DNA of 64,000 bases from Pontiella sulfatireligans. GTDB taxonomy: Bacteria > Verrucomicrobiota > Kiritimatiellia > Kiritimatiellales > Pontiellaceae. Positions 1 to 64,000 of the stretch are shown here, one piece after another. The notes beneath the pieces are model-generated. The model saw nothing but the letters and a program-made list of their open reading frames with translations, did no database searches and had not been told where the DNA came from. Each line of letters starts with the position of its first letter. The stretch's first letter is position 1. A program made the translations under genes and the position numbers. The stretch covers positions 372,001 through 436,000 of the forward strand of contig NZ_CAAHFH010000001.1 in assembly GCF_900890705.1 (NCBI RefSeq), in the 5' to 3' direction.

Positions 1-1
1 T

Positions 2-826
2 AAATGGGGGCAGGGGATTCCTGAGGATGAATCCTTCCGCTTTAGGTATCTATTGCAGGAAAACCGAGGGGCATGCGCTGCCCGCAATCTTGGATTGCTG
101 AAGTCATGCGGCGAGTTTATCGAGTTTCTTGACTCGGACGATCTGCTGCATCCCGAAAATCTGGAAGCGCTGGTATCATCGATCCAGTCATCGCCTGTAA
201 ACGACTTGGCATACGCAAAGTCCGGAAAGTTCGAAACCGTGCCGGATTGGAGTTCCCCGTCGGTTTTGAGCGGAAGACCCTGTGCCGACGGAGAACGGAT
301 TGCTGCGTTTTCCGGGCAACCGCTTTGGCTTAATGGATCTGCCGTATATCGGCGTCGGCTTTGCGCAAAGGTAGGCGGTTGGAATCAAGAGGTCTTGCGA
401 TGCCAAGATTGGGAATACAATATGCGTGTGCTGTTGGCGGATCCCGGTGTAACGTATGTGGATCAGGTTTTATCTCTTGTTCGGTTGCATGGTGATGGCC
501 GCATCTCCGACCAATACAAGGATGTGGCGATTTTGAGGAATATGTTTGAAGTAACCAGGAATGTGGAAACGATGTTGAAGGAAGCGGGTAGGTTCTGCCC
601 AGCATGCGAAAAGGAAATGAGTGGGCGATACCTTCACATCTGCAAAAACGCCATTTTTCTGGGGGACAGGCCGCTGGCTGCGGACGTGTTGCATTGGAGC
701 GCACCTCTTCGCTGTAGCCGGATTGAAAATATTAAGCGTCATTTTTGGCGGGCGATGACGTATTTACCCAAAAGTGCCGGTGCTTTGGCAATCCGGGGCT
801 ATTCTTGCCTGTTCCCGGCAAAGTGA
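2..826 (+). CDS. Glycosyltransferase family 2, 5' end missing
   Basis: The frame is open from base 2, with no stop upstream, so the true start lies left of the window. The visible part contains the GT-A nucleotide-sugar binding pattern: NRGACAARNLGL followed by FLDSDDLLHPENLE, where the DSDD is the metal/NDP-sugar DXD site. A later RCQDWEYNMRVL segment matches the acceptor-side region of family 2 enzymes. It probably transfers one sugar of the repeat unit in the cytoplasm. The start of the next gene lies 40 bases after the stop. Which sugar it uses cannot be told. Confidence 0.85.
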   Translation, partial: KWGQGIPEDESFRFRYLLQENRGACAARNLGLLKSCGEFIEFLDSDDLLHPENLEALVSSIQSSPVNDLAYAKSGKFETVPDWSSPSVLSGRPCADGERIAAFSGQPLWLNGSAVYRRRLCAKVGGWNQEVLRCQDWEYNMRVLLADPGVTYVDQVLSLVRLHGDGRISDQYKDVAILRNMFEVTRNVETMLKEAGRFCPACEKEMSGRYLHICKNAIFLGDRPLAADVLHWSAPLRCSRIENIKRHFWRAMTYLPKSAGALAIRGYSCLFPAK

Positions 827-866
827 TCTGCCCGCAGCGTATTACGATGAAAAAGGATTTAAAGAC

Positions 867-2408
867 ATGCACAGCCAGTTGACAGATTCAGTAAAAATTA
901 AGCAGGGGATGCTGACCGCTCTTTTAATCGCGTTAACGGTCTATCTTTTTGGGTTTGGGCTTTCGAAAAACATGCCGGCCATCGGTTTGCTGATTCCCTT
1001 GATCGGCATCGTCAGCGTACTGTTGAGCCACCCTGCGCATTTGTTGATCTTGCTTATGTTCATCCAAATTGGCGGGTTTCTTGTGCCCGGTTTGCCGGGG
1101 GCACTTTCGCTTGCTCGGCTGCTCTTGTTCATGATGATTGGCTGGTCGGCATTGGATGTGGCAATTCGTCAGCAGAAAAGTATTTTTTCATATCAACGCG
1201 ATATGGATATTTGGATGTGGGTTTTCCTTCTGAATATTTTCTTGATCATGATGGTGCGCGGGGTTGGGTTCCGCATGATGGGTGGATCAACTTATGGAGG
1301 GGGGGCCTATATCGGATTTATTGCCGCCATTCTGTTTTATTTTGCCGTCGTGCGTATCCGCTTGACGGATAAACATGTAAAAATGCTTCTGTTTGCAATG
1401 CTCTTTGCTTCAATAATTCCAATGGTCGCAGAGGTTTTTGTTTATTTTCGGCCGGCACAATCTTGGTGGATCACCCGATTCATACATGTTGGAGCCAACT
1501 ATTCGTTGGGGCAAAAATTTATTAAAGGGGGCATCGAACGGTGGGGTTCATTTTCGAAGCTGGCCTATGCGCTGATACCGTTTGCCTATGTTTTCTGTAG
1601 AAAACAAAAAACGCGCACCGTTCTGATTCTGCTGGCCATTGTGCTGGTCGGGCTGACTGGATTCCGCAGCCGTATCCTGCGGATCGGCGTACTGGTGTTT
1701 TTTACCAGTATGTACTATTCAAAAAGCCGTATGAAAACGTTCGTGATGTGGGGAATGATCGGATTTGCGGGATTGGCGGTTTTAATGGTGACGGCACCGC
1801 TTTTGCCAGCTTCGATTCAACGGTCGATTTCCTTTATTCCGTTTCTGCCGGTGGATGCAGATATTGCATTGAAGGCTACAGGAACAAGTACTTGGCGGTT
1901 TGATATGTGGAGGGACTATTGCATTCCCAATGTGCCAAAATATTTACTGGTTGGTCGTGGCTTTGCGCATGACATAGCCGGATTTGCCTGGTTGGATGAA
2001 AGCTGGTATGGAACGGGCGAATTCTATTACTTCATGGGACGCTATCATAGCGGACCGTTCAGCCTGTTGCTTGATTATGGTTTGCTCGGTACCATTTCTT
2101 TCAGCCTGTTTTTTGTGCTTGTGGTGCGTGACGGATGGCAAACGGTTCGGCGGTATGCAATGAATCAGGACAACTTGGCTGCACGCTACTATGTCTTTCT
2201 CACGATACTTATGACGTACAACTTGCTTTCCTTTTATCTGATTTTTGGAGATGTGGACTCGCAAATACTGGAGTTTCTTTTGATTGCGGCACAGATGCGG
2301 ATTTTGAAGAAAAATTTTCTGGAGAGTTCGGTGGAACCGGGCGATTCAGAGATCAGCATTCCCGGTAATGGGGAATCCGAGGTCGAATTGTCACAAGTCA
2401 TAAAATAA
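867..2408 (+). CDS. Wzy/O-antigen-ligase-like polymerase, polytopic membrane protein
   Basis: A 513-residue protein with at least ten hydrophobic segments. A large loop in the second half contains WRDYCIPNVPKYLLVGRGF and then a short YHSGPFSLLLDYGLLG segment, the pattern of the Wzy_C/O-antigen ligase superfamily, which joins lipid-linked repeat units at the periplasmic face. The open frame extends back to 774, but an AGGA about ten bases before ATG 867 and the onset of hydrophobic sequence support 867. It lies between a GT2 and a pyruvyl transferase, as expected for a polysaccharide polymerase. A second ligase-like gene lies at 39366. Which of the two polymerises and which ligates cannot be decided from sequence. 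Confidence 0.75.
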   Translation: MHSQLTDSVKIKQGMLTALLIALTVYLFGFGLSKNMPAIGLLIPLIGIVSVLLSHPAHLLILLMFIQIGGFLVPGLPGALSLARLLLFMMIGWSALDVAIRQQKSIFSYQRDMDIWMWVFLLNIFLIMMVRGVGFRMMGGSTYGGGAYIGFIAAILFYFAVVRIRLTDKHVKMLLFAMLFASIIPMVAEVFVYFRPAQSWWITRFIHVGANYSLGQKFIKGGIERWGSFSKLAYALIPFAYVFCRKQKTRTVLILLAIVLVGLTGFRSRILRIGVLVFFTSMYYSKSRMKTFVMWGMIGFAGLAVLMVTAPLLPASIQRSISFIPFLPVDADIALKATGTSTWRFDMWRDYCIPNVPKYLLVGRGFAHDIAGFAWLDESWYGTGEFYYFMGRYHSGPFSLLLDYGLLGTISFSLFFVLVVRDGWQTVRRYAMNQDNLAARYYVFLTILMTYNLLSFYLIFGDVDSQILEFLLIAAQMRILKKNFLESSVEPGDSEISIPGNGESEVELSQVIK

Positions 2409-2450
2409 GTTGTCGATAATTTCGCATTGACGATTTAACAGGTGAGTGAA

Positions 2451-3566
2451 ATGAAATGTAAAAATGAAATAATAAAAGCAATATTGAGGCCTCCGTATAG
2501 AGCTTTAAAATGGGCTCGACAATCTATTCATGTTTATAAAGAAACATCTAGGTTGTTGAGAATATCTGCAGAGAGTGCTCCCAATGTGTTTTATTTTGGC
2601 ATTACAGAGCATTCAAATATGGGAGATTTGGCTCAGTATTTTTGCATTCGGGAGTGGATTGGCCGTAACTATCCATCTCTCCCCGTCTACGAGTTCGAAG
2701 CCACGACCATTGTGGATACCCGGTTCGGTTTTCTGGGAAAGCTGGCGCGCGTTATAAAGCCAAACGACCTGATTTTTTTCCAAAGCGGATTCACAACGGC
2801 GGATCGGGGAGGGTGTCATGAGTTGATGCACCGCGTGGTGATAGACCGGTTTCCTACGGCCAGAATCTTGATGATGCCCCAGACTATTTTTTTCCATTCG
2901 GAAGAGAACCGTTTACGCACCTCCAAGTCGTATAATCAAGCACGGAATATGCTTTTCCTGTCGAGGGATAAAGTCAGCTACGAACAGGCCCTAAAGATGT
3001 TTCCGGATGTACAAAATGTGCTGTACCCGGACATCGTAACCTCTTTGATCGGGAAATATAATTTTCAGCATCAGCGGCACGGAATCTTTATGTGCTGTCG
3101 AAATGATTATGAGAAATTCTATTCAGCTGATGAGATGGATGAGTTCGCATCAAAATTAAGTGATTTGGATACAGTGGATATGGGCGATACGACGATTTCT
3201 ACTCATTATCTGAAAATCAGGGAAAATCTCGGACAATTCGTGTCGAATCAGATTGAGCTATTTTCTAAATATAAATTGACGATAACAGATCGTTATCATG
3301 GAACGATTTTTTCTCTGGCTGCGAATACTCCCGTCATTGTTATTAAAACAAAAGATCACAAGGTGACGACGGGGGCGGACTGGTTTAAAGGGGTCTATGA
3401 TGACTCTGTCATGGTTGCCGAGTCGTTGGATCATGCTTACGAGTTGGCCCAAAAGATACTGGCAAGTTATGACTACCCTGTTCTTCAGCCTTTTTTTAAA
3501 GAAAAGTATTATGATGCTTTGCCGGCTAGGGTCGCTCAGTTGGGAAAAACGAACGTTGCGGGTTAG
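2451..3566 (+). CDS. Polysaccharide pyruvyl transferase family protein
   Basis: About 371 residues, predicted to add a ketal-linked pyruvate from phosphoenolpyruvate to a sugar, or to act as a related glycosyl-modifying enzyme. The N-terminal half has the family entry FGITEHSNMGDLAQ (an N-x-GD phosphate-type loop near residue 45). The C-terminal half has LTITDRYHGTIFSLAANTPVI around residues 275-295, the most conserved segment of the PS_pyruv_trans family. ATG 2451 is chosen because an AGGTGA lies five bases upstream; GTG 2442 is possible. The first 150 bases are visibly more AT-rich than the flanking genes, which may indicate transfer as a unit with the nitroreductase-like gene that follows. 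Confidence 0.8.
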   Translation: MKCKNEIIKAILRPPYRALKWARQSIHVYKETSRLLRISAESAPNVFYFGITEHSNMGDLAQYFCIREWIGRNYPSLPVYEFEATTIVDTRFGFLGKLARVIKPNDLIFFQSGFTTADRGGCHELMHRVVIDRFPTARILMMPQTIFFHSEENRLRTSKSYNQARNMLFLSRDKVSYEQALKMFPDVQNVLYPDIVTSLIGKYNFQHQRHGIFMCCRNDYEKFYSADEMDEFASKLSDLDTVDMGDTTISTHYLKIRENLGQFVSNQIELFSKYKLTITDRYHGTIFSLAANTPVIVIKTKDHKVTTGADWFKGVYDDSVMVAESLDHAYELAQKILASYDYPVLQPFFKEKYYDALPARVAQLGKTNVAG

Positions 3567-3613
3567 TGCCGTCAAAGTAGAACAGTTTATTAGATTTTTG
3601 ATGGAGGAGTTTT

Positions 3614-4615
3614 ATGTTTTTGGGTGCAGTTGTAAGGAAGATTCTACCAGTGAAAATTTACTTAGCATTGGCAAAGATGCGCGATAAATTTAGATGCTGG
3701 AAAGACTATCAGTCAGATTTTAAGCGGTTTTGGCATTATTCTCAAACAACGAGCGGGGGCGGAGAAAGCTTATTAGGTGCAGAGATCCTTGCTTCATCGC
3801 ATATTATTGAGAGGGGGTTGTCTTTGCCTGAACCTAGACTGGGTTATGGTAAAGAAAAAATTGAACAGCTAATAAAACTTGTTCAGAATTATGTTTCAAG
3901 TGGATTTGATTTGAAGGCGCTAGCCTATACAAACGCATTGGATATTTTAAAAGCATATGCAGATTTCCACCGAGAAAAAAATCATGATCTAGGGGACGTT
4001 GGGGGAAAAATATACGAGTTAGTCTGCGGAAAGGAAACGGCCGCAGGTTATGAAAAAATCGCCTTGTCTGACTGGATGGCGTCAGCAAAGGGAGATTTTA
4101 AGTCCTGTGCGATGTCGCGATACTCAGTGCGGGCATACGGATCCGATCCGGTTCCCAAAGAAAAAATTAAAGAAGCGCTTGAAATTGCACGGAAGACACC
4201 TTCTGTTTGCAATCGTCAAAGCTGGAAGGCATACTGGATCCAGTCGGAGGATGCAAAAAAGCGGTTGCTTAACTTACAAAACGGACACCGAGGATTTGGT
4301 TACCAGGTGGACAGCTTCATCATTGTGACCACGGATCTTTGTACATTTTATAGTGACTTAGAACGCAATCAATCGTTTATAGACGGTGGCTTATATACCA
4401 TGAGTATTCTCTATAGTCTCCATTATGTTGGTCTGGGTGCCTGCACTTTAAATTGGTGTGTGCGTGCCAAAACTGACAAATGTCTGAAAACGGAATTAGA
4501 TATTCCACAAAACGAAAATATCATTGTAGTGATTGCGGTTGGTTCACTTCCCGATGAAGTTCGTGCAGCGAAATCAGTTAGAAAAACAGTTAGAGAGACT
4601 CTGGTTGTTAGATAA
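3614..4615 (+). CDS. Nitroreductase-family protein within the polysaccharide locus
   Basis: 333 residues. The C-terminal half (about 160-333) is a nitroreductase fold: MSRYSVRAYGSDPVP at about 165 is the conserved FMN-binding entry, followed by an ARKTPSVCNRQSW segment and an LGACTLNWCV segment. The N-terminal 150 residues are helical and unlike classical nitroreductases, with SHIIERGLSLPEPRLGYG as the most distinctive stretch. GGAGG six bases before ATG 3614 fixes the start. Family members are FMN oxidoreductases. The position directly after the pyruvyl transferase suggests a role in polymer or sugar modification, but no substrate can be named. Confidence 0.75.
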   Translation: MFLGAVVRKILPVKIYLALAKMRDKFRCWKDYQSDFKRFWHYSQTTSGGGESLLGAEILASSHIIERGLSLPEPRLGYGKEKIEQLIKLVQNYVSSGFDLKALAYTNALDILKAYADFHREKNHDLGDVGGKIYELVCGKETAAGYEKIALSDWMASAKGDFKSCAMSRYSVRAYGSDPVPKEKIKEALEIARKTPSVCNRQSWKAYWIQSEDAKKRLLNLQNGHRGFGYQVDSFIIVTTDLCTFYSDLERNQSFIDGGLYTMSILYSLHYVGLGACTLNWCVRAKTDKCLKTELDIPQNENIIVVIAVGSLPDEVRAAKSVRKTVRETLVVR

Positions 4616-4709
4616 TTACCTGTTCAGAGAGTCGCGGATCTTGCGGGCTTATACAAGGTGTTCTTCGAAGATGAAGCAGCGATCAGTAATTTGGTAATGA
4701 GGATGTGCC

Positions 4710-6155
4710 TTGTCGATGAATAAGCAGGCAGTGCGTGGGGGTTTTTGGGTCGGTGTTGAGCGATTTGGCCAACAAGGTATTCAGTTCTTTGTATCCATTG
4801 TTCTGGCTCGCTTGCTGGAACCTTCGGAGTTTGGGCTTGTGGCCATGATCTCGATATTCACCGCTTTTTCAACCGCGTTGATTAATGGGGGATTTGCATC
4901 CGCATTAATTCAAAAAAAGGATACGACCCACCTCGATGAGAGTACTGTTTTTTGGTTTAATCTCATGATCAGCATCTTGATGGTTGCTGTTCTTTGGTTG
5001 GCTGCTCCGGCCATTGCCAGGTTTTATGATCAGCCACGGCTTGTGGGCATTACGCGGTGGAGTGCTTTTAATCTTCTTATTATTGGTTTTGCTGTGGTTC
5101 AACTGGCGTTGCTGCGGCGGGAGTTTTTATTTAAAATTCGAACGGTGGCCACCATCATCAGCGTGGTCGTTTCCGGGATCGTCAGTGCCTGGATGGCTTT
5201 TGCTGGATTTGGTGTGTGGGCTTTGGTTGTTCAGGGATTAGTCATGCATGGCACTATGGTGCTTGTGGTTTGGGTGTTGCACCCGTGGCGCCCCCTTTTT
5301 GCATTTAGTATCGCCTCTTTTAAAAGCCTGTTTCGTTTTGGCTCGCGACTTCTTTGTGTTGGTATGATGAATGCAACCTATCAGAATCTATATCAACTCA
5401 TTATTGGGAAACTTTATACCGCCACAGACCTGGGGTTTTTCCAACGGGCAAAGCGTTTTATGATGCTCTGCTCTTACACACCGATCGCGATGATTACACA
5501 GGTCCATTTCCCCTATATGTGTAAGATTCAGGACGATCCTGTGCAGATGAAAAAGGTTTTTTCACAGTCCTTAAAATATTCAGTCATGTTTACCATGCCC
5601 TTATTGATGGGCATGATGGTTGTTGCGCCCAATTTTATTATTTGTTTGATTGGCGAAAAGTGGCTGCCCAGCGTTCCGTATCTGCGCATATTGTGTTTTA
5701 CGGGCGTCTTGTTTGTTATCTATATGCTTAATTTAGACGTCATTAAAGCACGTGGATATTCGGGGGAAATACTAAAGTTTGAGCTGTTCAATCGGGCACT
5801 CCTGACTCTTTCGATTATTGTGTTGTTTCGCTATGGAATCAGCGCATTGCTTTATGGCGAGTTGATTTGTTTGTTTGTAACGACCGCAGTGGTGATCCAT
5901 GCCATGCATAAGCAAATTGGAGCTGGTTTGTGGGTCCAGCTGAGATGGATCGCCCCTTGCATTTTATCAGCGGTTGTTATGGCTCTTGTTGTATTCTATG
6001 TTGATATTCCGGCACTCAACATCTATTCGCGTTTCTTAGTGCAGGTTTTGGCAGGAGTTTTTGCTTACTTTGCGATGCTCATGATTTTGCGAGATCGGGA
6101 ATTTAAATCTTTAATTGAGATAGTAATTTCAAAGGTGCGGAAAATTATAGCGTGA
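4710..6155 (+). CDS. Wzx-like lipopolysaccharide/exopolysaccharide flippase
   Basis: About 480 residues with 12-14 hydrophobic segments in the MOP exporter superfamily pattern. The N-terminus (AVRGGFWVGVERFGQQGIQF, then VLARLLEPSEFGLVAM) is typical of the WzxC-type subgroup that moves undecaprenyl-linked repeat units across the inner membrane. The TTG at 4710 has a GAGGA at good distance, while the ATG at 4716 is further from it, so either could be the start. It is the only flippase recognised in the window and so probably serves the main glycan assembled by this locus. Confidence 0.85.
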   Translation: MSMNKQAVRGGFWVGVERFGQQGIQFFVSIVLARLLEPSEFGLVAMISIFTAFSTALINGGFASALIQKKDTTHLDESTVFWFNLMISILMVAVLWLAAPAIARFYDQPRLVGITRWSAFNLLIIGFAVVQLALLRREFLFKIRTVATIISVVVSGIVSAWMAFAGFGVWALVVQGLVMHGTMVLVVWVLHPWRPLFAFSIASFKSLFRFGSRLLCVGMMNATYQNLYQLIIGKLYTATDLGFFQRAKRFMMLCSYTPIAMITQVHFPYMCKIQDDPVQMKKVFSQSLKYSVMFTMPLLMGMMVVAPNFIICLIGEKWLPSVPYLRILCFTGVLFVIYMLNLDVIKARGYSGEILKFELFNRALLTLSIIVLFRYGISALLYGELICLFVTTAVVIHAMHKQIGAGLWVQLRWIAPCILSAVVMALVVFYVDIPALNIYSRFLVQVLAGVFAYFAMLMILRDREFKSLIEIVISKVRKIIA

Positions 6156-6206
6156 ATTCTGTTTCGGAAATTATGATTAGTACTGGTGAGTGCAGGACGA
6201 GAAAAA

Positions 6207-7376
6207 ATGAAAAGAATTAAAATTGCATTGGTGGCCTCTTATCCGGCTAGCTTGGTTTTGTTGCCGGATAGGCTAAAGCCGAAATACAGGAATCGACCGG
6301 AGCATGCAGCACCATGGGTGCGATCATTAACCTCTGCGCTCGTTAAACGGGATGATGTTGAGTTTCGTGTGTTTTCTCATTCAAGAGCGATGTCGTCGGT
6401 GCAGAATGGTGAAGAAAATGGGGCGAAATATACATTTATTCCAAAATATGAACCCGTTCGGATCGGGAATTATCATTTCCATTTGCCGGCTAGGCTCCAG
6501 TTTAGGAAACATATCAAGGCCTTTGCGCCGGACTTGGTTCACGGTTTCGGTACGGAATCGGCCTATGGGCTTATTGCCTCCGAACAGGGGTTGCCAAGTA
6601 TTGTGTTTATCCAAGGGATTCAGGCGAAACTCGCTCCTTACTATGATCAGTTTTCATTTGCGCAGAAGTGGTTGCGTCAGCATTTCGAGAGGAAGGTCGT
6701 TAATCGTGCTTCAGGACTCGTTGCGGAAACTAAGTTTGCAGAAGACTGGGCGCAATCGATGAGACCTGAGGTTCAGGTTGCGGTGATTCCCCATGCGGTA
6801 AATCCAGAATTTTTTAAAGTTAACGCACAATACGCTGTAGATGAGTGCTTGTGTATTGGTACTCTTAACAGAACTAAAGCTGTGGATATGGCAATTCGAT
6901 CGCTTGCTGCAACAAAAAACAGAGGTTTGAAGCTTTCAGTTATAGGTTCCGGCCCATTGGCAGGGGAGATGAAAGGCTTGGCGGAGGAGCTGGGCGTTTC
7001 GGAACGGGTCAAGTTTTGCGGACATCTTAATCGGGATCAGATTATCGAGAGAATGTCGAAAGCCCGGATGTTGGCAATACTATCGCGAATGGACACATCG
7101 CCAAATATTTTGACCGAAGCGCACGCTGCTGGTTTGCCGGTGATAGGCACTCGGGCGGGCGGGATTCCAGATATGATTGACGACGGGAAAGATGGGTTTT
7201 TGGTCGATGTGGATGATTTCCATTCCGCTGCGGGAAAAATGGATCATCTTTCCGGAAATCCAGATCTCTGTCGGCAGATGGGGCAAACCGGTCGGGAAAA
7301 AGTTCGCTGGCTGAATGAGCCGGATCGCATTGCGGATTTGCACGTGGATTTTTATCGAAATATTCTGGGATTATAA
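6207..7376 (+). CDS. Glycosyltransferase family 4 (GT-B fold)
   Basis: About 389 residues. The N-terminal domain opens with RIKIALVASYPASLVLLPDR and contains DLVHGFGTESAYGLIA. The C-terminal Rossmann half contains FCGHLNRDQIIERMSKARM and then ILTEAHAAGLPVIGTRAGGI, the E-x(7)-E type donor-binding motif of retaining family 4 enzymes. ATG 6207 has an AGGA nine bases upstream; the frame allows a GTG at 6186. It lies 50 bases after the flippase and probably builds the repeat unit on the cytoplasmic face. Confidence 0.85.
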   Translation: MKRIKIALVASYPASLVLLPDRLKPKYRNRPEHAAPWVRSLTSALVKRDDVEFRVFSHSRAMSSVQNGEENGAKYTFIPKYEPVRIGNYHFHLPARLQFRKHIKAFAPDLVHGFGTESAYGLIASEQGLPSIVFIQGIQAKLAPYYDQFSFAQKWLRQHFERKVVNRASGLVAETKFAEDWAQSMRPEVQVAVIPHAVNPEFFKVNAQYAVDECLCIGTLNRTKAVDMAIRSLAATKNRGLKLSVIGSGPLAGEMKGLAEELGVSERVKFCGHLNRDQIIERMSKARMLAILSRMDTSPNILTEAHAAGLPVIGTRAGGIPDMIDDGKDGFLVDVDDFHSAAGKMDHLSGNPDLCRQMGQTGREKVRWLNEPDRIADLHVDFYRNILGL

Positions 7377-7394
7377 GTATGTAATCAGCGTTGG

Positions 7395-7592
7395 ATGCCC
7401 CCATGTTTCAGCCATGGGAGTGTTTCTTTAAGATTAGTGGCTAGTGAAGGGCTAGGCGTTGCTTTTGTTGATCACATTGAATTATCCGGGGAATATTTTT
7501 CTCTAGATGGGGGTCATCTGGAACGTTCGGAAGCACGTGCGTACAGCAGAAGGCTAGCTGGAGAGATTCAAAGGTTAGACCTAGGCCTATAG
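7395..7592 (+). pseudogene. Possible C-terminal remnant of an SGNH/GDSL-type hydrolase
   Basis: A 65-codon frame whose last 40 residues (ELSGEYFSLDGGHLERSEAR and on to AYSRRLAGEIQRL) resemble the D-x-x-H block and final helix of SGNH hydrolases and O-acyltransferase partners (usual form DGGHLxxxGARAY). No ribosome binding site, nucleophile block or upstream coding signal is visible, so it looks like the tail of a deleted gene. It could also be chance coding potential in a 282-base gap. Confidence 0.3.
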
Positions 7593-7658
7593 CACGCAGG
7601 TAATTTCGGAATAAAATGAGTATTTAATTTGGTCATCAGGAAACACTAAGGGGCAATA

Positions 7659-9821
7659 ATGAAGCAAATTGTTTTCAAATCGGGAGAGGTGTTGTGTGTG
7701 GAAGTACCTGCGCCACAGTTGCAACCGCGGCAAATATTGGTGGACACACATGCCAGTTGTATCAGCCCGGGAACGGAAATGAGCGGTTTGGCTGGGTCAG
7801 GGAAATCGTTATGGCAAAAGGCGAAAGAAAATCCGGACAAGCTAAGAAAGGCGTTTGAACGCATGAAAACCGAGGGGGTTCTTTCGGTTTTGAACCAAGC
7901 GCAAGCGAACCAGGAGAGTGAGACGCCTTGCGGCTATTCTGCTGCAGGTGTTGTTGTTGAGGTTGGCTCAGAAGCAAACGGTTATTCGAAGGGTATGCGT
8001 GTGGCGATTGCCGGGGCGGGATTTGCCAACCATGCGGAGGTGGCCACCGTGCCGGTTAATCTGGCGATGTCGATTCCCGAGAATGTCACGTTGGAGGAGG
8101 CAAGCACCTGTGCCATAGGAGGGATTGCCCTGCAAGGAATTCGGCGAGCCGATGTCTCCCTTGGTGATTTTGTGGTCGTGATAGGATGTGGTGCGATTGG
8201 TTTGCTGACGGTTCAGATGCTACGGGCCGCTGGCTGCCGGGTGATCGGGATTGATCTGGATGCCAAACGACTCGAGTTGGCTAAAAAGCTGGGCGCAGAA
8301 TTTGTATTTAATCCGGCTCAGGAGAATGTTGTTCAGAAGGTGACGCAGGTGACGAACGGGCAAGGCGCAGACCGGGTGATCCTGACGGTAGCCTCTTCAT
8401 CTTCCCAGCCACTCAGGCAGGCCTTCGAAATGTCGAGGCGCAAGGGGCGGGTTGTTCTTGTAGGCGTGGTCGGCATGGAGCTGGAACGTGGCCTGATGTA
8501 TAAGAAAGAACTCGATTTTGTTATTTCCACATCCTATGGCCCCGGTCGGTATGACGAACAGTATGAGCAAAAGGGTATCGATTATCCTTACGGCTACGTT
8601 CGCTGGACGGAGCAACGGAACATGCAAGCCTATCTCCAGATGATTGCAGACGGTTCTGTGAGGCTTTCCGGCATTGTTCATAGCACCTATCCCATTACAC
8701 AGGCGGAGGACGCGTACCAAGCCTTAAAATCGGAAGAGAAACCGCTTTTGGTGCTGTTGTCTTATCCGGCAGAAGAACAAGCAGCTGGAGGTCAGAGGTC
8801 AGAGACCAGAGATCAGACAACAACCAACAACCAACAACCGGCAACCTCATGGATTCCTCCATCGGATGGCATCCTAAAAGTTGGCCTCGCTGGTGTCGGA
8901 GCATTCGTCCAAGGAATGCATATCCCAAATCTCAAGGCATTGGGGGGGCAATACGCCGTTCGGTCGGTTTTCGATCTGACTGGTGTGGCGGGGCGGCAGG
9001 CAGCTCGTCAGCTGCCGGATGCGAACGTGCAGATCGAAACCGATTATGATCAGTTTTTAAAATCCGATATCGACATGGTGCTAATTGGAACGCGACATAA
9101 CAGCCATGCCGAATTGACGATGAAAGCATTGAAGGCGGGTAAAGCGGTGTTTGTTGAGAAGCCGATGTGCATTACCCGTGATGAGTTTGAGAAGTTAGGT
9201 GAAGTCATTGAGGCAACAGAGGCGCCGTTCATGGTTGGATACAACCGCCGCTTTGCTCCTGCCGTGCAAGAAATTCACAAGATTACCGATAAGCGCGTCA
9301 ATCCCTTGGTGGTACATTACACCATGAATGCGGGATATGTTCCCTATGATGCATGGGTGCATGCCGATGAGGGCGGTGGACGCATCATCGGGGAGGGGTG
9401 CCATATCTTTGATCTGTTCCGTTCCCTGACCCGATCCAAGGCCATATCGGTTAGTGTGGATGGCATTCAGCCTAAAACGAGTGCTATCCGAGCTTCCGAC
9501 AACATGGTCGCCACGGTAAAATATGCAGACGGATCGATCTGCACTCTTCTTTATTCTTCCTTGGGCAGCAAAGATGCTCCCAAGGAGCGAATGGAGGTTT
9601 TTTGCGACGAACAGCTATTTGTTCTCAATGACTATATGAAACTCGACAGCTATGGAGCGAGTTGCAACTGGGAGGCCAAACCTGCAGACAAGGGGCATTT
9701 GGTCGAATTGGAATTCTTTGCGGCAGAGGTGATGGCAGGCAACCGTTTTCCTATTCCGTTGGAGGAAATGGTGGAAACCTGGCTGATCTCCCGGCAGGTT
9801 GCCGATCAACTCACCGCCTGA
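7659..9821 (+). CDS. Bi-domain oxidoreductase: MDR dehydrogenase fused to Gfo/Idh/MocA
   Basis: 720 residues in two parts. Residues 1 to about 365 are a medium-chain dehydrogenase/reductase with the NAD(P) loop VVVIGCGAIGLLTVQML at about 175-190. Residues from about 400 are a Gfo/Idh/MocA oxidoreductase with VGLAGVGAFVQGMHIPNL and the catalytic-type EKP motif (FVEKPMCIT). This fusion is a known arrangement in polysaccharide loci and is thought to act on sugar nucleotides, but the substrate is unknown. The two parts are joined by a low-complexity linker rich in Gln, Thr and Asn (about residues 375-398) that is encoded by a heptamer repeat array. The start at 7659 follows an AAGGGGC. Confidence 0.85.
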   Translation: MKQIVFKSGEVLCVEVPAPQLQPRQILVDTHASCISPGTEMSGLAGSGKSLWQKAKENPDKLRKAFERMKTEGVLSVLNQAQANQESETPCGYSAAGVVVEVGSEANGYSKGMRVAIAGAGFANHAEVATVPVNLAMSIPENVTLEEASTCAIGGIALQGIRRADVSLGDFVVVIGCGAIGLLTVQMLRAAGCRVIGIDLDAKRLELAKKLGAEFVFNPAQENVVQKVTQVTNGQGADRVILTVASSSSQPLRQAFEMSRRKGRVVLVGVVGMELERGLMYKKELDFVISTSYGPGRYDEQYEQKGIDYPYGYVRWTEQRNMQAYLQMIADGSVRLSGIVHSTYPITQAEDAYQALKSEEKPLLVLLSYPAEEQAAGGQRSETRDQTTTNNQQPATSWIPPSDGILKVGLAGVGAFVQGMHIPNLKALGGQYAVRSVFDLTGVAGRQAARQLPDANVQIETDYDQFLKSDIDMVLIGTRHNSHAELTMKALKAGKAVFVEKPMCITRDEFEKLGEVIEATEAPFMVGYNRRFAPAVQEIHKITDKRVNPLVVHYTMNAGYVPYDAWVHADEGGGRIIGEGCHIFDLFRSLTRSKAISVSVDGIQPKTSAIRASDNMVATVKYADGSICTLLYSSLGSKDAPKERMEVFCDEQLFVLNDYMKLDSYGASCNWEAKPADKGHLVELEFFAAEVMAGNRFPIPLEEMVETWLISRQVADQLTA
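8790..8845 (+). repeat. Heptamer word array inside a coding region
   Basis: Exactly eight 7-base units in tandem with no phase slip. The first four are GGTCAGA or close variants. The next three are CAACAAC and the last is CGGCAAC. The array encodes the linker between the two domains of the oxidoreductase at 7659. Similar heptamers occur in non-coding DNA at 22580, 22678 and 29580, so this is a dispersed repeat read in frame rather than ordinary linker sequence. Confidence 0.85.
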
Positions 9822-9864
9822 GGATGACTTTCATAAATCCTTCTCAAAATTAAATAGATGAAAT

Positions 9865-9889
9865 GAGTTTCGTGCTTAGTCGTGGCTAA
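9865..9889 (+). repeat. Two-unit decamer repeat (GTTTCGTG...CGTGGCT type)
   Basis: Contains TTTCGTGCTT followed by AGTCGTGGCT. It matches the ends of the longer decamer repeat at 26363-26392, downstream of the GxxExxY gene, and its complement at 25858. It starts 43 bases after the stop of the oxidoreductase gene. Confidence 0.55.
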
Positions 9890-9945
9890 ACTTATTTCCA
9901 CCTAATACCGCCATTCCCCTAGCACTGCGTTCTCCAAAAACATAA

Positions 9946-10019
9946 AACCTTATCACTTAAAACAACGCCAATGGCGTTCACCTAATCCCTAACACCTAAA
10001 ACCTCAGGCTTGGCGCCTG
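9946..10019 (+). repeat. Heptamer array with two hairpins in the heparinase-like gene leader
   Basis: Heptamers of the type CACCTAA and TCCCTAA run in phase at 9979-10006, with looser units from 9946. Two perfect hairpins are interleaved: AACGCC-AAT-GGCGTT at 9964-9978 and CAGGC-TTGGC-GCCTG at 10005-10019. The second ends six bases before ATG 10026, where a Shine-Dalgarno site would be expected. The core AACACYTAAAACCTMAGGC is shared with 29619-29637 upstream of another gene. The rest of this 204-base gap (9822-10025) shows no gene. Confidence 0.75.
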
Positions 10020-10025
10020 TTTCTT

Positions 10026-11909
10026 ATGCATCCGATTACGTTCGTACATAAAGTAAAGCGTCGGCTGCGCCGAAAAGCCGAAGGGCTTTGGCCTAAGCTT
10101 TTATTCGCATATGGATCGGGACCCTCTTCCCCGGATCGCTTGTTTGAGCGACTACCGTCAATGGTTCCATTTCCTTTGACAGGGGATTTGGTTGAACGCC
10201 TTTCCCCGGCGGAAAAGACCCGCTTGATTGCCAAGGCAGACGCCGCTTGCTGTCAAGAGTTCGATTTGTTGGGGAGTGGAGCATATCAATTTAAAGACAG
10301 GATGGATTGGCATCTGGATTTTAAGAGTGGTTTCCGTTGGCCTTCAGACCAGGTTTCCCATCGGTTGCCTTCAGTAACCCAACAGGGAGTAGACATAAAG
10401 ATCCCTTGGGAATTGAGTCGCTTCAACCATGCCGTTTCCATGGGATTGGCTTGGCGGCTATCCGGGAATCGCAAATATGCCGAAAGCTTCGTGTCCCAGG
10501 TCGAGGATTGGATTGCAAATAATCCTGTCGGCTATGGAGTAAACTGGGCATGTGCCATGGATGTGGCGATTCGTGCGGTTAATTGGGTGGTCGCTTTTTC
10601 CTTGTTCCATGATGTCTTGATGAAGGGTGCCTTTGAGGGTTTTCGAAAAAAGCTTGCCGGGAGCCTTTGGAAGCACGCGCGGTTCATACATACCCATTTG
10701 GAGTGGCTGGGACCAAAGGACGATGCGGGAGCGAACCATTTTCTGTCGGACTTGACCGGACTTTATACGTTAGGATTGTTTTTTTGCAATACTGTAAATG
10801 GTAAGTGTTGGAATCGTTTTGCCCATAAGCAAATTGAAGAAGAGATGGTTCGTCAAGTGTTTCCCGATGGGGTGCATTACGAATGTTCTCTTTCCTACCA
10901 TCGGCTTTGTCTGGAAATGTTCATGTGGTGCGAGGCGCTCGCGACGAAAACAGGTCAGCGGTTTTCGGCCGCTTACCATGGCCGATTAAAAAAAATGCAG
11001 CAGTTTGTCGCCGATTACGTGAACCCTTCCGGGAATGCCCCGATGATCGGAGATAACGATGATGGGCGGCTTTTAAGCTCTGGACTGCTTGCCATAGGGG
11101 ATCATCGCTACCTAATGTCGCAGATCTCGGATGGTACGTTTTTTCTGGAACGGTTTTTACTGGATGGAACAGCAGCGGTTGGCTGTTCCTCTGCAACACA
11201 AAGCGCGGCTTATCCCGACGGCGGATTCTATTTCCTGAAAAATAACAGGGCAAAGGTTGCTGTACGTGCGGGGCGACTGGCGCACGCGGGGGGGCATGCG
11301 CACAATGACCAGCTTTCGTTTGAGCTAAATATGGACGGGCGGGAGGTTTTTGTGGATCGGGGATCGTTTGTCTATACGTCCGATCCGGATGCACGCAACC
11401 TATACCGCTCAACGGTGGCGCACAATGTGATGCAGATCAATGGAGCAGAACAAAATCGGTTCGGAACAAGATTGTTTGGTGTGGAGGACGAAACACAAGC
11501 GCAAGTCATTGAACAATCTGAGTTTTCGCTAGAGGCCAAGCATGGTGGGTTCCGGGAGTTAATGCGAACTGGGGCGGAATACCGGAGGCGGCTCGATTTG
11601 GGGGCAGATGGTTTAACCATTACGGAGACCGTAGCCGCAGCGGAGCCAGGGGATGTTCTGTGTTGGTTCTTTCATTTGGCTCCTGGTTTGACGGTTCGAT
11701 GCATTGAAGAGCGGGTGGAGATTTTGGATAATGACAAGCCACTCTGTTTGCTGAATGTTTTTCCGGGGGCAAAGGTGGTTGTGCAGGGTTTCCCGCATAG
11801 TCCCTCCTATGGCGTACAGGAAGATGCAAAAACCTTGACGGTGGAATATGTGATCGGGGATGCGTTGCCTAATCATGCGTATCAGTTTGTGATCAGTTGG
11901 GGGAGCTAA
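10026..11909 (+). CDS. Heparinase II/III family protein
   Basis: 627 residues. An (alpha/alpha)-toroid N-terminal part contains NWACAMDVAIRAVNWVVAF and HYECSLSYHRLCLEMF (near residue 285, with the candidate catalytic Tyr/His). The C-terminal beta-sandwich has AHAGGHAHNDQLSFEL near 420 and STVAHNVMQINGAEQNRF. Known members are polysaccharide lyases for uronic-acid polymers, or uncharacterised proteins in capsule and exopolysaccharide loci. No signal peptide is visible, and it sits among biosynthetic genes, so an editing or maturation role for the polymer is more likely than catabolism. No clear ribosome binding site precedes ATG 10026; a hairpin occupies that place. Confidence 0.8.
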   Translation: MHPITFVHKVKRRLRRKAEGLWPKLLFAYGSGPSSPDRLFERLPSMVPFPLTGDLVERLSPAEKTRLIAKADAACCQEFDLLGSGAYQFKDRMDWHLDFKSGFRWPSDQVSHRLPSVTQQGVDIKIPWELSRFNHAVSMGLAWRLSGNRKYAESFVSQVEDWIANNPVGYGVNWACAMDVAIRAVNWVVAFSLFHDVLMKGAFEGFRKKLAGSLWKHARFIHTHLEWLGPKDDAGANHFLSDLTGLYTLGLFFCNTVNGKCWNRFAHKQIEEEMVRQVFPDGVHYECSLSYHRLCLEMFMWCEALATKTGQRFSAAYHGRLKKMQQFVADYVNPSGNAPMIGDNDDGRLLSSGLLAIGDHRYLMSQISDGTFFLERFLLDGTAAVGCSSATQSAAYPDGGFYFLKNNRAKVAVRAGRLAHAGGHAHNDQLSFELNMDGREVFVDRGSFVYTSDPDARNLYRSTVAHNVMQINGAEQNRFGTRLFGVEDETQAQVIEQSEFSLEAKHGGFRELMRTGAEYRRRLDLGADGLTITETVAAAEPGDVLCWFFHLAPGLTVRCIEERVEILDNDKPLCLLNVFPGAKVVVQGFPHSPSYGVQEDAKTLTVEYVIGDALPNHAYQFVISWGS

Positions 11910-13000
11910 TGAAAGTATGTTTCGTATATCTGGGTCCGATTAAATTCCGAGGGCGGATGTTTAAGCAGATAAAAACGCTACAGGACGCTGGGCATGAGTG
12001 CTTTGTGATTCACGGGCGAACAGAAACGGAAATTCCAGACTATTCACAGTATTCTTTTTCGGTTACATCGTGGCGAGTTATAGAGCAAAAAAACAAACTG
12101 CTGACCATTGTTTCACAGCTTTGGTTTAACGCCAAAGTTGCCCGTTTAATTCGTACAATGATTCCCGATGCAGTGGTTGGTTTGGCTCTCGGGGGGGCTT
12201 TGAGCGGAGCTTTGGTCAAAAAAAAGTGCCGTGATATTCGTTATATTTATGACTGTAACGAGCTTTTTTTGGAGTCCACTCCTTCATTGTTGAAGAGGAG
12301 CGTCTGGCAACAGATTCAGAACTATGTTCTGCGCTATGCCGATGTGGTAATGCATGCGGAACAGAACCGACTGGATTATTTTAATAAAGCCTATCCGAAC
12401 AAAGCACAGTCGTTCTTGCTGGAAAACCTGCCCCATTACAGGGATTCCATCCCGGAAAAAAGGCGCAAGTGCATGCGATTCGTGTATCTTGGGATTCTCA
12501 CATCGGGGCGGTATGTCGAAGAAATGATCAATGCGTTTTCCTCGCTGGACATCGAGGGTGTGTCTCTAGATTTGATTGGGTTTGGGCGGAAGGAATACGA
12601 AGACAAAATAAATGAATTGTGCAAGACCAACCCCCGCAAGAATGTGAGAATGCTTCCCCCTGTTGCGCATGATGAGATCTATGGGGTTTTGGAGGGGTAT
12701 GATGCCGGAATCGCATTCTATAGGAATACCAACTTGAACAATTACTATTGCGCACCCAACAAAGTGTATGACTATATCCAAATGGGCATGCCTGTTCTGA
12801 CCAATGATTTCCCAGGGTTGGTCGACATTGTCAGGATGAACGAAGCGGGAATATGTCTTGAAGAAGTGAGCGCAGCCGATATTAAGGACGCGGTTGCGGG
12901 CATGGTTCGCGGAGACTTTGGATGTCGCATAACCGATCAGCTACGCAACCGGTACAGTTGGGAAGGGCAGGTTGCAGGATATTTAGAGTTGTTTCAATAA
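11909..13000 (+). CDS. Glycosyltransferase, family 4-like
   Basis: 363 residues. The start ATG overlaps the stop of the heparinase-like gene (TAATG) and has GGGGAG five bases upstream, so the two are translationally coupled. A GT-B fold is indicated by the N-terminal KVCFVYLGPIKFRGRMFKQI, the central YDCNELFLES, and the C-terminal APNKVYDYIQMGMPVLTNDF donor-site segment. Coupling to the heparinase-like gene suggests both act on the same polymer. The transferred sugar is unknown. Confidence 0.8.
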   Translation: MKVCFVYLGPIKFRGRMFKQIKTLQDAGHECFVIHGRTETEIPDYSQYSFSVTSWRVIEQKNKLLTIVSQLWFNAKVARLIRTMIPDAVVGLALGGALSGALVKKKCRDIRYIYDCNELFLESTPSLLKRSVWQQIQNYVLRYADVVMHAEQNRLDYFNKAYPNKAQSFLLENLPHYRDSIPEKRRKCMRFVYLGILTSGRYVEEMINAFSSLDIEGVSLDLIGFGRKEYEDKINELCKTNPRKNVRMLPPVAHDEIYGVLEGYDAGIAFYRNTNLNNYYCAPNKVYDYIQMGMPVLTNDFPGLVDIVRMNEAGICLEEVSAADIKDAVAGMVRGDFGCRITDQLRNRYSWEGQVAGYLELFQ

Positions 13001-13097
13001 ATGGCGAGTAACGCAGGAAAAGCTTGGTGTTTGAGGATGCTTCTGTGAAATTCAGATGTATGTTTCACAATTCACAAACAACAGAACCGAGGTCGAA

Positions 13098-13187
13098 ATG
13101 AGAAAAGGAATAATTCTAGCTGGAGGAAGTGGAACGCAGGTTTATCCGCTGACAAATGAACAACGATCAACCCACCAGCTGAAATAG
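13098..13187 (+). pseudogene. rmlA: rmlA remnant: N-terminal 19 codons of glucose-1-phosphate thymidylyltransferase
   Basis: The frame starts MRKGIILAGGSGTQVYPLT, a near-perfect match to the RmlA N-terminus (known form MRKGIILAGGSGTRLYPLT), preceded by a GAGGTCG ribosome-binding-type site. The signature Arg of G-x-GTR, needed for catalysis, is Gln here. After YPLT all similarity ends, and a stop follows ten codons later. The break coincides with a dispersed 21-base repeat (13158-13178). A complete rmlA must be elsewhere if dTDP-sugars are made. The dTDP-sugar genes that follow show that this was the head of that operon. Confidence 0.8.
13158..13178 (+). repeat. Dispersed 21-base repeat at the rmlA breakpoint
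   Basis: Form GAAYAACGAYCAAYCCACCA plus G. A second copy lies at 23459-23479 and differs by three transitions. Here it begins exactly where RmlA similarity ends. Confidence 0.6.
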
Positions 13188-13198
13188 CGGAACGATTT

Positions 13199-14593
13199 AT
13201 GAACAATAAAGAACAGATTTTTTTGCGGTCGGCGCTGACGTTGGAGGGGGCGGTGATGTCCTCTGCGAATGTCATGCCATGGTTTTGGTCACGGCAGGAT
13301 GCTCACCGGTTTAGACTGGAAAAGATACCTTTTTCTGAACTTTCAAAGTGGGGCTTTGATGCCGATACGGGGAATCTTTGCCATGAAAGCGGCCGGTTTT
13401 TCAGCATCGAAGGGATACGGGTGAAAACAAATTGGGGATCAGTTCCAGAATGGGACCAACCGATTATAAATCAACCAGAGATAGGCTTTCTTGGATTCAT
13501 CACCAAAAAAATTGACGGAGTGTTGCATTTCCTGGTGCAAGCCAAAATGGAACCGGGCAATATTAACATGATCCAACTTGCTCCGACACTGCAGGCCACC
13601 CGCAGCAATTTTACCCGGGTACATCAGGGTAAAAGCCCGCCGTATCTTGAATATTTTATCGATCGCTCTAACTCGAAGGTGCTGTTTGATTCCCTGCAAT
13701 CCGAGCAGGGGGCTCGTTTTTTGCGCAAACGAAACCGAAATATTATTATCGAGGTAGAGCACGATATTCCGGTCTACGAAGATTACTGCTGGATGACGTT
13801 GGGACAGGTTCTCCAGACCATGCGGCATGACAACATTGTAAATATGGATGCGCGCACCGTCATCTCATGTATTTCGTATGGTGGATCGGACGGGATTCAG
13901 GTGACTCAGGGTGGGCTCGGGGCAAGCCTCCTTCGTTCATTAGATCCTCTGAACAGGTCGGAATATAGCAACGAGGCGATCATCAGCTGGTTTACAGAAC
14001 AGAAATTTAAATATGATCTTGGAATAGAGCGTATTCCTTTGAGAATCGTTCACGGATGGGAGCGGACGGATATGTGTGTGCGGCATGAGTCCGGCAAATT
14101 TTTCAGTGTGATCGCATGTGCGGTTGAGGCGGATAACAGAGAGGTGTCCAGCTGGACGCAGCCACTGGTTAAAGCTCATCAACAAGGTCTGATTGCATTT
14201 GTAGCGAAAGAATTTAAGGGGATTCTTCATTTTCTGGTGCAGGCCAAAGTTGAACCGGGGAACTTTGATGTGGCGGAAATGGCTCCTACAGTGCAGTGCC
14301 TGACCGGAAGCTATGAGGAGGCCGCTCCGGAAGATCGACCGCCGTTTATTGATTATGTTTTAAACGCTAAGCTGGAACAGGTTTGTTTTGACACATTGCA
14401 GTCAGAAGAAGGTGGCCGTTTTTATCGTGAAGAAAATCGGAATCTTTTCATATTAGCTGGAGAGGATTTTCCAGAGGAAGTTCCAGAGAATTATATCTGG
14501 ATGACTGCTGCTCAGCTTAAGGAATTCATTAAGTACAATAATTTTGTGAATGTGCAGGCGCGTTGCCTGCTTTCAAGTTTGAGTTTTATTTAG
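13199..14593 (+). CDS. NDP-hexose 2,3-dehydratase
   Basis: 464 residues, the usual length of the EvaA/SpnO/TylCVI family, which removes the C2 hydroxyl of dTDP-4-keto-6-deoxyglucose. The family's internal duplication is clear: residues about 25-215 and 255-460 are related, and HFLVQAK-M/V-EPGN occurs near 109 and again near 343. Each half also has an HESG-K/R-FFS segment. It is the first enzyme of a run of four dTDP-deoxysugar genes. The next frame begins immediately after its stop. The start ATG 13199 has only a weak ribosome binding site. Confidence 0.9.
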   Translation: MNNKEQIFLRSALTLEGAVMSSANVMPWFWSRQDAHRFRLEKIPFSELSKWGFDADTGNLCHESGRFFSIEGIRVKTNWGSVPEWDQPIINQPEIGFLGFITKKIDGVLHFLVQAKMEPGNINMIQLAPTLQATRSNFTRVHQGKSPPYLEYFIDRSNSKVLFDSLQSEQGARFLRKRNRNIIIEVEHDIPVYEDYCWMTLGQVLQTMRHDNIVNMDARTVISCISYGGSDGIQVTQGGLGASLLRSLDPLNRSEYSNEAIISWFTEQKFKYDLGIERIPLRIVHGWERTDMCVRHESGKFFSVIACAVEADNREVSSWTQPLVKAHQQGLIAFVAKEFKGILHFLVQAKVEPGNFDVAEMAPTVQCLTGSYEEAAPEDRPPFIDYVLNAKLEQVCFDTLQSEEGGRFYREENRNLFILAGEDFPEEVPENYIWMTAAQLKEFIKYNNFVNVQARCLLSSLSFI

Positions 14594-14602
14594 GTGCAGG
14601 TT

Positions 14603-15568
14603 ATGTCAATTTTAAAAGTAGGAGTGATGGGTTGTTCAAGTTTTGCGCAACGGGCAATGATTCCCGCGCTACATGAATGTGAAGCAACGCAACTTGTTTG
14701 TGTTGCCAGTCGCACGGAAGAAAAGGCCACGAAGTTTGCAGAGACGTTCGGGTGTGAGGCTGTTGTTGGCTATGATGCATTGCTGGAACGTAATGATATT
14801 GATGCGGTTTATATGCCGTTGCCGACCGGGCTTCATGAGGAATGGTGCACCAAGGGGCTGAAAGCCGGGAAGCACCTGCTGATCGAAAAATCCTTCGCGG
14901 CGGATTATGCATCCGCTGAACGGATGCTTGCGCTGGCGCAGAAGAACAACTGTCTGATCTTCGAAAATTTCCAGTTCCAGACGCACAGTCAATGGCAGGT
15001 GATTAAAAGTCATATGACTTCTGGCGAGCTGGGCGATGTGCACCTGATACGCAGCACCTTCGGCTTCCCTCCTTTGCCGAAAGATAATTTTCGCTGGAAT
15101 GCAGCACTGGGCGGTGGGGCGTTGCTCGATGCTGGCGCGTATATGTGTAAAGCGTCGCAGTTGCTTTTGGGCACCGGACTAGAGGTGCTCGGCGCGTCGC
15201 TTCAGATGGATCCGGAGACGGGCGTGGAAATGTATGGTGAAGCGACGTTCCGTAATGTGGCAGGGCAGGTTGCGCAGGTCGCATTTGGATTCGACTATTT
15301 CTATCAGTGCCGCGTCGAACTTTTGGGAACAAAAGGGAAGCTTTCAACGAACCGCGTATTTACTGCTCCTCCAGAATTCAACCCTACTCTATTGATTGAA
15401 AAGCAAGGCGGGGTCGAAGAAATCAGACTTTCAGCTGACAACAATTATGTAAGAATGTGGGAATGGTTCGCGGAAGAGGTTTCGAAAGGTGATTTTTCCA
15501 CCCATTGGGAAATTCTGTTGGATCAGGCGCGACTACTGAATGAGATACGAACGATGTCTGGATTCTAA
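14603..15568 (+). CDS. Gfo/Idh/MocA oxidoreductase, probable dTDP-sugar 3-ketoreductase
   Basis: About 321 residues. The N-terminal Rossmann motif is VGVMGCSSFAQRAMIPAL, followed by the cofactor-side LIEKSFAAD, where EKS replaces the common EKP. The pairing with a 2,3-dehydratase matches the SpnO-SpnN, TylCVI-TylCII and KijB-KijD10 type partnership, in which the unstable 3-keto product is reduced at once. The start at ATG 14603 lies nine bases after the previous stop; a GTG at 14594 is also possible. The stereochemistry of reduction cannot be read from sequence. Confidence 0.8.
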   Translation: MSILKVGVMGCSSFAQRAMIPALHECEATQLVCVASRTEEKATKFAETFGCEAVVGYDALLERNDIDAVYMPLPTGLHEEWCTKGLKAGKHLLIEKSFAADYASAERMLALAQKNNCLIFENFQFQTHSQWQVIKSHMTSGELGDVHLIRSTFGFPPLPKDNFRWNAALGGGALLDAGAYMCKASQLLLGTGLEVLGASLQMDPETGVEMYGEATFRNVAGQVAQVAFGFDYFYQCRVELLGTKGKLSTNRVFTAPPEFNPTLLIEKQGGVEEIRLSADNNYVRMWEWFAEEVSKGDFSTHWEILLDQARLLNEIRTMSGF

Positions 15569-15570
15569 GG

Positions 15571-16662
15571 ATGACAAATATGAACAAACCAATCTATGTA
15601 ACGCAACCTTCCCTTGCTCCTCTGGAGGAGGTTAATGAGTATCTCCGGCAGATATGGGAGTCAGGCATAATGACCCATAACGGACCGCTCATGCAACGTC
15701 TCGAAAAAGAGGTTTCTGAATATGAAGGTGTGCCGGATACAATCTGCCTAGCGAATGGAACCTGCGCGATGCAGTTGGCCATTCGTGCACTGGATTTGGA
15801 AGGAGAAATTATCACGACCCCGTTCACGTTCATTGCCACGGCCAACGTCATTGCGTGGGAGCGGTGCACACCGGTGTTTGTGGATATTGATCCGGACACT
15901 TGGAATATTGACCCGGATAAAATTGAAGATGCAATTAGTGATAAAACCGTCGCCGTTCTGCCGGTTCATGTGTTCAGTGCCCCGTGCGATGTGGCCCGCA
16001 TCCAGCAGATTGCTGGTGAGCACGGCTTGAAGGTGATCTATGATGCGGCGCATGCCATGTGTGTGAAGCTGAACGGAAAATCAATTATGTCGTATGGCGA
16101 TGTCTCCTGCACGAGTTTCCACGCTACGAAACTGTTCAATACGTGTGAGGGAGGGGCCTGTTTCACCGAAAATAAAGAATTGGCTTCCCGCATTCGCAAG
16201 ATGCGTTTTTTCGGTTTTGATGAGATGAAAGAGATCGTCGATGATGGTATAAACGCCAAGATGACCGAGATCGCAGCTGGATTGGGACTGGCTAATCTGC
16301 GGTATCTTGATGAGGTGCGGAAGAAGCGTCGCGATAAATACGAGTTCTACCGATCCTTGCTGGACTCCTGCGGCTTCATCAGCTTTCAGAAATATGATCC
16401 GGAAGAATATAATTACAGCTATATGCCCATTCTATTTGATAGTGAAGAGCGGTTGTTATGTAAGCTGGAACAGTTGGCAAATGCAAAAATCTACCCGCGC
16501 CGTTATTTCTACCCTTCTTTGAATAACATTGAATTATTTTCGCATCCAAAACTTCCTGTGGCGAACGCGGTGGCCAAGCGAATCGCCTGTCTACCGCTAT
16601 ACAATAAATTGTCTGATTCGAGTATCAGGACCATATGCAGTGTTCTGCTGGAGAATGGATGA
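15571..16662 (+). CDS. DegT/DnrJ/EryC1/StrS-family sugar aminotransferase
   Basis: 363 residues, PLP-dependent. The Schiff-base lysine is K187 in SFHATKLFNT, and the PLP-phosphate region is in LANGTCAMQLAIRAL. It should transfer an amino group from glutamate to a keto-sugar nucleotide. With a 2,3-dehydratase and a 3-ketoreductase just upstream, and no C3-deoxygenase in the run, the likely acceptor is dTDP-4-keto-2,6-dideoxyhexose, giving a 4-amino-2,4,6-trideoxy sugar. ATG 15571 or 15580 may be the start; the latter has the better spaced AAGGA. Its stop overlaps the next start (ATGA). Confidence 0.85.
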   Translation: MTNMNKPIYVTQPSLAPLEEVNEYLRQIWESGIMTHNGPLMQRLEKEVSEYEGVPDTICLANGTCAMQLAIRALDLEGEIITTPFTFIATANVIAWERCTPVFVDIDPDTWNIDPDKIEDAISDKTVAVLPVHVFSAPCDVARIQQIAGEHGLKVIYDAAHAMCVKLNGKSIMSYGDVSCTSFHATKLFNTCEGGACFTENKELASRIRKMRFFGFDEMKEIVDDGINAKMTEIAAGLGLANLRYLDEVRKKRRDKYEFYRSLLDSCGFISFQKYDPEEYNYSYMPILFDSEERLLCKLEQLANAKIYPRRYFYPSLNNIELFSHPKLPVANAVAKRIACLPLYNKLSDSSIRTICSVLLENG

Positions 16663-17240
16663 AGAAGTCTTTTTATAGCACTAATGAACTTCGCGGGTTG
16701 GGGCTAAAAGCCTTCGGGGATAATGTGTGTATCAGTCGCAATGTATCCATTTACAATGCGGAAGCCATTTCTATAGGAAATCATGTCCGTGTTGATGACT
16801 TTTGCGTTTTATCTGGGGGAAAGGGCATCACTATTGGTAGCTACATCCAAATTTCCCCATTCTCGATTATCTATGGCAGTTCGGGGGTGGTGTTGGAGGA
16901 TTACAGCGGTCTTTCTCCGCATTGCACGATTTTTTCCGAGTCAGATGACTTTAGCGGAAATTCGATGATTCACCCGTTTTTCCCAGCGGAGTTCAAGCCC
17001 GGCTATATTAAAGGCCAGGTGACATTGCGGAAATATGTGCAGGTTGGTGTTGGTTCTGCAGTACTTCCAGGTATTGAGTTGGGAGAAGGTGTCGCCATTG
17101 GTGCGCATTCTCTAGTGACCAAGGCCTGCGATCCATGGGGGATTTATGCTGGAATTCCAGCTAAGCGAATCAAGGAACGGAGTAGAAAACTTATCGAACT
17201 GGAACGGGGTTTTAGGAGCCAATTAAAGGCGGAAGAATGA
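16659..17240 (+). CDS. Hexapeptide-repeat (LbH) acyltransferase, probably sugar N-acetyltransferase
   Basis: About 193 residues with isoleucine-patch hexapeptides (for example ISIGNHVRVDDFCVLSGGKG, then IQVGVGSAVLPG-type repeats), ending in the usual IPAKRIKER tail. The ATG at 16659 overlaps the aminotransferase stop as ATGA and has GGAG upstream. The overlap makes N-acylation of the 4-amino sugar the simplest reading; O-acylation remains possible. Confidence 0.8.
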   Translation: MKKSFYSTNELRGLGLKAFGDNVCISRNVSIYNAEAISIGNHVRVDDFCVLSGGKGITIGSYIQISPFSIIYGSSGVVLEDYSGLSPHCTIFSESDDFSGNSMIHPFFPAEFKPGYIKGQVTLRKYVQVGVGSAVLPGIELGEGVAIGAHSLVTKACDPWGIYAGIPAKRIKERSRKLIELERGFRSQLKAEE

Positions 17241-18196
17241 TGATGAATGAGTCCCCGATGATGGATTTTTCAATTGTAGTCCCCGTTTATTTTAATGAAG
17301 GGAGCCTGGAAGCTCTGTATGACGAACTGGACAGGGAAGTCTTTCAGGCGTTATCGGAGTTTGCTGGCGAAATTATATTTATTGATGACGGCTCGGGCGA
17401 CCAGTCTTATGCCGTGATGGAGTCGCTACAGAACAACCATCCAGACCGCATTCGTGCAATCAAGTTGTCTAGGAACTTCGGTCAGATCAATGCCATCTGG
17501 TGTGGGTTGACCCACGCTCGCGGGAGAGCAACTGCAGTTATCTCGGCAGATGGGCAGGATCCTCCAGAATATCTGAGGAAAATGTTATTAGAAAATCTGC
17601 GAGAGGGAAAAGAGGTTGTCATTTGCACTCGGGAAGAGCGTGAAGAATCAGCTTGGCGTAAATTTACCTCCAGTTGTTTCTATTGGTTTATGCAAAAATT
17701 GTGTTTTTCGAACATGCCCGTTGGGGGATTCGACTTTTTTTCACTAGGAACAAAATCGCGAGAAGCGTTGCTTAGGAATTATCAGAGTCATGGTTTTTTG
17801 CAGGGGCAGATTCTTAGGCTGGGCTTTGAACCTCTCATGATCCAGTACACTCGACGTGCACGGGAGCATGGCAGGTCGCGTTGGACCTTTGCCCGGAAAG
17901 TGACGTATTTGCTGGACGGCATAATCGGTTATTCCTTCCTCCCCTTGAGAATGATGGCCTTGCTCGGCATATTGATGGCGCTCGCAGGCTTTGTTTATGC
18001 CTTGGTGGTATTGTTTCACCGTTTATTTTTTGGAAATCCGCTGCAAGGCTGGGCGCCCTTGATGATCGTGATTCTGGTTATGGGCGGTGTACAGATGGTT
18101 ATGCTTGGAATTATTGGCGAATATTTATGGCGTACGAAGGCGCAAGTGACGGCAGAGCCTCCTTATATTGTTGAAGCCATTTTGCAGGCTGAATAG
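17237..18196 (+). CDS. GtrB/ArnC-like polyprenyl-phosphate glycosyltransferase (GT2)
   Basis: 319 residues. A cytoplasmic GT-A domain contains FIDDGSGDQSYAVMESL and SADGQDPPEYL (the DxD-equivalent). Two C-terminal hydrophobic hairpins (about 235-255 and 270-290) end in LGIIGEYLWRTKAQ, typical of the DPM1/GtrB/ArnC group that loads a sugar onto undecaprenyl phosphate. The start overlaps the acyltransferase stop (ATGA), and its own stop overlaps the gtrA-like start. This couples sugar synthesis to lipid loading. Confidence 0.85.
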   Translation: MMMNESPMMDFSIVVPVYFNEGSLEALYDELDREVFQALSEFAGEIIFIDDGSGDQSYAVMESLQNNHPDRIRAIKLSRNFGQINAIWCGLTHARGRATAVISADGQDPPEYLRKMLLENLREGKEVVICTREEREESAWRKFTSSCFYWFMQKLCFSNMPVGGFDFFSLGTKSREALLRNYQSHGFLQGQILRLGFEPLMIQYTRRAREHGRSRWTFARKVTYLLDGIIGYSFLPLRMMALLGILMALAGFVYALVVLFHRLFFGNPLQGWAPLMIVILVMGGVQMVMLGIIGEYLWRTKAQVTAEPPYIVEAILQAE

Positions 18197-18609
18197 TGCG
18201 GCGCCATCTTCTTAAACTTATTCGTACACAGGTGTTCCGCTTTTTACTGACGGGCGGGTGGAATACGATCTTTTCATATGCGTTGTTTTCTGGATTGTAC
18301 TTTGCATTCTCGGAAAAGGTGCATTACATGGTTATCCTGACGGTTTCCACGGTTCTCGGTGTTACCAATGCTTATGTCTGCCATAAATTTTTTGTTTTCA
18401 GAACAAAAGGGAACTACCTGAGGGAATATCTAAGGTTTTACGCCGTCTACTCGGTTCAGATTGTGATTAACTATATCTCGTTGCCACTTTTGATGAAATC
18501 TGGGATGTCGCCCTATCTCGCCCAAGGATTGATTGTTGGGATAACGACAGCGGGAACATATTTAGGCCACAAACACATTTCATTTGCATCACCGAAGAGG
18601 CAACTTTAG
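18196..18609 (+). CDS. GtrA-like membrane protein
   Basis: 137 residues with four hydrophobic helices. It opens with FRFLLTGGWNTIFSYALFSG and has the family pattern NAYVCHKFFVFRTKGN, then GTYLGHKHISF near the end. GtrA-type proteins are thought to flip or support the sugar-phosphate-polyprenol made by GtrB. The GTG start shares a base with the previous stop (TAGTG). It is the middle gene of a GtrB-GtrA-GT-C trio. Confidence 0.85.
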   Translation: MRRHLLKLIRTQVFRFLLTGGWNTIFSYALFSGLYFAFSEKVHYMVILTVSTVLGVTNAYVCHKFFVFRTKGNYLREYLRFYAVYSVQIVINYISLPLLMKSGMSPYLAQGLIVGITTAGTYLGHKHISFASPKRQL

Positions 18610-18697
18610 GCAGTAGTTACATTTCTTGAGGATGTTAAGAAGTGCTCTCTTTATTTCACTAGCAGCGCAGTGTGTTGCAGGGGTAAAGGATTTTCAG

Positions 18698-20212
18698 ATG
18701 AGACTTACGAATAGATTTGTTTTTTTTATTCTAATAGCGTCGTATTTTTTGTTCCAAGCGCTTTTTTTAACGTCAGTTACGAAGGTTTGGATGGACGAGT
18801 CGTGGTATGCCAATGTGTCATACAATTTTGTGCAAGGTAACGGGCTTGTTGATACGGTAGCCCAAGATTCCACCCCGTGGGTGACCTTTTTTTATCCGTT
18901 TATTATGGGATTGTTTTTTAAGGTGTTCGGGACAACGGTTTGGATGGGCCGATTTGTTTCGGTACTCGCCGGTAGCATTGCTCTTGCCGGGTTTTTTCAA
19001 ATTCAGCGGCTATGGAAGATCAAGCCCCTTATCATTTTAGTGACGGGCATTCTGTTCATTATTTCGAATGTCTATTATGTGGTTTTTCGAACGATCCGCC
19101 CTGAAGCATGGTGCGTGGCTTTTGCTATTTGGGGATTTTTCTTTCTTGCCAGAGGAGCACAGAAAAATCGTAGCACCGACTTTATGCTCTCGGCTTTGCT
19201 GACTTCGTTCGGAGTGATGTGTCATCTGAATGGAGTGCTTTATGCCCTTCTCTATGGATTGTTTGTTTTCGGGTATTCGTATCGGAATAAAAAGGTGGGG
19301 TTTGCTGTAGGGTATGCAGGAATCGGTGTGATGTGCGGTTTGGCGTGGCTGGCCTATTATACAATTCTTTGCAAATCCAATCTAATGGATTTTTTAACAG
19401 GAACAGCTTCCGCTAGAACTATTGCAGGAGAAGACTCTATGCTTAATGCAGTCTGGCATGCGTTTGAAACATTCGCATTCAACTATTCTCTGGGGCTGAA
19501 GCGGGTCTTTATTTTTGTTTTCGAAATTGGAGTGCTGGTGGCAGGTCTTTCTTTCTGGAAGCGAGATCGTCGGTTGTTTTTTACTGCTTTGAACGGGTTA
19601 CTCTTTTTTCTGATAGCGCTTGTGTTCTTCCAGCCCTTCGCAACCCGGCATTTTGGGGAAGTGCTTTTTTTTGTTTTGCTGACAGTATCCCTTCTTCTGC
19701 AACAAGTTGATTTACCAAAGTTGATTCTAGCAGGAGTTTGTCTGATGGTGACATTGTATGGGTTGAATAATTTGGCTGGAACAGCGTATTTGGTATTTCG
19801 CGATTGCCGTAATACTTCTTTTTATAAAATCACCGCAGAACTTGAGCAACAGATTCCTGCGGGGGCGAAGGTGATTTCACTGATGCCTTTTTGGTTCGGA
19901 CTGATGGATACGGATTTCTATAGCGAATCCACCCGATGGTCGCAAAAGGGGTATGAAAGCTTGAATGCGTTCCTTCTATGTGGTGAACCAGATTACGTGA
20001 TACTTTCTCCATACCTTCTTGAGGGAAAGACCGGAACGTCTGGACGGAAAGAACTCACATCTTCAGCCAGTAAGTTAAGGGCGTTCTATGAACAAACCAG
20101 GGATTTTTCGAAAAAGAATGGTTCCATTGTTTCCGTTGTGGAGACAAAGGGATATGACCGGATAGAGATTTGGAAAATCAATGCTTGTATAGATACATCC
20201 CAGCAACCTTAG
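18698..20212 (+). CDS. GT-C membrane glycosyltransferase (ArnT/PMT, GT39-like)
   Basis: About 504 residues with many hydrophobic helices. The first periplasmic loop has VWMDESWYANVSYNF, containing the acidic pair that is catalytic in GT-C enzymes, and FRTIRPEAWCVAF follows. Such enzymes take a sugar from a polyprenyl carrier on the outer face of the membrane. AAAGGA six bases before ATG 18698 supports this start; the frame is open back to 18626. It stands where the serotype-specific transferase lies in gtrABC operons. Confidence 0.8.
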   Translation: MRLTNRFVFFILIASYFLFQALFLTSVTKVWMDESWYANVSYNFVQGNGLVDTVAQDSTPWVTFFYPFIMGLFFKVFGTTVWMGRFVSVLAGSIALAGFFQIQRLWKIKPLIILVTGILFIISNVYYVVFRTIRPEAWCVAFAIWGFFFLARGAQKNRSTDFMLSALLTSFGVMCHLNGVLYALLYGLFVFGYSYRNKKVGFAVGYAGIGVMCGLAWLAYYTILCKSNLMDFLTGTASARTIAGEDSMLNAVWHAFETFAFNYSLGLKRVFIFVFEIGVLVAGLSFWKRDRRLFFTALNGLLFFLIALVFFQPFATRHFGEVLFFVLLTVSLLLQQVDLPKLILAGVCLMVTLYGLNNLAGTAYLVFRDCRNTSFYKITAELEQQIPAGAKVISLMPFWFGLMDTDFYSESTRWSQKGYESLNAFLLCGEPDYVILSPYLLEGKTGTSGRKELTSSASKLRAFYEQTRDFSKKNGSIVSVVETKGYDRIEIWKINACIDTSQQP

Positions 20213-20224
20213 TTTCCTTGACCC

Positions 20225-21358
20225 ATGAAGTTTATTATTACATCGCTCACGTCTTGGGACGAAATCCCCAGGGCTCGCCATCAGGTAACGGAAGCTTTGG
20301 TCCAGGCTGGGCACGAGGTTGTGTTTGTTGAAAAAAATCGCGTGGGTCGACTGCGGATTGAGACAAGGAAGGAAAAACCAGGACTGACTTTGGTATCACC
20401 GTTTTTCCCTCTGGATTATCGATTTAGATTCAGGATTCCGGTCATCAATGAGTTTTACCAGACATGGTTGTTTCGCTTGATGCGGAAAAGGTTTGGGGAT
20501 CAGCTTGTGCTCAATTTTGACTTCACAGCTCACCTGCTGGAGAGGTACTTCAAAAGCATGGTGTACTATTGCAATGACGAATATATTGGAAATAGTAAAT
20601 ATCCTGTTTGGCTGATTAACCAGTACCATGGGATGGTCGAGCGGTGGGTTGCCAAGCAAGCCAAGTTATGTGTTGCGACCTCCAATCATCTTGTCGAAAA
20701 GTTGCAACAGTTCAATCCCTCCGTTCATCTGATTCCACTGGGTGGTCCTGATCCAGACAGAATAAACGCAACACGGGACTTTGGAAAAAAAGCTTTTATA
20801 AAGATCGGGTTGATGGGAACGATCAAGGCCGATTACGTGGCTCCAAAAGTCATAAATAGGTTGCTTGATGAAGATGACTTCAATTTGACGTTTATCGGTA
20901 GGATGGAATCTGATTTTCTTTCCCTCATCCAAAAGAAGGATAACCTTGAAGCCAAGGGTATTTTAATCGGAGAGGCCTTATATGCTGAAATGGCAACCTT
21001 TGACGTTGCGATTGCACCTTATGAAGTAGAATGCATAAATGCAGGAGGAACTCCGAATAAACTATTTCAATATTTGGCTTGTTCCTGTCCGATTGTTATA
21101 TCCAACATTCCAAATGTACAAAACAGGAAATTCCCTCCTGGAACCGTATATATTGCGGCGGATGAAGAAGAATTCGTAGGAATGATTCGTAAAGCATATG
21201 ATGAGGACTGCCTTGAATATGCTCAGGCACGTTTGCAATATGCTGCGGATAATACTTGGGAGAAGCGCATTCGGCAATTTCTGTCATTGCTGGAGAAGCA
21301 GCATCTTCTGTCGGTGGCGGATGAGCCGACTCCACAAAGAACGCTAGCGAAGAACTGA
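20225..21358 (+). CDS. Glycosyltransferase family 4-like
   Basis: 377 residues. KFIITSLTSWDEIPRARHQV opens the N-terminal domain, MVYYCNDEYIGNSKYP lies in the middle, and INAGGTPNKLFQYLACSCPI is the donor-site segment. No good ribosome binding site is visible; it follows the GT-C gene by 12 bases. The following glycosyltransferase starts five bases after its stop, so the pair is probably co-translated. The sugar is unknown. Confidence 0.75.
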   Translation: MKFIITSLTSWDEIPRARHQVTEALVQAGHEVVFVEKNRVGRLRIETRKEKPGLTLVSPFFPLDYRFRFRIPVINEFYQTWLFRLMRKRFGDQLVLNFDFTAHLLERYFKSMVYYCNDEYIGNSKYPVWLINQYHGMVERWVAKQAKLCVATSNHLVEKLQQFNPSVHLIPLGGPDPDRINATRDFGKKAFIKIGLMGTIKADYVAPKVINRLLDEDDFNLTFIGRMESDFLSLIQKKDNLEAKGILIGEALYAEMATFDVAIAPYEVECINAGGTPNKLFQYLACSCPIVISNIPNVQNRKFPPGTVYIAADEEEFVGMIRKAYDEDCLEYAQARLQYAADNTWEKRIRQFLSLLEKQHLLSVADEPTPQRTLAKN

Positions 21359-21362
21359 TCCC

Positions 21363-22547
21363 ATGAACCTCCTTTACATTACACATCACACTCGGACGAG
21401 ATCTTTTTCAAGAATCGGTAATCTGGCGCAACGACTTGCGAACCGAGGCCATACAATAACTGTGCTTTGCATTTCGGATGTTGCTCGGATCGGCATCAAG
21501 GATAGTGTTGCTGACGGAATTCGCTACGTTGAAATGCCGGACCTGTTGCCGGGTAGGCTTAGGACTGGTTGGTGTCCTTGGAATGCGATGAATCGCTGGG
21601 TATGGCTTCGGAAAAGCTTTAATTATGATCTAATCCATATTTTTGAAACACGTCCGGCCACAATCCATCCGCTACAGCTGGTGTTGCTTAAGAAGAAGCT
21701 TCCACTAGTTATTGATTGGATTGACTGGTGGGGGCGAGGTGGGATCATTACGACCAACCGACCACGGTGGTATCAGATCCTGTTTGGCGCGTTTGAAACC
21801 TTTTATGAAGAGCATTTCCGTACATTGGCTGATGCGACGACTGTCATATGTACAGCACTTGGGCACAGGGCGGAGGGTTTGGGGATTCATCCAGACTCAA
21901 TCTTTAAGGTACCGATCGGTGCCGATACGGAAGCCATTCCTTTTGTTTCAGTCCAGACGAACATGCCGGAGTTCGGTTTTTCAGAAAATGATCGAATTGC
22001 CCTTTTTTCCGCGATGGATGCTGTCATGGATGTCGAATTGGTTTTTAGTGCCGCAAAGAAGGTCAAGGCCAAATGCCCCGACTTTAAGTTGGTGATGACT
22101 GGCAATGGTGCAGAACAATTAACCAGGCGGGCCACGAAGATGGGTATAGGGGGCTTCTTCGTGCATCTGGGAAGGTTACCTCAAGAACAGTTTGTGAGGG
22201 CGCTGACCTGTGCCGACGTTTTTCTCCTACCTTTTTCCGACGAGGTCTACAACCGGGGTCGGTGGCCCTGTAAGATAGGTGATTATTTAGCCGCTGGGCG
22301 TCCTGTCATTTCCAATCCCGTTGGTGAGGTTCGGAAAATCATGGAGAGGCATGACGTGGGAGTGTTGACCGAGTTTAATCCTGATGCATTCGCAGGTGGA
22401 ATCCTTCAGGCTTTAGAAACCCCCACGCATGCTAAAGAGATGGGTGCTAATGCTCGAAAGGTTGCGGAGACTGATCTCGCATGGGATGGAATAATCGATG
22501 AGTTGGAACGCGCCTATGAATATGCAGTGCAACACCAGCGGACTTAA
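21363..22547 (+). CDS. Glycosyltransferase family 4
   Basis: 394 residues of GT-B fold: the N-terminal LLYITHHTRTRSFSRIGNLA, HIFETRPATIHPLQLV in the first domain, and PCKIGDYLAAGRPVISNPVG as the C-terminal nucleotide-sugar site. It is the last gene before the accessory zone; a dense repeat cluster starts about 30 bases after its stop. Confidence 0.8.
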   Translation: MNLLYITHHTRTRSFSRIGNLAQRLANRGHTITVLCISDVARIGIKDSVADGIRYVEMPDLLPGRLRTGWCPWNAMNRWVWLRKSFNYDLIHIFETRPATIHPLQLVLLKKKLPLVIDWIDWWGRGGIITTNRPRWYQILFGAFETFYEEHFRTLADATTVICTALGHRAEGLGIHPDSIFKVPIGADTEAIPFVSVQTNMPEFGFSENDRIALFSAMDAVMDVELVFSAAKKVKAKCPDFKLVMTGNGAEQLTRRATKMGIGGFFVHLGRLPQEQFVRALTCADVFLLPFSDEVYNRGRWPCKIGDYLAAGRPVISNPVGEVRKIMERHDVGVLTEFNPDAFAGGILQALETPTHAKEMGANARKVAETDLAWDGIIDELERAYEYAVQHQRT

Positions 22548-22579
22548 CCTGTCGTAACTTTTGACCGGTTAAGGCATGT

Positions 22580-22705
22580 GAGGACAGAAGACAGAGGTCG
22601 GCCACCGGCTCGTAGGTCAGGGGCGCTGGTGAGTAAGAGTGTAAGTGAGTGTGGGTGTAGCTGCGATCCATAGCAGAGAACGGAGGTCAGAGGACGGATG
22701 TCAGC
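22580..22705 (+). repeat. Mixed heptamer and octamer word arrays
   Basis: Heptamers of GAGGACA/GAGGTCG type lie at 22580-22600. Four octamers in phase (GTGAGTAA, GAGTGTAA and two variants) lie at 22629-22660. Four more heptamers of GGTCAGA type lie at 22678-22705. The stop codon of the antitoxin gene on the minus strand (22701-22703) lies inside the last heptamer, so the array reaches into the gene. Confidence 0.75.
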
Positions 22706-22991
22706 TTGCTTTGGACTCGACGAGTTCGCCTTCAACATACTGGTGAATCATCGAGGAGATCAGGGTTTGGTAGGGGAGCCCTTTTTCCAAGGCCTTTTTT
22801 TGGATGCCTTTTAGATCGTGGTCGTAGAGGCGAATGGTTACCCGTCGGTCTTTTCGCAAGGTGTTGCGCGCTATGAGCTTTATTTCATCGATTTCTTTTT
22901 GGGACGGGGAGCGTAGATTTACGGAGCCCTGTTCGTAGTCCTCAATGATCTCGTTTTCTTCTTGATCAATCTGCGTTTTCATCGTGTTCAC
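22701..22991 (-). CDS. Ribbon-helix-helix antitoxin (BrnA/CopG-like)
   Basis: 96 residues: an acidic N-terminus followed by RRVTIRLYDHDLKGIQKKAL and a second helix with YQTLISSMIHQYVEGEL, the beta-strand/helix/helix of RHH DNA-binding antitoxins. It lies downstream of, and overlaps by 26 bases, the BrnT-like toxin gene, matching the toxin-first order of brnTA. It should neutralise the toxin and repress the operon. Its 3' end is made of repeat sequence. Confidence 0.8.
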   Translation of the reverse strand: MNTMKTQIDQEENEIIEDYEQGSVNLRSPSQKEIDEIKLIARNTLRKDRRVTIRLYDHDLKGIQKKALEKGLPYQTLISSMIHQYVEGELVESKAS

Positions 22992-23253
22992 TCCTGTAAT
23001 CGCGCGTTGCTTTTCTGCTGGGTATAATGGTTTTTAAAAAAACGCAGTCTTTTCCGATTACATACGGCACAATATATATGTATTCGTCGATGTTCACAAA
23101 ATAGATGCGTTGCCCTGGGTATTTCTTTTGGTTGGGGTGGTCGGCCACCTTCCAAACAGCACCCTCGGACAGATGAAAAAGAACTTGTTCAAAAGAAACG
23201 CCACGTTCCCGTTTTAGTTGCTCGTTCTTTTCCGGATTCCATTCGTAGCGCAT
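22966..23253 (-). CDS. BrnT-family ribonuclease toxin
   Basis: 95 residues, the usual size. MRYEWNPEKNEQLKRERGVS is the standard BrnT entry (W-x-P-x-K-N, H/R-G-V-S-F), and the rest fits the small RelE-like fold with QRIYFVNIDEYIYIVPYVIG. BrnT toxins cleave mRNA. A divergent or overlapping promoter would lie in 23254-23290, where TGTACA and TGTGTACG form an imperfect dyad. Confidence 0.75.
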   Translation of the reverse strand: MRYEWNPEKNEQLKRERGVSFEQVLFHLSEGAVWKVADHPNQKKYPGQRIYFVNIDEYIYIVPYVIGKDCVFLKTIIPSRKATRDYRSEHDENAD

Positions 23254-23826
23254 AGGAATCTTTGTACATCCTTTGTGTGTACGGTGTCAATTTCGGAACA
23301 GGAGCAATTTGGCAGATGATCCTTCGAGATTGCTCAGGACGGGCAGAGATCCTGTGAAGTGCGCGTATCGTACCCCTTCGGCTTGACTCTTTTTATTGTG
23401 TGAGTAGTGTCTGCAAATTGAAACTTGGGGATTCAATATGCAGAGGTATATAGGGAGTGAATAACGACCAATCCACCAGAGGCACGGAGTTTTTTAAAGG
23501 TCTTTTACTCTGTGTCCCTAGCAAAGCGGGTGGTGAAATAGTTAGTCCACTGCTGAATTACTCCATCAAGTGAGTGCCTCAGGCAACATATCTCATGACT
23601 ATCAGTGTCCATCTGTGTCCATCTGTGTTCATCCGCGGCTCCATTTTCCTGTTTAGGGTAAAGCATCGCTGGGGTTGGCTTTGTTCTGTCCCTAATAATT
23701 CTGTCGGTTTTTTCGTGTTTTTTGAACCCCTCCTTTCAGTCGTTATTTTCTGCGAAAATTATCGCTCGCTTCGCTCATAGGTGGTTAAACTCCCCGTTGT
23801 TTTTTTAATTCAAAAAGGATTCGTAT
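23254..23826. other. 573-base gene-free stretch between brnT-like and rmlB-like genes
   Basis: No supported gene. It contains the second copy of the rmlA-breakpoint repeat (23459-23479), an AGCGGGTGGTGAAATAG box (23525-23541) shared with 25102-25119 and, inverted, with 24811, and a decamer array at 23601-23640. An AAGGA just before ATG 23827 is the ribosome binding site of the next gene. The region looks like accumulated repeats around a toxin-antitoxin insertion. Confidence 0.6.
23601..23640 (+). repeat. Four-unit decamer array
   Basis: Four in-phase 10-base units: ATCAGTGTCC and then ATCTGTGTCC, followed by a one-base variant and a diverged ATCCGCGGCT. The ten-base period equals about one helical turn. 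Similar word-like decamers are common in intergenic DNA of environmental bacteria; this statement comes from memory, not from a search. Confidence 0.75.
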
Positions 23827-24759
23827 ATGAAAAAATTACTAGTAACAGGCGGATTGGGATTCATTGGATCCTACTTTGTGGATATGGCGTTGAAGCGGGG
23901 GTATTACGTGATCAACGTGGATAAGATGACCTATGCGGCGCGGACGGATGTGGATTTCCACGAACGGGATAATTATGAATTTATCGAGGAAGATATTGCC
24001 ACGATGTCACACATCCCGCCGGGGGTGGATTATGTCGTCAACTTTGCGGCGGAGTCGCACGTGGATAACTCCATCCACGCGAACGAAGCTTTTTACAACA
24101 GTAACATCGGAGGCGTTTACAACATTCTTGAGCTGATCCGGGCAAAGGATGAAACGGACCGCCCGATCCTGTTCCATATTTCCACCGACGAGGTGTACGG
24201 CACCGCGCATGCCGGGTCTTTCACAGAAGAGGACAAGCTGTTGCCTTCCAATCCTTATTCCGCCACCAAGGCCGCTGCCGAGCAGCTTATTTTTGGCTGG
24301 CGCCACACCCATGGCATCAAGGCGATTATTTGTCGCAGCTGCAACAACTATGGCTTTGGTCAATATCCGGAAAAGCTGCTGGCTAAGACGATTGAATTTT
24401 TGCTCAACGGAAAGAAAATGACGGTGCACGGCGACGGCACCTATCTGCGCGAATGGATCTATGCGGAAGATAATTGCGAAGGTCTGCTGACCGTGTTGGA
24501 GAAAGGCGAAGAGGGGCAGGTCTACAATGTTTCTTCCGGCGAAGAGCACTCGGTGATCGATGCGGTGAAAATGATTGTGGCAGAGATGGGCATGACGGAA
24601 GAAGAAGCCCTGGTTCACATCCCCAACCGCCCTGGCCAGGATCTGCGCTATTCGGTCGACTGCTCCAAGGCCCGCGCCCTCGGTTGGGCTCCGAAAACCA
24701 CGCTGAAGGAATATATTCCGACCTATATTGAATTATATAAAAAGAAACTCGGTCTTTGA
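23827..24759 (+). CDS. rmlB: dTDP-glucose 4,6-dehydratase-like SDR enzyme
   Basis: 310 residues, slightly short for RmlB. The NAD loop TGGLGFIG is at residues 7-14. The catalytic S-T-D-E is at 119-122 in HISTDEVYG, and the Y-x3-K pair is Y144/K148 in YSATK. NNYGFGQYPEKLLAKT matches the RmlB substrate segment. It makes the 4-keto-6-deoxy intermediate needed by both deoxysugar branches in this window. Related SDR 4,6-dehydratases or epimerases are less likely given the T-D-E triad. It has a good AAGGA site. Confidence 0.8.
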   Translation: MKKLLVTGGLGFIGSYFVDMALKRGYYVINVDKMTYAARTDVDFHERDNYEFIEEDIATMSHIPPGVDYVVNFAAESHVDNSIHANEAFYNSNIGGVYNILELIRAKDETDRPILFHISTDEVYGTAHAGSFTEEDKLLPSNPYSATKAAAEQLIFGWRHTHGIKAIICRSCNNYGFGQYPEKLLAKTIEFLLNGKKMTVHGDGTYLREWIYAEDNCEGLLTVLEKGEEGQVYNVSSGEEHSVIDAVKMIVAEMGMTEEEALVHIPNRPGQDLRYSVDCSKARALGWAPKTTLKEYIPTYIELYKKKLGL

Positions 24760-24765
24760 TTTGGG

Positions 24766-24830
24766 CTAGCCACAAAAAGGCGCAAAGAAATCGCAAAGAA
24801 AAAAGTTTACCACCCGCTGCGCTAGAGAGG
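24766..24830 (-). repeat. Composite word repeat, inverted copy
   Basis: Begins with AGCCACAAAAAGGCGCAAAG (near-decamer phasing of CACAAA/CGCAAA words) and continues into TTTACCACCCGCT. Read on the minus strand it is the same composite (CTCTCTAGC, then AGCGGGTGGT) as at 25060-25130 and 23501-23545. It lies directly after the rmlB-like gene. Confidence 0.6.
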
Positions 24831-25040
24831 CCCGGCCAGCGGGCTGAGGGGTAGAGAGGTTTTAGCTGTGCCCGGAATAAACGGCGCTGTCGTCGACAGC
24901 AACCAGCTGTTAGCTGCTGGTATTGGATGGCTGGATCAAAAAACAAACCCGTTTGCTTTTCTGCTCCTTCCATCAAATACATTGCCGTTTATTCCCTCTC
25001 TCTGTCCGCCTCCCATTCTCTAATGAGTGCAACGAATGGT

Positions 25041-25130
25041 TGTGAAAATAGTTCTGTTAATCTTTCCTCTGACTCTCTCTGTGCTCTCTAGCTCCTAGAG
25101 GGAGCGGGTGGTGAAAAATAGTTCTGTTTA
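25041..25130 (+). repeat. Composite word repeat with GTGAAAATAGTTCTGT boxes
   Basis: TGTGAAAATAGTTCTGTTAA at 25041-25060 is echoed by GTGAAAAATAGTTCTGTTTA at 25111-25130. Between them lie CTCT words and a small hairpin GCTCCTAGAGGGAGC (25091-25105) leading into GCGGGTGGTG. The whole 24760-25224 gap (465 bases) shows no gene besides these repeats. Confidence 0.55.
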
Positions 25131-25224
25131 TTGAAGCGTTCCTTGCAGAAACTATGTGCATCCGCACATTATTTGCAACTTTGCTTTCAGGTGTCTATCA
25201 GTGGTTAGATCTGGAGATTTGAAT

Positions 25225-25857
25225 ATGGATTCGATTTATAAAATTATACCGTTCAACATAAAACACGGAAACTGCGGCGGATCGCTGGTGCAGTTCCAGC
25301 AGGGCGTTGAGCCGGAAAACGCTTTGCCGTTCAGCATTGGCAAGGTGCTGGTTTCGTCCGATATGAATCCGGATGATGTGCGCGGCAATCACGCCCACTA
25401 TGAAACGGAAGAGATTGTCGTGGCCCTGAGCGGTGGCTGCACGTTTGAATTGGATGACGGATGTGGCCGAAAAGAGACGGTGTCTCTTTCGTCCTCAGAG
25501 GTCAGTGAGCAGAGGACAGAGGTCAGCGATGGCGGATCAGGTAACAGCAATCCGATCTCCGATCTCCGACCTCCGATCTCTGCTTCACCCGAGTCAAACT
25601 TCCTCTACCCTTCTCAGGATGAAACGGGAGCTCTGGATATAGGTAATTCTCCAAACTCCAAACCTCAAACTTCAGACATCAAACCCGCTCTCCTTCTCTA
25701 TCCCCACATCTGGCGCACATTCTACGATTTTGAGCCGGGAACGGTGTTGTTGGTTGTGGCGAATATTACCTATGACGAAGCGGACTATATCCGAGACCGT
25801 GCAGAGTTTGAGCGGATTGCTGAAACCTGGTCGGGACTTGGCGGAAGTGCTGTTTGA
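25225..25857 (+). CDS. FdtA/QdtA-like dTDP-4-keto-6-deoxyglucose 3,4-ketoisomerase (cupin) with repeat-derived insert
   Basis: 210 residues against about 135-140 for the family. Residues 1-87 have the cupin start and the conserved RGNHAHYETEE (R53-H58). Residues 154-195 complete the cupin with LYPHIWRTFYDFEPGTVLLV and then YDEADYIRD. Between them, about residues 88-153 form a Ser/Pro/Asn-rich segment encoded by heptamer repeat arrays (25498-25685) and absent from the family. The frame is kept, so a protein could still fold if the insert loops out. It isomerises the 4-keto to a 3-keto sugar before amination. GGAG eight bases before ATG 25225 supports the start. Confidence 0.8.
   Translation: MDSIYKIIPFNIKHGNCGGSLVQFQQGVEPENALPFSIGKVLVSSDMNPDDVRGNHAHYETEEIVVALSGGCTFELDDGCGRKETVSLSSSEVSEQRTEVSDGGSGNSNPISDLRPPISASPESNFLYPSQDETGALDIGNSPNSKPQTSDIKPALLLYPHIWRTFYDFEPGTVLLVVANITYDEADYIRDRAEFERIAETWSGLGGSAV
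25498..25685 (+). repeat. Heptamer word arrays inside the 3,4-ketoisomerase gene
   Basis: Thirteen 7-base units run without slip from 25498 to 25588: first GAGGTCA, GAGGACA and variants, then the complementary type GATCTCC/GACCTCC. A second array of five units (CCAAACT, CCAAACC and variants) lies at 25651-25685. The two kinds of unit in the first array are near complements and could fold back on each other. All of it is translated as the extra segment of the cupin protein. Confidence 0.85.
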
Positions 25858-25893
25858 TAGCCACGAAAAACACAAGAAATCACAAAAAAATAT
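25858..25893 (+). repeat. Decamer repeat, left arm beside the GxxExxY gene
   Basis: Begins AGCCACGAAAAACACAAGAA in ten-base phasing and is A-rich to the end. It pairs as an inverted copy with 26363-26392. It starts directly after the cupin stop codon. Confidence 0.65.
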
Positions 25894-25993
25894 TCGGGAT
25901 GAGATGATATTATTAAAAGGTCTTCCTGAGTGTTTTGCATGAAACCTCGTGTTTTTTTATGGCTATGCATCTGTAATCAGAAAGGGAGTTCCA

Positions 25994-26362
25994 ATGACGG
26001 TTAATGAGCTATGCGATGTGGTGCGAGAGACAAGTTTTGCGATACACAAGTATCATCGCAATGGCCATTTGGAAAAAATCTATGAGAATGCCTTGGCTCA
26101 CCGCCTTCGGAAGTTGGGGGTGAAAGTTGAACAGCAGTTTCCATTAACCGTTTATGATGAGGATGGAACCGTAATCGGAGAATATTTTGCTGACCTTTTT
26201 GTTGAGGATTGCTTGATTGTTGAACTCAAGGCTTGCAGGAATACAGCAGAAGAACATGTTGCTCAATTATTAGGTTATTTAAAATCTTCACGAATCCATG
26301 ATGGATTGTTAATAAATTTTGGTGCGCCAAGGCTCTATATCAAAAAGTATGTAATGGACTGA
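25994..26362 (+). CDS. GxxExxY protein (PD-(D/E)XK-like fold)
   Basis: 122 residues. The naming motif is GHLEKIY at about residues 23-29. A DLFVEDCLIVELKA segment gives the D...ExK arrangement of the restriction-endonuclease-like fold. The function of this widespread family is not established. GGGAG five bases before ATG 25994 fixes the start; the frame is open from 25949. The gene is bracketed by inverted decamer repeats (25858 and 26363) and sits between two sugar-nucleotide genes with no functional tie to it, so it looks like a cassette insertion. Confidence 0.8.
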   Translation: MTVNELCDVVRETSFAIHKYHRNGHLEKIYENALAHRLRKLGVKVEQQFPLTVYDEDGTVIGEYFADLFVEDCLIVELKACRNTAEEHVAQLLGYLKSSRIHDGLLINFGAPRLYIKKYVMD

Positions 26363-26392
26363 GTTTCGTGTCTTTTGGTGTTTCTCGTGGCT
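26363..26392 (-). repeat. Decamer repeat, right arm beside the GxxExxY gene
   Basis: GTTTCGTGTCTTTTGGTGTT and then TCTCGTGGCT on the + strand; its complement starts AGCCACGAGAAACAC, matching the left arm at 25858. It begins at the base after the GxxExxY stop codon. Confidence 0.65.
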
Positions 26393-26409
26393 GATAAATT
26401 AAGGCGATT

Positions 26410-26925
26410 ATGGACTATTTTATTCATTCGTGGGCTCTGGTCGAAACCGATGATATTGGTGCAGGCACTCGCATCTGGGCCTTTGCCCATGTAATGGCTG
26501 ATGTATCCATCGGAGAAGAGTGCAATATCGGCGACCACGCCTTCATTGAGTCCGGTGTGCGCATTGGCAATGGGGTAACCATCAAAAACAATGTGCTGAT
26601 CTGGAAAGGCGTGCATCTTTCCAATTATGTTTTCATTGGCCCGAATGTGGTTTTTACGAATGACTTGCGCCCCCGCAGTCCGCGTATGCCGTTAATGAAA
26701 GAAAAGGAATTAGTGGAAGCCGATTGGCTGGCTGAGACCCAGGTGGAAGAAGGGGCTTCAGTCGGTGCCAATGCGACCATTGTGGCCGGTGTGACGCTGG
26801 GGAAATATTGCATGGTCGGTGCCGGCAGCGTAGTCACTAAGAACGTTGAGCCCTTTGTATTAGTGGTCGGCAATCCGGCCCGGGTAGTCGGGCGGGTGAA
26901 TGAGCTGGGGGATAGGGTCGAGTAG
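26410..26925 (+). CDS. Hexapeptide acetyltransferase, FdtC/QdtC/WbpD-like
   Basis: 171 residues, left-handed beta-helix with IGAGTRIWAFAHVMADVSIG and further hexapeptide turns, then FTNDLRPRSPRMP and NPARVVGRV at the end. This is the layout of the N-acetyltransferases that act on 3-amino-3,6-dideoxy sugar nucleotides. With the ketoisomerase upstream and the aminotransferase at 29687 it completes a Fuc3NAc- or Qui3NAc-type pathway. Confidence 0.8.
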   Translation: MDYFIHSWALVETDDIGAGTRIWAFAHVMADVSIGEECNIGDHAFIESGVRIGNGVTIKNNVLIWKGVHLSNYVFIGPNVVFTNDLRPRSPRMPLMKEKELVEADWLAETQVEEGASVGANATIVAGVTLGKYCMVGAGSVVTKNVEPFVLVVGNPARVVGRVNELGDRVE

Positions 26926-27028
26926 GGGTGTATTGGGTGTGGGTGTATTTGTGTAATCTGAAACGCTTTTACACCCTTACAACTTCTGACCCCCTCACTC
27001 CCACACATCGGATAAAGTGCGGAGCAGT
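26926..27028. repeat. Convergent intergenic octamer words, possible two-way terminator
   Basis: A GTGTATTx-type octamer run at 26928-26958 faces complementary ACACCC/TTAC words at 26968-27005. The two halves can pair imperfectly. It lies between converging genes, where a bidirectional terminator would be expected, but no clear U-tract is present. Confidence 0.45.
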
Positions 27029-28468
27029 TTATCCGTCCGCCTTCCCTTTCAGAATGATCCAGACAGTGCCGAAGAGCACCATTAGGTCCATGGCCGGATT
27101 CATGTTCCGCGAATAATAGATGTCGTACAGAACCGTGTCGTTAAAGGTGACGCCGGTCTTGGCGGCATACAGCTTCCATAGGCCTGTGCATCCGGGATTA
27201 ATGTGGAAGCGCAGCCTATGCCATTCGTCTTCGAGCTCGTATTCGCTGGGCGGGACCGGGCGGGGGCCAACCAGGGCCATGTCGCCTTTGAGTACGTTGA
27301 ACAGTTGGGGAAGCTCATCGATGGCCCATTTGCGGATAAATTTTCCCACCGGCGTGACGTAGGCGGTATTCACCACTTTGGAGAGAGTTTCGCCTTCTTG
27401 TTGGTTCTGGATGAAATCTTTGATTTGATCGTTGCGGGTTTCGTCTTGGTCGGCTCCGACGGCCATGGAGCGGAATTTGTAGAAGGGAAAGGTTTTTCCA
27501 TTCCGGCCGACCCGTTCCTTGGTGTAGAAAACCGGGCCGGGGGACGTCAGCTTGACCGCCAGGGCGGTTCCAATGAATATCGGGGAAAGCACCAGCACGC
27601 CCAGCAGCGACGCACAAAAATCGAACCCCCGCTTCCATGATTTAAACAGCATGTTGTTGGGTATGCCGTACATGCGAATAAAGGGAATGTCAAAATAGGC
27701 ATCGGCGGAATCGGAGCGTTGAAGCGCTAGGGATTTGTTGGAGTGAATATCGACCCATCCAAAAAGACGCACGCAGCTTTCGATCAAATCCATTAGTTTT
27801 TGGTGCGAAAGCTCAGGGTTGCAGATGACGGCGCCTTCGAGGTTATACAGATCAATGACGTCGGGCAATGTGCTGGGCATGCCAAGGAATGGAACCGAAT
27901 TTACCGTTGCCACTTGATCGGCATCTTCCATGATTCCGACCACACTCATGCCGCAATCCGGTTGCTTTCTGCATTCCGCAATAAATTGATTGGTCAATTC
28001 CGTGTCGCCAATCACTACGACACGCCTGCGCATGTCGGTTTTGGAAAGCAGCGATGCTAGAATCCGTACAATGACCAACCGATGGATGGAAAGGGTGATC
28101 AGAAGCAGCACACCCCAATATACGAGTACCCATCGAGAAGGAATGAACAGATCGGATTTGGAAAAACCTTTTGCCAGCACGTAGATGGCTACAGCAATGA
28201 GAGACGCTTTGACGATCGCTATAAAGTGTGGCAACGGGGCAAGCTGGATTTTACGTTTGTACAGCCCCAAGGTGCTGAATATGCCAATAAAGATCGCTGC
28301 AAGCACGAACAGCAACACGAGTTCGGGGATGATGTGGTAGCGGGAGATCATGTCCAAGCTTGAATCATACGGTCGGAAGTATAGTGCAACGGCAAACGTG
28401 CCGACCAGAATCATCCAGTCAGTCGCCATCAGATAAACAAAAGTCCGGCTACGCCTCATATGCTGCAT
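27029..28468 (-). CDS. Polyprenyl-phosphate sugar-1-phosphate transferase (WcaJ-like)
   Basis: 479 residues: five N-terminal hydrophobic helices, a Rossmann-like middle part (RRVVVIGDTELTNQFI), and the bacterial sugar transferase domain from about residue 275 with KRGFDFCASLLGVLVLSPIF, then FYTKERVGRNGKTFPFYKFR, and IDELPQLFNVLKGDMALVGP with the catalytic D-E pair. It starts repeat-unit synthesis by moving a hexose-1-phosphate to undecaprenyl phosphate. It is the only biosynthetic gene here on the minus strand, and a second initiating transferase lies at 31802. The start may be at 28468 or 28459; an AAGGGG fits the latter better. Confidence 0.9.
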   Translation of the reverse strand: MQHMRRSRTFVYLMATDWMILVGTFAVALYFRPYDSSLDMISRYHIIPELVLLFVLAAIFIGIFSTLGLYKRKIQLAPLPHFIAIVKASLIAVAIYVLAKGFSKSDLFIPSRWVLVYWGVLLLITLSIHRLVIVRILASLLSKTDMRRRVVVIGDTELTNQFIAECRKQPDCGMSVVGIMEDADQVATVNSVPFLGMPSTLPDVIDLYNLEGAVICNPELSHQKLMDLIESCVRLFGWVDIHSNKSLALQRSDSADAYFDIPFIRMYGIPNNMLFKSWKRGFDFCASLLGVLVLSPIFIGTALAVKLTSPGPVFYTKERVGRNGKTFPFYKFRSMAVGADQDETRNDQIKDFIQNQQEGETLSKVVNTAYVTPVGKFIRKWAIDELPQLFNVLKGDMALVGPRPVPPSEYELEDEWHRLRFHINPGCTGLWKLYAAKTGVTFNDTVLYDIYYSRNMNPAMDLMVLFGTVWIILKGKADG

Positions 28469-28524
28469 CCCCTTAATGAAGCAGAGTACAATGTAGTATA
28501 AAACGCTAATTGTAAATATTGGGT

Positions 28525-28590
28525 GTGGATATAATTTGGTGCTGGGTGCTTGGGGCTGGGTAAGGGGTAAGGGCGTGGTGGAGTATGGAT
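28525..28590 (+). repeat. G-rich octamer-like words
   Basis: Degenerate GTGCTTGG, GTAAGGGC, GTGGTGGA and GTATGGAT units with some phase slips, related to the clean octamer array at 30798. It lies between the divergent sugar transferase and toxin-antitoxin genes. Confidence 0.5.
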
Positions 28591-28653
28591 GACAAAAGCG
28601 GATGACAAAAGCGTACTAATGGGTTGATGAACTACGTACGTTAATGTACGCTT
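28587..28653 (+). promoter_or_regulatory. Putative operator region of the Phd/PIN toxin-antitoxin operon
   Basis: A perfect 13-base tandem duplication GGATGACAAAAGC lies at 28587-28599 and 28600-28612. It is followed by two nested dyads: AAGCGTAC (28609) with GTACGCTT (28646), and CGTAC-GTTAAT-GTACG at 28635-28650. This stands 18-80 bases before the antitoxin start, where antitoxins usually autoregulate. Binding is inferred from position only. Confidence 0.5.
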
Positions 28654-28670
28654 GGATCTGAGGTGGAAAT

Positions 28671-28892
28671 ATGACAGTCACAGCATCCGTGCTTAGGAAG
28701 GACATCTATCATTTGCTCGACCATGTGTTGGAAACCGGGCAACCGTTAGCCGTGCAGCGGAAGACCGGAACGGTAAAAATTGTGGCTGAACAACCATCGA
28801 CCAAAATGTCGCGGCTGAGAAAGCGCGAGTGTATTCAAGGCGATCCAGAGGAACTGGTTCATTCTGATTGGTCGGGAGAGTGGAAGCCGTGA
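28671..28892 (+). CDS. Phd/YefM-type antitoxin
   Basis: 73 residues. MTVTASVLRKDIYHLLDHVL and then TGQPLAVQRKTGTVKIVAEQ match the DNA-binding Phd/YefM N-terminus. The C-terminal part, ending in SDWSGEWKP, would wrap the toxin. GAGGTGG at 28659 is the ribosome binding site. The stop overlaps the toxin start (GTGA). Confidence 0.8.
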   Translation: MTVTASVLRKDIYHLLDHVLETGQPLAVQRKTGTVKIVAEQPSTKMSRLRKRECIQGDPEELVHSDWSGEWKP

Positions 28893-29263
28893 TATATCTG
28901 GATACGCATGTCGTGGTGTGGCTCTATGCGGGAGAGTTTGACCGGTTTCCCGCCAGTGCGTCTGAATTTATCGAACAGAACAACCTGCTCATATCGCCAG
29001 CCGTGTTGCTGGAGCTGCAGTTTCTCAAGGAAATCAAGCGTATCACAGCTGACCCGATGCTGGTGTTCCAGACGTTGGAAGAAACCATCGGCCTGCAGTT
29101 GTGCAAACTGGAGTTCTACAAGGTGGTCGTTGGTGCATTGTCCCAGTCGTGGACCCGCGACCCGTTTGACCGGTTGATTGCCGCTCAGGCATCGATCCGA
29201 AATGCGTCGCTGCTCACCAAAGACCGGATCATCCGTCGCAACTGTTCCACTGCCTGCTGGTGA
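28889..29263 (+). CDS. PIN-domain ribonuclease toxin (VapC-like)
   Basis: About 124 residues from GTG 28889. The acidic PIN residues are present in order: D in IYLDTHVVVW, E in VLLELQFL, D in RDPFDRLIAAQA and D in LLTKDRII. The protein should cleave RNA and be held by the upstream antitoxin. The orphan pair separates the sugar transferase and aminotransferase genes, and it differs from the brnTA-like pair 6 kb upstream. Confidence 0.85.
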   Translation: MIYLDTHVVVWLYAGEFDRFPASASEFIEQNNLLISPAVLLELQFLKEIKRITADPMLVFQTLEETIGLQLCKLEFYKVVVGALSQSWTRDPFDRLIAAQASIRNASLLTKDRIIRRNCSTACW

Positions 29264-29439
29264 ATGCCGTGTGTGATGCTGCCGACGGGTTACTTTTGGC
29301 GACGGGAAATAGCTTTAAACCTAAAAAAAGCAGTTGCCTAGTTTGGGTTGGATGTAAGATTTGAGGCCTGAAGGCGTAGACGCCTACTTCGAGGGGTTCA
29401 AACCGCTGCAGACGGCCCGAAATCGGCAGCCCGAAGGGT

Positions 29440-29535
29440 AGAAATGAATGAACCAAAAACGCACCCACCGGGTGATGGATCAAATTCAACGATCACGCTG
29501 TTATCATTGGTCAAAACCATGGTTCATTCATTTCT
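29440..29535. repeat. Perfect 16-base inverted repeat with 64-base loop (MITE-like)
   Basis: AGAAATGAATGAACCA at 29440-29455 is exactly complementary to TGGTTCATTCATTTCT at 29520-29535, and a GGCAGC stands just outside each arm in the same inverted sense. No open frame lies in the loop. It could be a tiny non-autonomous element or a large stem-loop. Confidence 0.65.
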
Positions 29536-29579
29536 GCTGCCTTTTATAGGTTAAATGGAACGTGATGGGTGAAGGGGCC

Positions 29580-29666
29580 GAGGTCGGATATCAGAAGCCA
29601 GAGACCTGAAAATTTCTTAACACTTAAAACCTAAGGCTTGAAGATGCAGGCATTTGCCTGCATCTT
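29580..29666 (+). repeat. Heptamer array ending in a 12-bp hairpin
   Basis: Seven-base units in phase, with one short unit: GAGGTCG and relatives first, then CACTTAA, AACCTAA and GGCTTGA. The array runs into AAGATGCAGGCA-TT-TGCCTGCATCTT (29641-29666). The core AACACYTAAAACCTMAGGC matches 9991-10009. As there, the hairpin sits just before the start of a biosynthetic gene (20 bases before ATG 29687). Confidence 0.75.
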
Positions 29667-29686
29667 GTCTGAGTACGGAGGATTAT

Positions 29687-30793
29687 ATGAAAGTACCTTT
29701 TTTAGATTTGCAGGCCTTGTCGGCCGAAGTGGCGGACGATGTTATTGAGCGCTGGAAAATCATTATTGAACAATCTGATTTTGTTCTTGGTGGAGAGGTT
29801 GCACGATTCGAGGAGGAATTCGCGGCTTATTGCAATTGCAAGCATGCCATCGGCGTGGCTTCTGGGCTGGATGCCTTAAAGTTGATTCTCCGGGCAATGG
29901 ACATCGGGACGGGCGACGAGGTGATAACTGCGGCAAATTCGTTCATTGCCACTGCGCTGGCGATTACGTCGGTTGGAGCCGATCCGGTTTTGGTCGATAT
30001 GGCCGATAAGGATTTCCTTATTAATGTCCAGGATTTAGAAAATGCCATCACTCCCAATACTAAAGCGATCATTCCTGTCCACCTCTATGGTCAGGCCGCT
30101 GACATGGATCCCATTGTTGAACTGGCTCGCAAGCATGGGCTGAAAGTAATTGAAGACGCCGCGCAGGCGCATGGTGCACTCTACAAAGGCCACAAGTGCG
30201 GGACGCTCGGCGATGCCGCTGCCTTTAGTTTCTATCCCGGGAAAAACCTAGGCGCTTTTGGTGATGGCGGCGCTGTAACGACCAATGATCCTGAGTTAGC
30301 TGAAAAAATAATGTCGTTTCGCAACTATGGCTCGCCGCGCCGCTACCACCACGAACTGCTGGGCGAAAACAGCCGGCTCGACACTGTACAGGCGGCCGTG
30401 CTTTCCATAAAACTCCCGCGTTTGGACGAATGGAATGTCGCACGGCGCAGCATTGCCTCCCGCTATGCCGAAGGTTTGGAGAGCGTGGCGGGGCTACGGC
30501 TGCCAGTTACAAACGCCAATGCTGAACATGTGCATCATCTCTACGTCGTCCGTGCCGAAAAGCGCGATGAACTGTTGACCCTTTTGCAGGAGAGGGATAT
30601 TGGCTGCAACATTCACTATCCGATACCGATCCATCTGCAGGAGGCCTATGCCTTTAAAGGGTGGAAGGCAGGGGATTTTCCCGAAGCGGAAAAAGCGGCC
30701 GGCGAGATATTGTCGCTGCCCATCTTTCCAACCATGACCGATGATCAGGTTGATTATGTAGTCGAAGCAGTCGGGGGGTTTTTTACGCAGTAG
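29687..30793 (+). CDS. DegT-family aminotransferase, FdtB/QdtB-like
   Basis: 368 residues. The PLP lysine is K186 in [16 protein letters not shown], and [15 protein letters not shown] is the phosphate-binding region. The sequence pattern ([20 protein letters not shown] and [14 protein letters not shown]) fits the dTDP-3-keto-6-deoxyhexose 3-aminotransferases that work with FdtA-like isomerases. GGAGG eight bases before ATG 29687 sets the start. It is separated from its pathway partners by a convergent sugar transferase and a toxin-antitoxin pair. Confidence 0.85.
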
Positions 30794-30797
30794 ATGC

Positions 30798-30980
30798 GTA
30801 AGGGAGTATCTGGGTATGGGCGTGGAGGCGTAAGGGAGTTATTGGGTAAGGGAGTTGTGGAGTAAAGGTGCAGGGGCGTTACTGGGTAGTTGAGTCTGGG
30901 AGTCCTTGGGTAAGGGAGTGGGATGAGTAAGGGCGTTACACCGATACCCTATTTACACCATTACTCCGTTACTGAAGGAA
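30798..30980 (+). repeat. Octamer word array, 18 G-rich units plus complementary tail
   Basis: From 30798 to 30942 the DNA divides into 18 consecutive units, all eight bases long except one of nine. All begin with G and 17 begin GT, with consensus GTNNNGGN. GTAAGGGA recurs at 30798, 30830, 30846 and 30910. From 30935 to 30980 complementary C-rich words (TTACACC, ATTACTCC) appear, so the array can fold on itself. It fills the 200-base gap between the aminotransferase and the four-helix-bundle gene and starts five bases after the former's stop. Confidence 0.9.
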
Positions 30981-30993
30981 ACGGGATAAAATC

Positions 30994-31245
30994 ATGGGTG
31001 AATTTGCTAATAGTTTTCGAGATCTGGATGTGTATCAAGACGCATTAAACTTGTCCTTGGAAATCCATGAGTTTGCCAAATTCTTGCCCACTGAAGAAAG
31101 GTATGTGTTGGCTGATCAAATGCGACGAGCTTCTCGCTCCGTGCCAGCTAATATTTCCGAAGCGTGGCTTCCTGCTCCGCTTCCAGCCCGTTGGGCTTAC
31201 TGGCCGGAGGGTAGAGACGTTTATGTATGTTGTATATGCCATTGA
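30994..31245 (+). pseudogene. Four-helix-bundle (S23/23S IVS-type) protein, N-terminal part, interrupted
   Basis: Residues 1-58 follow the family: FRDLDVYQDALNLSLEIHEF, and then QMRRASRSVPANISEAW. After W58 the sequence turns into foreign LPAPLPARWAYWPEG and stops at codon 84. The rest of the family (RKRRYKAAFIAKLSDSETEA onward) resumes at 31489 in the same phase. Functions of this family are unclear; relatives are found in 23S rRNA intervening sequences. The gene lies between inverted octamer arrays (30798 and 31733). Confidence 0.8.
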
Positions 31246-31488
31246 GAGTCGAACAACGGGGAGGGTGTATGTGGGGCAGTCTCAAGATTTTGATAAACGA
31301 TTGAAGCTTCATAACAGTGGGCATGTTATATCGACCTCGCAAGACGGGCCTTGGATGCTTGTCGCTATGGAATGCTTTGAGACGCGAGATCAGGCTCGTT
31401 GGTGCGAAAAGTTGTTGAAGAAGTCTCGTGGAAGACGGTTGAAATGGTTGGAGCAACACAAGCAATGACTCGCGTACAACTCGGAGAG
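31168..31488 (+). mobile_element. 321-bp insert carrying a GIY-YIG nuclease in the four-helix-bundle gene
   Basis: Removing 31168-31488 restores a continuous reading frame ...SVPANISEAW-RKRRYKAAFIAKL..., the normal family sequence, so the insert is exactly 107 codons and seamless, with no duplicated target bases at these limits. It begins with a hairpin AGCCC-GTT-GGGCT and encodes a small GIY-YIG protein. It is organised like a homing or intervening element, but no intron core fold was recognised by eye. Confidence 0.7.
31223..31468 (+). CDS. GIY-YIG nuclease (URI domain, COG2827-like)
   Basis: 81 residues. Family features are YVVYAIES (the GIY-like strand), RVYVGQSQDFDKRLKLHNSG (YIG-equivalent YVG plus the catalytic-type Arg), and ARWCEKLLKKSRGRRLKWLE. 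Single-domain proteins of this type are presumed nucleases, related to the UvrC N-terminus and homing enzymes. GGAGGG about 11 bases upstream supports ATG 31223. The stop overlaps the start of the downstream gene fragment (ATGA). The gene lies wholly inside the 321-bp insert. Confidence 0.85.
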   Translation: MYVVYAIESRTTGRVYVGQSQDFDKRLKLHNSGHVISTSQDGPWMLVAMECFETRDQARWCEKLLKKSRGRRLKWLEQHKQ

Positions 31489-31692
31489 CGTAAACGTAGA
31501 TACAAAGCAGCGTTTATTGCCAAATTGAGTGATTCTGAAACAGAAGCATCTGAGATGCAGTGCTGGCTGGACTTTTCATTAAAGGCCAAGTTTATGACGC
31601 AGATTGTGTATGAAGGTTTTGATCAGCGATACGAACGAATTATCGCACAGCTTGTGACGATGATTGACGGAGCAGACAAATGGTGTCGTTGA
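31465..31692 (+). pseudogene. Four-helix-bundle protein, C-terminal part, fused to insert sequence
   Basis: ATG 31465 overlaps the nuclease stop. The first eight residues (MTRVQLGE) come from the insert, and the rest (RKRRYKAAFIAKLSDSETEA, then WLDFSLKAKFM) is the missing C-terminal half of the gene at 30994. Coupled translation could still produce it as a separate half-protein. Whether the two halves assemble is unknown. Confidence 0.7.
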
Positions 31693-31732
31693 GAGATGGA
31701 GTCGATGTGAAATCAGGGTGGCACTATCTTTT

Positions 31733-31780
31733 CCCCATACCCCCTTACGCCCATACTCCCTTACCCCTTTCCTCCATACA
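31733..31780 (-). repeat. Octamer word array, inverted relative to 30798
   Basis: Six eight-base units in phase on the + strand, CCCCATAC, CCCCTTAC, GCCCATAC and so on, the exact complement class of GTAWGGGN at 30798-30942. Together they bracket the split four-helix-bundle gene. The array also forms the leader of the sugar transferase gene, ending just before its ribosome binding site. Confidence 0.85.
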
Positions 31781-31801
31781 TCGACGACAGGAGAACAAAC
31801 C

Positions 31802-33202
31802 TTGATTGCTGAATCGACAAAAAACAGGCCTCTGATGTTCCATCAGTTCTGGAACTCGTTTGGCCTGCTTCTGATTGATAGCGTCATCCTGCTGGCGGGG
31901 TTGTTGCTGGGGGATCTGTTATTATTTTACCTCCAAGGCATCCATATTTCGATTCAGTATTCCGTCTTGGTTATTCCCGCATGGTATGTCGGAGCATTAA
32001 TTACGGGACAGGTTCCCGGGTGGGGATTGGGCGCCATTGAGGAGTTCCGTCGAATTGAGCTGCTGCTGCTGGTTATTTTTGCGGCGGCTGGTTTCAGTGC
32101 CTTCATGCTGCGCGGCATGCCCAGTCGTATTTCACTCTTAACCGCTTATGCAACCAGTGCGGCTCTTCTGCCTTTTGGGCGCATTTTATGCCGTCAGCTG
32201 CTGCGTAGATTAAAGATATGGGGATGTCCGGCCGTCATATACGGCGACCAGGAAATCATCGCAAGAATTCTAAATGTGCTGCATGAGGAGGCCACCATCG
32301 GATACAACCCTTGCGGAGTATTCACCGACGATGTCGTGGAAGGAGGCATAAACGGGGTGCCTGTGCTGGGGACGCTTAATGGGGCAACGAACAAGGCGTC
32401 GGTGGCCATCGCCTCCATTGCCCATTTGCGCAATCACGATCTTGTAGGTTTTATAGACCACACATTGGCGGGCTACCACAAGGTGGTCTTGCTTCCGGAT
32501 ATCAGCGAGGGCGTATTTTCCTGGGTGGTGCCTCGCGATTTTAACGGCATGATCGGTCTGGAGGTGTCGCGCAACCTGCTGGTGCCGTTTGCCGCTTTTA
32601 TTAAACGCCTATACGAAACGGGGTTGGTGTTGCTGTTCCTTCCTCTATGGCTCCCTTTGATTATTGTGCTGGCGTTGTTGGTGTTTGTTTCCGACCGCCG
32701 GAATCCATTCTATGCGCAGGAGCGGGTAGGCAGGAAGGGGCGCCTCTTTAAAGCCATCAAGCTCAGAACCATGGTGCCGGATGCTGATCAGGCGTTGCAA
32801 AACGTGCTGGCGGCGGATGAGGCCAAGCGGAACGAATGGGAAACCTTCTACAAGCTTAAGACCGACCCCCGCATCACTCGCATCGGCCGTTTGCTTCGGC
32901 GTTTCAGTCTCGATGAACTGCCTCAGTTTTTAAACGTACTGTCCGGAGAAATGGCGCTGGTCGGTCCGCGTCCGCTGCCGGTCTACCATCAGGATGGGCT
33001 TTCTGAAAAATCACGTCTCATTCGCAGCAAGGTGCGTCCCGGCATGACCGGTCAATGGCAGGTTTCCGGGCGAAGCGACTGCAACGTTGAAGAGATGGAG
33101 CAGTGGGATAATTTTTACGTGCGCAACTGGTCGGTCTGGATGGACATCTACATCATGGCCCGAACCCTTCGGGTGGTACTTTTTTCACAAGGGGCCTATT
33201 AG
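31802..33202 (+). CDS. Polyprenyl-phosphate sugar-1-phosphate transferase (WbaP-like)
   Basis: About 466 residues from TTG 31802, which has AGGAG eight bases upstream; ATG 31835 is an alternative. Sequence further upstream in the frame is translated repeat and is unlikely to be used. Four N-terminal hydrophobic helices precede a nucleotide-binding-like middle (GCPAVIYGDQEIIARIL) and the catalytic domain with FYAQERVGRKGRLFKAIKLR, SLDELPQFLNVLSGEMALVG and RPGMTGQWQVSGRSDC. The long insertion between the two motifs is typical of WbaP-type galactose-1-phosphate transferases. It gives the locus a second initiating enzyme. Confidence 0.9.
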   Translation: MIAESTKNRPLMFHQFWNSFGLLLIDSVILLAGLLLGDLLLFYLQGIHISIQYSVLVIPAWYVGALITGQVPGWGLGAIEEFRRIELLLLVIFAAAGFSAFMLRGMPSRISLLTAYATSAALLPFGRILCRQLLRRLKIWGCPAVIYGDQEIIARILNVLHEEATIGYNPCGVFTDDVVEGGINGVPVLGTLNGATNKASVAIASIAHLRNHDLVGFIDHTLAGYHKVVLLPDISEGVFSWVVPRDFNGMIGLEVSRNLLVPFAAFIKRLYETGLVLLFLPLWLPLIIVLALLVFVSDRRNPFYAQERVGRKGRLFKAIKLRTMVPDADQALQNVLAADEAKRNEWETFYKLKTDPRITRIGRLLRRFSLDELPQFLNVLSGEMALVGPRPLPVYHQDGLSEKSRLIRSKVRPGMTGQWQVSGRSDCNVEEMEQWDNFYVRNWSVWMDIYIMARTLRVVLFSQGAY

Positions 33203-33311
33203 TGCATGCGGGCAATGGTGCAGGATACAAGGGTGGAGTCATTCCGGGGAGAAGATGCTTTCTCCCACCGCCGGTAAGATTCCGTGCTAATTCCTAGTTA
33301 ATTGAGGTATT

Positions 33312-34442
33312 ATGGAAAAAGCGACAAACAACCTTCCAACGGTTATTCTTGTTGGGCAAACACCTCCTCCAACAACTGGTCAATCCGTAATGATTCAGGT
33401 CTTATTGGACGGTTTAAAGAGGCATTTACGTGTTGAATATGTTCGTATGGAGTTCAGTGGGTCGGTTCAAGAGATGGGGAAGTTTAGTTTTAGAAAAGTC
33501 AGCACACTGGTTTCGCTGATTTTCCAAACACGTTTTCTACTACGTCGATATCCTGATTCTGTGCTTTATTACCCTCCCGCCCCTCCTGCTCTAATTCCTT
33601 TAGTCCGTGATATTATTTTTCTATGTAGTGTGCGGTCTTTGGCCAAGGCTGTGATATTTCATTATCATGCTTATGGCATGGGTGGTTTTCTTAATAATCG
33701 GAAGCTTTTGTATAGACTGGCCCGTCTGGCGTATGGCAGAGCAGACTTGTCTGTCGTGCCAACGCTTTCTTGCGCCGAAGAACCCGAGATGTTTTTTCCT
33801 CGTAGGATTGAAGCTGTTCCTTATGGAAGGGATCTTCCTTTTGTCAACGGGATACAGGAAGAAAGGAATGATGGAATATATAGAATTCTTTTTGTTGGCA
33901 TCCTTACCGAAGGCAAGGGAATATATGATTTGGTGGAGACGGTGAGTCGTTTGGTTGTTTTGGGTGTGAGGATAGAGGTTCGATGTGTCGGTGTTTGGCA
34001 ATCATCTGAGGAAAAAAAGAGTGTGGAAGGAATGGTTGAACGCAACAACCTTCAGGGGATCATCCAGTTCTGTGGGCATTTGGAGGGAGATGATTTGTGG
34101 ACTGAATATCGCTGGGCGGATGTGCTCTTCTTTCCCACCCATTATCTCTTTGAGACTCAAGGAATGGTTGTGGTTGAAGCCATGGCATTTTCCCTTCCTG
34201 TCGTTGCAAGCAATTGGCGTGGGCCGTGTGACGTTGTCAAGGATGGTGAAACAGGCATATTATGCGACGCGGGTTGTATCGGTGACTATGTAGATGCATT
34301 GGTCAGGCTATACAAAAACTCTGGGTTGCGCAAAGAAATGGGGAGTGCAGGACAACAACATTATCAATCCAGTTTCACGGAGGAAAAATATATCAGGAGT
34401 TGGTTTGATTTGATTTGTGAACTGAAAAAGACGGCGACATGA
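33312..34442 (+). CDS. Glycosyltransferase family 4
   Basis: 376 residues, GT-B. VILVGQTPPPTTGQSVMIQV is the glycine-rich N-terminal loop. RILFVGILTEGKGIYDLVET and TQGMVVVEAMAFSLPVVASN are the C-terminal domain and donor-binding motif. GAGGT precedes ATG 33312. The base composition is more AT-rich than the sugar transferase gene before it. Confidence 0.85.
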   Translation: MEKATNNLPTVILVGQTPPPTTGQSVMIQVLLDGLKRHLRVEYVRMEFSGSVQEMGKFSFRKVSTLVSLIFQTRFLLRRYPDSVLYYPPAPPALIPLVRDIIFLCSVRSLAKAVIFHYHAYGMGGFLNNRKLLYRLARLAYGRADLSVVPTLSCAEEPEMFFPRRIEAVPYGRDLPFVNGIQEERNDGIYRILFVGILTEGKGIYDLVETVSRLVVLGVRIEVRCVGVWQSSEEKKSVEGMVERNNLQGIIQFCGHLEGDDLWTEYRWADVLFFPTHYLFETQGMVVVEAMAFSLPVVASNWRGPCDVVKDGETGILCDAGCIGDYVDALVRLYKNSGLRKEMGSAGQQHYQSSFTEEKYIRSWFDLICELKKTAT

Positions 34443-34559
34443 GGCCCGAGAAGTGCTCAGCCCGCCGGAGATCGCTTTTTGCGATGGGTGTGGGTTGAAC
34501 CTTTAGTGCGGGATTGGGCTGGGCCAGCGGATGAAAGGCGCATACACCTCAACTGCTAG

Positions 34560-35336
34560 ATGAGGTTAAAGGATTGGAATGCAATTATGGTTAAACGAGT
34601 TCAAATAGGGACGTCAAGGCTAGAGAATCTGGATGAACAGGCACTGGCTACGTTCCTCGATAAATCATGGATGCATCTCGGAGAGCCACACTTTGGAGCC
34701 GGTGGAATAAAAGGGAAGCGGTTGGAGCTGAGGAAAAAATTGCTCAGGCTGTACGACTCAAGCCTTTCTGATTTGGCAGGAATTATTAAGCGTCGGTTGG
34801 CGCGGAGCAGTAAAAAATCGATAGTGTTTTCTGAAGAGGAGCTATATGAAAAAACCAATTTTTCTGAATTTTACTTTGAAAAAGGCGGGAGACTTCCGTT
34901 TGGTGACGACACGGTGGATTTTATTTTTTCCGAACATTTTTTCGAGCACCTGTTCCTTGATGAGGCGGTCGATCTTTTTCGCGAATGTCATCGTATCCTC
35001 AAACCGAATGGTCTCATACGAACCTGCGTGCCGGATGCTGATCTGAGAACCTACGAACCGCCGGAAAGCGTGGGCTATCCGAATAAACGCATGCCATACT
35101 CCCATCCGGATAAACACAAAAACCGATGGTCGGTTTACTCTTTGTGCGAAGCGTTGGAACATGCCGGTTTCGATGGCCTTCCTCTCAGGTATTGCGACCG
35201 GGACGGTCAATACATAAAGTCTGATCCCCGTGAAAATAAGACGTATTACCGGAATTGCCCAGAAATGAACCTTGCGTTCAGTACAACATATATTCAGCGG
35301 ATTGACTCACTTATCGTTGATGGGATTAAACGGTAA
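34560..35336 (+). CDS. Class I SAM-dependent methyltransferase-like protein
   Basis: 258 residues. The middle section GGRLPFGDDTVDFIFSEHFF and then LFRECHRILKPNGLIRTCVP corresponds to motifs II-III of methyltransferases of the type-11 group. A classical glycine-rich SAM loop is not obvious in the N-terminal part, where LGEPHFGAGGIKGKRLELRK stands instead. It may methylate a glycan residue or be a degenerate relative. Both ATG 34560 and ATG 34587 could be the start. Confidence 0.65.
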   Translation: MRLKDWNAIMVKRVQIGTSRLENLDEQALATFLDKSWMHLGEPHFGAGGIKGKRLELRKKLLRLYDSSLSDLAGIIKRRLARSSKKSIVFSEEELYEKTNFSEFYFEKGGRLPFGDDTVDFIFSEHFFEHLFLDEAVDLFRECHRILKPNGLIRTCVPDADLRTYEPPESVGYPNKRMPYSHPDKHKNRWSVYSLCEALEHAGFDGLPLRYCDRDGQYIKSDPRENKTYYRNCPEMNLAFSTTYIQRIDSLIVDGIKR

Positions 35337-35480
35337 TTGAATTTTGCGAGATATGATAGATGTGCTGGACATTCAAAGCTTGTCGTTGGTATGGCGGAAA
35401 TACATCAACCAATGTGTTCGCAAATTCATGACGATTCTTTTGGTTGCTAGGCTTGATGAACAATTTACTGGTGTCGATTT

Positions 35481-36230
35481 ATGAGCCAAATTCCGGTTGT
35501 CCAGATTCTCGGCATCAAGATTTCGGTCATCGATCAACCTTTGTTGCTGGCTGAGATTGGCCAATATGCCGCGCACGGGAAAATTGCGTTGGTTAACAAT
35601 GTCAATGTGCACGCCTGTAATCTTGCCTATGAGCAACCCGTTTTCCACAGCATCTTGAATGCATCTGAAATCGTGTTTTGTGATGGATTCGGCGTTAAGC
35701 TGGGTGCATGGATGATGGGTAAAAAACTGGGCCAGCGAATGACGCCGCCGGACTGGATCGACGAACTTTTTTTGCTATGCGCGGAGAAGGGCTATAGTGT
35801 CTTTTTCGTAGGTGATACGAAAGAGGTGGTTGAACGCTTTGCCGGCCAGGTTCAGCAAAGGCATCCCGAATTAAAAATTGCAGGTTGGCACCACGGCTTC
35901 TTTGAGTGCCATGGATCAGAAAGTGATGGCGTCGTGGACATGGTTAGTGATTCCGGTGCAGACATCATCATTACCGGCATGGGCATGCCTCGCCAGGAAT
36001 TATGGGCATGGGAGGCTAAATCGAAAGTGAACAAGGGAGTGTTCATTGCGACGGGTGCATTGTTCCGCTGGTACACAGGAATTGAGCAACGTGCCCAAAA
36101 ATGGGTGACCGATTGCGGCCTGGAATGGCTGGCAAGGCTTGTGACCCATCCGCGCACTCTTTTCCAAAGGTATGTGGTCGGCATACCGCTATTCTTTTTC
36201 AGAATCGTTTTTGGGCGGAGAAATGGATGA
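35481..36230 (+). CDS. WecG/TagA/CpsF glycosyltransferase (GT26)
   Basis: 249 residues with the family hallmarks ALVNNVNVHACNLAYEQP, a DGFGVKLGAWMMG segment and ITGMGMPRQELWAWE, then TGALFRWYTG. These enzymes transfer N-acetylmannosamine-type sugars or uronates to lipid-linked acceptors early in repeat-unit assembly. The stop overlaps the next start (ATGA), beginning a run of four coupled genes. Confidence 0.9.
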   Translation: MSQIPVVQILGIKISVIDQPLLLAEIGQYAAHGKIALVNNVNVHACNLAYEQPVFHSILNASEIVFCDGFGVKLGAWMMGKKLGQRMTPPDWIDELFLLCAEKGYSVFFVGDTKEVVERFAGQVQQRHPELKIAGWHHGFFECHGSESDGVVDMVSDSGADIIITGMGMPRQELWAWEAKSKVNKGVFIATGALFRWYTGIEQRAQKWVTDCGLEWLARLVTHPRTLFQRYVVGIPLFFFRIVFGRRNG

Positions 36231-37789
36231 ATATTTTCCATTCCCTCTTCAACTTAAGACAGGGCTTGCTCATGGATAAGAACCCGCGTATCCAAATGGT
36301 GCTTCTTTTTCTGGGTAGCCTGTTGCTTTTCATGGCGGTGCTGCCCGCCAACCACAGCGATTCGGAAGACGCATACTACTACGCACGGACCGTGGAGCAG
36401 GGGGAGTGGAGCGAAATGTTCCACGGGCACCATCTTCTCTATCTACCTGCATGCCGGGCAGTGTGCCGGGCGGTGCAGGCGGCGGGCTATAGCGGACGGT
36501 CGCTGCCTGTTTTGATTGGGATCAGCATGCTTGCGGGGGCGCTTTGCATCTGTCTGCTGGCATCCTTGTTTCGCGGAGACGGAAAGCGTCGGGAAATGGG
36601 TTGGCCTTTCGTGGCCGCCTTGTTTTTTTCCTATGGATTCTGGCGCTACAGCGTGGCGGCTGAAATCTATATTCCGGCTTTGGCCCTGTCTATGGCGGCT
36701 TTGCTTTGCGCCCGGGATGGGCGGTTGTGGTGGTCGGAGCTCTTTTCTGCGCTGGCGCTGCTGCTGCATCTTATGTGCATTCCCGTGGTGCTCGTGTCGA
36801 TTCCTCTGTTGCTCGTTTTGAACCGCCGCTTTCGGTGCGCAGGAGTGCATATGGCGGTTGTTATAGCGTTGGTGGCGGGCGTCTATGCTGGTGTTGCATG
36901 GGGGGGGCGGTTCACGTTTTTTCCCGACAGCATGGTGATGCGCAGTTCGTTGGGGCAGCCACTGACTTGGGCTAAAGGATTGTTTGCATTTGGACAAAAC
37001 CTGCTGTCGGGTAATTTTCTGTTCTCGCTGCCACCGGTCGCCGAACGCCTGACTCAAATGTTTCCATACCATATGCTGCAGGAAGAGCTTTTCATGGGCG
37101 CGCAGGCACCTTCATGGGTGCAGTGGCTTGCGCCAATCTCCTTCGTGGCTGCAGGTGGAGCGATAGTTTGCTTGGTTGTGCTTGCCCTTCGTCGCGTTTC
37201 GGCGTTTCCGCCATTGGGTTGGGCGGCATTGGCGTGGTTGGTTGGCAGTGCGGCAATGGCGATGTGGTTCGAACCGGCGAATCCAGAAATGTGGATATTC
37301 ACTATTCCGCCCCTTTGGCTGTTTTTAGGGTTGGGGTGGCGCTGTTTCCCTATTGGCCTGAAGTGGCTCCCGGTTGTGGTGGCGGGCTTGCTGGCCTTTC
37401 ATAATTTCATAGGCGGGATGTTGCTGCTCCGCAGCGAGGCCAACGACTATTGCCGTCAAAAAGCCGAGTGGATCGTAGAGCATGCCGTAGCGGGGGATGT
37501 CGTATTGGTTGCGGACTCCCACAGTTTTACCACCTATCTCCAATACGGGAGTCCTGCACAGGTGGAAGATATGAAGTTCCAAGGAATGGATGAGTGGAAT
37601 GCGCTGAAAAAAGGGGCGACGGGACGAATCTATGTTTATGGCGATGTGCTGGAGCTGCTCCCCGCGGTTGCGCGTCGCGATTCAAGTTCTGTGGCTGAAC
37701 TGCGAACGCTCGGCGTTGCGCTGCGCCCTCAGCTGAAGCGTATTCATCAGGATGCCTTCGGCGCAATCTACGAATGGAGTGGGCAATGA
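36227..37789 (+). CDS. Polytopic membrane protein, GT-C-like
   Basis: About 520 residues and at least ten hydrophobic helices. After the first helix comes ANHSDSEDAYYYARTVEQGE, an acidic first loop like that of GT-C glycosyltransferases. A C-terminal soluble part of about 100 residues contains VVLVADSHSFTTYLQYG. No exact family was recognised. ATG 36227 overlaps the WecG-like stop; 36272 is also possible. It and the next gene probably modify or extend the glycan at the outer face of the membrane. Confidence 0.65.
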   Translation: MNIFHSLFNLRQGLLMDKNPRIQMVLLFLGSLLLFMAVLPANHSDSEDAYYYARTVEQGEWSEMFHGHHLLYLPACRAVCRAVQAAGYSGRSLPVLIGISMLAGALCICLLASLFRGDGKRREMGWPFVAALFFSYGFWRYSVAAEIYIPALALSMAALLCARDGRLWWSELFSALALLLHLMCIPVVLVSIPLLLVLNRRFRCAGVHMAVVIALVAGVYAGVAWGGRFTFFPDSMVMRSSLGQPLTWAKGLFAFGQNLLSGNFLFSLPPVAERLTQMFPYHMLQEELFMGAQAPSWVQWLAPISFVAAGGAIVCLVVLALRRVSAFPPLGWAALAWLVGSAAMAMWFEPANPEMWIFTIPPLWLFLGLGWRCFPIGLKWLPVVVAGLLAFHNFIGGMLLLRSEANDYCRQKAEWIVEHAVAGDVVLVADSHSFTTYLQYGSPAQVEDMKFQGMDEWNALKKGATGRIYVYGDVLELLPAVARRDSSSVAELRTLGVALRPQLKRIHQDAFGAIYEWSGQ

Positions 37790-39369
37790 CTTTGAAGCAA
37801 TCTTTTTGGCTTATGTTCATTTTCTTTGCGCTCATGGCCTCGTGTACGGTCATTTTCCAGCCCTTGGAGAAAGCGGTGGCCTTTGCCGCAACGGATGACG
37901 GCCTATACTATCCCAAGCTGGCTCAAACCATTGCTGCAGGAGGAGAGTGCTCCTACGACGGCGTGACCGCCACCAACGGATTCCATCCCTTGTGGTTGCT
38001 TGTACTGTTGCCTGTCTACGCCCTGTTTTCAGATCCATGGGTGTCGCTCAAGGCGGTGTATCTTTTGATTTTCGTCTTGCAGCTGCTGTCCATGGGATTG
38101 TTTGCGCTTATTGCGCGCAGGGTGCGGATGAGTTCGGCTGGATGGTGCGCCGCCATCTGCATCATGACGCTCAATATCCGTTCGTTTACAATTTTTTTCA
38201 GCCTGCTCGAAAGCCCGCTGATTTTGTTATGCTATCTACTGTACTTGGTTCACTGCCTCCGTGTCGGAGAGCGGCGGTACAGCGATCCTGTTCCCGCTTT
38301 TGTCGGTGGCGTTTTAATTGGGCTGTGCTTCCTTGCGAGGCTTGATGCTTTTCTTCTGGCAGGAGCCTTTGCCGTGTCTTGGCTGGTTCATGTGCTTCGG
38401 AACAGGCCGGATGGACGGACGCTTTGGAAGTCGCCGTTTTTTTCCGCTTTGGGCTGCTTGGCGCTGGTGTTGCCGTACCTGCTTTGGAATCAAATAAATT
38501 TTGGCCATCTTAAGACGGTTTCGTCGTGGCAGAAGACGACCGAATTTTCGCCTGTTGCAAGCGGACAGATCATTTCATCATGGAGCCTGCATCAGTTTAT
38601 TCCACGCGTGCAATACATACTAGGGCTCGAATCGATTCCGGCTCCTTTGCTTTTGGCAGGCATGGTGCTGGCGGGAATTGCAGGACTGCTGTTTGTCCTG
38701 ACGGGATCGCGCCGTCGTCGGTTGTTTGAAAAGCTTTCATTTTTTCCAGAGTTCCCCCTGTTTGTTGTCGTGCATGCATGTTTTATTGTATTGCTGGCCC
38801 CGTTGGATGCGGCCGCTTCAGCATGGTACTGGGTTCCAGAAATCCTATTAGCCGCTTTGGTGGCCGGAGCGTGCGTGCCCGATGTCAAAGTTTGGCGTGT
38901 GCCGGTCTTTCCCTTGCTTGCTGTCCTCCTCGTTGCGGCGCAGCTGGCCTTGTATCCAAAGTTTCTGGAACGCAAGACGATGACCTTTGTCAAGCTGGAG
39001 GTGGCGGAGTTCCTCCGCGAAAACACGGCCCCCGACATGCGGGGCATGATGTTTGACTCGGGCATCATAGCCTATTTTTCTCAACGGAATTTTGTTGGAT
39101 TAAATGGACTAATCGGCGATTTTGAGCTGGCAAACTTCGTGAGGGAAAAAGAATATGTCCGCATTGCCGACCTCTACGGAGTGGGAGTTCTCGTATTAGA
39201 CGCGCCTGAAAAAATAAGCCGTGAATTTGCAGATTGTCTGCTCTATTCTAGTTTTATCAAGACCAAGTTTGAAAACTTTAGCGAAGCCCCGAAACCTTTT
39301 ATGGTGTTCCAGGGTACGCCGCAAGAGCTGGCGAGCATCTGGAACGCCCGTTATCAAGGCATGCGATGA
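37786..39369 (+). CDS. GT-C-like membrane glycosyltransferase
   Basis: About 527 residues. AATDDGLYYPKLAQTIAAGG carries the acidic pair typical of the first GT-C loop, and TNGFHPLWLLVLLPVY follows, a recurrent motif in such proteins. Many hydrophobic helices follow and a soluble C-terminal domain (IADLYGVGVLVLDAPEKI) ends the protein. The start overlaps the preceding stop (ATGA), as does the next gene, so the three membrane proteins are translationally coupled. Confidence 0.7.
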   Translation: MTLKQSFWLMFIFFALMASCTVIFQPLEKAVAFAATDDGLYYPKLAQTIAAGGECSYDGVTATNGFHPLWLLVLLPVYALFSDPWVSLKAVYLLIFVLQLLSMGLFALIARRVRMSSAGWCAAICIMTLNIRSFTIFFSLLESPLILLCYLLYLVHCLRVGERRYSDPVPAFVGGVLIGLCFLARLDAFLLAGAFAVSWLVHVLRNRPDGRTLWKSPFFSALGCLALVLPYLLWNQINFGHLKTVSSWQKTTEFSPVASGQIISSWSLHQFIPRVQYILGLESIPAPLLLAGMVLAGIAGLLFVLTGSRRRRLFEKLSFFPEFPLFVVVHACFIVLLAPLDAAASAWYWVPEILLAALVAGACVPDVKVWRVPVFPLLAVLLVAAQLALYPKFLERKTMTFVKLEVAEFLRENTAPDMRGMMFDSGIIAYFSQRNFVGLNGLIGDFELANFVREKEYVRIADLYGVGVLVLDAPEKISREFADCLLYSSFIKTKFENFSEAPKPFMVFQGTPQELASIWNARYQGMR

Positions 39370-41408
39370 AAAATGAAATAAACAAGCAGCAGGATGAACC
39401 GGGGACCCGCGAGGGGACGGGTCGGAAAAATTATCTACTAGCCTGCATATTGATGCTGATTCCTGTGGTGGCCGCTCTCTTCTATGGTGTGGCGGGCGAT
39501 GACAAGTTCATAGTGCTCTCTCCATTGGCGGTCATTGTCTATGCATGTCTCATGGTTTGGGTTGCAAGGGAAGCGTTGTCGCGTAATGCCGTTTTTAGTG
39601 CGCCGCCCGCTTGGGGGATTTTACTGGCCTTCCTTGCGTACGGCATCATGCTGGTTGCAATGGCAGACATACCGTTCGAGGCGCGAGTGAGAATGCTGTT
39701 CATGGGGCTGTTCATAGGTGCTTACGGCCTATGGGGAAACGCACTGGTGCTGTTCCGAGACAGCCGTTCGGTGCTGGGGTGGCTGTTGGTCTTTGCTTTG
39801 CTGGCTTCGTTTTATGGTCTGGTCAACTTTTTCAAGCAGCCGGAGCAGGTCTTGTGGGCTGAGCGCTGGGCCTTTTACGATGGACGCTTGGCTTCGACCT
39901 ACATTTGCCCAAACCACTTTGCCCATGTGCTGCAGATGCTGCTTCCGTTTTGCCTGGTGTTGCTTTTTATTCCAAAGGCCGGAATTTTCCTTCGCATTCT
40001 CGCCGGCTATTGCATCGTGGTTTTTTTGCCGACGATGTATTTCACCGAATCACGCGCCGGCATGCTGGGCTCGATCGCCGCCTTGGGCGTAACTGTCTTG
40101 CTGCTGGCCTTGCGGAAGAACAAAAAAATGTTTGTCCTTTTGCTGGTGGCGGTTCCTTTACTGTCTGCAATCCTGTTGGTTGGAGCATGGAACTCATCCG
40201 AAATGTTCAAGCGGCGCATGACGCCGGTCGTGGAGTTTTTGGTCGAGGCGAAGGCCGAGGGGTTCGCGAACACCACGACGCGGGATTTCCGCCCGCTCAC
40301 TTGGCTGGACACGATCGACATGATCAAAGAAAAACCAGCCACAGGATTTGGGCCGGGAAGCTATTGGTATGCCTTTCCGGAATACCGCAAGCGTTGCAAT
40401 GCCGTTCGCATAGTCTCAGGTCACCCGCACAATGAATATTTGGAGGTGGCTTCGGAGTATGGGCTGATTGGCTTCGGGCTTTTGGCTCTTGCTTGGGTTT
40501 ATGGTTTGGTGCGCCTGCTGGTATTCTCCATCAAGACGCCGGATGAGCATCATGCTTTTATGGCGATGGCGTTTCTTGGAACCGCGGCCGGCACGCTGCT
40601 GCATTCCTTTTTCGATTTTCAAATGCATGTTTTCCAGAATGTCTTGGTCTTCGCTTTGCTGGCGGGAATTGCAGTTGGACCGATCTGCGGGAGGCGCCAG
40701 GAGCAGCTGTTAAAGGATCAGACGCCAGTTCGCAAAACGGCTCGGCGCGTGGCGCTGGCAATGCTGGCGTTCGCGGCGGTGGCAGGATTGCTTCTTTCTG
40801 TCCTGGCCTTTTCTTCATCGTTCATCCGAGCGCTGGGGGATCGTATGGCGGACTCAAAGCAAAGCGATAAGGCCATTGCGCTCTATGAACGCGCCATAAG
40901 CATCGATGCCTCTAACTGGAAGGCTCATAAGGGGCTGGGGCAGCTGTATGGAACAGAGCGTTATTATTCGCTGGATAGGAATGAAAAGCAGGAGCTGGCA
41001 ACAAAGGAGCTCGCGGCTTACGCAATGGCGGTTCAGTACAATCCAAAGGATGCGCAGTTGCTGATGGATATGGGCAGAACCAGCGTCTTTCTTGGCGACG
41101 AGGAGGCCGGCATTGATCTGCTGAAGCAGGCGACCCAAATGCGGTTGTTCAACGATATTTGCTGGTGGAACCTTGGCATAGCGCAACGCAATGCGGGGCG
41201 TTATGAAGAGGCGCTTGAGACCTTCCAATATGCCGCCACAGTGAAAAATTCTGCGTCCATCAAGAAAAACATCCAATGGCTGGAAAAACAGATCCGAGGC
41301 GATATCGCCATTCAGAAAGCTGATGCTCCGCATCAAAGCCCCGGCGTGATGCGCAAAGTCGAAGACGTGCCTCTCGACGATCTGTACAAGCTGCTGGATG
41401 CACAGTAG
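39366..41408 (+). CDS. O-antigen ligase-like protein with C-terminal TPR domain
   Basis: 680 residues. About eleven hydrophobic helices are followed by a soluble region from about 480. Wzy_C features are STYICPNHFAHVLQMLLPF, FTESRAGMLGSIAALG and GHPHNEYLEVASEYGLIGFG. The tail has tetratricopeptide repeats (QSDKAIALYERAISIDASNW, DEEAGIDLLKQATQM and ALETFQYAATVK), a combination known in ligases from several phyla. It closes the biosynthetic region; a hairpin follows its stop. Confidence 0.85.
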   Translation: MKNEINKQQDEPGTREGTGRKNYLLACILMLIPVVAALFYGVAGDDKFIVLSPLAVIVYACLMVWVAREALSRNAVFSAPPAWGILLAFLAYGIMLVAMADIPFEARVRMLFMGLFIGAYGLWGNALVLFRDSRSVLGWLLVFALLASFYGLVNFFKQPEQVLWAERWAFYDGRLASTYICPNHFAHVLQMLLPFCLVLLFIPKAGIFLRILAGYCIVVFLPTMYFTESRAGMLGSIAALGVTVLLLALRKNKKMFVLLLVAVPLLSAILLVGAWNSSEMFKRRMTPVVEFLVEAKAEGFANTTTRDFRPLTWLDTIDMIKEKPATGFGPGSYWYAFPEYRKRCNAVRIVSGHPHNEYLEVASEYGLIGFGLLALAWVYGLVRLLVFSIKTPDEHHAFMAMAFLGTAAGTLLHSFFDFQMHVFQNVLVFALLAGIAVGPICGRRQEQLLKDQTPVRKTARRVALAMLAFAAVAGLLLSVLAFSSSFIRALGDRMADSKQSDKAIALYERAISIDASNWKAHKGLGQLYGTERYYSLDRNEKQELATKELAAYAMAVQYNPKDAQLLMDMGRTSVFLGDEEAGIDLLKQATQMRLFNDICWWNLGIAQRNAGRYEEALETFQYAATVKNSASIKKNIQWLEKQIRGDIAIQKADAPHQSPGVMRKVEDVPLDDLYKLLDAQ

Positions 41409-41415
41409 GTTGTAG

Positions 41416-41434
41416 CCGGAGGCGCTGACTCCGG
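41416..41434 (+). terminator. Hairpin after the ligase-like gene
   Basis: CCGGAG-GCGCTGA-CTCCGG with a short T-rich tail, starting eight bases after the stop codon. It is the last structure of the biosynthetic region. It may end transcription or be another hairpin repeat. Confidence 0.5.
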
Positions 41435-42158
41435 TTTGTTGAGACGAGGAGGTGCCGAGTCTGGATCTGTGTAGGCTGGGTTGTAAGCATGTACGCGTCC
41501 TTTCAATGTGCAGTGCGTGCATCCGGCATCAAGCTCTAAATAAAATAGGACTTTAACCACAGGTTTGCTGCGGATTGCGTTGTTCGTAATCCCCGACGCA
41601 TCCGCCTTCACTTGAGAACATCCTCCCCCTGCCAGCCGCTCTACATGAGCGTTGCGGCACGGCTGAGAAACCCCTGAAGTGTGCTGACCCCGGCACCGGA
41701 AAAACAACGGAGGGAGTATGGCGAAGCATGTCCAAATCCAGCGAACTCTGTTCGTTCCGGCCTAAAAACATCCCGAACAGCGTGTGCTCTTCGTGTTCTC
41801 CTTCACGCAGGAGACCGAATGCTTCCTGCGGGCGCTGGAGAATGCGTTCCACATTTTTGATGTTCCATCCATAATCTCCTTACCTGTTGATCCGTAGTTT
41901 GCACTCATTTCCTCCTTTCGAAATGAGCACAGATTATCGGCTAACGAATCGGAATTGTCGTTGGCTGATAAATGTAGTTGTCGCTGGCCACCCAAATACA
42001 TTCATTAGAGAGCTCCACTTTGTTCCGTGAGTTGCTTCTTCAAAGTGAGGAGGCTGGCGAATGCCTGTAGAGCGTTGAAGCGAAGCGGAAACATAATTTG
42101 TGAAGCAAATAATGACCGACGGGAATGCTTCACCGGAAACGCTATGGCGGGACAAGAT

Positions 42159-42277
42159 GGTTGGAAGAGCAGGTGGAGATTGATTGCGATTTGCGCTCAA
42201 TCACCTGTCGGTACGGGGTTCCAGCGGTTGGAAGAGCAGGCGATCCTATCTGCGGTACGGCTTCCAAGGTTTGGAAG
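42159..42277 (+). repeat. GGTTGGAAGAG repeats with TTCCA-n-TGGAA hairpins
   Basis: Three copies of G-GTTTGGAAGAG/GGTTGGAAGAGCAGG lie at 42159, 42226 and 42267. The last two are right arms of hairpins TTCCA-n4-TTGGAA and CTTCCAA-GGT-TTGGAAG and are each preceded by CGGTACGG (42209 and 42253), giving a unit of about 44 bases. Confidence 0.65.
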
Positions 42278-42298
42278 AGAACCATTTTAGAAATGAGT

Positions 42299-42336
42299 GG
42301 GCCCGGGCTGCTGGTAGTAGCTTCGGGCCTTTTTGT
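42299..42336 (+). terminator. Rho-independent-type terminator
   Basis: GGGCCCGGGCT and AGCTTCGGGCC form a GC-rich stem of about ten pairs around a short loop, followed directly by TTTTTG. No gene with a start is visible just upstream on this strand, so it may end a short untranslated RNA arising within 41435-42298. Confidence 0.6.
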
Positions 42337-42531
42337 TTAAGCCTCTTCCGCAGAATAAGTGGTACAGCTCGAATCAGAATGAGGTCAATCCCCACAAGAA
42401 CAGTGCGTTCTAGAGTGAAAACCGGGTTTTCTTTTCTCGATACGAGATTTTTCCTGCGTTTTCACGCCCGATCAAAAGCCTCTTTCCATTGGCTTGCGAT
42501 GCCTCGGACAATATGACCAACGAATTAATAG

Positions 42532-42581
42532 AATCTACGAATCTTTAATGAAGGGGAACAGGAGCTGTTCATTCGTAGATT
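42532..42581. repeat. Nested inverted repeat
   Basis: AATCTACGAAT (42532-42542) and ATTCGTAGATT (42571-42581) are perfect complements and enclose a second palindrome GAACAG-GAG-CTGTTC (42556-42570). A T-rich run follows. It lies about 280 bases before the first sulfatase gene, so it may be a terminator or a protein-binding site. Confidence 0.5.
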
Positions 42582-42762
42582 TTATTCATTCGCTGGCATC
42601 CCGCTTTTAAAATTGGTTTGCCGTTGTCGATCCAGTGGCTCTTCCAATACGGGATAAGTTAATTCCGGATCAACCGTTAAACCCGCTAATCACCCACTGA
42701 TTCAGCGGACGACCCTTGTTTAATAGAACCGTGTGCGGGCTGTTGGGTATTATTTTCATTTA

Positions 42763-42830
42763 AAGCGGGCAATTTTAAGGTTTAGACGGAGTAACCCTTT
42801 ATATGTCGCTGTTGCGTGTCGAATGGCGGA
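42763..42830 (+). promoter_or_regulatory. Promoter-proximal repeat upstream of sulfatases, copy A
   Basis: Begins AAGCGGGCAATTTT, then has CGGAGTAAC, TGTTGC and GAATGGCG in the same order as copy B at 56084-56162. It ends 34 bases before the sulfatase start at 42865. It could be a shared leader or promoter element or the scar of a mobile element. Confidence 0.55.
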
Positions 42831-42864
42831 TTGTTTGGGGAAATTAATAAAGGGCCGTAAGAAA

Positions 42865-44391
42865 ATGAAAAATAAACAATGGATGTCTGTATTGCTGGGT
42901 TTAACGCTGGGTGGTTTTAATTTTGCTGCGGAAGCGCAGACACGGCCCAATATTATTTTCCTGATGACGGATGACCAATCGATCCATTCGATGGGTTGCT
43001 ACGGGAACGGGGATGTTCAGACCCCGAATTTGGATCGGCTTGCTACGGATGGAATGATTTTTGATCGCCACTATGCGACCACGGCGATCTGCATGGGCAG
43101 CCGGGCGACGGTGATGACGGGTCTGCTCGAATATCGGAGCGGCACCAACTTTATGCATGGTCATATGCAGAAAAGCACGTGGCAGAAATCGTATCCGGTA
43201 TTGCTTCGTCAGGCGGGGTATCGCACCGCGTTTGCCGGTAAGTTTGGTTTTGATATTCAGGAGGTGCCGGGAACTAAAACACTGCCGGTTCCCTCGCACG
43301 ATTTTGATGTTTGGAAAGGCGGTGAAGGCCAGACGTCTTATTCGACAAAAAAGAATGAGTCGATGAAGGAATATGCGGATGAATATCCGCATTGCACGCT
43401 TTCGTATGGCGCTTTCGGCCGCGACTTCATTAAAGAGTCAGCTCAGACGGGCCAACCCTTTTGTCTCTCGATCAGCTTTAAAGCGCCGCATCTTCCACGC
43501 AATGCGGATAACCGGTTCAACAAGCTTTACAAAGACAAGATCTTCACGAAGCCGGACAACTTCGGCCGTGAAAACGGCCTGCATTTTGCGAAGCAGAGCC
43601 ATAAGACCCGCGGGTATAACGCGTTTGAGGATCGTGACTACGACAAAGATTACAATCGGGTGATCGCGCAGTATTATCGTCAGGTTTATGGCGTGGATGT
43701 TGCCGTGGGGATGATCCGCGATGCCTTGAAAGAGGCGGGCATAGATCAGAATACCGTCATTCTTTACACCTCCGACAACGGTTATTTCTGCGGCGCGCAT
43801 GGGTTCGGATTAAAGGCGCTGCCGTATGAAGAGGCCTCGCGTGTTCCCATGATCATCTATGACCCGCGTCATTCAAACAGCGGCAAGGGGCTGCGGTCAG
43901 CAACGCTGACCGGAAATGTGGATATTGCACCGACCCTGTTGGACCTCGCAGGCTGTTCGATTCCTGAAGGCCTGGATGGTCGCTCCATGCTCTCCGTGTA
44001 TGAGAAACCGACCGCCACGATCCACGAATCATTGCCGTTGATCAATGTCTGGGGCGTCAGCGCATCGCACGCCCTGACCGTGGTGACGAAGGATCATAAA
44101 TACATCAACTGGAGCTATGCCGGTGAAAACTACGAGGTGACCGAAGAGTTGTATGACCTCAACCGGGATTCATTGGAGCTGGTGAATATGGCGCAGCATC
44201 CCGAAGCCAAAGAAACGCTCAAAAAAATGCAGAAGCTCTATGACGGGCACGTGGCGCATTGGGGTCAGCAGGCCGTGGACTACAACTCATATCAGCAGTT
44301 CGGGATGCTCTTCGACCGCACAAAAACGTGGGCCGAAAAAGAGCCATTTGTCGTTGAACTGGATAGGGCAAGTCATCAATCGGTCAAATGA
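42865..44391 (+). CDS. S1-family sulfatase, secreted
   Basis: 508 residues. A signal peptide (MKNKQWMSVLLGLTLGGFNF, cut near AEAQ-T) precedes the alkaline-phosphatase-like fold. The metal pair DD is in IIFLMTDDQSIHSMG. The formylglycine site is C76 in ICMGSRATVMTG. The third position of the C-x-P-x-R core is Gly here, where Pro or Ala is usual. Later FSISFKAPHLPRNADN-type and YTSDNGYFCGAHG segments carry further active-site residues. It removes sulfate esters from a polysaccharide outside the cytoplasm. ATG 42865 begins the signal peptide; the frame upstream is read-through of the repeated leader. Confidence 0.9.
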   Translation: MKNKQWMSVLLGLTLGGFNFAAEAQTRPNIIFLMTDDQSIHSMGCYGNGDVQTPNLDRLATDGMIFDRHYATTAICMGSRATVMTGLLEYRSGTNFMHGHMQKSTWQKSYPVLLRQAGYRTAFAGKFGFDIQEVPGTKTLPVPSHDFDVWKGGEGQTSYSTKKNESMKEYADEYPHCTLSYGAFGRDFIKESAQTGQPFCLSISFKAPHLPRNADNRFNKLYKDKIFTKPDNFGRENGLHFAKQSHKTRGYNAFEDRDYDKDYNRVIAQYYRQVYGVDVAVGMIRDALKEAGIDQNTVILYTSDNGYFCGAHGFGLKALPYEEASRVPMIIYDPRHSNSGKGLRSATLTGNVDIAPTLLDLAGCSIPEGLDGRSMLSVYEKPTATIHESLPLINVWGVSASHALTVVTKDHKYINWSYAGENYEVTEELYDLNRDSLELVNMAQHPEAKETLKKMQKLYDGHVAHWGQQAVDYNSYQQFGMLFDRTKTWAEKEPFVVELDRASHQSVK

Positions 44392-44448
44392 CGTTCGCCG
44401 TTCTTGAAATAACAAAACACATCCTTTTTTAAGAGGGAGCCTTAAATT

Positions 44449-46233
44449 ATGACCATAATGAAAAAATATTTGCCGGGCCGATTGGTGAATGCTCTGCTCG
44501 GTGCAGCGGGACTTTTCCAGATCGCGACTGCTTCCGTGGACGCCGCTTCGCGTCCGAATTTGATTGTTATCCTGACAGACGATCAGGGCTACGGCGACCT
44601 GGCTTGCCATGGGAATCCAGTGCTGAAGACGCCTCATTTGGACCGGCTGCACTCTCAGAGCATTCGCTTGACGGATTTTCACTCGGCACCGGTTTGCACC
44701 CCCTCGCGGGGACAGCTGATGACGGGGCGCGATGCGATGCACAACGGCGCATGGTCCTGGGCCTTCGGGCATGAGATGATCCATGCGGGAAACAAAACCA
44801 TGGCGACTGTGTTCAAGGAGAACGGCTATGCCACGGGACATTTCGGAAAGTGGCACCTTGGGGATAACTATCCGTATCGTCCCGGAGATAAGGGCTTTGA
44901 TGAAAGTGTCTCACTCGGTGGCGGTTCCGCCAGCCAGAGTCCCGATTACTGGCAGAATGATAACATGGATGATTTTTACCGTCATGAGGATGGTACCTAT
45001 CATCAGCACAAAGGGTACTGTACCGACGTCTGGTTTGACCGGTCGATGGATTTCATGAAGCGCAGTCGGGCTAAAGATAAACCGTTCTTTATCTATCTTC
45101 CGACCAATGCGGCCCATGTTCCCTATCTGGTTGAAAAAAAATATTCTGACCTCTATCGGGATACCGGTATCGGAAACTACTACGGCATGATCGCGAATAT
45201 TGATGATAATGTCGGTCGTCTGAATCAATATCTGCAAGAGAGTGGATTGGCTGAAAACACGATCGTTATTTTTATGTCTGATAACGGAGGAAACACCGGA
45301 ACCAAAATTCATAGTGCCGGCATGCAGGGAAAGAAGAAGACCTACTATGAGGGAGGGCACCGTGTTCCGTGTTTTATTCGCTGGCCCAATGGAGATCTTG
45401 GCCAGGCGCGCGATATCAATGAAACGACTCAAATGCAGGATCTCTTGCCGACACTGATCGAGCTCTGTAATTTAAAAACGGATGCCCAAACGCAGGAATC
45501 CTTCGATGGCGTCAGCCTGGCCGGTTTAATCAAAGAAAACGACGCCTTGGCGGACCGAAAACTGGTTGTACAGTGGTCGTCCAAGGATTTCCCCCAATAT
45601 GGTGATGCTGCCGTGCTTTGGAATAAATGGCGCTTGGTGCATGACAAGGAACTTTACAATGTTGCGGAAGATTCCGCTCAGCAGAATGATGTGGCTTCAC
45701 AGTATCCGGAGATTGTTCAGCTCTTGAAGGCGCATTATGCCGCGTGGTGGGAGACGGTGCAGCCGGTTGTTTCCATCTATGCACGGGCGAGCATCGGCGG
45801 GGCCGAAAATCCGGTGAATCTAACCTGTTTCGAATGGACCAAGAAACAGGGCGGGGGCAATGTGACGGTTCAAAGCACCTTAATGAAGGGGAAGACGGTA
45901 AATGGGAGCTGGATGCTGAATGCCGAGCAAGCGGGCCGCTACCGGATCGAGTTGCGTCGATACCCCCGGGAAGCGAATTTTGCGATGAGCGGTGCGTATC
46001 CGAAAACGAAACGAGAACTCACTGTTTTTAACGAGTGCAAGGCACTGCCAGTGAGTCGGGCACGTCTCACGATTGGCGATTTTGATGAGACGATTACGGT
46101 GGGGCCAGCCGACACTGTCGCGGTCTTTGAAGTGACGCTTCCACTGGGCGGAACCGAAATGAAAACCTGGCTCTTGGATCAGCAAGGGAAAGAACTCTGC
46201 GGTGCTTACTATGCTTACGTGGAAAAACAGTAA
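44449..46233 (+). CDS. S1-family sulfatase, secreted, with C-terminal extension
   Basis: 594 residues. Signal peptide in MKKYLPGRLVNALLGAAGLF. LIVILTDDQGYGDLACHG holds the metal pair, C83 in VCTPSRGQLMTG is the formylglycine site, and IFMSDNGGNTGTK is the distal metal motif. About 130 residues after the catalytic domain (ARASIGGAENPVNLTCFEWT onward) look like a beta-rich accessory domain, similar to the tail of arylsulfatase A-type enzymes in this type of bacterium. GAGGGAG about ten bases before ATG 44449. Confidence 0.9.
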   Translation: MTIMKKYLPGRLVNALLGAAGLFQIATASVDAASRPNLIVILTDDQGYGDLACHGNPVLKTPHLDRLHSQSIRLTDFHSAPVCTPSRGQLMTGRDAMHNGAWSWAFGHEMIHAGNKTMATVFKENGYATGHFGKWHLGDNYPYRPGDKGFDESVSLGGGSASQSPDYWQNDNMDDFYRHEDGTYHQHKGYCTDVWFDRSMDFMKRSRAKDKPFFIYLPTNAAHVPYLVEKKYSDLYRDTGIGNYYGMIANIDDNVGRLNQYLQESGLAENTIVIFMSDNGGNTGTKIHSAGMQGKKKTYYEGGHRVPCFIRWPNGDLGQARDINETTQMQDLLPTLIELCNLKTDAQTQESFDGVSLAGLIKENDALADRKLVVQWSSKDFPQYGDAAVLWNKWRLVHDKELYNVAEDSAQQNDVASQYPEIVQLLKAHYAAWWETVQPVVSIYARASIGGAENPVNLTCFEWTKKQGGGNVTVQSTLMKGKTVNGSWMLNAEQAGRYRIELRRYPREANFAMSGAYPKTKRELTVFNECKALPVSRARLTIGDFDETITVGPADTVAVFEVTLPLGGTEMKTWLLDQQGKELCGAYYAYVEKQ

Positions 46234-46275
46234 GTAGTGAAAGCCGGCTTTCGTAAAAAATCAGGAACTGAAACT

Positions 46276-48636
46276 ATGATATGGATGAAAAAATATTATC
46301 TGGGCCTATTGGCCACCGTTGCCGTTACGATAGCTTATGGTCAACCCTCGGCTCAAACCATCCGTCTTGACGCTTCTGGAAACAGTGCTGATAAACTAAA
46401 GGCCGCTCTGGCAGAAGCCAACGGGTTGATTCAAAAAGGGCCTGTTGAAATCCTCCTGTCCGGCGGGACATATTATCTGGATTCCACGCTGGTTTTTGAT
46501 GAAGCAAATTCCGGGACTGCGCAACATGCCTTGACGATCAAAGCGGCTGAGGGAGAAAAAGTAATCCTTAGCGGGGGGCGAGCATTAAGCCTGACATGGA
46601 AAAAACAGGCCGACGGGCTTTACTCCGCAACCGTTCCCGCCGGCCTGGAGATCGATCAGCTTTATGTGAATGGTCAACTGCAGGTGCTGGCGCGCTATCC
46701 AAATTTTGACGCCTCTGCTCAATACTTTAACGGGGCTGCCCCCGTGGTGAGTTCTACCGAGAAAATAAAAACATGGGAAAATCCGGCAGGGGCGTATCTT
46801 CATTGTTTGCACGCTAAAGGATGGGGGAGTTTTCACTATCAGGTCACCGGGAAGAGTTCTGCGAGTGAATTGGCATTGGAAGGCGGATGGCAGCACAACC
46901 GCCTGGAAGGAATGAACAAAAAAACGCAGTTCATCGAGGGTGTACGAGAAGAGCTGGACGCGGTTAATGAATGGTTTATCGACCGGAAGACCCAGACCCT
47001 TTTCTACTACCCGGCGGCTGGTCTAGACTTGGCGAATGCTTTGGTTGAAGTTCCGGTGCTGAAGCACATCATCGAAATCAAAGGAACCGAACAGAACCCC
47101 GCGAGAAACCTTCGGTTTGAAAACCTTGAATTCAGGCACGCGCTGCGGACCTTCATGGATACCAAAGACCTGCTGCTGCGGAGCGACTGGGCCATCTATA
47201 GAGGCGGGGCCGTTTTTATCAATGGCGGAGAAAACATTACCTTCAGCAGAACCGATGTGAGTTTTGTCGGAGGGAACGCGTTCTTTATCAATAATTACAA
47301 TCGAAACATTACGATTGAGCACTCGCACATCCAGGATGTCGGGGCCAACGGGGTCTGCTTCGTTGGAAATATGGATGCCGTCCGATCTCCACTGATTGAG
47401 TATCACACAACGCAGGACTTGGATGGAATGGATCTGGAAAAAGGGCCCAAGTCGAACGACTATCCGGCCGACTGCACCGTTCTCGGCAATATCATTGAAC
47501 GGACGGGGCTCATTGAAAAACAATCCGCCGGCGTGAATATTTCCATGTCGATGGATATCACGGTGAGCCACAATTCGATTTATGATCTGCCCCGTGCCGG
47601 AATCAATATCTGTGATGGAACATGGGGCGGCCACCTCATCGAGTTCAACGATGTCTTTAATACCGTCAATGAAAGCCGGGATCATGGTGCGTTCAATTCC
47701 TGGGGCCGTGACCGTTTCTGGAATCCATCGGAACGCCTGACCGGAGAGTGGGTGGACCAATATCCGGATATGCCGTTTTGGGATGCCGTCAAAACCGTGA
47801 CGCTGCGGAACAACCGCATGCGCTGCGACCACGGGTGGGATATTGACCTGGATGATGGTTCGGGCAATTACGATATCTATAACAACCTGTGCCTGAGCGG
47901 CGGTATAAAAATAAGAGAGGGATACCGCAGGCGGGTGTACAACAATGTGACGATTAACAATAACTTCCGGGCAAACATTTTTTTCCCCAACAACACGACC
48001 GATATTTATGAGCGGAATATTGTAACCACCCAATATCAATCCGACCAGCTCGCGGAGTCAGGTTGCAAAGCCGATTATAACTTTCTGTATGATCTGGAAT
48101 CGGAAGGGCCAGCAACCACGTTGCAGCTTTTCAGCGGGCAGGATACCCATTCCTTGCAGGGAAATCCTCTCTTTGTGAATCCCGCGAAAGGCGACTTTTC
48201 TGTGAAAGAAAACTCTCCCGCGCTGAAGGTTGGGTTTAAGAATTTCCCGATGGATCAATTCGGTGTTTTGGATGCGAGACTGAAATCGATTGTGAAAACT
48301 CCTGTGATTCCGGAAGTTAATCTTGGAACGGCTCAGGAAGAAAAAAAATGGATATGGAAAGGCATTGTCTTCAAAAACATGAACAATGAAGGCGATCTGT
48401 CGTCGGTAGGATTTCATAAAAAACGGGGCGCCCATGTGAAGAGTATCCAAAAAGATTCTCCCTACAAAGATTCGGGATTGGTCAAAAACGACCTGATCTT
48501 AAAGGTGGAAGGCCAAACGATCCGGAACGCAAATCACTTTTTTAAGATCATCAAGTCAGATCCTTCCAAGAAGGAATGGACCGCCGAAATCTGGCGAAAG
48601 CAGGAAATGGCAACTCAAAAGCTGAACTTTCAATAA
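46276..48636 (+). CDS. GH141-like right-handed beta-helix protein with C-terminal PDZ domain
   Basis: About 786 residues. A signal peptide (MKKYYLGLLATVAVTIAYGQ) is followed by VEILLSGGTYYLDSTLVFDE and IDQLYVNGQLQVLARYPNFD, the characteristic N-terminal pattern of GH141 and related beta-helix enzymes, then many NITIEHSHIQDVG-type helix coils. From about residue 695 a PDZ domain appears (GAHVKSIQKDSPYKDSGLVK, then NDLILKVEGQTIRN). GH141 includes alpha-L-fucosidases and a xylanase, so fucose removal is likely but not proven. A palindrome AAAGCCGGCTTT lies between the previous stop and ATG 46276. Confidence 0.75.
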   Translation: MIWMKKYYLGLLATVAVTIAYGQPSAQTIRLDASGNSADKLKAALAEANGLIQKGPVEILLSGGTYYLDSTLVFDEANSGTAQHALTIKAAEGEKVILSGGRALSLTWKKQADGLYSATVPAGLEIDQLYVNGQLQVLARYPNFDASAQYFNGAAPVVSSTEKIKTWENPAGAYLHCLHAKGWGSFHYQVTGKSSASELALEGGWQHNRLEGMNKKTQFIEGVREELDAVNEWFIDRKTQTLFYYPAAGLDLANALVEVPVLKHIIEIKGTEQNPARNLRFENLEFRHALRTFMDTKDLLLRSDWAIYRGGAVFINGGENITFSRTDVSFVGGNAFFINNYNRNITIEHSHIQDVGANGVCFVGNMDAVRSPLIEYHTTQDLDGMDLEKGPKSNDYPADCTVLGNIIERTGLIEKQSAGVNISMSMDITVSHNSIYDLPRAGINICDGTWGGHLIEFNDVFNTVNESRDHGAFNSWGRDRFWNPSERLTGEWVDQYPDMPFWDAVKTVTLRNNRMRCDHGWDIDLDDGSGNYDIYNNLCLSGGIKIREGYRRRVYNNVTINNNFRANIFFPNNTTDIYERNIVTTQYQSDQLAESGCKADYNFLYDLESEGPATTLQLFSGQDTHSLQGNPLFVNPAKGDFSVKENSPALKVGFKNFPMDQFGVLDARLKSIVKTPVIPEVNLGTAQEEKKWIWKGIVFKNMNNEGDLSSVGFHKKRGAHVKSIQKDSPYKDSGLVKNDLILKVEGQTIRNANHFFKIIKSDPSKKEWTAEIWRKQEMATQKLNFQ

Positions 48637-48702
48637 ATATGATTCTGCATCGGGATGTGTGTTCTTCAACTAATTGTAAATGACGCAGAATAGAAGGCGG
48701 AG

Positions 48703-50358
48703 ATGATGAAAATAAATGCATGCTCAATGATTGTTTTGGTTTGTGTAACGGCAGCAACCGCTATGGCTGAAACACCAACCATTGAGCAATGTAAGGAAAA
48801 CATCGATGCAATGATCGATCGAATGAACGAGGATGCGACGCTAGGTCCCTGCCGCCCGAATTGGGTCAGTCTGAAGAAGCAGAATGCGGAGCCGGAATGG
48901 TTTTTGGATGGAAAAATCGGCATCTATTTTACCTGGGGTCTTTTCACGGTTCCAGCGTATGGAAGTGAATGGTATGCCCGATGGATGCATCTGAAGCCCG
49001 GCGAAGACCGGCTCAGCTTTTATGATCATCATCGTGAGACCTGGGGGGAACCGGATGAGTTCGGCTACCATGAGTTTGCTCCGATGTTTAAGCCCACAAA
49101 GTTTGATCCTGAAGATTGGGCGAAGCTGTTTGTGGCGGCAGGCGCCCGCTGGGCCGGCCCGTTGTGCGAACATCATGATGGCTATGCCATGTGGGACTCG
49201 GAACTGACGCCGTGGAATGCAATGGACGCCGGTCCGGGACGGGATCTCGTGGGAGAACTGGAAAAAGCGATCAAAGGCGAAGGACTGAAATTCGTTACGA
49301 CTTTCCATCATGAGCGGACTCAAAGTTGGTTTCCCCGGGTAGAGGGCTGGCCGACTACGTCCGATGATCCGGTGCTGCAGTTCATGTATATGAACATTCC
49401 TGAATACCAGTTTAACAAAATTTATCAGGCCAAAATCGGCGAAGTAATTTATAAATATCAACCGGACATGATCTGGTTCGATGGTCGCGTATCCGATGTT
49501 CCCGAACCGCATCACCTCAACTTTCTGGCCTGCTATTTCAATCAGGCGCATGAGTGGGGTAAAGAGGTCATGGTGACCACCAAGAAGCTGGAGTATCCGC
49601 AGGAAGTTTCTGTCATGGATTTTGAAAAGGGCCGCACTGCAGAGCTGACGGCTTATCCATGGCTCAGCGATGACACCATCTCGACCCGCAGCTGGAGTTA
49701 TCTGGACAGCGACTTCTATCTGAAACCGGTCAAAGTGGTATTGAACGACTTTATCGATACCGTCTCCAAGAACGGTCACTTGCTGCTTAACGTATCGCCC
49801 CGATCCGATGGCATTATTCCGGACGATCAACGGCAGATTCTGCTGACCATCGGCGATTGGCTGAAGCGCAACGGAGAAGCCATCTATTCCACCCGCCCAT
49901 GGCTGGAATACGGCGAAGGCCCGGCAAAAATGAAGCAGGGCGGCAGCCATCTGAAAAAGTTTATGGCGTATACCGAGAAGGATATTCGCTACACCGGCAG
50001 CAAAGACGGGGAAGAGCTCTATGTCACGGTGATGGGAACTCCGTCAGGAACGGTTGAGCCGGCCATTCTTCAGGTTAATGATGCCAGCGGAGGCCAAGTG
50101 GAATTGTTGAGCCCGAAGCAGAACCTGACGTTTGAAGTAAAAGACAAGGCCTTGGTGATTCACGTTCCGGACAACCTTCCGGAAGATCATGCTTACGCTT
50201 TCAAACTTACAGGATTTGACGTGGGACTGACGCCGAAAGCTCAGCAGAGACGGAATGAGGCAATAGAGGCTGTGGACATTAAGAACATCCGCTTCCGCAA
50301 GCTGCATCCCAACGACATCCATTTCGGACAATGCAAAGAGAATAGGTTGAATCAATGA
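48703..50358 (+). CDS. GH29 alpha-L-fucosidase, secreted
   Basis: 551 residues. Signal peptide MMKINACSMIVLVCVTAATA. GH29 features are GKIGIYFTWGLFTVPAYGSE, WDSELTPWNAMDAGPGRDLV, the nucleophile Asp in DMIWFDG (about D260), and GHLLLNVSPRSDGIIPDDQR. It releases terminal alpha-L-fucose by a retaining mechanism. GGAG just upstream supports the ATG pair at 48703. The stop overlaps the next sulfatase start (ATGA), linking desulfation and fucose release in one translation unit. Confidence 0.92.
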   Translation: MMKINACSMIVLVCVTAATAMAETPTIEQCKENIDAMIDRMNEDATLGPCRPNWVSLKKQNAEPEWFLDGKIGIYFTWGLFTVPAYGSEWYARWMHLKPGEDRLSFYDHHRETWGEPDEFGYHEFAPMFKPTKFDPEDWAKLFVAAGARWAGPLCEHHDGYAMWDSELTPWNAMDAGPGRDLVGELEKAIKGEGLKFVTTFHHERTQSWFPRVEGWPTTSDDPVLQFMYMNIPEYQFNKIYQAKIGEVIYKYQPDMIWFDGRVSDVPEPHHLNFLACYFNQAHEWGKEVMVTTKKLEYPQEVSVMDFEKGRTAELTAYPWLSDDTISTRSWSYLDSDFYLKPVKVVLNDFIDTVSKNGHLLLNVSPRSDGIIPDDQRQILLTIGDWLKRNGEAIYSTRPWLEYGEGPAKMKQGGSHLKKFMAYTEKDIRYTGSKDGEELYVTVMGTPSGTVEPAILQVNDASGGQVELLSPKQNLTFEVKDKALVIHVPDNLPEDHAYAFKLTGFDVGLTPKAQQRRNEAIEAVDIKNIRFRKLHPNDIHFGQCKENRLNQ

Positions 50359-51770
50359 GAAAACTAAAAACCCCGGTACTATTAATCCTTATGCTCGGCC
50401 TGAGTGTTGCGGCATTCGGCAAGACCGCGAGTCAGCCCAATATCATCTATATCATGCTCGACGAGTGGGGCTATTACGAATCGTCCGGTATGGGGCATCC
50501 TATTTTTGACACGCCGAATATCGACCGGTTTGCTGACGAGGGAATGCGATTTACTCAGCTTATGGCGGGAGCGAGCGTCTGCGCGCCGACCCGCGGGTCG
50601 TTGATGACCGGCCAGCATACCGGACATTGCAGTATCCGTAGCAATGGGGGCTATATCCTTCGACCGGAGGATATCACCATCGCGAAAATATTGCAGGATG
50701 CCGGTTATGCAACCGGTGGTTTCGGGAAATGGGGCTGTGGTGATGTCGGGACGACCGGCGTGCCGGAAAAACACGGCTTTGATGTGTTTTACGGGTATTA
50801 CAACCAGAAACATGCACACACCTTTTATCCACGATACCTGATCCGAAACAGTGAAAAGATTCCGCTCAAAGGAAATACAGGAGACTACCATTCCGGCGAG
50901 ACATTCTCCCATGAACTGATATATCAGGAATCTCTTAAATTCATTCGCGAGAACAAGGATCGCCCGTTTTTTGCCTACCTGCCATTCACGCCGCCGCACG
51001 GTCATTGGATGATGCCGCAGGATGATCCCGCATGGATCAAATACAAGGATAAGAAATGGGATGCGGGCATGGCGAAAAAGGATACCGATGCCCGGATGTA
51101 TGCCGCCATGATGGAAATGATAGATCGGGAGATCGGGGAAATCCTGAACCTGCTTCGGGAGCTTGAAATCGACGACAACACCATCGTCTTCCTCTGCGGC
51201 GACAATGGCGGGGCATACTATTTTCCCACCGAGAAGTATCCCCATGGGTTTTTCGCCCCGAACAAAGATCCCAGGACAGGAGTCGAATTTCGAGGCAATA
51301 AAGGTGAGTTCTACGAAGGCGGCCTGAGAATCCCATTTCTCGCAAGGTGGCCCGGAAAGATTAAAGCCGGTTCGACATCCGACCATTTAGGATACTTCCC
51401 GGATGTCATGCCTACGTTGGCTGATTTGGTGGGTATCCCGACCCCTGAACGTTCGGATGGGATTTCCTTTTTGCCGACTTTGCTCGGAAAGAAGGGACAG
51501 CAAGACCATCGCTACCTCTATTGGGAAGATCCTCGTAAGAAAATGTCAGCGGTTCGCATAAACGAGTGGAAGGCCGTGAAGCCAAAGGGGGCAGATCAAT
51601 ATGAGCTGTATAACCTCAACGACGATATCCAGGAGCATAACAACCTTTCAGAAAAGCACCCTGAGATTATGGAAAAGGTGATGCGCTATGCAGAAGAGGC
51701 ACACGCACCCTTTCTTAGCGGAGAAGTACTGGATGCGTCGCTCGGATTTCAAGGATATGAATTTGATTGA
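50355..51770 (+). CDS. S1-family sulfatase, secreted
   Basis: 471 residues, overlapping the fucosidase gene by four bases. Signal peptide MRKLKTPVLLILMLGLSVAA. Formylglycine site C76 in VCAPTRGSLMTGQ (C-x-P-T-R form). The first metal motif reads LDEWGYYESSG, that is D-E where D-D is usual. VFLCGDNGGAYYFPTE is the distal motif. Whether the D-E pair still holds calcium is an open question; similar substitutions exist in active sulfatases to my knowledge. Confidence 0.9.
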   Translation: MRKLKTPVLLILMLGLSVAAFGKTASQPNIIYIMLDEWGYYESSGMGHPIFDTPNIDRFADEGMRFTQLMAGASVCAPTRGSLMTGQHTGHCSIRSNGGYILRPEDITIAKILQDAGYATGGFGKWGCGDVGTTGVPEKHGFDVFYGYYNQKHAHTFYPRYLIRNSEKIPLKGNTGDYHSGETFSHELIYQESLKFIRENKDRPFFAYLPFTPPHGHWMMPQDDPAWIKYKDKKWDAGMAKKDTDARMYAAMMEMIDREIGEILNLLRELEIDDNTIVFLCGDNGGAYYFPTEKYPHGFFAPNKDPRTGVEFRGNKGEFYEGGLRIPFLARWPGKIKAGSTSDHLGYFPDVMPTLADLVGIPTPERSDGISFLPTLLGKKGQQDHRYLYWEDPRKKMSAVRINEWKAVKPKGADQYELYNLNDDIQEHNNLSEKHPEIMEKVMRYAEEAHAPFLSGEVLDASLGFQGYEFD

Positions 51771-51874
51771 GAAATCAGATGATCAGGCAACACATCTGAA
51801 TAGAAAGATTACAGGTCAGTTAAAATAATTTGCCAGCCCGTTGGGGGGGTGTCGGTTTTGAGAGGGAGACGCTA

Positions 51875-53524
51875 ATGATGATGAATAGATTATGGGCACC
51901 TTGTTTGGCTTTTCTGTATTCAGCCCTGTCGGCCTTGGCTGCTGATAGGCCCAATATCCTATTTGTGATGTCCGACGATCATACTTCGCAGGCGATTGGC
52001 GCGTATGGCGGTCGGCTGGCTTCTCTCAACCCGACTCCAACCATCGATGCGCTGGCGACGGAGGGCATGGTGATGGAGAACGCGTTTTGCCAGAATGCGA
52101 TTTGCACGCCGAGCCGTTCCTCGATTATGACCGGGCAGGGCAATGCCGTGAATGGATGCATTGTCCTAGGGCTCGACCTGCCTCCGGATCGTCAGTATCT
52201 GGCGATTGAAATGAAAAAGGCGGGGTATCAGACGGCTGTGGTCGGCAAATGGCATTTAAAGAGCCGCCCGGAGGCCTTTGACTATTACAAGACCCTGATT
52301 AAGCAGGGGGATTATTTTGATCCGACGTTTGAGGTTCCGGATTCTGAAGGCGGTAAGGTGCAGATGTCCGGGCACTCGACCGATTGTATAACCGAGTCGG
52401 CCTTGGATTGGTTTGAAAAGAAACGCGACAAGACCAAACCGTTCTTTTTCGCGTTGCAATATAAGGCACCCCATTCCAAGTTCCTGTATGCGCCGCGCTA
52501 TGAGAACTATCTCGCTGACGTGACGATTCCCGAGCCGGAGAACATGCGGGATCGAAAAAATCACGGCTCCATTGCCACGCGCGGCAATAACGGGGAACTG
52601 ATCAAGGTGATTGGGGGCTCGGTGGGCCGCCGCAATAAGTTTTTTAACAACGTCAAACCGAACAGTCGTTACGAGTGGGCCAATGGGTTCGACCAGACGC
52701 AGAGCGATGCCGACATCTTGAGTGATGGCTACCAAGCCTATCTGAAATCATATCTGCGTTGCGTGAAGGGGGTCGATGACAACCTGAAACGGGTGATCGA
52801 GTACCTGAAGGCGGAAGGTCTCTATGAGAATACCGTGATCATGTATACGGGCGATCAAGGCTTCTACCTCGGCGAGCATGATTATGTCGATAAACGCTGG
52901 CCCTACGAGGAGTCGATGCGCATGCCGTTCATCGTTCGCTATCCCGGCGGTGTAAAGGTCGGGCGGTCCGATGCAATCGTTGAAAACATTGACTATGCCC
53001 CGACCATGCTGGATTTCGCCGGAGTTGAAACGCCGGACTACATGCAAGGCAAGAGCTTCAAATCCATTTTGGAAACGGGGAACGAACCCGAAGGTTGGAA
53101 GCAGTCGGCGTATTATCATTTCTGGATGCACATGTCTGATTTGAGGATTCCGGGGAATATCGGGATCCGCACCAAACGCTATAAGCTGATCCAGTTCTAC
53201 GGTTGCCGAAGCGATCAAAGCCAGCCGGATTCGCCCCCGGCCTGGGAACTTTACGATCTGAAGCTCGACCCCGCCGAAGACAACAACGTCTACGACAACC
53301 CGGAATACGCGTCGGTGATTGCCGATCTGAAGACGCAACTGAAAGCCCGACGCGCTGAACTCGGTGAAGATGATCCAAAGTTTGCCTGCAATCAGGTCAT
53401 CAACGAATTCTGGGAGTACGGCCCTGAAGAGCGCGCCCGCGCCATCGAGATCGCCGATGGATATGCCCTGAAGAAAAAGGTGAAATTTGAGAAGAGCCAG
53501 GGAAAGAAGAGAAAGAAAAAATGA
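51875..53524 (+). CDS. S1-family sulfatase, secreted, with Lys-rich tail
   Basis: 549 residues. The signal peptide (MNRLWAPCLAFLYSALSALA) ends at AADRPN. ILFVMSDDHTSQAIGAYG is the metal motif, C77 in ICTPSRSSIMTGQ the formylglycine site, and YTGDQGFYLGEH the distal motif. The last 11 residues, EKSQGKKRKKK, form a strongly basic tail. GGGAG before ATG 51875 supports the start. The stop overlaps the HzsA-like gene start (ATGA). Confidence 0.9.
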   Translation: MMMNRLWAPCLAFLYSALSALAADRPNILFVMSDDHTSQAIGAYGGRLASLNPTPTIDALATEGMVMENAFCQNAICTPSRSSIMTGQGNAVNGCIVLGLDLPPDRQYLAIEMKKAGYQTAVVGKWHLKSRPEAFDYYKTLIKQGDYFDPTFEVPDSEGGKVQMSGHSTDCITESALDWFEKKRDKTKPFFFALQYKAPHSKFLYAPRYENYLADVTIPEPENMRDRKNHGSIATRGNNGELIKVIGGSVGRRNKFFNNVKPNSRYEWANGFDQTQSDADILSDGYQAYLKSYLRCVKGVDDNLKRVIEYLKAEGLYENTVIMYTGDQGFYLGEHDYVDKRWPYEESMRMPFIVRYPGGVKVGRSDAIVENIDYAPTMLDFAGVETPDYMQGKSFKSILETGNEPEGWKQSAYYHFWMHMSDLRIPGNIGIRTKRYKLIQFYGCRSDQSQPDSPPAWELYDLKLDPAEDNNVYDNPEYASVIADLKTQLKARRAELGEDDPKFACNQVINEFWEYGPEERARAIEIADGYALKKKVKFEKSQGKKRKKK

Positions 53525-55983
53525 AAACGCTGAATAAAAAACAGAGGGTTCAACGATCTGTATGGATCGTCCTGGTTGCATCCATGTCCGGAACAGTTTT
53601 TGGGGCAAAGTATGACAAGTCACCTGTGCCCGATCCCGGCAGCGCACCTTTGGTTGATGCCTTCAACCCGGAGGCCGCGAAGAGACTGCTCGACCAGGGC
53701 ATTCGCGAGGTGGTATTCATCAAGCGGCATACTTTTGAGTCGAACCACTATTATACGGAATACCTCAATAGCAAATGGCTGCCGGGCGGCAACCTCTGCG
53801 TGCTGAATCTGGAAACCGGCAATGTGCGCGAGGTGGCCCCCGAATTGAACGGCGGGGTGTTTTATCGGTTTGATGTCTCCTTTGACGCGAAGAAAATAGT
53901 TTTCGACTATAAAAAGAGCAAAGAGGCCGGATACAAGATCTACGAGATCAACGTGGACGGATCCGGCCTGCGCCAGCTGACCTTCGGCGGCGACGAAGAG
54001 GCGGGGCTCTCTTCAAAATATTCAACAAAAAGTCACAGTCGGTTTGATGATTTGCATCCATGCTATTTGCCGGATGGCGGCATTGTTTTTGTTTCCACCC
54101 GATGCCAGTACGGCATTCTGTGCGACAGTCCGGATAATTTTACCACCACGGTGCTGCACCGGATGGATGGCGACGGCTCCAATATCCGCAAGTTGAGTAA
54201 TAGCGTCGTTAGTGAAGCCGCTCCCGTGATGCTCCCGGACGGGCGGATTCTCTATCATCGCTGGGAGTACAACGACAAAACGCAGTCTACTGCGAAATGC
54301 CTGTGGGCCATGCGCCCGGACGGCTCCGGTTCGGTGGAGGTGTATGGCAATATGGTGGATCGGGTGAGCGGCATTATTTATGGCCGTCCCATTCCCGAAA
54401 CGGATCAGTTTGTGGCGCTGGCCTGTTCCCATTGCTGTCCCAACAATGCAGTGGGAACGGTGATCAAAATCGATCCCGGCAAAGGCATTCGAACCGAGCA
54501 GCCGCTCAGTTTTGTGACCAAGGATGTCGACGTCCCCTTGCATAATGGATTTAGTTTTTTGGTCGATGGCCAGTGGGTGCATGATGAGCGGACGGGACGT
54601 CCCGGACGCTTGTTCAAAGATCCTTATCCGATTTCAGAAGAGCTGTTCATGGTGGCTCAGAAGCCGAAGGGCTACGTATGGTGTCATCCCAATGCCTATG
54701 ATCTCTGTCTGTTGGACGGGGAGGGAGCGAGTTCGCCGCTTTATCAGACGAAAGATATTTCCTGTTGGCATCCCATGGCGCTGGTGCCGCGTGAAAAGCC
54801 GCCCGTCCTAGGCTCGCCGATGGATGAGGCGCTGGCGGCGGCGGGGAAAGCGCATTGCATGGTGACGGATGTGTACATCGGATTGGATGGCGTGGAGCGC
54901 GGAACCATCAAATATCTGCGCGTTCTCGAACAGGTTCCCCGTCCGTGGTCGGCGTATGCCCCTTGGGGAAACAACGGCGCCTATGGACATAGCGCCCTCG
55001 GGATGAACTCGATGGGGTTGAAAGCGCAGTATGGAGTGGTTCCGGTCGAAGAAGACGGATCCGCCTTTTTTGAGGTTCCTGCAGGACGCAATATCTATTT
55101 CCAGGCGCTCGACGAAAATTATCTGATGGTGCAAACGGAGCGCTCCTACATCAACTATATTCCGGGCGAGACGCGCAGCTGTTTGGGATGCCATGAAACC
55201 CCGGATGTGACTCCTGCGTCTGTCAGCGGCTTCGCCTCGCCCTTGGCATTGCGTCGCGCCCCCTCAATACCCCAGGCCCAGGCCGGGGAGGAATCGGCGC
55301 AAAAGGTGATCGATTTCATGAGGCAGGTGCAACCGGTTCTGGATGCGCACTGCATCCGCTGTCACGGAGAATCCAAGCCGTCGGCCGGACTGGATCTGAC
55401 CTCGAGACCCACCAAATTGTTTACCGCTTCGTATGAAAATCTGATGGGGGATTACGATCAGGCTGGCGTTCCGCATGTTGGAGAGCGACGTAGCGCGAGT
55501 GAACTGTATAAGCCCAACCATGTTAAAGCTATCGGGGAGATGGTGGATGGCCGTCTGTGTGTGAATCGGATTCCGGAGGATCGCAGCATCAGCTACAAGA
55601 AACCCTATTTTTCCGGGGTCCATACGGCTCCGCTGGTGATTGCCCTTAGCGGCGGAGACATTGTGCCGCGAGCCATTTCACAGGAGCGGATTGACCGGTT
55701 GGTTAAGGCGCATAAGGGAATCTCGTTAAGTCAGCGGGAGTGGATATCCGTCGTGAACTGGATCGACACCTTTGGGCAGTTCTATCCATCCTATTGGGGA
55801 CTGAAAGATCTCTCTTTCCAAGGTCATGAATTCTTCCGCCCGGAAATCACGTTCGACGAAGCCCTCAGTCTGGAGATTCCGGAAAGATTGCTCGACCTCT
55901 ATCAGAATCCGCCATCCAATCCGGAGAAGTCCAAAAAATCGAAGTCAAAGAAGAGCAGCTCCAAAAAAGGAAAAAAGAAATGA
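53521..55983 (+). CDS. HzsA-related dihaem protein with PD40-type N-terminal repeats
   Basis: 820 residues. A signal peptide is followed by beta-propeller-like repeats (LRQLTFGGDEEAG, then YLPDGGIVFVSTRCQYG and VMLPDGRILYHRWEYND), a middle domain of the hydrazine-synthase-alpha type, and two c-type haem sites, CLGCH at residue 554 and CIRCH at 611. The C-terminus is basic (KKSKSKKSSSKKGKKK). Relatives named HzsA-related are known in Planctomycetota and allies, mostly of unknown role. No hydrazine metabolism is suggested here. The overlap with a sulfatase gene implies a redox step in, or a sensor for, polysaccharide breakdown. Confidence 0.75.
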   Translation: MKTLNKKQRVQRSVWIVLVASMSGTVFGAKYDKSPVPDPGSAPLVDAFNPEAAKRLLDQGIREVVFIKRHTFESNHYYTEYLNSKWLPGGNLCVLNLETGNVREVAPELNGGVFYRFDVSFDAKKIVFDYKKSKEAGYKIYEINVDGSGLRQLTFGGDEEAGLSSKYSTKSHSRFDDLHPCYLPDGGIVFVSTRCQYGILCDSPDNFTTTVLHRMDGDGSNIRKLSNSVVSEAAPVMLPDGRILYHRWEYNDKTQSTAKCLWAMRPDGSGSVEVYGNMVDRVSGIIYGRPIPETDQFVALACSHCCPNNAVGTVIKIDPGKGIRTEQPLSFVTKDVDVPLHNGFSFLVDGQWVHDERTGRPGRLFKDPYPISEELFMVAQKPKGYVWCHPNAYDLCLLDGEGASSPLYQTKDISCWHPMALVPREKPPVLGSPMDEALAAAGKAHCMVTDVYIGLDGVERGTIKYLRVLEQVPRPWSAYAPWGNNGAYGHSALGMNSMGLKAQYGVVPVEEDGSAFFEVPAGRNIYFQALDENYLMVQTERSYINYIPGETRSCLGCHETPDVTPASVSGFASPLALRRAPSIPQAQAGEESAQKVIDFMRQVQPVLDAHCIRCHGESKPSAGLDLTSRPTKLFTASYENLMGDYDQAGVPHVGERRSASELYKPNHVKAIGEMVDGRLCVNRIPEDRSISYKKPYFSGVHTAPLVIALSGGDIVPRAISQERIDRLVKAHKGISLSQREWISVVNWIDTFGQFYPSYWGLKDLSFQGHEFFRPEITFDEALSLEIPERLLDLYQNPPSNPEKSKKSKSKKSSSKKGKKK

Positions 55984-56083
55984 GAGTGCGGTAACTCGGC
56001 TCTTCCCGTTTCACTGTAAGGTGTAAAATTTCTGTCCAGTTGCAGGCGTGCCTTGGGGTAGCGGGTATTTTTTTGTCGATTAT

Positions 56084-56162
56084 AAGCGGGCAATTTTGTG
56101 GGGCAGGCGGAGTAACTGAATAGTACCGCCAAGTCTTCTGTTGCTCGCAGTTTGAATGGCGA
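56084..56162 (+). promoter_or_regulatory. Promoter-proximal repeat upstream of sulfatases, copy B
   Basis: Starts AAGCGGGCAATTTTGTGG, continues with CGGAGTAAC, TGTTGC and GAATGGCG as in copy A (42763-42830), with about ten extra bases in the middle. It ends 63 bases before the sulfatase start at 56226. The 240-base gap around it shows no gene. Confidence 0.55.
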
Positions 56163-56225
56163 AGGGGAGTTCCGTTTTTACGGGGCATGCTTGGATACTG
56201 TGGAATTTTTCGAAGGGGGATGGGG

Positions 56226-57623
56226 ATGTGGTTTAAAGAGAACAGAAAAAGAGTTTTGATCGGGTTGATGGCATGTCTGCTGGCCGGAGGCTTGCAGGCC
56301 GCTGACAGGCCGAACGTTGTCATTATCATGCTGGACGATTTGGGGGCGGAGACGCTCGGTTGTTACGGAAATACCGGTTATTCAACCCCGAACATTGATC
56401 GTCTGGCAGCTGGCGGGGCCCGTTTTGAGAATGCATACGGCACGCCGTCCTGTTCGCCGAGCCGGGCGATGATTCTCTCGGGGCTCTATACAAACCGCAG
56501 TGGTATTAAGGAGCGCCTGGGGACCGGGACGTCCAACTGCTTACCCGCGCATCTTCCAACCTTTGCGGACTTATTAAAGAACCATGGTTACCGAACGGGC
56601 ATTGCCGGTAAGTGGCATCTGGGCGACTTTGATTTCTATCCGGACCACCCGGCGGCGCATGGCTTTGACGACTATCGCATGTTTGCTAAACACTATGAAT
56701 TTTTCGCGTATAACAGCTATGTGAACCCCGGGATTTGGGAAAATGGCGAAGTGACGGTTTACAAGGGGGCCTATGGTCCGGATATGTACTGCGACTTTAT
56801 TGTGGATTTCATTGAACGAAACAAAGAACAGCCGTTCCTCGCTTATTTGCCGATGACGCTGGTGCACAAACCGTTTCATAAGCCGAAGCTGCTGGACGGG
56901 AAGATTAAACATTTTCTGCTGGATGATGCGCCCGCTGTGGATCAGACATTTGGGTTGATGCTCTCGTATGCGGATCATCTGGTGGGTCGTATTCTGGACA
57001 AACTGGACGAGCTGAATTTATCGGACAATACGTTGGTGATTTTCACCGGGGATAACGGTACGCCCCATGCAATCACCAGCCATTTAGGCGATCTGCGGGT
57101 CGCGGGCGGTAAGCTGAGTCTGATTGAGTCGGGCTACCGCGTGCCCTATATCGCCCGCTGGCCTGGAAAGATTCCGGTTGGTCAACGGGAGGCTTTCTTT
57201 ACCCACGCCGACCTCCTGCCTTCGCTCGCAGGCCTGACGGGTGCGCCGATGACGTTTGACGTGAGTGGCATGGATTTGTCCCACAACTTTTTTAATACGC
57301 AGGGAGTGGATCGCGAGTATGTCTATTTGGCCTGGGAGGGGGGGCAATACATGGTGCGTGATAAACGGTTCCGCCTGCATGAAGATGGTCGGTTTTATGA
57401 TATCCCCATCACGAGTACCGCCGAGCGGTATAGTGAGAAAAGCTGCAGTATTGATGAATATCCTGAGGCGTATCAACGACTCCGCGAGGAGCTGGAAAAG
57501 AATAAGACGATTCAGCAGATCGACGATTCCTATTCGATCATTCCGTTTGGCGAACATAAAAAGGTCCGGAAAGAGAATTTGAAAAAATCCGGTATACAAG
57601 GGGGGCGCGGCCCAAGGAAATAA
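56226..57623 (+). CDS. S1-family sulfatase, secreted (tandem paralogue 1)
   Basis: About 465 residues. The signal peptide (WFKENRKRVLIGLMACLLAG) runs to LQAADRPN. VVIIMLDDLGAETLGCYG is the metal motif, C76 in PSCSPSRAMILSG the formylglycine site, and IFTGDNGTPHAITSH the distal motif. It is clearly related over its whole length to the next gene, so the two arose by tandem duplication. ATG 56226 or 56220 may be the start. The leader contains repeat copy B. Confidence 0.9.
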   Translation: MWFKENRKRVLIGLMACLLAGGLQAADRPNVVIIMLDDLGAETLGCYGNTGYSTPNIDRLAAGGARFENAYGTPSCSPSRAMILSGLYTNRSGIKERLGTGTSNCLPAHLPTFADLLKNHGYRTGIAGKWHLGDFDFYPDHPAAHGFDDYRMFAKHYEFFAYNSYVNPGIWENGEVTVYKGAYGPDMYCDFIVDFIERNKEQPFLAYLPMTLVHKPFHKPKLLDGKIKHFLLDDAPAVDQTFGLMLSYADHLVGRILDKLDELNLSDNTLVIFTGDNGTPHAITSHLGDLRVAGGKLSLIESGYRVPYIARWPGKIPVGQREAFFTHADLLPSLAGLTGAPMTFDVSGMDLSHNFFNTQGVDREYVYLAWEGGQYMVRDKRFRLHEDGRFYDIPITSTAERYSEKSCSIDEYPEAYQRLREELEKNKTIQQIDDSYSIIPFGEHKKVRKENLKKSGIQGGRGPRK

Positions 57624-57625
57624 GC

Positions 57626-59050
57626 GTGGTTATCGTGAATGTGTTGAAGCAGGGTCTATTGTATAGCGTTTTCTTTGTTGCCACTTCGTTGCTGGCAACT
57701 TCCCGGGTTTGTGCATCGCAACCACCTGTGGTGAGCCCGCCTGTCCTGAGTATTGCCGAAGGGTCGAACCCAAACATTGTGTTGATTATGGCCGATGATC
57801 TGGGTGCCGAGTCGGTGGGTTGCTACGGCAGCACGGTTTTTTCGACGCCGAATCTGGATCGGATGGCCCGTCGGGGCGCGCGTTTCGAGAATGCCTATGG
57901 CACCCCTTCCTGTTCGCCGAGCCGGGCGATGATTATGACCGGACAGTATCTCAACCGCACAGGCTTTCTGGAACGTTTGAAAACGGGGGCGGGCACGGGG
58001 CTGCCTGCTCATGTGAAAACCTTTGGTCATTTCTTTCAGCAGAACGGGTATGAAACGGGTATCGCGGGAAAGTGGCATCTGGGGGATTTTGAAGATTTTC
58101 CGGACCATCCTGCCGCGAATGGGTTTGATACGTACTATATGTATGGAGGATACATCCGCGAGGAATCCTACGGGTATGGCCCGCCGATTTGGGAAAACGG
58201 CACGTTTACCGTCCTGGATAAGTCGGTGTACGGACCCGATCTGTATTGCGACAGCATCCTTACCTTTATCGAAGAAAACAGGGATCGTCCGTTTCTGGCC
58301 TATTATCCCATGACATTGGTGCATAAGCCGTTCATTGCGCCGCCGATGATCGACGATCAGATCAAACACTTTTTCCCAGAGAGCGCGTCCGCGGATGAGA
58401 AACATTATGCGTTAATGGTCTCCTATATGGATAGGCTCGTGGGGCGGGTTCTTGACAAGCTCGATGAGCTGGGGCTCGCCGAAAACACGCTGGTCATTTT
58501 CACGGCGGACAACGGAACGCCGAATGCCATTACCAGTCACATCGGGGATTTGGCCATTAAAGGTGGCAAGCTGGCCCTGATTGAATCCGGTTACCGAATT
58601 CCAATGATCGCCACGTGGCCGGGTACCATTCCGGTTGGTACGCGTGATTCGTTCATGACCCTTACGGATGTTTATCCAACGCTCGCCGGATTGACGGGGC
58701 ACACGGTGGATCATGAGGTGGATGGGATGGATCTTTCACATACCTTTTTGGACCAGCCCGGAACGGATCGGGAGTACGTATACATGGCATGGGAAGGGGA
58801 TCGGTATTTTGTCCGCGACAAACGCTTCCGGCTGCATCAGGACGGGCGGTTGTATGACATCCCCGTTTCGAGCAATGAGACCCGTTACAGTGAAAAGCAC
58901 GCAACCAATCCGGAGCACGCGGACGCGCGCAAGAGGCTCGAGGGAAAACTGGCGGAGTTTAAGAAGATTAAGAAGTCGGACGACTCCTATACGCTGGCTA
59001 TTTTGAAAACAAATAAGAAACTGAATACGGCAGAAGAGATGGGCAGATAG
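57626..59050 (+). CDS. S1-family sulfatase, secreted (tandem paralogue 2)
   Basis: 474 residues from GTG 57626, with AAGGAA six bases upstream and the previous stop two bases away. Signal peptide near VLKQGLLYSVFFVATSLLAT. A segment PPVVSPPVLSIAEGSNPN, absent from its paralogue, lies between signal and catalytic domain and is encoded by a word-like repeat. LIMADDLGAESVGCYG, C96 in PSCSPSRAMIMTG and IFTADNGTPNAITSH are the active-site motifs. It shares most of its catalytic core with the gene before it. Confidence 0.9.
   Translation: MVIVNVLKQGLLYSVFFVATSLLATSRVCASQPPVVSPPVLSIAEGSNPNIVLIMADDLGAESVGCYGSTVFSTPNLDRMARRGARFENAYGTPSCSPSRAMIMTGQYLNRTGFLERLKTGAGTGLPAHVKTFGHFFQQNGYETGIAGKWHLGDFEDFPDHPAANGFDTYYMYGGYIREESYGYGPPIWENGTFTVLDKSVYGPDLYCDSILTFIEENRDRPFLAYYPMTLVHKPFIAPPMIDDQIKHFFPESASADEKHYALMVSYMDRLVGRVLDKLDELGLAENTLVIFTADNGTPNAITSHIGDLAIKGGKLALIESGYRIPMIATWPGTIPVGTRDSFMTLTDVYPTLAGLTGHTVDHEVDGMDLSHTFLDQPGTDREYVYMAWEGDRYFVRDKRFRLHQDGRLYDIPVSSNETRYSEKHATNPEHADARKRLEGKLAEFKKIKKSDDSYTLAILKTNKKLNTAEEMGR
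57735..57769 (+). repeat. Word-like repeat (CCTGTCCTGAGT...CCGAAGGG) inside a sulfatase gene
   Basis: CCCGCCTGTCCTGAGTATTG and CCGAAGGGTCG resemble a dispersed intergenic repeat common in environmental bacteria (known to me from memory). The paralogous sulfatase lacks it. It is read in frame as SPPVLSIAEGS just after the signal peptide. Confidence 0.5.
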
Positions 59051-59105
59051 CCCGATGTTGCAGGTTCGTGTGATATTTTAGTAAATGTAAACAAAGGGAA
59101 AATGG

Positions 59106-61604
59106 ATGAAACGTAAGCAGGGTATTGTATTTGGATTTCTCGTATCGCTGGCACTGGGAGCAGGTGCACTTGCCGATACCCGGCAACTGGTTGTTTCTAC
59201 AGAAGGAAATGACAGCAACCCCGGTACAGTCGAAGAGCCGGTAAAGACGCTTTATCGCGCCCGCGATCTGGCCCGCGAGCTGCCCCGCAATCAGCCCATC
59301 AGTATTTTGGTTGCAGGTGGCGACTACTATCTCGATACGCCTCTGGTTTTTACGGCAACGGATTCGGGCACCCAGAAGGCTCCGGTTTTCTGGAAAGCAA
59401 TGGACGGAGAAACCGTTCGCTTGGTCGGGGGAAAACCCCTGACATTAAAATGGGAAAAGCACGCCGGAAAAATATATAAAGCCACAGTTCCTGAAGGGAT
59501 AAAAATTGAGCAGCTTTTCGTCAACCGGCACCGGCAGATAATGGCCCGTTATCCGAACTACGATCCGGAGTCCCTTTATTATTGCGGTTCGGGAGCAACA
59601 GATGAGCGGATGAAAAGTTGGAAGAACCCGGAAACGGCATATATCCATGCAATGCAAAAATCCAGCTGGGGAAGCGGACACGCAATCCTGAAACGAGATG
59701 AGCAAGGTGAACTGTATGAATACATGGTCAGCATCGATACCACGACTCGCGGGGATGATGCACGTTTGAATCAAGAAAAGCGTTTTGCCGAAAATGTTTT
59801 TGAAGAGCTGGATGACAGCAAAGAGTGGTTTCACGACACCCAAGCGAACCTTCTTTATTGGCAGCCGGAAGACGGGTGTGATCCGAATACGGCACGGGTT
59901 GAAGCGATTGGAAATCCCCACTTGATCCGGTTCGAAGGCGGTCAGGTCGCGCCGGTACAATTTATCACATTCAACGGATTTACGATTTCGGGTGCCGCGC
60001 CGACCTGGAAATGGACGCTCGATCATCTGCCCAATGGCGGCGATTTTGTGGTCCATCGGGGAGGAGCAATCACCTTCGAGGGCGCAGAGGATTGTACCGT
60101 TGAAAACTGCTCGTTCATTGAGTTGGGCGGGAATGCGGTCTTTATCAATGGCTACAACCGTCGTGTCTCCGTAATCGACTGCCTGATGCAGAATATCGGC
60201 GCGAATGGCGTTGCGCTCTGCGGAGCAGAAGAAACCATGCGGGGGGATCAGTTTTTCAAGGAACTCGACGAAACACTGCGGGATGGAAACTTTGTGCGGA
60301 AGCGCTGGGAAAAGCCGGAGGGTTGGTTTAAGCAGCCGGAAGATCTTACCCCGGGACCGAAAACAGAAAACTATCCGGCCGAGTGTCTGGTCAAAGGAAA
60401 CCTGGTGACGGTGAGCGGGGAATATGAAAAGCAGTCCGCTGCCGTGTTGCTTTCGATGACTCGAAACAACACCATCAGCCATAACACCGTGCACAAGCTT
60501 CCCCGGGCGGCCATCTGCATGAATGACTGTTCCTGGTCCGGCAATGTGTTTGAATACAACGATCTTTACGACACCGTGCGGGAAACAGCCGATCACGGCC
60601 CCTTTAACTCCTGGGGTAAAGACCGCTACTGGATCTGGGCGGATCACTCCGGCGGACATGATAAAAATCCCCATGCAAAAGAGAACTGCCTGATCGATGC
60701 GATGGAAACAAACATCATTCGTCATAATCGGGTGTCCCATCCTCTGGATGCCCGCCATTCCCATGGCATTGATCTGGATGACGGTTCAACCAATTTCAGA
60801 ATTTATAACAATCTGACGATCGGCTGCGGGATCAAAGTCAGGGAAGGATTTTACCGGACGGTTGAAAACAATGTGATGATTTGTGTCGGGCGCAGCGTGC
60901 CGACCAAGAACATCTCGTTCGATCAGAATGAAGATGTCTGGAGAAGAAACATTGTCGTGAATCTCAATGCACCCATGTTTATGACGGTGACAGAGCGAAC
61001 CCATTTGCGGGAGAGCAAACAGATCGATTACAACTGCTTTTTCTATGACGGCGAGACTGCTCGAGCTTACAGTAAAGTACGAGAACCGGGCGTGAATGTG
61101 AATTCTATCGTTGCAGATCCGATGTTCGTGAATCCAGCGGAAGGCGACTATCGCGTAAAAGACGATTCTCCTGCCCTGAAGCTGGGATTCAAAAACTTCC
61201 CGATGAATGACTTCGGCGTCACCAGCCCCCGGCTGATACAGTTGCTGCCCAAACGGACCTTTCCGCAGCTTTCAGGAGGAACCCCGTTACCTAAATACAA
61301 AATCAAACGGAACAAAAAGGTGCACAAGTTTTTTGGGGGAACCATCCGGAACATGGCCACTGAAATTGAGATGTCGAATGTCGGGATCGGAGAGATTACC
61401 GGCGTTCTGGTGGTGAAAGCGCCCGAGAACTCCAGTCTCTATGAGGCCGGTTTCCGAAACGGCGATTTGATTATCAACCTGAATGAGAAAAAGGTTCATG
61501 ATACCACGGATCTCTTTAAATATGCTGATTTGGGAGAAGGCGCGCCATTAAAGGTTCAAATCCATGACGACTCAGGATTGAGAATTTATACATTGGAACA
61601 ATAA
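59106..61604 (+). CDS. GH141-like right-handed beta-helix protein with C-terminal PDZ domain
   Basis: 832 residues, a paralogue of 46276. Signal peptide MKRKQGIVFGFLVSLALGAG, then ISILVAGGDYYLDTPLVFTA and IEQLFVNRHRQIMARYPNYD (GH141-type N-terminal pattern), helix coils such as NAVFINGYNRRVSVIDCLM, and SHGIDLDDGSTNFRIYNNLT, which has a counterpart in the paralogue (DIDLDDGSGNYDIYNNL). A PDZ-like domain closes the protein (GVLVVKAPENSSLYEAGFRN, then GDLIINLNEKKVHD). Twelve bases separate it from the next sulfatase. Fucosidase activity is inferred from the family. Confidence 0.75.
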   Translation: MKRKQGIVFGFLVSLALGAGALADTRQLVVSTEGNDSNPGTVEEPVKTLYRARDLARELPRNQPISILVAGGDYYLDTPLVFTATDSGTQKAPVFWKAMDGETVRLVGGKPLTLKWEKHAGKIYKATVPEGIKIEQLFVNRHRQIMARYPNYDPESLYYCGSGATDERMKSWKNPETAYIHAMQKSSWGSGHAILKRDEQGELYEYMVSIDTTTRGDDARLNQEKRFAENVFEELDDSKEWFHDTQANLLYWQPEDGCDPNTARVEAIGNPHLIRFEGGQVAPVQFITFNGFTISGAAPTWKWTLDHLPNGGDFVVHRGGAITFEGAEDCTVENCSFIELGGNAVFINGYNRRVSVIDCLMQNIGANGVALCGAEETMRGDQFFKELDETLRDGNFVRKRWEKPEGWFKQPEDLTPGPKTENYPAECLVKGNLVTVSGEYEKQSAAVLLSMTRNNTISHNTVHKLPRAAICMNDCSWSGNVFEYNDLYDTVRETADHGPFNSWGKDRYWIWADHSGGHDKNPHAKENCLIDAMETNIIRHNRVSHPLDARHSHGIDLDDGSTNFRIYNNLTIGCGIKVREGFYRTVENNVMICVGRSVPTKNISFDQNEDVWRRNIVVNLNAPMFMTVTERTHLRESKQIDYNCFFYDGETARAYSKVREPGVNVNSIVADPMFVNPAEGDYRVKDDSPALKLGFKNFPMNDFGVTSPRLIQLLPKRTFPQLSGGTPLPKYKIKRNKKVHKFFGGTIRNMATEIEMSNVGIGEITGVLVVKAPENSSLYEAGFRNGDLIINLNEKKVHDTTDLFKYADLGEGAPLKVQIHDDSGLRIYTLEQ

Positions 61605-61615
61605 AGGAACGAACT

Positions 61616-63262
61616 ATGAAGATGAGTTTAATAAGTATTATCGCGTTGAGTATTGGGCTAAGCGCATCAGCGGTTCAGCGCCCGAATGTGTTGATTATTT
61701 ATACCGATGATCAGGGCTATGGCGACGTGAGCTATTTGAACCCGGACTCTAAGTTCCAGACGCCGAATATGGATCGTCTGGCGCACGAGGGAATCAACTT
61801 CAGCCACGGCCATTCAAGCAGCTCCGCCTGTACGCCGTCGCGCTACGCGCTGCTGACCGGGCGCTATTCCTGGCGCACAACCTTGAAGGTGGGCGTCGGT
61901 AATGTGGATGAGCCGTGCATGATCGAAGAGGGGCGTATGACGCTCGGTTCAATGCTTCAGGAAAAGGGGTACAATACGGCCTGTGTCGGCAAATGGCATC
62001 TGGGCATGGATCTGCCGGGCACAAAGGGGAAGCGCGACTGGTCGCAACCGATTATGGATGGTCCGTTGGATCACGGATTTGATTATTGGTACGGCCTACC
62101 CACATCGCCGAAATCGGTCTGTGCCTGGTTTGAAAATCGTGGGTTGGAGCCGGGCGCCGCCGAACCGACGCTCTGGACCTATCACAAAAAGAATCTGCCG
62201 AATATCGACAAGCGCTGGCGTATAATGAAACCGTATTACAAGAGCCTGGACGACCAACCCCCGGAAACCATTCAAAGCAAAAGCAAGGTTACTGAGGTGG
62301 CTCCGGACTGGAATGATGATGAATTGCTGACGCGCTATACCGACAAGGCGATTCAATGGCTTGGGGACAAAATAGCGGATGCCAAATCCGACAAGCCGTT
62401 CTTCCTCTATTTTGCACTGACCTCGCCGCATGAGCCGGTGGCTCCGCGGGCGGACTTCATCGGCAAGAGCGACTGCAGCGGCTACGGCGATTTTGTGCTG
62501 GAAACCGACTACCATATCGGTCGCCTGCTCGATTATCTGGATGAGGCCGGATTAACGGAGAATACCTTGGTGCTCTTCTCCAGCGACAATGGCCCGGAAA
62601 ATCCGTGGAAAGAACGGATTAAAGAGCAGGGGCATTACAGCAGCGGTCCGTTGCGCGACGGCAAACGTTCCCATTACGAAGGCGGGCACCGCGTACCTTT
62701 TGCCGTTCGCTGGCCGGCCGGCATCAAACAGCCGGGCCGTGTTTGGGACAAGCCGGTCAGCCAGTCGGATATGTTGGCCACCCTCGCGGAAATCGTCGGA
62801 GCTAAGATCCCGGAGGATTCCGGTGAAGACAGCCAGAGCTTTGCCGATGTGTTCAGCAATCCGGCATCCGGATTCGAACGTCTTCCATTCATTGGAACCA
62901 ACAACCGTAGCGGTCAGTTTTCGATTACTGAAGGCAAGTGGAAGCTCGTCCTGCCGAATGCTAAAAAAGGCGCAGAGCTGTATGACCTGACCGCCGACAT
63001 CGGCGAGAAAAACAATCTTGTCAAACAGCATCCTGAGGTTGCGAAAAAGCTCGAAGCGAAGATGACCGACATCCTCTGCAATGGCCGTACAACGCCCGGT
63101 GTGCGACAGTCGAACGACACCGGCTGGTGGCCTGCCGTCACCTGGATGACGCCCGAAGAATACAAGGCAAAGCATCCGGAAGGTGAATTGGTCGGTGCTT
63201 CGAAGAAAGAGAAGCAAAACAAAGAAAAAAAGAGCGGAAAGAAAAGTAAAAAAAAGAGCTGA
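61616..63262 (+). CDS. S1-family arylsulfatase, secreted, with Lys-rich tail
   Basis: 548 residues. The signal peptide (LISIIALSIGLSASA) ends at VQRPN. VLIIYTDDQGYGDVSYLN holds the metal pair, C72 in ACTPSRYALLTGRYSW the formylglycine site, and LFSSDNGPENPW the distal motif. It looks closer to arylsulfatase A/GALNS-type enzymes than its neighbours do. The last residues KKEKQNKEKKSGKKSKKKS form a basic tail as in two neighbouring proteins. Confidence 0.92.
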   Translation: MKMSLISIIALSIGLSASAVQRPNVLIIYTDDQGYGDVSYLNPDSKFQTPNMDRLAHEGINFSHGHSSSSACTPSRYALLTGRYSWRTTLKVGVGNVDEPCMIEEGRMTLGSMLQEKGYNTACVGKWHLGMDLPGTKGKRDWSQPIMDGPLDHGFDYWYGLPTSPKSVCAWFENRGLEPGAAEPTLWTYHKKNLPNIDKRWRIMKPYYKSLDDQPPETIQSKSKVTEVAPDWNDDELLTRYTDKAIQWLGDKIADAKSDKPFFLYFALTSPHEPVAPRADFIGKSDCSGYGDFVLETDYHIGRLLDYLDEAGLTENTLVLFSSDNGPENPWKERIKEQGHYSSGPLRDGKRSHYEGGHRVPFAVRWPAGIKQPGRVWDKPVSQSDMLATLAEIVGAKIPEDSGEDSQSFADVFSNPASGFERLPFIGTNNRSGQFSITEGKWKLVLPNAKKGAELYDLTADIGEKNNLVKQHPEVAKKLEAKMTDILCNGRTTPGVRQSNDTGWWPAVTWMTPEEYKAKHPEGELVGASKKEKQNKEKKSGKKSKKKS

Positions 63263-63304
63263 TCAGAGCGGGGTTTCCATTCGAAACCGCACCATGAAAA
63301 TACA

Positions 63305-64000
63305 ATGAGGAAATCAATTCTGATGATGAAAGTAAATTTACTGATCGGTTGTCTGTTGCTCGCGCAACTGACTGGCTTTGCCAAAGAAACAGGCAAACCC
63401 AACGTGCTCTTTTTCATTACCGACGACGAAAGCTGGATTGAACGGAGTGCCTATGGCTGGTCGAATTTACCTACGCCTCATTTTGACCGGGTGGCACGCG
63501 ATGGTGTGTTATTTATGAACGCCTATGCCTCGGCACCTTCGTGCGCACCGTCGCGGGCTGCAATTTTGACGGGCCGGAATTTCTGGGAGTTGGAGCAGGG
63601 GGCTTTTATTCAGGCCTGGCTGCCGAAAAAATTTCCGGTCTTCCCCGCGTTGTTGAAGCAGGCGGGCTATCACACAGGATTTACCCGCAAAAGCTGGGGG
63701 CCGGGAATGTATCCGCCGGAGGGCCATGGTCCGGATGTCGCGGGTCAGGTTTATGATGAAGCGTTGCTTGAATCGCCGCCGCCGGGAATCGATCCCAATG
63801 ATTACGCCGAAAACTTCGAGCGTTTCCTGGCGGATCGGAAGCCGGGTCAGCCCTTCTTTTTCTGGGCCGGCGTGTATGAACCGCACCTGCCCTGGGGCGA
63901 GGGCAATCATGAACGGCTGGCGAATGAATTCGGTGTGCCTCTGGAGAACGTTCCGGTTCCGCCCATCGTAGAGGATTCGATGCGCAACCGTAAAAGGCGT
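63305..64000 (+). CDS. S1-family sulfatase, 3' end beyond the window
   Basis: The frame is open to the last base, giving 232 residues. Signal peptide MKVNLLIGCLLLAQLTGFA. VLFFITDDESWIERSAYG is the metal motif, C80 (from ATG 63305) in SCAPSRAAILTGRNFWE the formylglycine site, and FFFWAGVYEPHLPWGEG a substrate-side segment. It differs in detail from the other seven, so it probably targets another sulfate position. ATG 63323 or 63326 has a GAGGA at a suitable distance and may be the true start. Confidence 0.88.
   Translation, partial: MRKSILMMKVNLLIGCLLLAQLTGFAKETGKPNVLFFITDDESWIERSAYGWSNLPTPHFDRVARDGVLFMNAYASAPSCAPSRAAILTGRNFWELEQGAFIQAWLPKKFPVFPALLKQAGYHTGFTRKSWGPGMYPPEGHGPDVAGQVYDEALLESPPPGIDPNDYAENFERFLADRKPGQPFFFWAGVYEPHLPWGEGNHERLANEFGVPLENVPVPPIVEDSMRNRKRR

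Follow-up and report, generated by a model that had tools for sequence, protein, structure and literature searches.

The window analyzed here, a stretch of 64,000 nt from the 7.4-Mb genome of Pontiella sulfatireligans (contig NZ_CAAHFH010000001.1, positions 372,001-436,000), contains a gene for an FdtA-like cupin of the dTDP-sugar 3,4-ketoisomerase family (25225-25857, forward strand), a single open frame within a longer listed frame. The protein matches the PF05523 profile with 91.9 bits (cut-off 23), in two stretches, as well as 2pa7, 7n67 and QdtA in the PDB; none of the NCBIfam models was reached. Its HAH motif, RGNHAH, aligns with RGFHAH of 2pa7, and LV is found where 2pa7 has YY after RV. 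On sequence grounds it is a member of the FdtA/QdtA family with a predicted 3,4-ketoisomerase activity. A protein search matched 18 of 58 genomes, some of them via the insert described below alone; records with homologs include Pontiellaceae and Kiritimatiellae MAGs. A GxxExxY (PF13366) gene (25994-26362) separates the FdtA-like gene from that of a hexapeptide acetyltransferase.

Two conserved segments of the enzyme are separated by 69 residues, compared with 5 in 2pa7, which leaves about 64 extra residues. Alignment with six orthologs defines an in-frame insert of 198 nt (25489-25686, forward strand), i.e., 66 residues (89-154), flanked by core sequences ETVSL and ALLLYPHIW; both comparisons confirm the excess length that an earlier note on this DNA had reported. 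In known FdtA/QdtA structures (PDB) the loop at this site has about 5-8 residues. An AlphaFold model built with seven sequences had a mean pLDDT of 36.6 and gives no support for structural claims.

The insert consists largely of heptamers. Its best lag-7 score is 19/21, while core pieces of the same gene reach 11/21 at most over lags 4-12. Lag-7 runs extend over 25491-25591 and 25639-25688, about 13 and 5 heptamers, as the earlier note had counted them, and both arrays are degenerate (81-91% matches in TRF). The first contains a fold-back array (25505-25588, forward strand), in which AGGTCAG-type words are followed by CCGATCT/CCGACCT-type words pairing with them; the arms thus lie within the first array and not at both ends of the insert. 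The RNA fold of 25488-25590 is a long stem with regular single mismatches (z of -2.1, 9 of 200 shuffles as good), and that of 25488-25690 has z of -2.74, with none of 200 shuffles as good. The second array (25639-25688, forward strand) is built of TCCAAAC words and encodes the peptide NSKPQTSD. Between the arrays, where only a linker had been supposed, there is a non-repetitive piece of 66 nt (approximately 25584-25650, forward strand) encoding ESNFLYPSQDETGALDIG. Single-copy in its own genome, it recurs in relatives within WecG-type genes, where it is read in the same frame at two different sites, and the differences between its FdtA and WecG-type versions are mainly synonymous. The piece was found in 7 of 193 genomes of the class (E <= 0.05), all from one genus; the P. 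sulfatireligans genome has it in FdtA and possesses only a distant WecG-type homolog.

Over the whole window, lag 7 reached at least 20/28 at 68 positions, compared with a mean of 0.3 in ten shuffles; lags 8, 10 and 12 did so at 14, 15 and 17 positions, and the other lags from 4 to 14 at none. Intergenic copies of the words had been noticed before at 22580, 22678 and 29580. These are present, but short and degenerate (best lag-7 scores 10, 9 and 9 of 14), and are not among the lag-7 runs of the window, although TRF does list 22674-22704. The window also contains a BrnT/CopG-like toxin-antitoxin pair (22701-23253, reverse strand), both members of which are under the Pfam cut-offs, and a pair of a Phd/YefM-like gene (below cut-off) and a PIN-domain gene (28671-29263), adjoining a heptamer array (28534-28576).

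The same loop was compared in twelve FdtA genes: the P. sulfatireligans gene, nine from other genomes, a second copy from G034 and one from a named contig. As genes were chosen for being open across the loop, the in-frame state of their inserts is partly a sampling condition. Left unscored were G046 and the two-domain homologs of G004 and G032, which have seemingly short, plain loops, as well as G006 and G041, for which just the second half of FdtA was found. Arrays with differing words occupy the loop in seven of the twelve genes, with period 7 in P. sulfatireligans, G040, G037 and G035, and period 8 in G005, G031, G029 and G035; the other five loops have no period and comprise 10-12 or 20 residues. 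The RNA folds of the seven inserts range in z from -3.35 to +0.35, the insert's own 3' arm being the best pairing partner in two. The relatives therefore do not carry one segment with conserved residues, as an ordinary family insertion would, and this possibility, raised in the earlier note, was rejected; the exception to the unlike content at the site is the one piece kept in a different enzyme, the WecG-type.

Comparison of the FdtA core with that of G005 gave dN of 0.08 and dS of about 2.0, and four other pairs were similar or beyond measurement. Judged from these sequences, the core is evidently under purifying selection, with synonymous sites near saturation; since they are, an array that is still 81-91% regular must be young or renewed. 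A repeat in frame within a conserved enzyme core was part of the original claim and stands, the site being one where relatives vary in length; colonization of one gene by one repeat does not, as many genes of the order are involved, with many words of a 7- or 8-base period.

Among these is the gene for GDP-fucose synthase (Fcl), which was read in 30 genomes and has arrays at the N-terminus and in two internal loops. Forty-four of 58 loop stretches were long enough for scoring, and, at a threshold of 14/21, lag 7 was reached in 32 of the 44 versus 0 of 571 core pieces, other lags being reached in 0-4 of the 44. The orthologs have these sites in common, often with different words (TCCAAAC, AGAGGTC, CCGACCT and CAACCAA types). 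At least seven presence/absence changes of the N-terminal array are needed on the Fcl core tree, in which 4 of 27 inner branches are starred and which was therefore lightly used. In WecG-type glycosyltransferases, the first site scored 15-19/21 at lag 7 in all seven genes matched by pattern (19 loci), and the second showed period 7 in two of six. Further arrays of the P. sulfatireligans genome lie in genes for RmlB, WecB, a dehydrogenase fusion, a sulfatase, Cas4, a PF05635 protein, PDH E2, PDH E3 and ABC-F, and others lie in RibF and PrmA of G030 and in a nucleotide-sugar dehydrogenase of G005, enzyme names without a Pfam call being our reading. Within the window, an in-frame heptamer array (8776-8855, forward strand) is located in the linker of a zinc dehydrogenase/Gfo-Idh fusion gene (7659-9821). 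The interdomain linkers of what we read as PDH E2 and E3 (C3:176548-179609) contain similar arrays; the likeness, about 77%, extends over some 200 bp, so that a joint duplication of linker and array is probable. The loop status of array sites was deduced from conserved blocks on both sides, and start codons come from a simple gene caller, so that some N-terminal arrays may be upstream of the true start. In-frame arrays appear to be a habit of the order, varied in word but alike in having a period of 7 or 8 bases.

In 1.256 Mb of the P. sulfatireligans genome, 32 lag-7 arrays were identified, 14 of them in 1091 kb of predicted genes and 18 in the 165 kb of intergenic DNA, which makes up about 13% of the sequence scanned; arrays are thus depleted in genes. 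Lags 5, 6 and 8-11 gave 0-6 arrays each, and lag 14, a harmonic, nine. In the 21 arrays located wholly within genes (five genomes), stop trinucleotides number 1.22 per 100 on the sense strand versus 5.58 on the antisense strand, a bias that is partly a consequence of the open frame, and 27 intergenic arrays have 4.39 and 4.93 on the two strands. The effect is slight in Fcl (2.15 in loops versus 2.95 in cores). No word was shared by all arrays of a genome; the arrays contain many. In a blastn search with the 32 arrays and their flanks, matches were mainly confined to the words, and a single repeat family spread genome-wide was rejected; the same search also picked up some duplications of greater length and, next to the C1:1954009 array, a dispersed repeat of about 37 nt. 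Two genomes without a PF05635 match (G012 and G016) had one array in 397 kb, versus the 32 in 1256 kb of P. sulfatireligans, but the GC content of G016 is 0.31 and G024, whose PF05635 content was not searched, also had just one in 200 kb.

An inverted partner was found by alignment within 450 bp of 15 of the 32 arrays, and a direct partner of four; the rate of inverted partners was 0 at random places and 6.6% for flanks of other arrays. Fold z is below -2 in 6 of the 14 coding arrays compared with 3 of 40 controls, while RNA folding of the intergenic arrays was no different from controls. In two stretches of Nostoc plasmids, chosen for their PF05635 genes, all seven arrays are in inverted layouts by our reading: two pairs enclose PF05635 genes, a third pair is gene-less and spans 181 bp, and the remaining array folds on itself.

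Gene-less fold-backs with heptamer arms do move. Three copies of one such element, 158 nt in length, are located at unrelated places of the P. sulfatireligans genome (C1:137417-137574, C1:355262-355419 and C2:58245-58402), the second of them 14 nt before the RmlB gene. The copies are 96-100% alike, the two on C1 98.7%, and have terminal inverted repeats AGGAGCTTGCAAAACCTC, inner inverted heptamer arms and a fold z of -5.64. Their 4-bp flanking repeats resemble target duplications, by eye exact in two copies and nearly so in the third. The element has matches in 14 of 30 genomes, with several copies in G005, G007 and G013, including several full-length ones at about 70-84% in G005 and G013. As its end motif was absent from the window, and likewise from 37 PF05635 loci, the family is a sister case and not a proof for FdtA.

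The profile PF05635 ("23S rRNA intervening sequence protein," 23S_rRNA_IVP) has 13 hits in the P. sulfatireligans genome. One is encoded in the window by a gene in two pieces (30994-31692, forward strand), with a GIY-YIG frame (31067-31468) between profile positions 50 and 51. To its left there is an octamer array (approximately 30795-30940, set by eye; forward strand) of GTAAGGGA.. words, listed by TRF at 30798-30865 with period 16, and to its right a second octamer array (approximately 31730-31775, forward strand), CCCATACC CCCTTACG, inverted with respect to the first; the inverted pairing of the two arms scores 24. Partial PF05635 matches ending at position 50 also occur in G005 (twice) and G003. 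These partial matches, which end where the GIY-YIG frame splits the window gene, hint at a recurrent homing-like insertion.

A lag-7 array is present within 300 bp of, or inside, 7 of 12 stretches with PF05635 genes of this genome, versus a background of 4.3%. GxxExxY (PF13366) genes were also tried as array partners and discarded, as none of seven had a lag-7 array within 300 bp. For a broader sample, 30 PF05635 loci from relatives, minus two unplaceable and two short-flanked ones, were joined with nine from P. sulfatireligans. In these 35 loci, arrays flank the gene on 35 of 70 sides, compared with 3 of 66 control stretches 640-800 bp away. Twelve loci have both arms, which match better as inverted sequences in nine and as direct ones in three; the mean cyclic mismatch is 1.58 for inverted and 3.0 for direct comparison, and 2.93 for shuffled partners (the lowest of 2000 being 2.08). 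With a threshold set at the 99th percentile for mismatched partners, the inverted-flank score was exceptional in 14 of the 36 loci now including the window element, versus 0 of 82 other small genes; direct flank similarity is also raised (15.1 versus 11.6). Fisher tests on these loci are overstated, as orthologous loci are included.

The same association holds at the fcl locus. In 13 of the 15 genomes with the N-terminal array of Fcl (G015 being counted at 12/21), a PF05635-like gene, recognized by pattern, is located between gmd and fcl; of the remaining two, G036 has the end of a PF05635 gene and G030 a possible decayed remnant (by eye). Among the 15 genomes without the array, two of which had little upstream sequence, such a gene is present in two, and several have gmd directly upstream. 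Within a close pair, G027 has the array and G024 lacks it, and the presence of the PF05635 gene differs accordingly. A GxxExxY gene also precedes fcl in G019 and G024.

Outside the class, a tblastn search of plasmids with a PF05635 query gave 39 records, mainly from Nostocales (at least 25 of 39), from which 23 loci were selected and read, with gene limits set by us in two. Lag-7 arrays were found on 22 of 46 sides, compared with a single side of 64 for the 32 other small genes examined on two Nostoc plasmids, and the inverted score was above threshold in 9 of the 23 loci versus none of the 32 control genes. Inverted arms occur in Anabaena, four Nostoc, Calothrix, Azospirillum, Riemerella and, with an 8-base period, Gemmatirosa; a Pseudanabaena locus has direct arms. 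Several of the plasmid genes are situated between the genes of an operon. In three loci (L257, L259 and L261), four-helix-bundle genes lie between cas genes in CRISPR operons, e.g., cas6/cas4, and one four-helix-bundle gene of P. sulfatireligans is found beside a Cas4-like gene. The PF05635 query matches PDB entry 2gsc, XCC0516, which we take to be a Xanthomonas protein. Xanthomonas is a heptamer-rich genus (PMC4692102).

In the best explanation, to which we assign a probability of roughly 0.6, the FdtA segment belongs to the same class as the arrays flanking PF05635 genes, being a gene-less fold-back form that is translated, and would share its origin with them. Arrays with a 7- or 8-base period, often with two inverted arms, would arise repeatedly in these genomes, mostly between genes. 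Such arrays also stand as arms, mostly inverted and word-matched, around PF05635 genes, a layout resembling that of 23S rRNA intervening sequences. As the words match within a copy and differ between copies, one arm may have templated the other, presumably through a hairpin. Survivors inside genes would be those situated in a loop, a linker or an end, with a length that is a multiple of three and a stop-poor sense strand. Since division of seven by three leaves one, a stop-free heptamer array gives the same seven-residue cycle in all three frames; an array of length 3n could enter in any frame, because a stop-free heptamer word is stop-free in every one of them. We propose that the FdtA segment was kept because of its loop position, length of 3n and stop-poor words, the protein probably tolerating the extra loop.

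A bolder extension is tentative, and we consider it somewhat more doubtful than probable: an IVS-like element present across phyla, consisting of a PF05635 four-helix-bundle gene between inverted 7/8-base arrays whose words differ by copy but remain matched, the arms being copied from each other through a hairpin and the gene-less forms entering enzymes in frame and continually writing new loops. Such an element would also explain the heptamer repeats of cyanobacteria and other taxa.

The main rival dispenses with any element: slippage would occur anywhere, followed by decay and persistence in tolerant loops, and PF05635 genes would land in, or tolerate, array-rich gaps. PMC4679880 reports a proposal that links slippage to a polymerase contact of 7 nt, and the depletion of arrays in genes (14 versus 18), the stop bias of the coding arrays, and the intergenic arrays folding no better than controls all agree with it. 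However, slippage alone gives neither inverted partners, found for 15 of 32 arrays, nor the matching of left and right words at PF05635 genes; moreover, the inverted-flank threshold was exceeded by none of the 82 other small genes taken from that genome, and dispersed fold-back copies exist in the form of the 158-nt family. We regard this explanation as unlikely, though it is the strongest of the alternatives.

It is improbable that the loop was selected as a functional protein segment and that its repetitive look is secondary. WecG-type genes do retain the motif ESNFLYPSQDETGxLD, read in the same frame and with mostly synonymous differences, but the remainder of the FdtA insert differs between species, and the site is short elsewhere (about 5-8 residues in the known structures and 10-20 in five of the twelve scored genes). 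Still less credit can be given to phase variation, in which changes in copy number of a 7-base unit would shift the frame and switch a polysaccharide gene on or off: the arrays are degenerate and broken up (81-91% matches in TRF), hence poor slippage substrates, and occur also in genes read as PDH E2/E3, RibF and PrmA, even though seven is not a multiple of three and several arrays fall between 355 and 398 kb of the contig, in sugar-nucleotide genes. A pseudogene or assembly artefact, at which the half-genes of G006 and G041 could hint, can practically be dismissed, as the P. sulfatireligans gene is open, its core is constrained, and the pattern is repeated in many independent assemblies and genes.

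The gain of enzyme loops is usually told only in retrospect. Here, orthologous enzymes show many frame-neutral insertions at matching loops, young or renewed, which makes gain, tolerance and turnover directly comparable. The matched arms at PF05635 genes provide a testable lead on what makes 7-base arrays, and also on the role of the common "four helix bundle protein" outside rRNA. Heptamers, a few of them in coding sequence, are known, but shared loop sites and heptamer arms at PF05635 genes were not met in the literature searched (among the titles and abstract openings listed, with few subscription papers); in the search on repeats of Kiritimatiellota, the phylum was named nowhere among the matches listed.

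Several known systems resemble these arrays in part. First, heptanucleotide repeats of cyanobacteria are known as STRR. Heptamer repeats are over-represented in many bacteria (PMC4692102, PMC4679880), and those of cyanobacteria and Xanthomonas are, like the arrays described here, tandem 7-base units, mostly intergenic and distributed genome-wide (PMC4692102). That report follows one word type, GGGNATC (PMC4692102). The arrays found here are built of many words, have inverted arms, occupy enzyme loops shared by orthologs and can enclose a PF05635 gene. In Beggiatoaceae, TAACTGA heptamers also occur within 11 reading frames, oriented so as to be free of stops and located mostly at the ends of the proteins; one lies in a variable region that corresponds to a surface loop in a homolog of RNA polymerase beta', and coding constraint was argued from stop content (PMC4679880). 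That system involves one word, and the parts of the report covered describe neither loop sites shared by orthologs nor a four-helix-bundle link (PMC4679880). PARCELs, too, are coding repeats with dyad symmetry, but they have a 25-residue motif and many occur in membrane-targeted proteins (PMC2996958).

Second, intervening sequences of 23S rRNA have a stem of terminal inverted repeats, an optional gene of the S23/PF05635 type, insertion in helix loops and a scattered distribution (PMC4990558). They are located in rRNA and cut out by RNase III (PMC4990558), whereas here the arms have a 7- or 8-base period and a changing word, and stand outside rRNA. The inserts we read are in protein genes or between them, none in a 23S rRNA gene, and, unlike the rRNA elements, the coding copies stand in open frames. 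The four-helix-bundle gene is present between arms elsewhere and absent from the FdtA insert. The FdtA segment would work like an intervening sequence but lacks two defining features, the gene inside and the 23S rRNA location, and is therefore not filed as one.

Finally, in the P6b stem of the cyanobacterial tRNA-Leu intron and in rnpB, paired heptamers lengthen a stem at a loop of a conserved gene; unlike the FdtA insert, they belong to RNA genes and are not translated. Within a family of Rickettsia palindromic elements, as in one of MITEs, the members are homologous in sequence, and the former bring palindromic DNA in frame into unrelated genes. The FdtA insert differs from Rickettsia palindromic elements in sharing just the period and word types with other arrays; the 158-nt element, with its homologous copies dispersed over the P. 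sulfatireligans genome, looks MITE-like.
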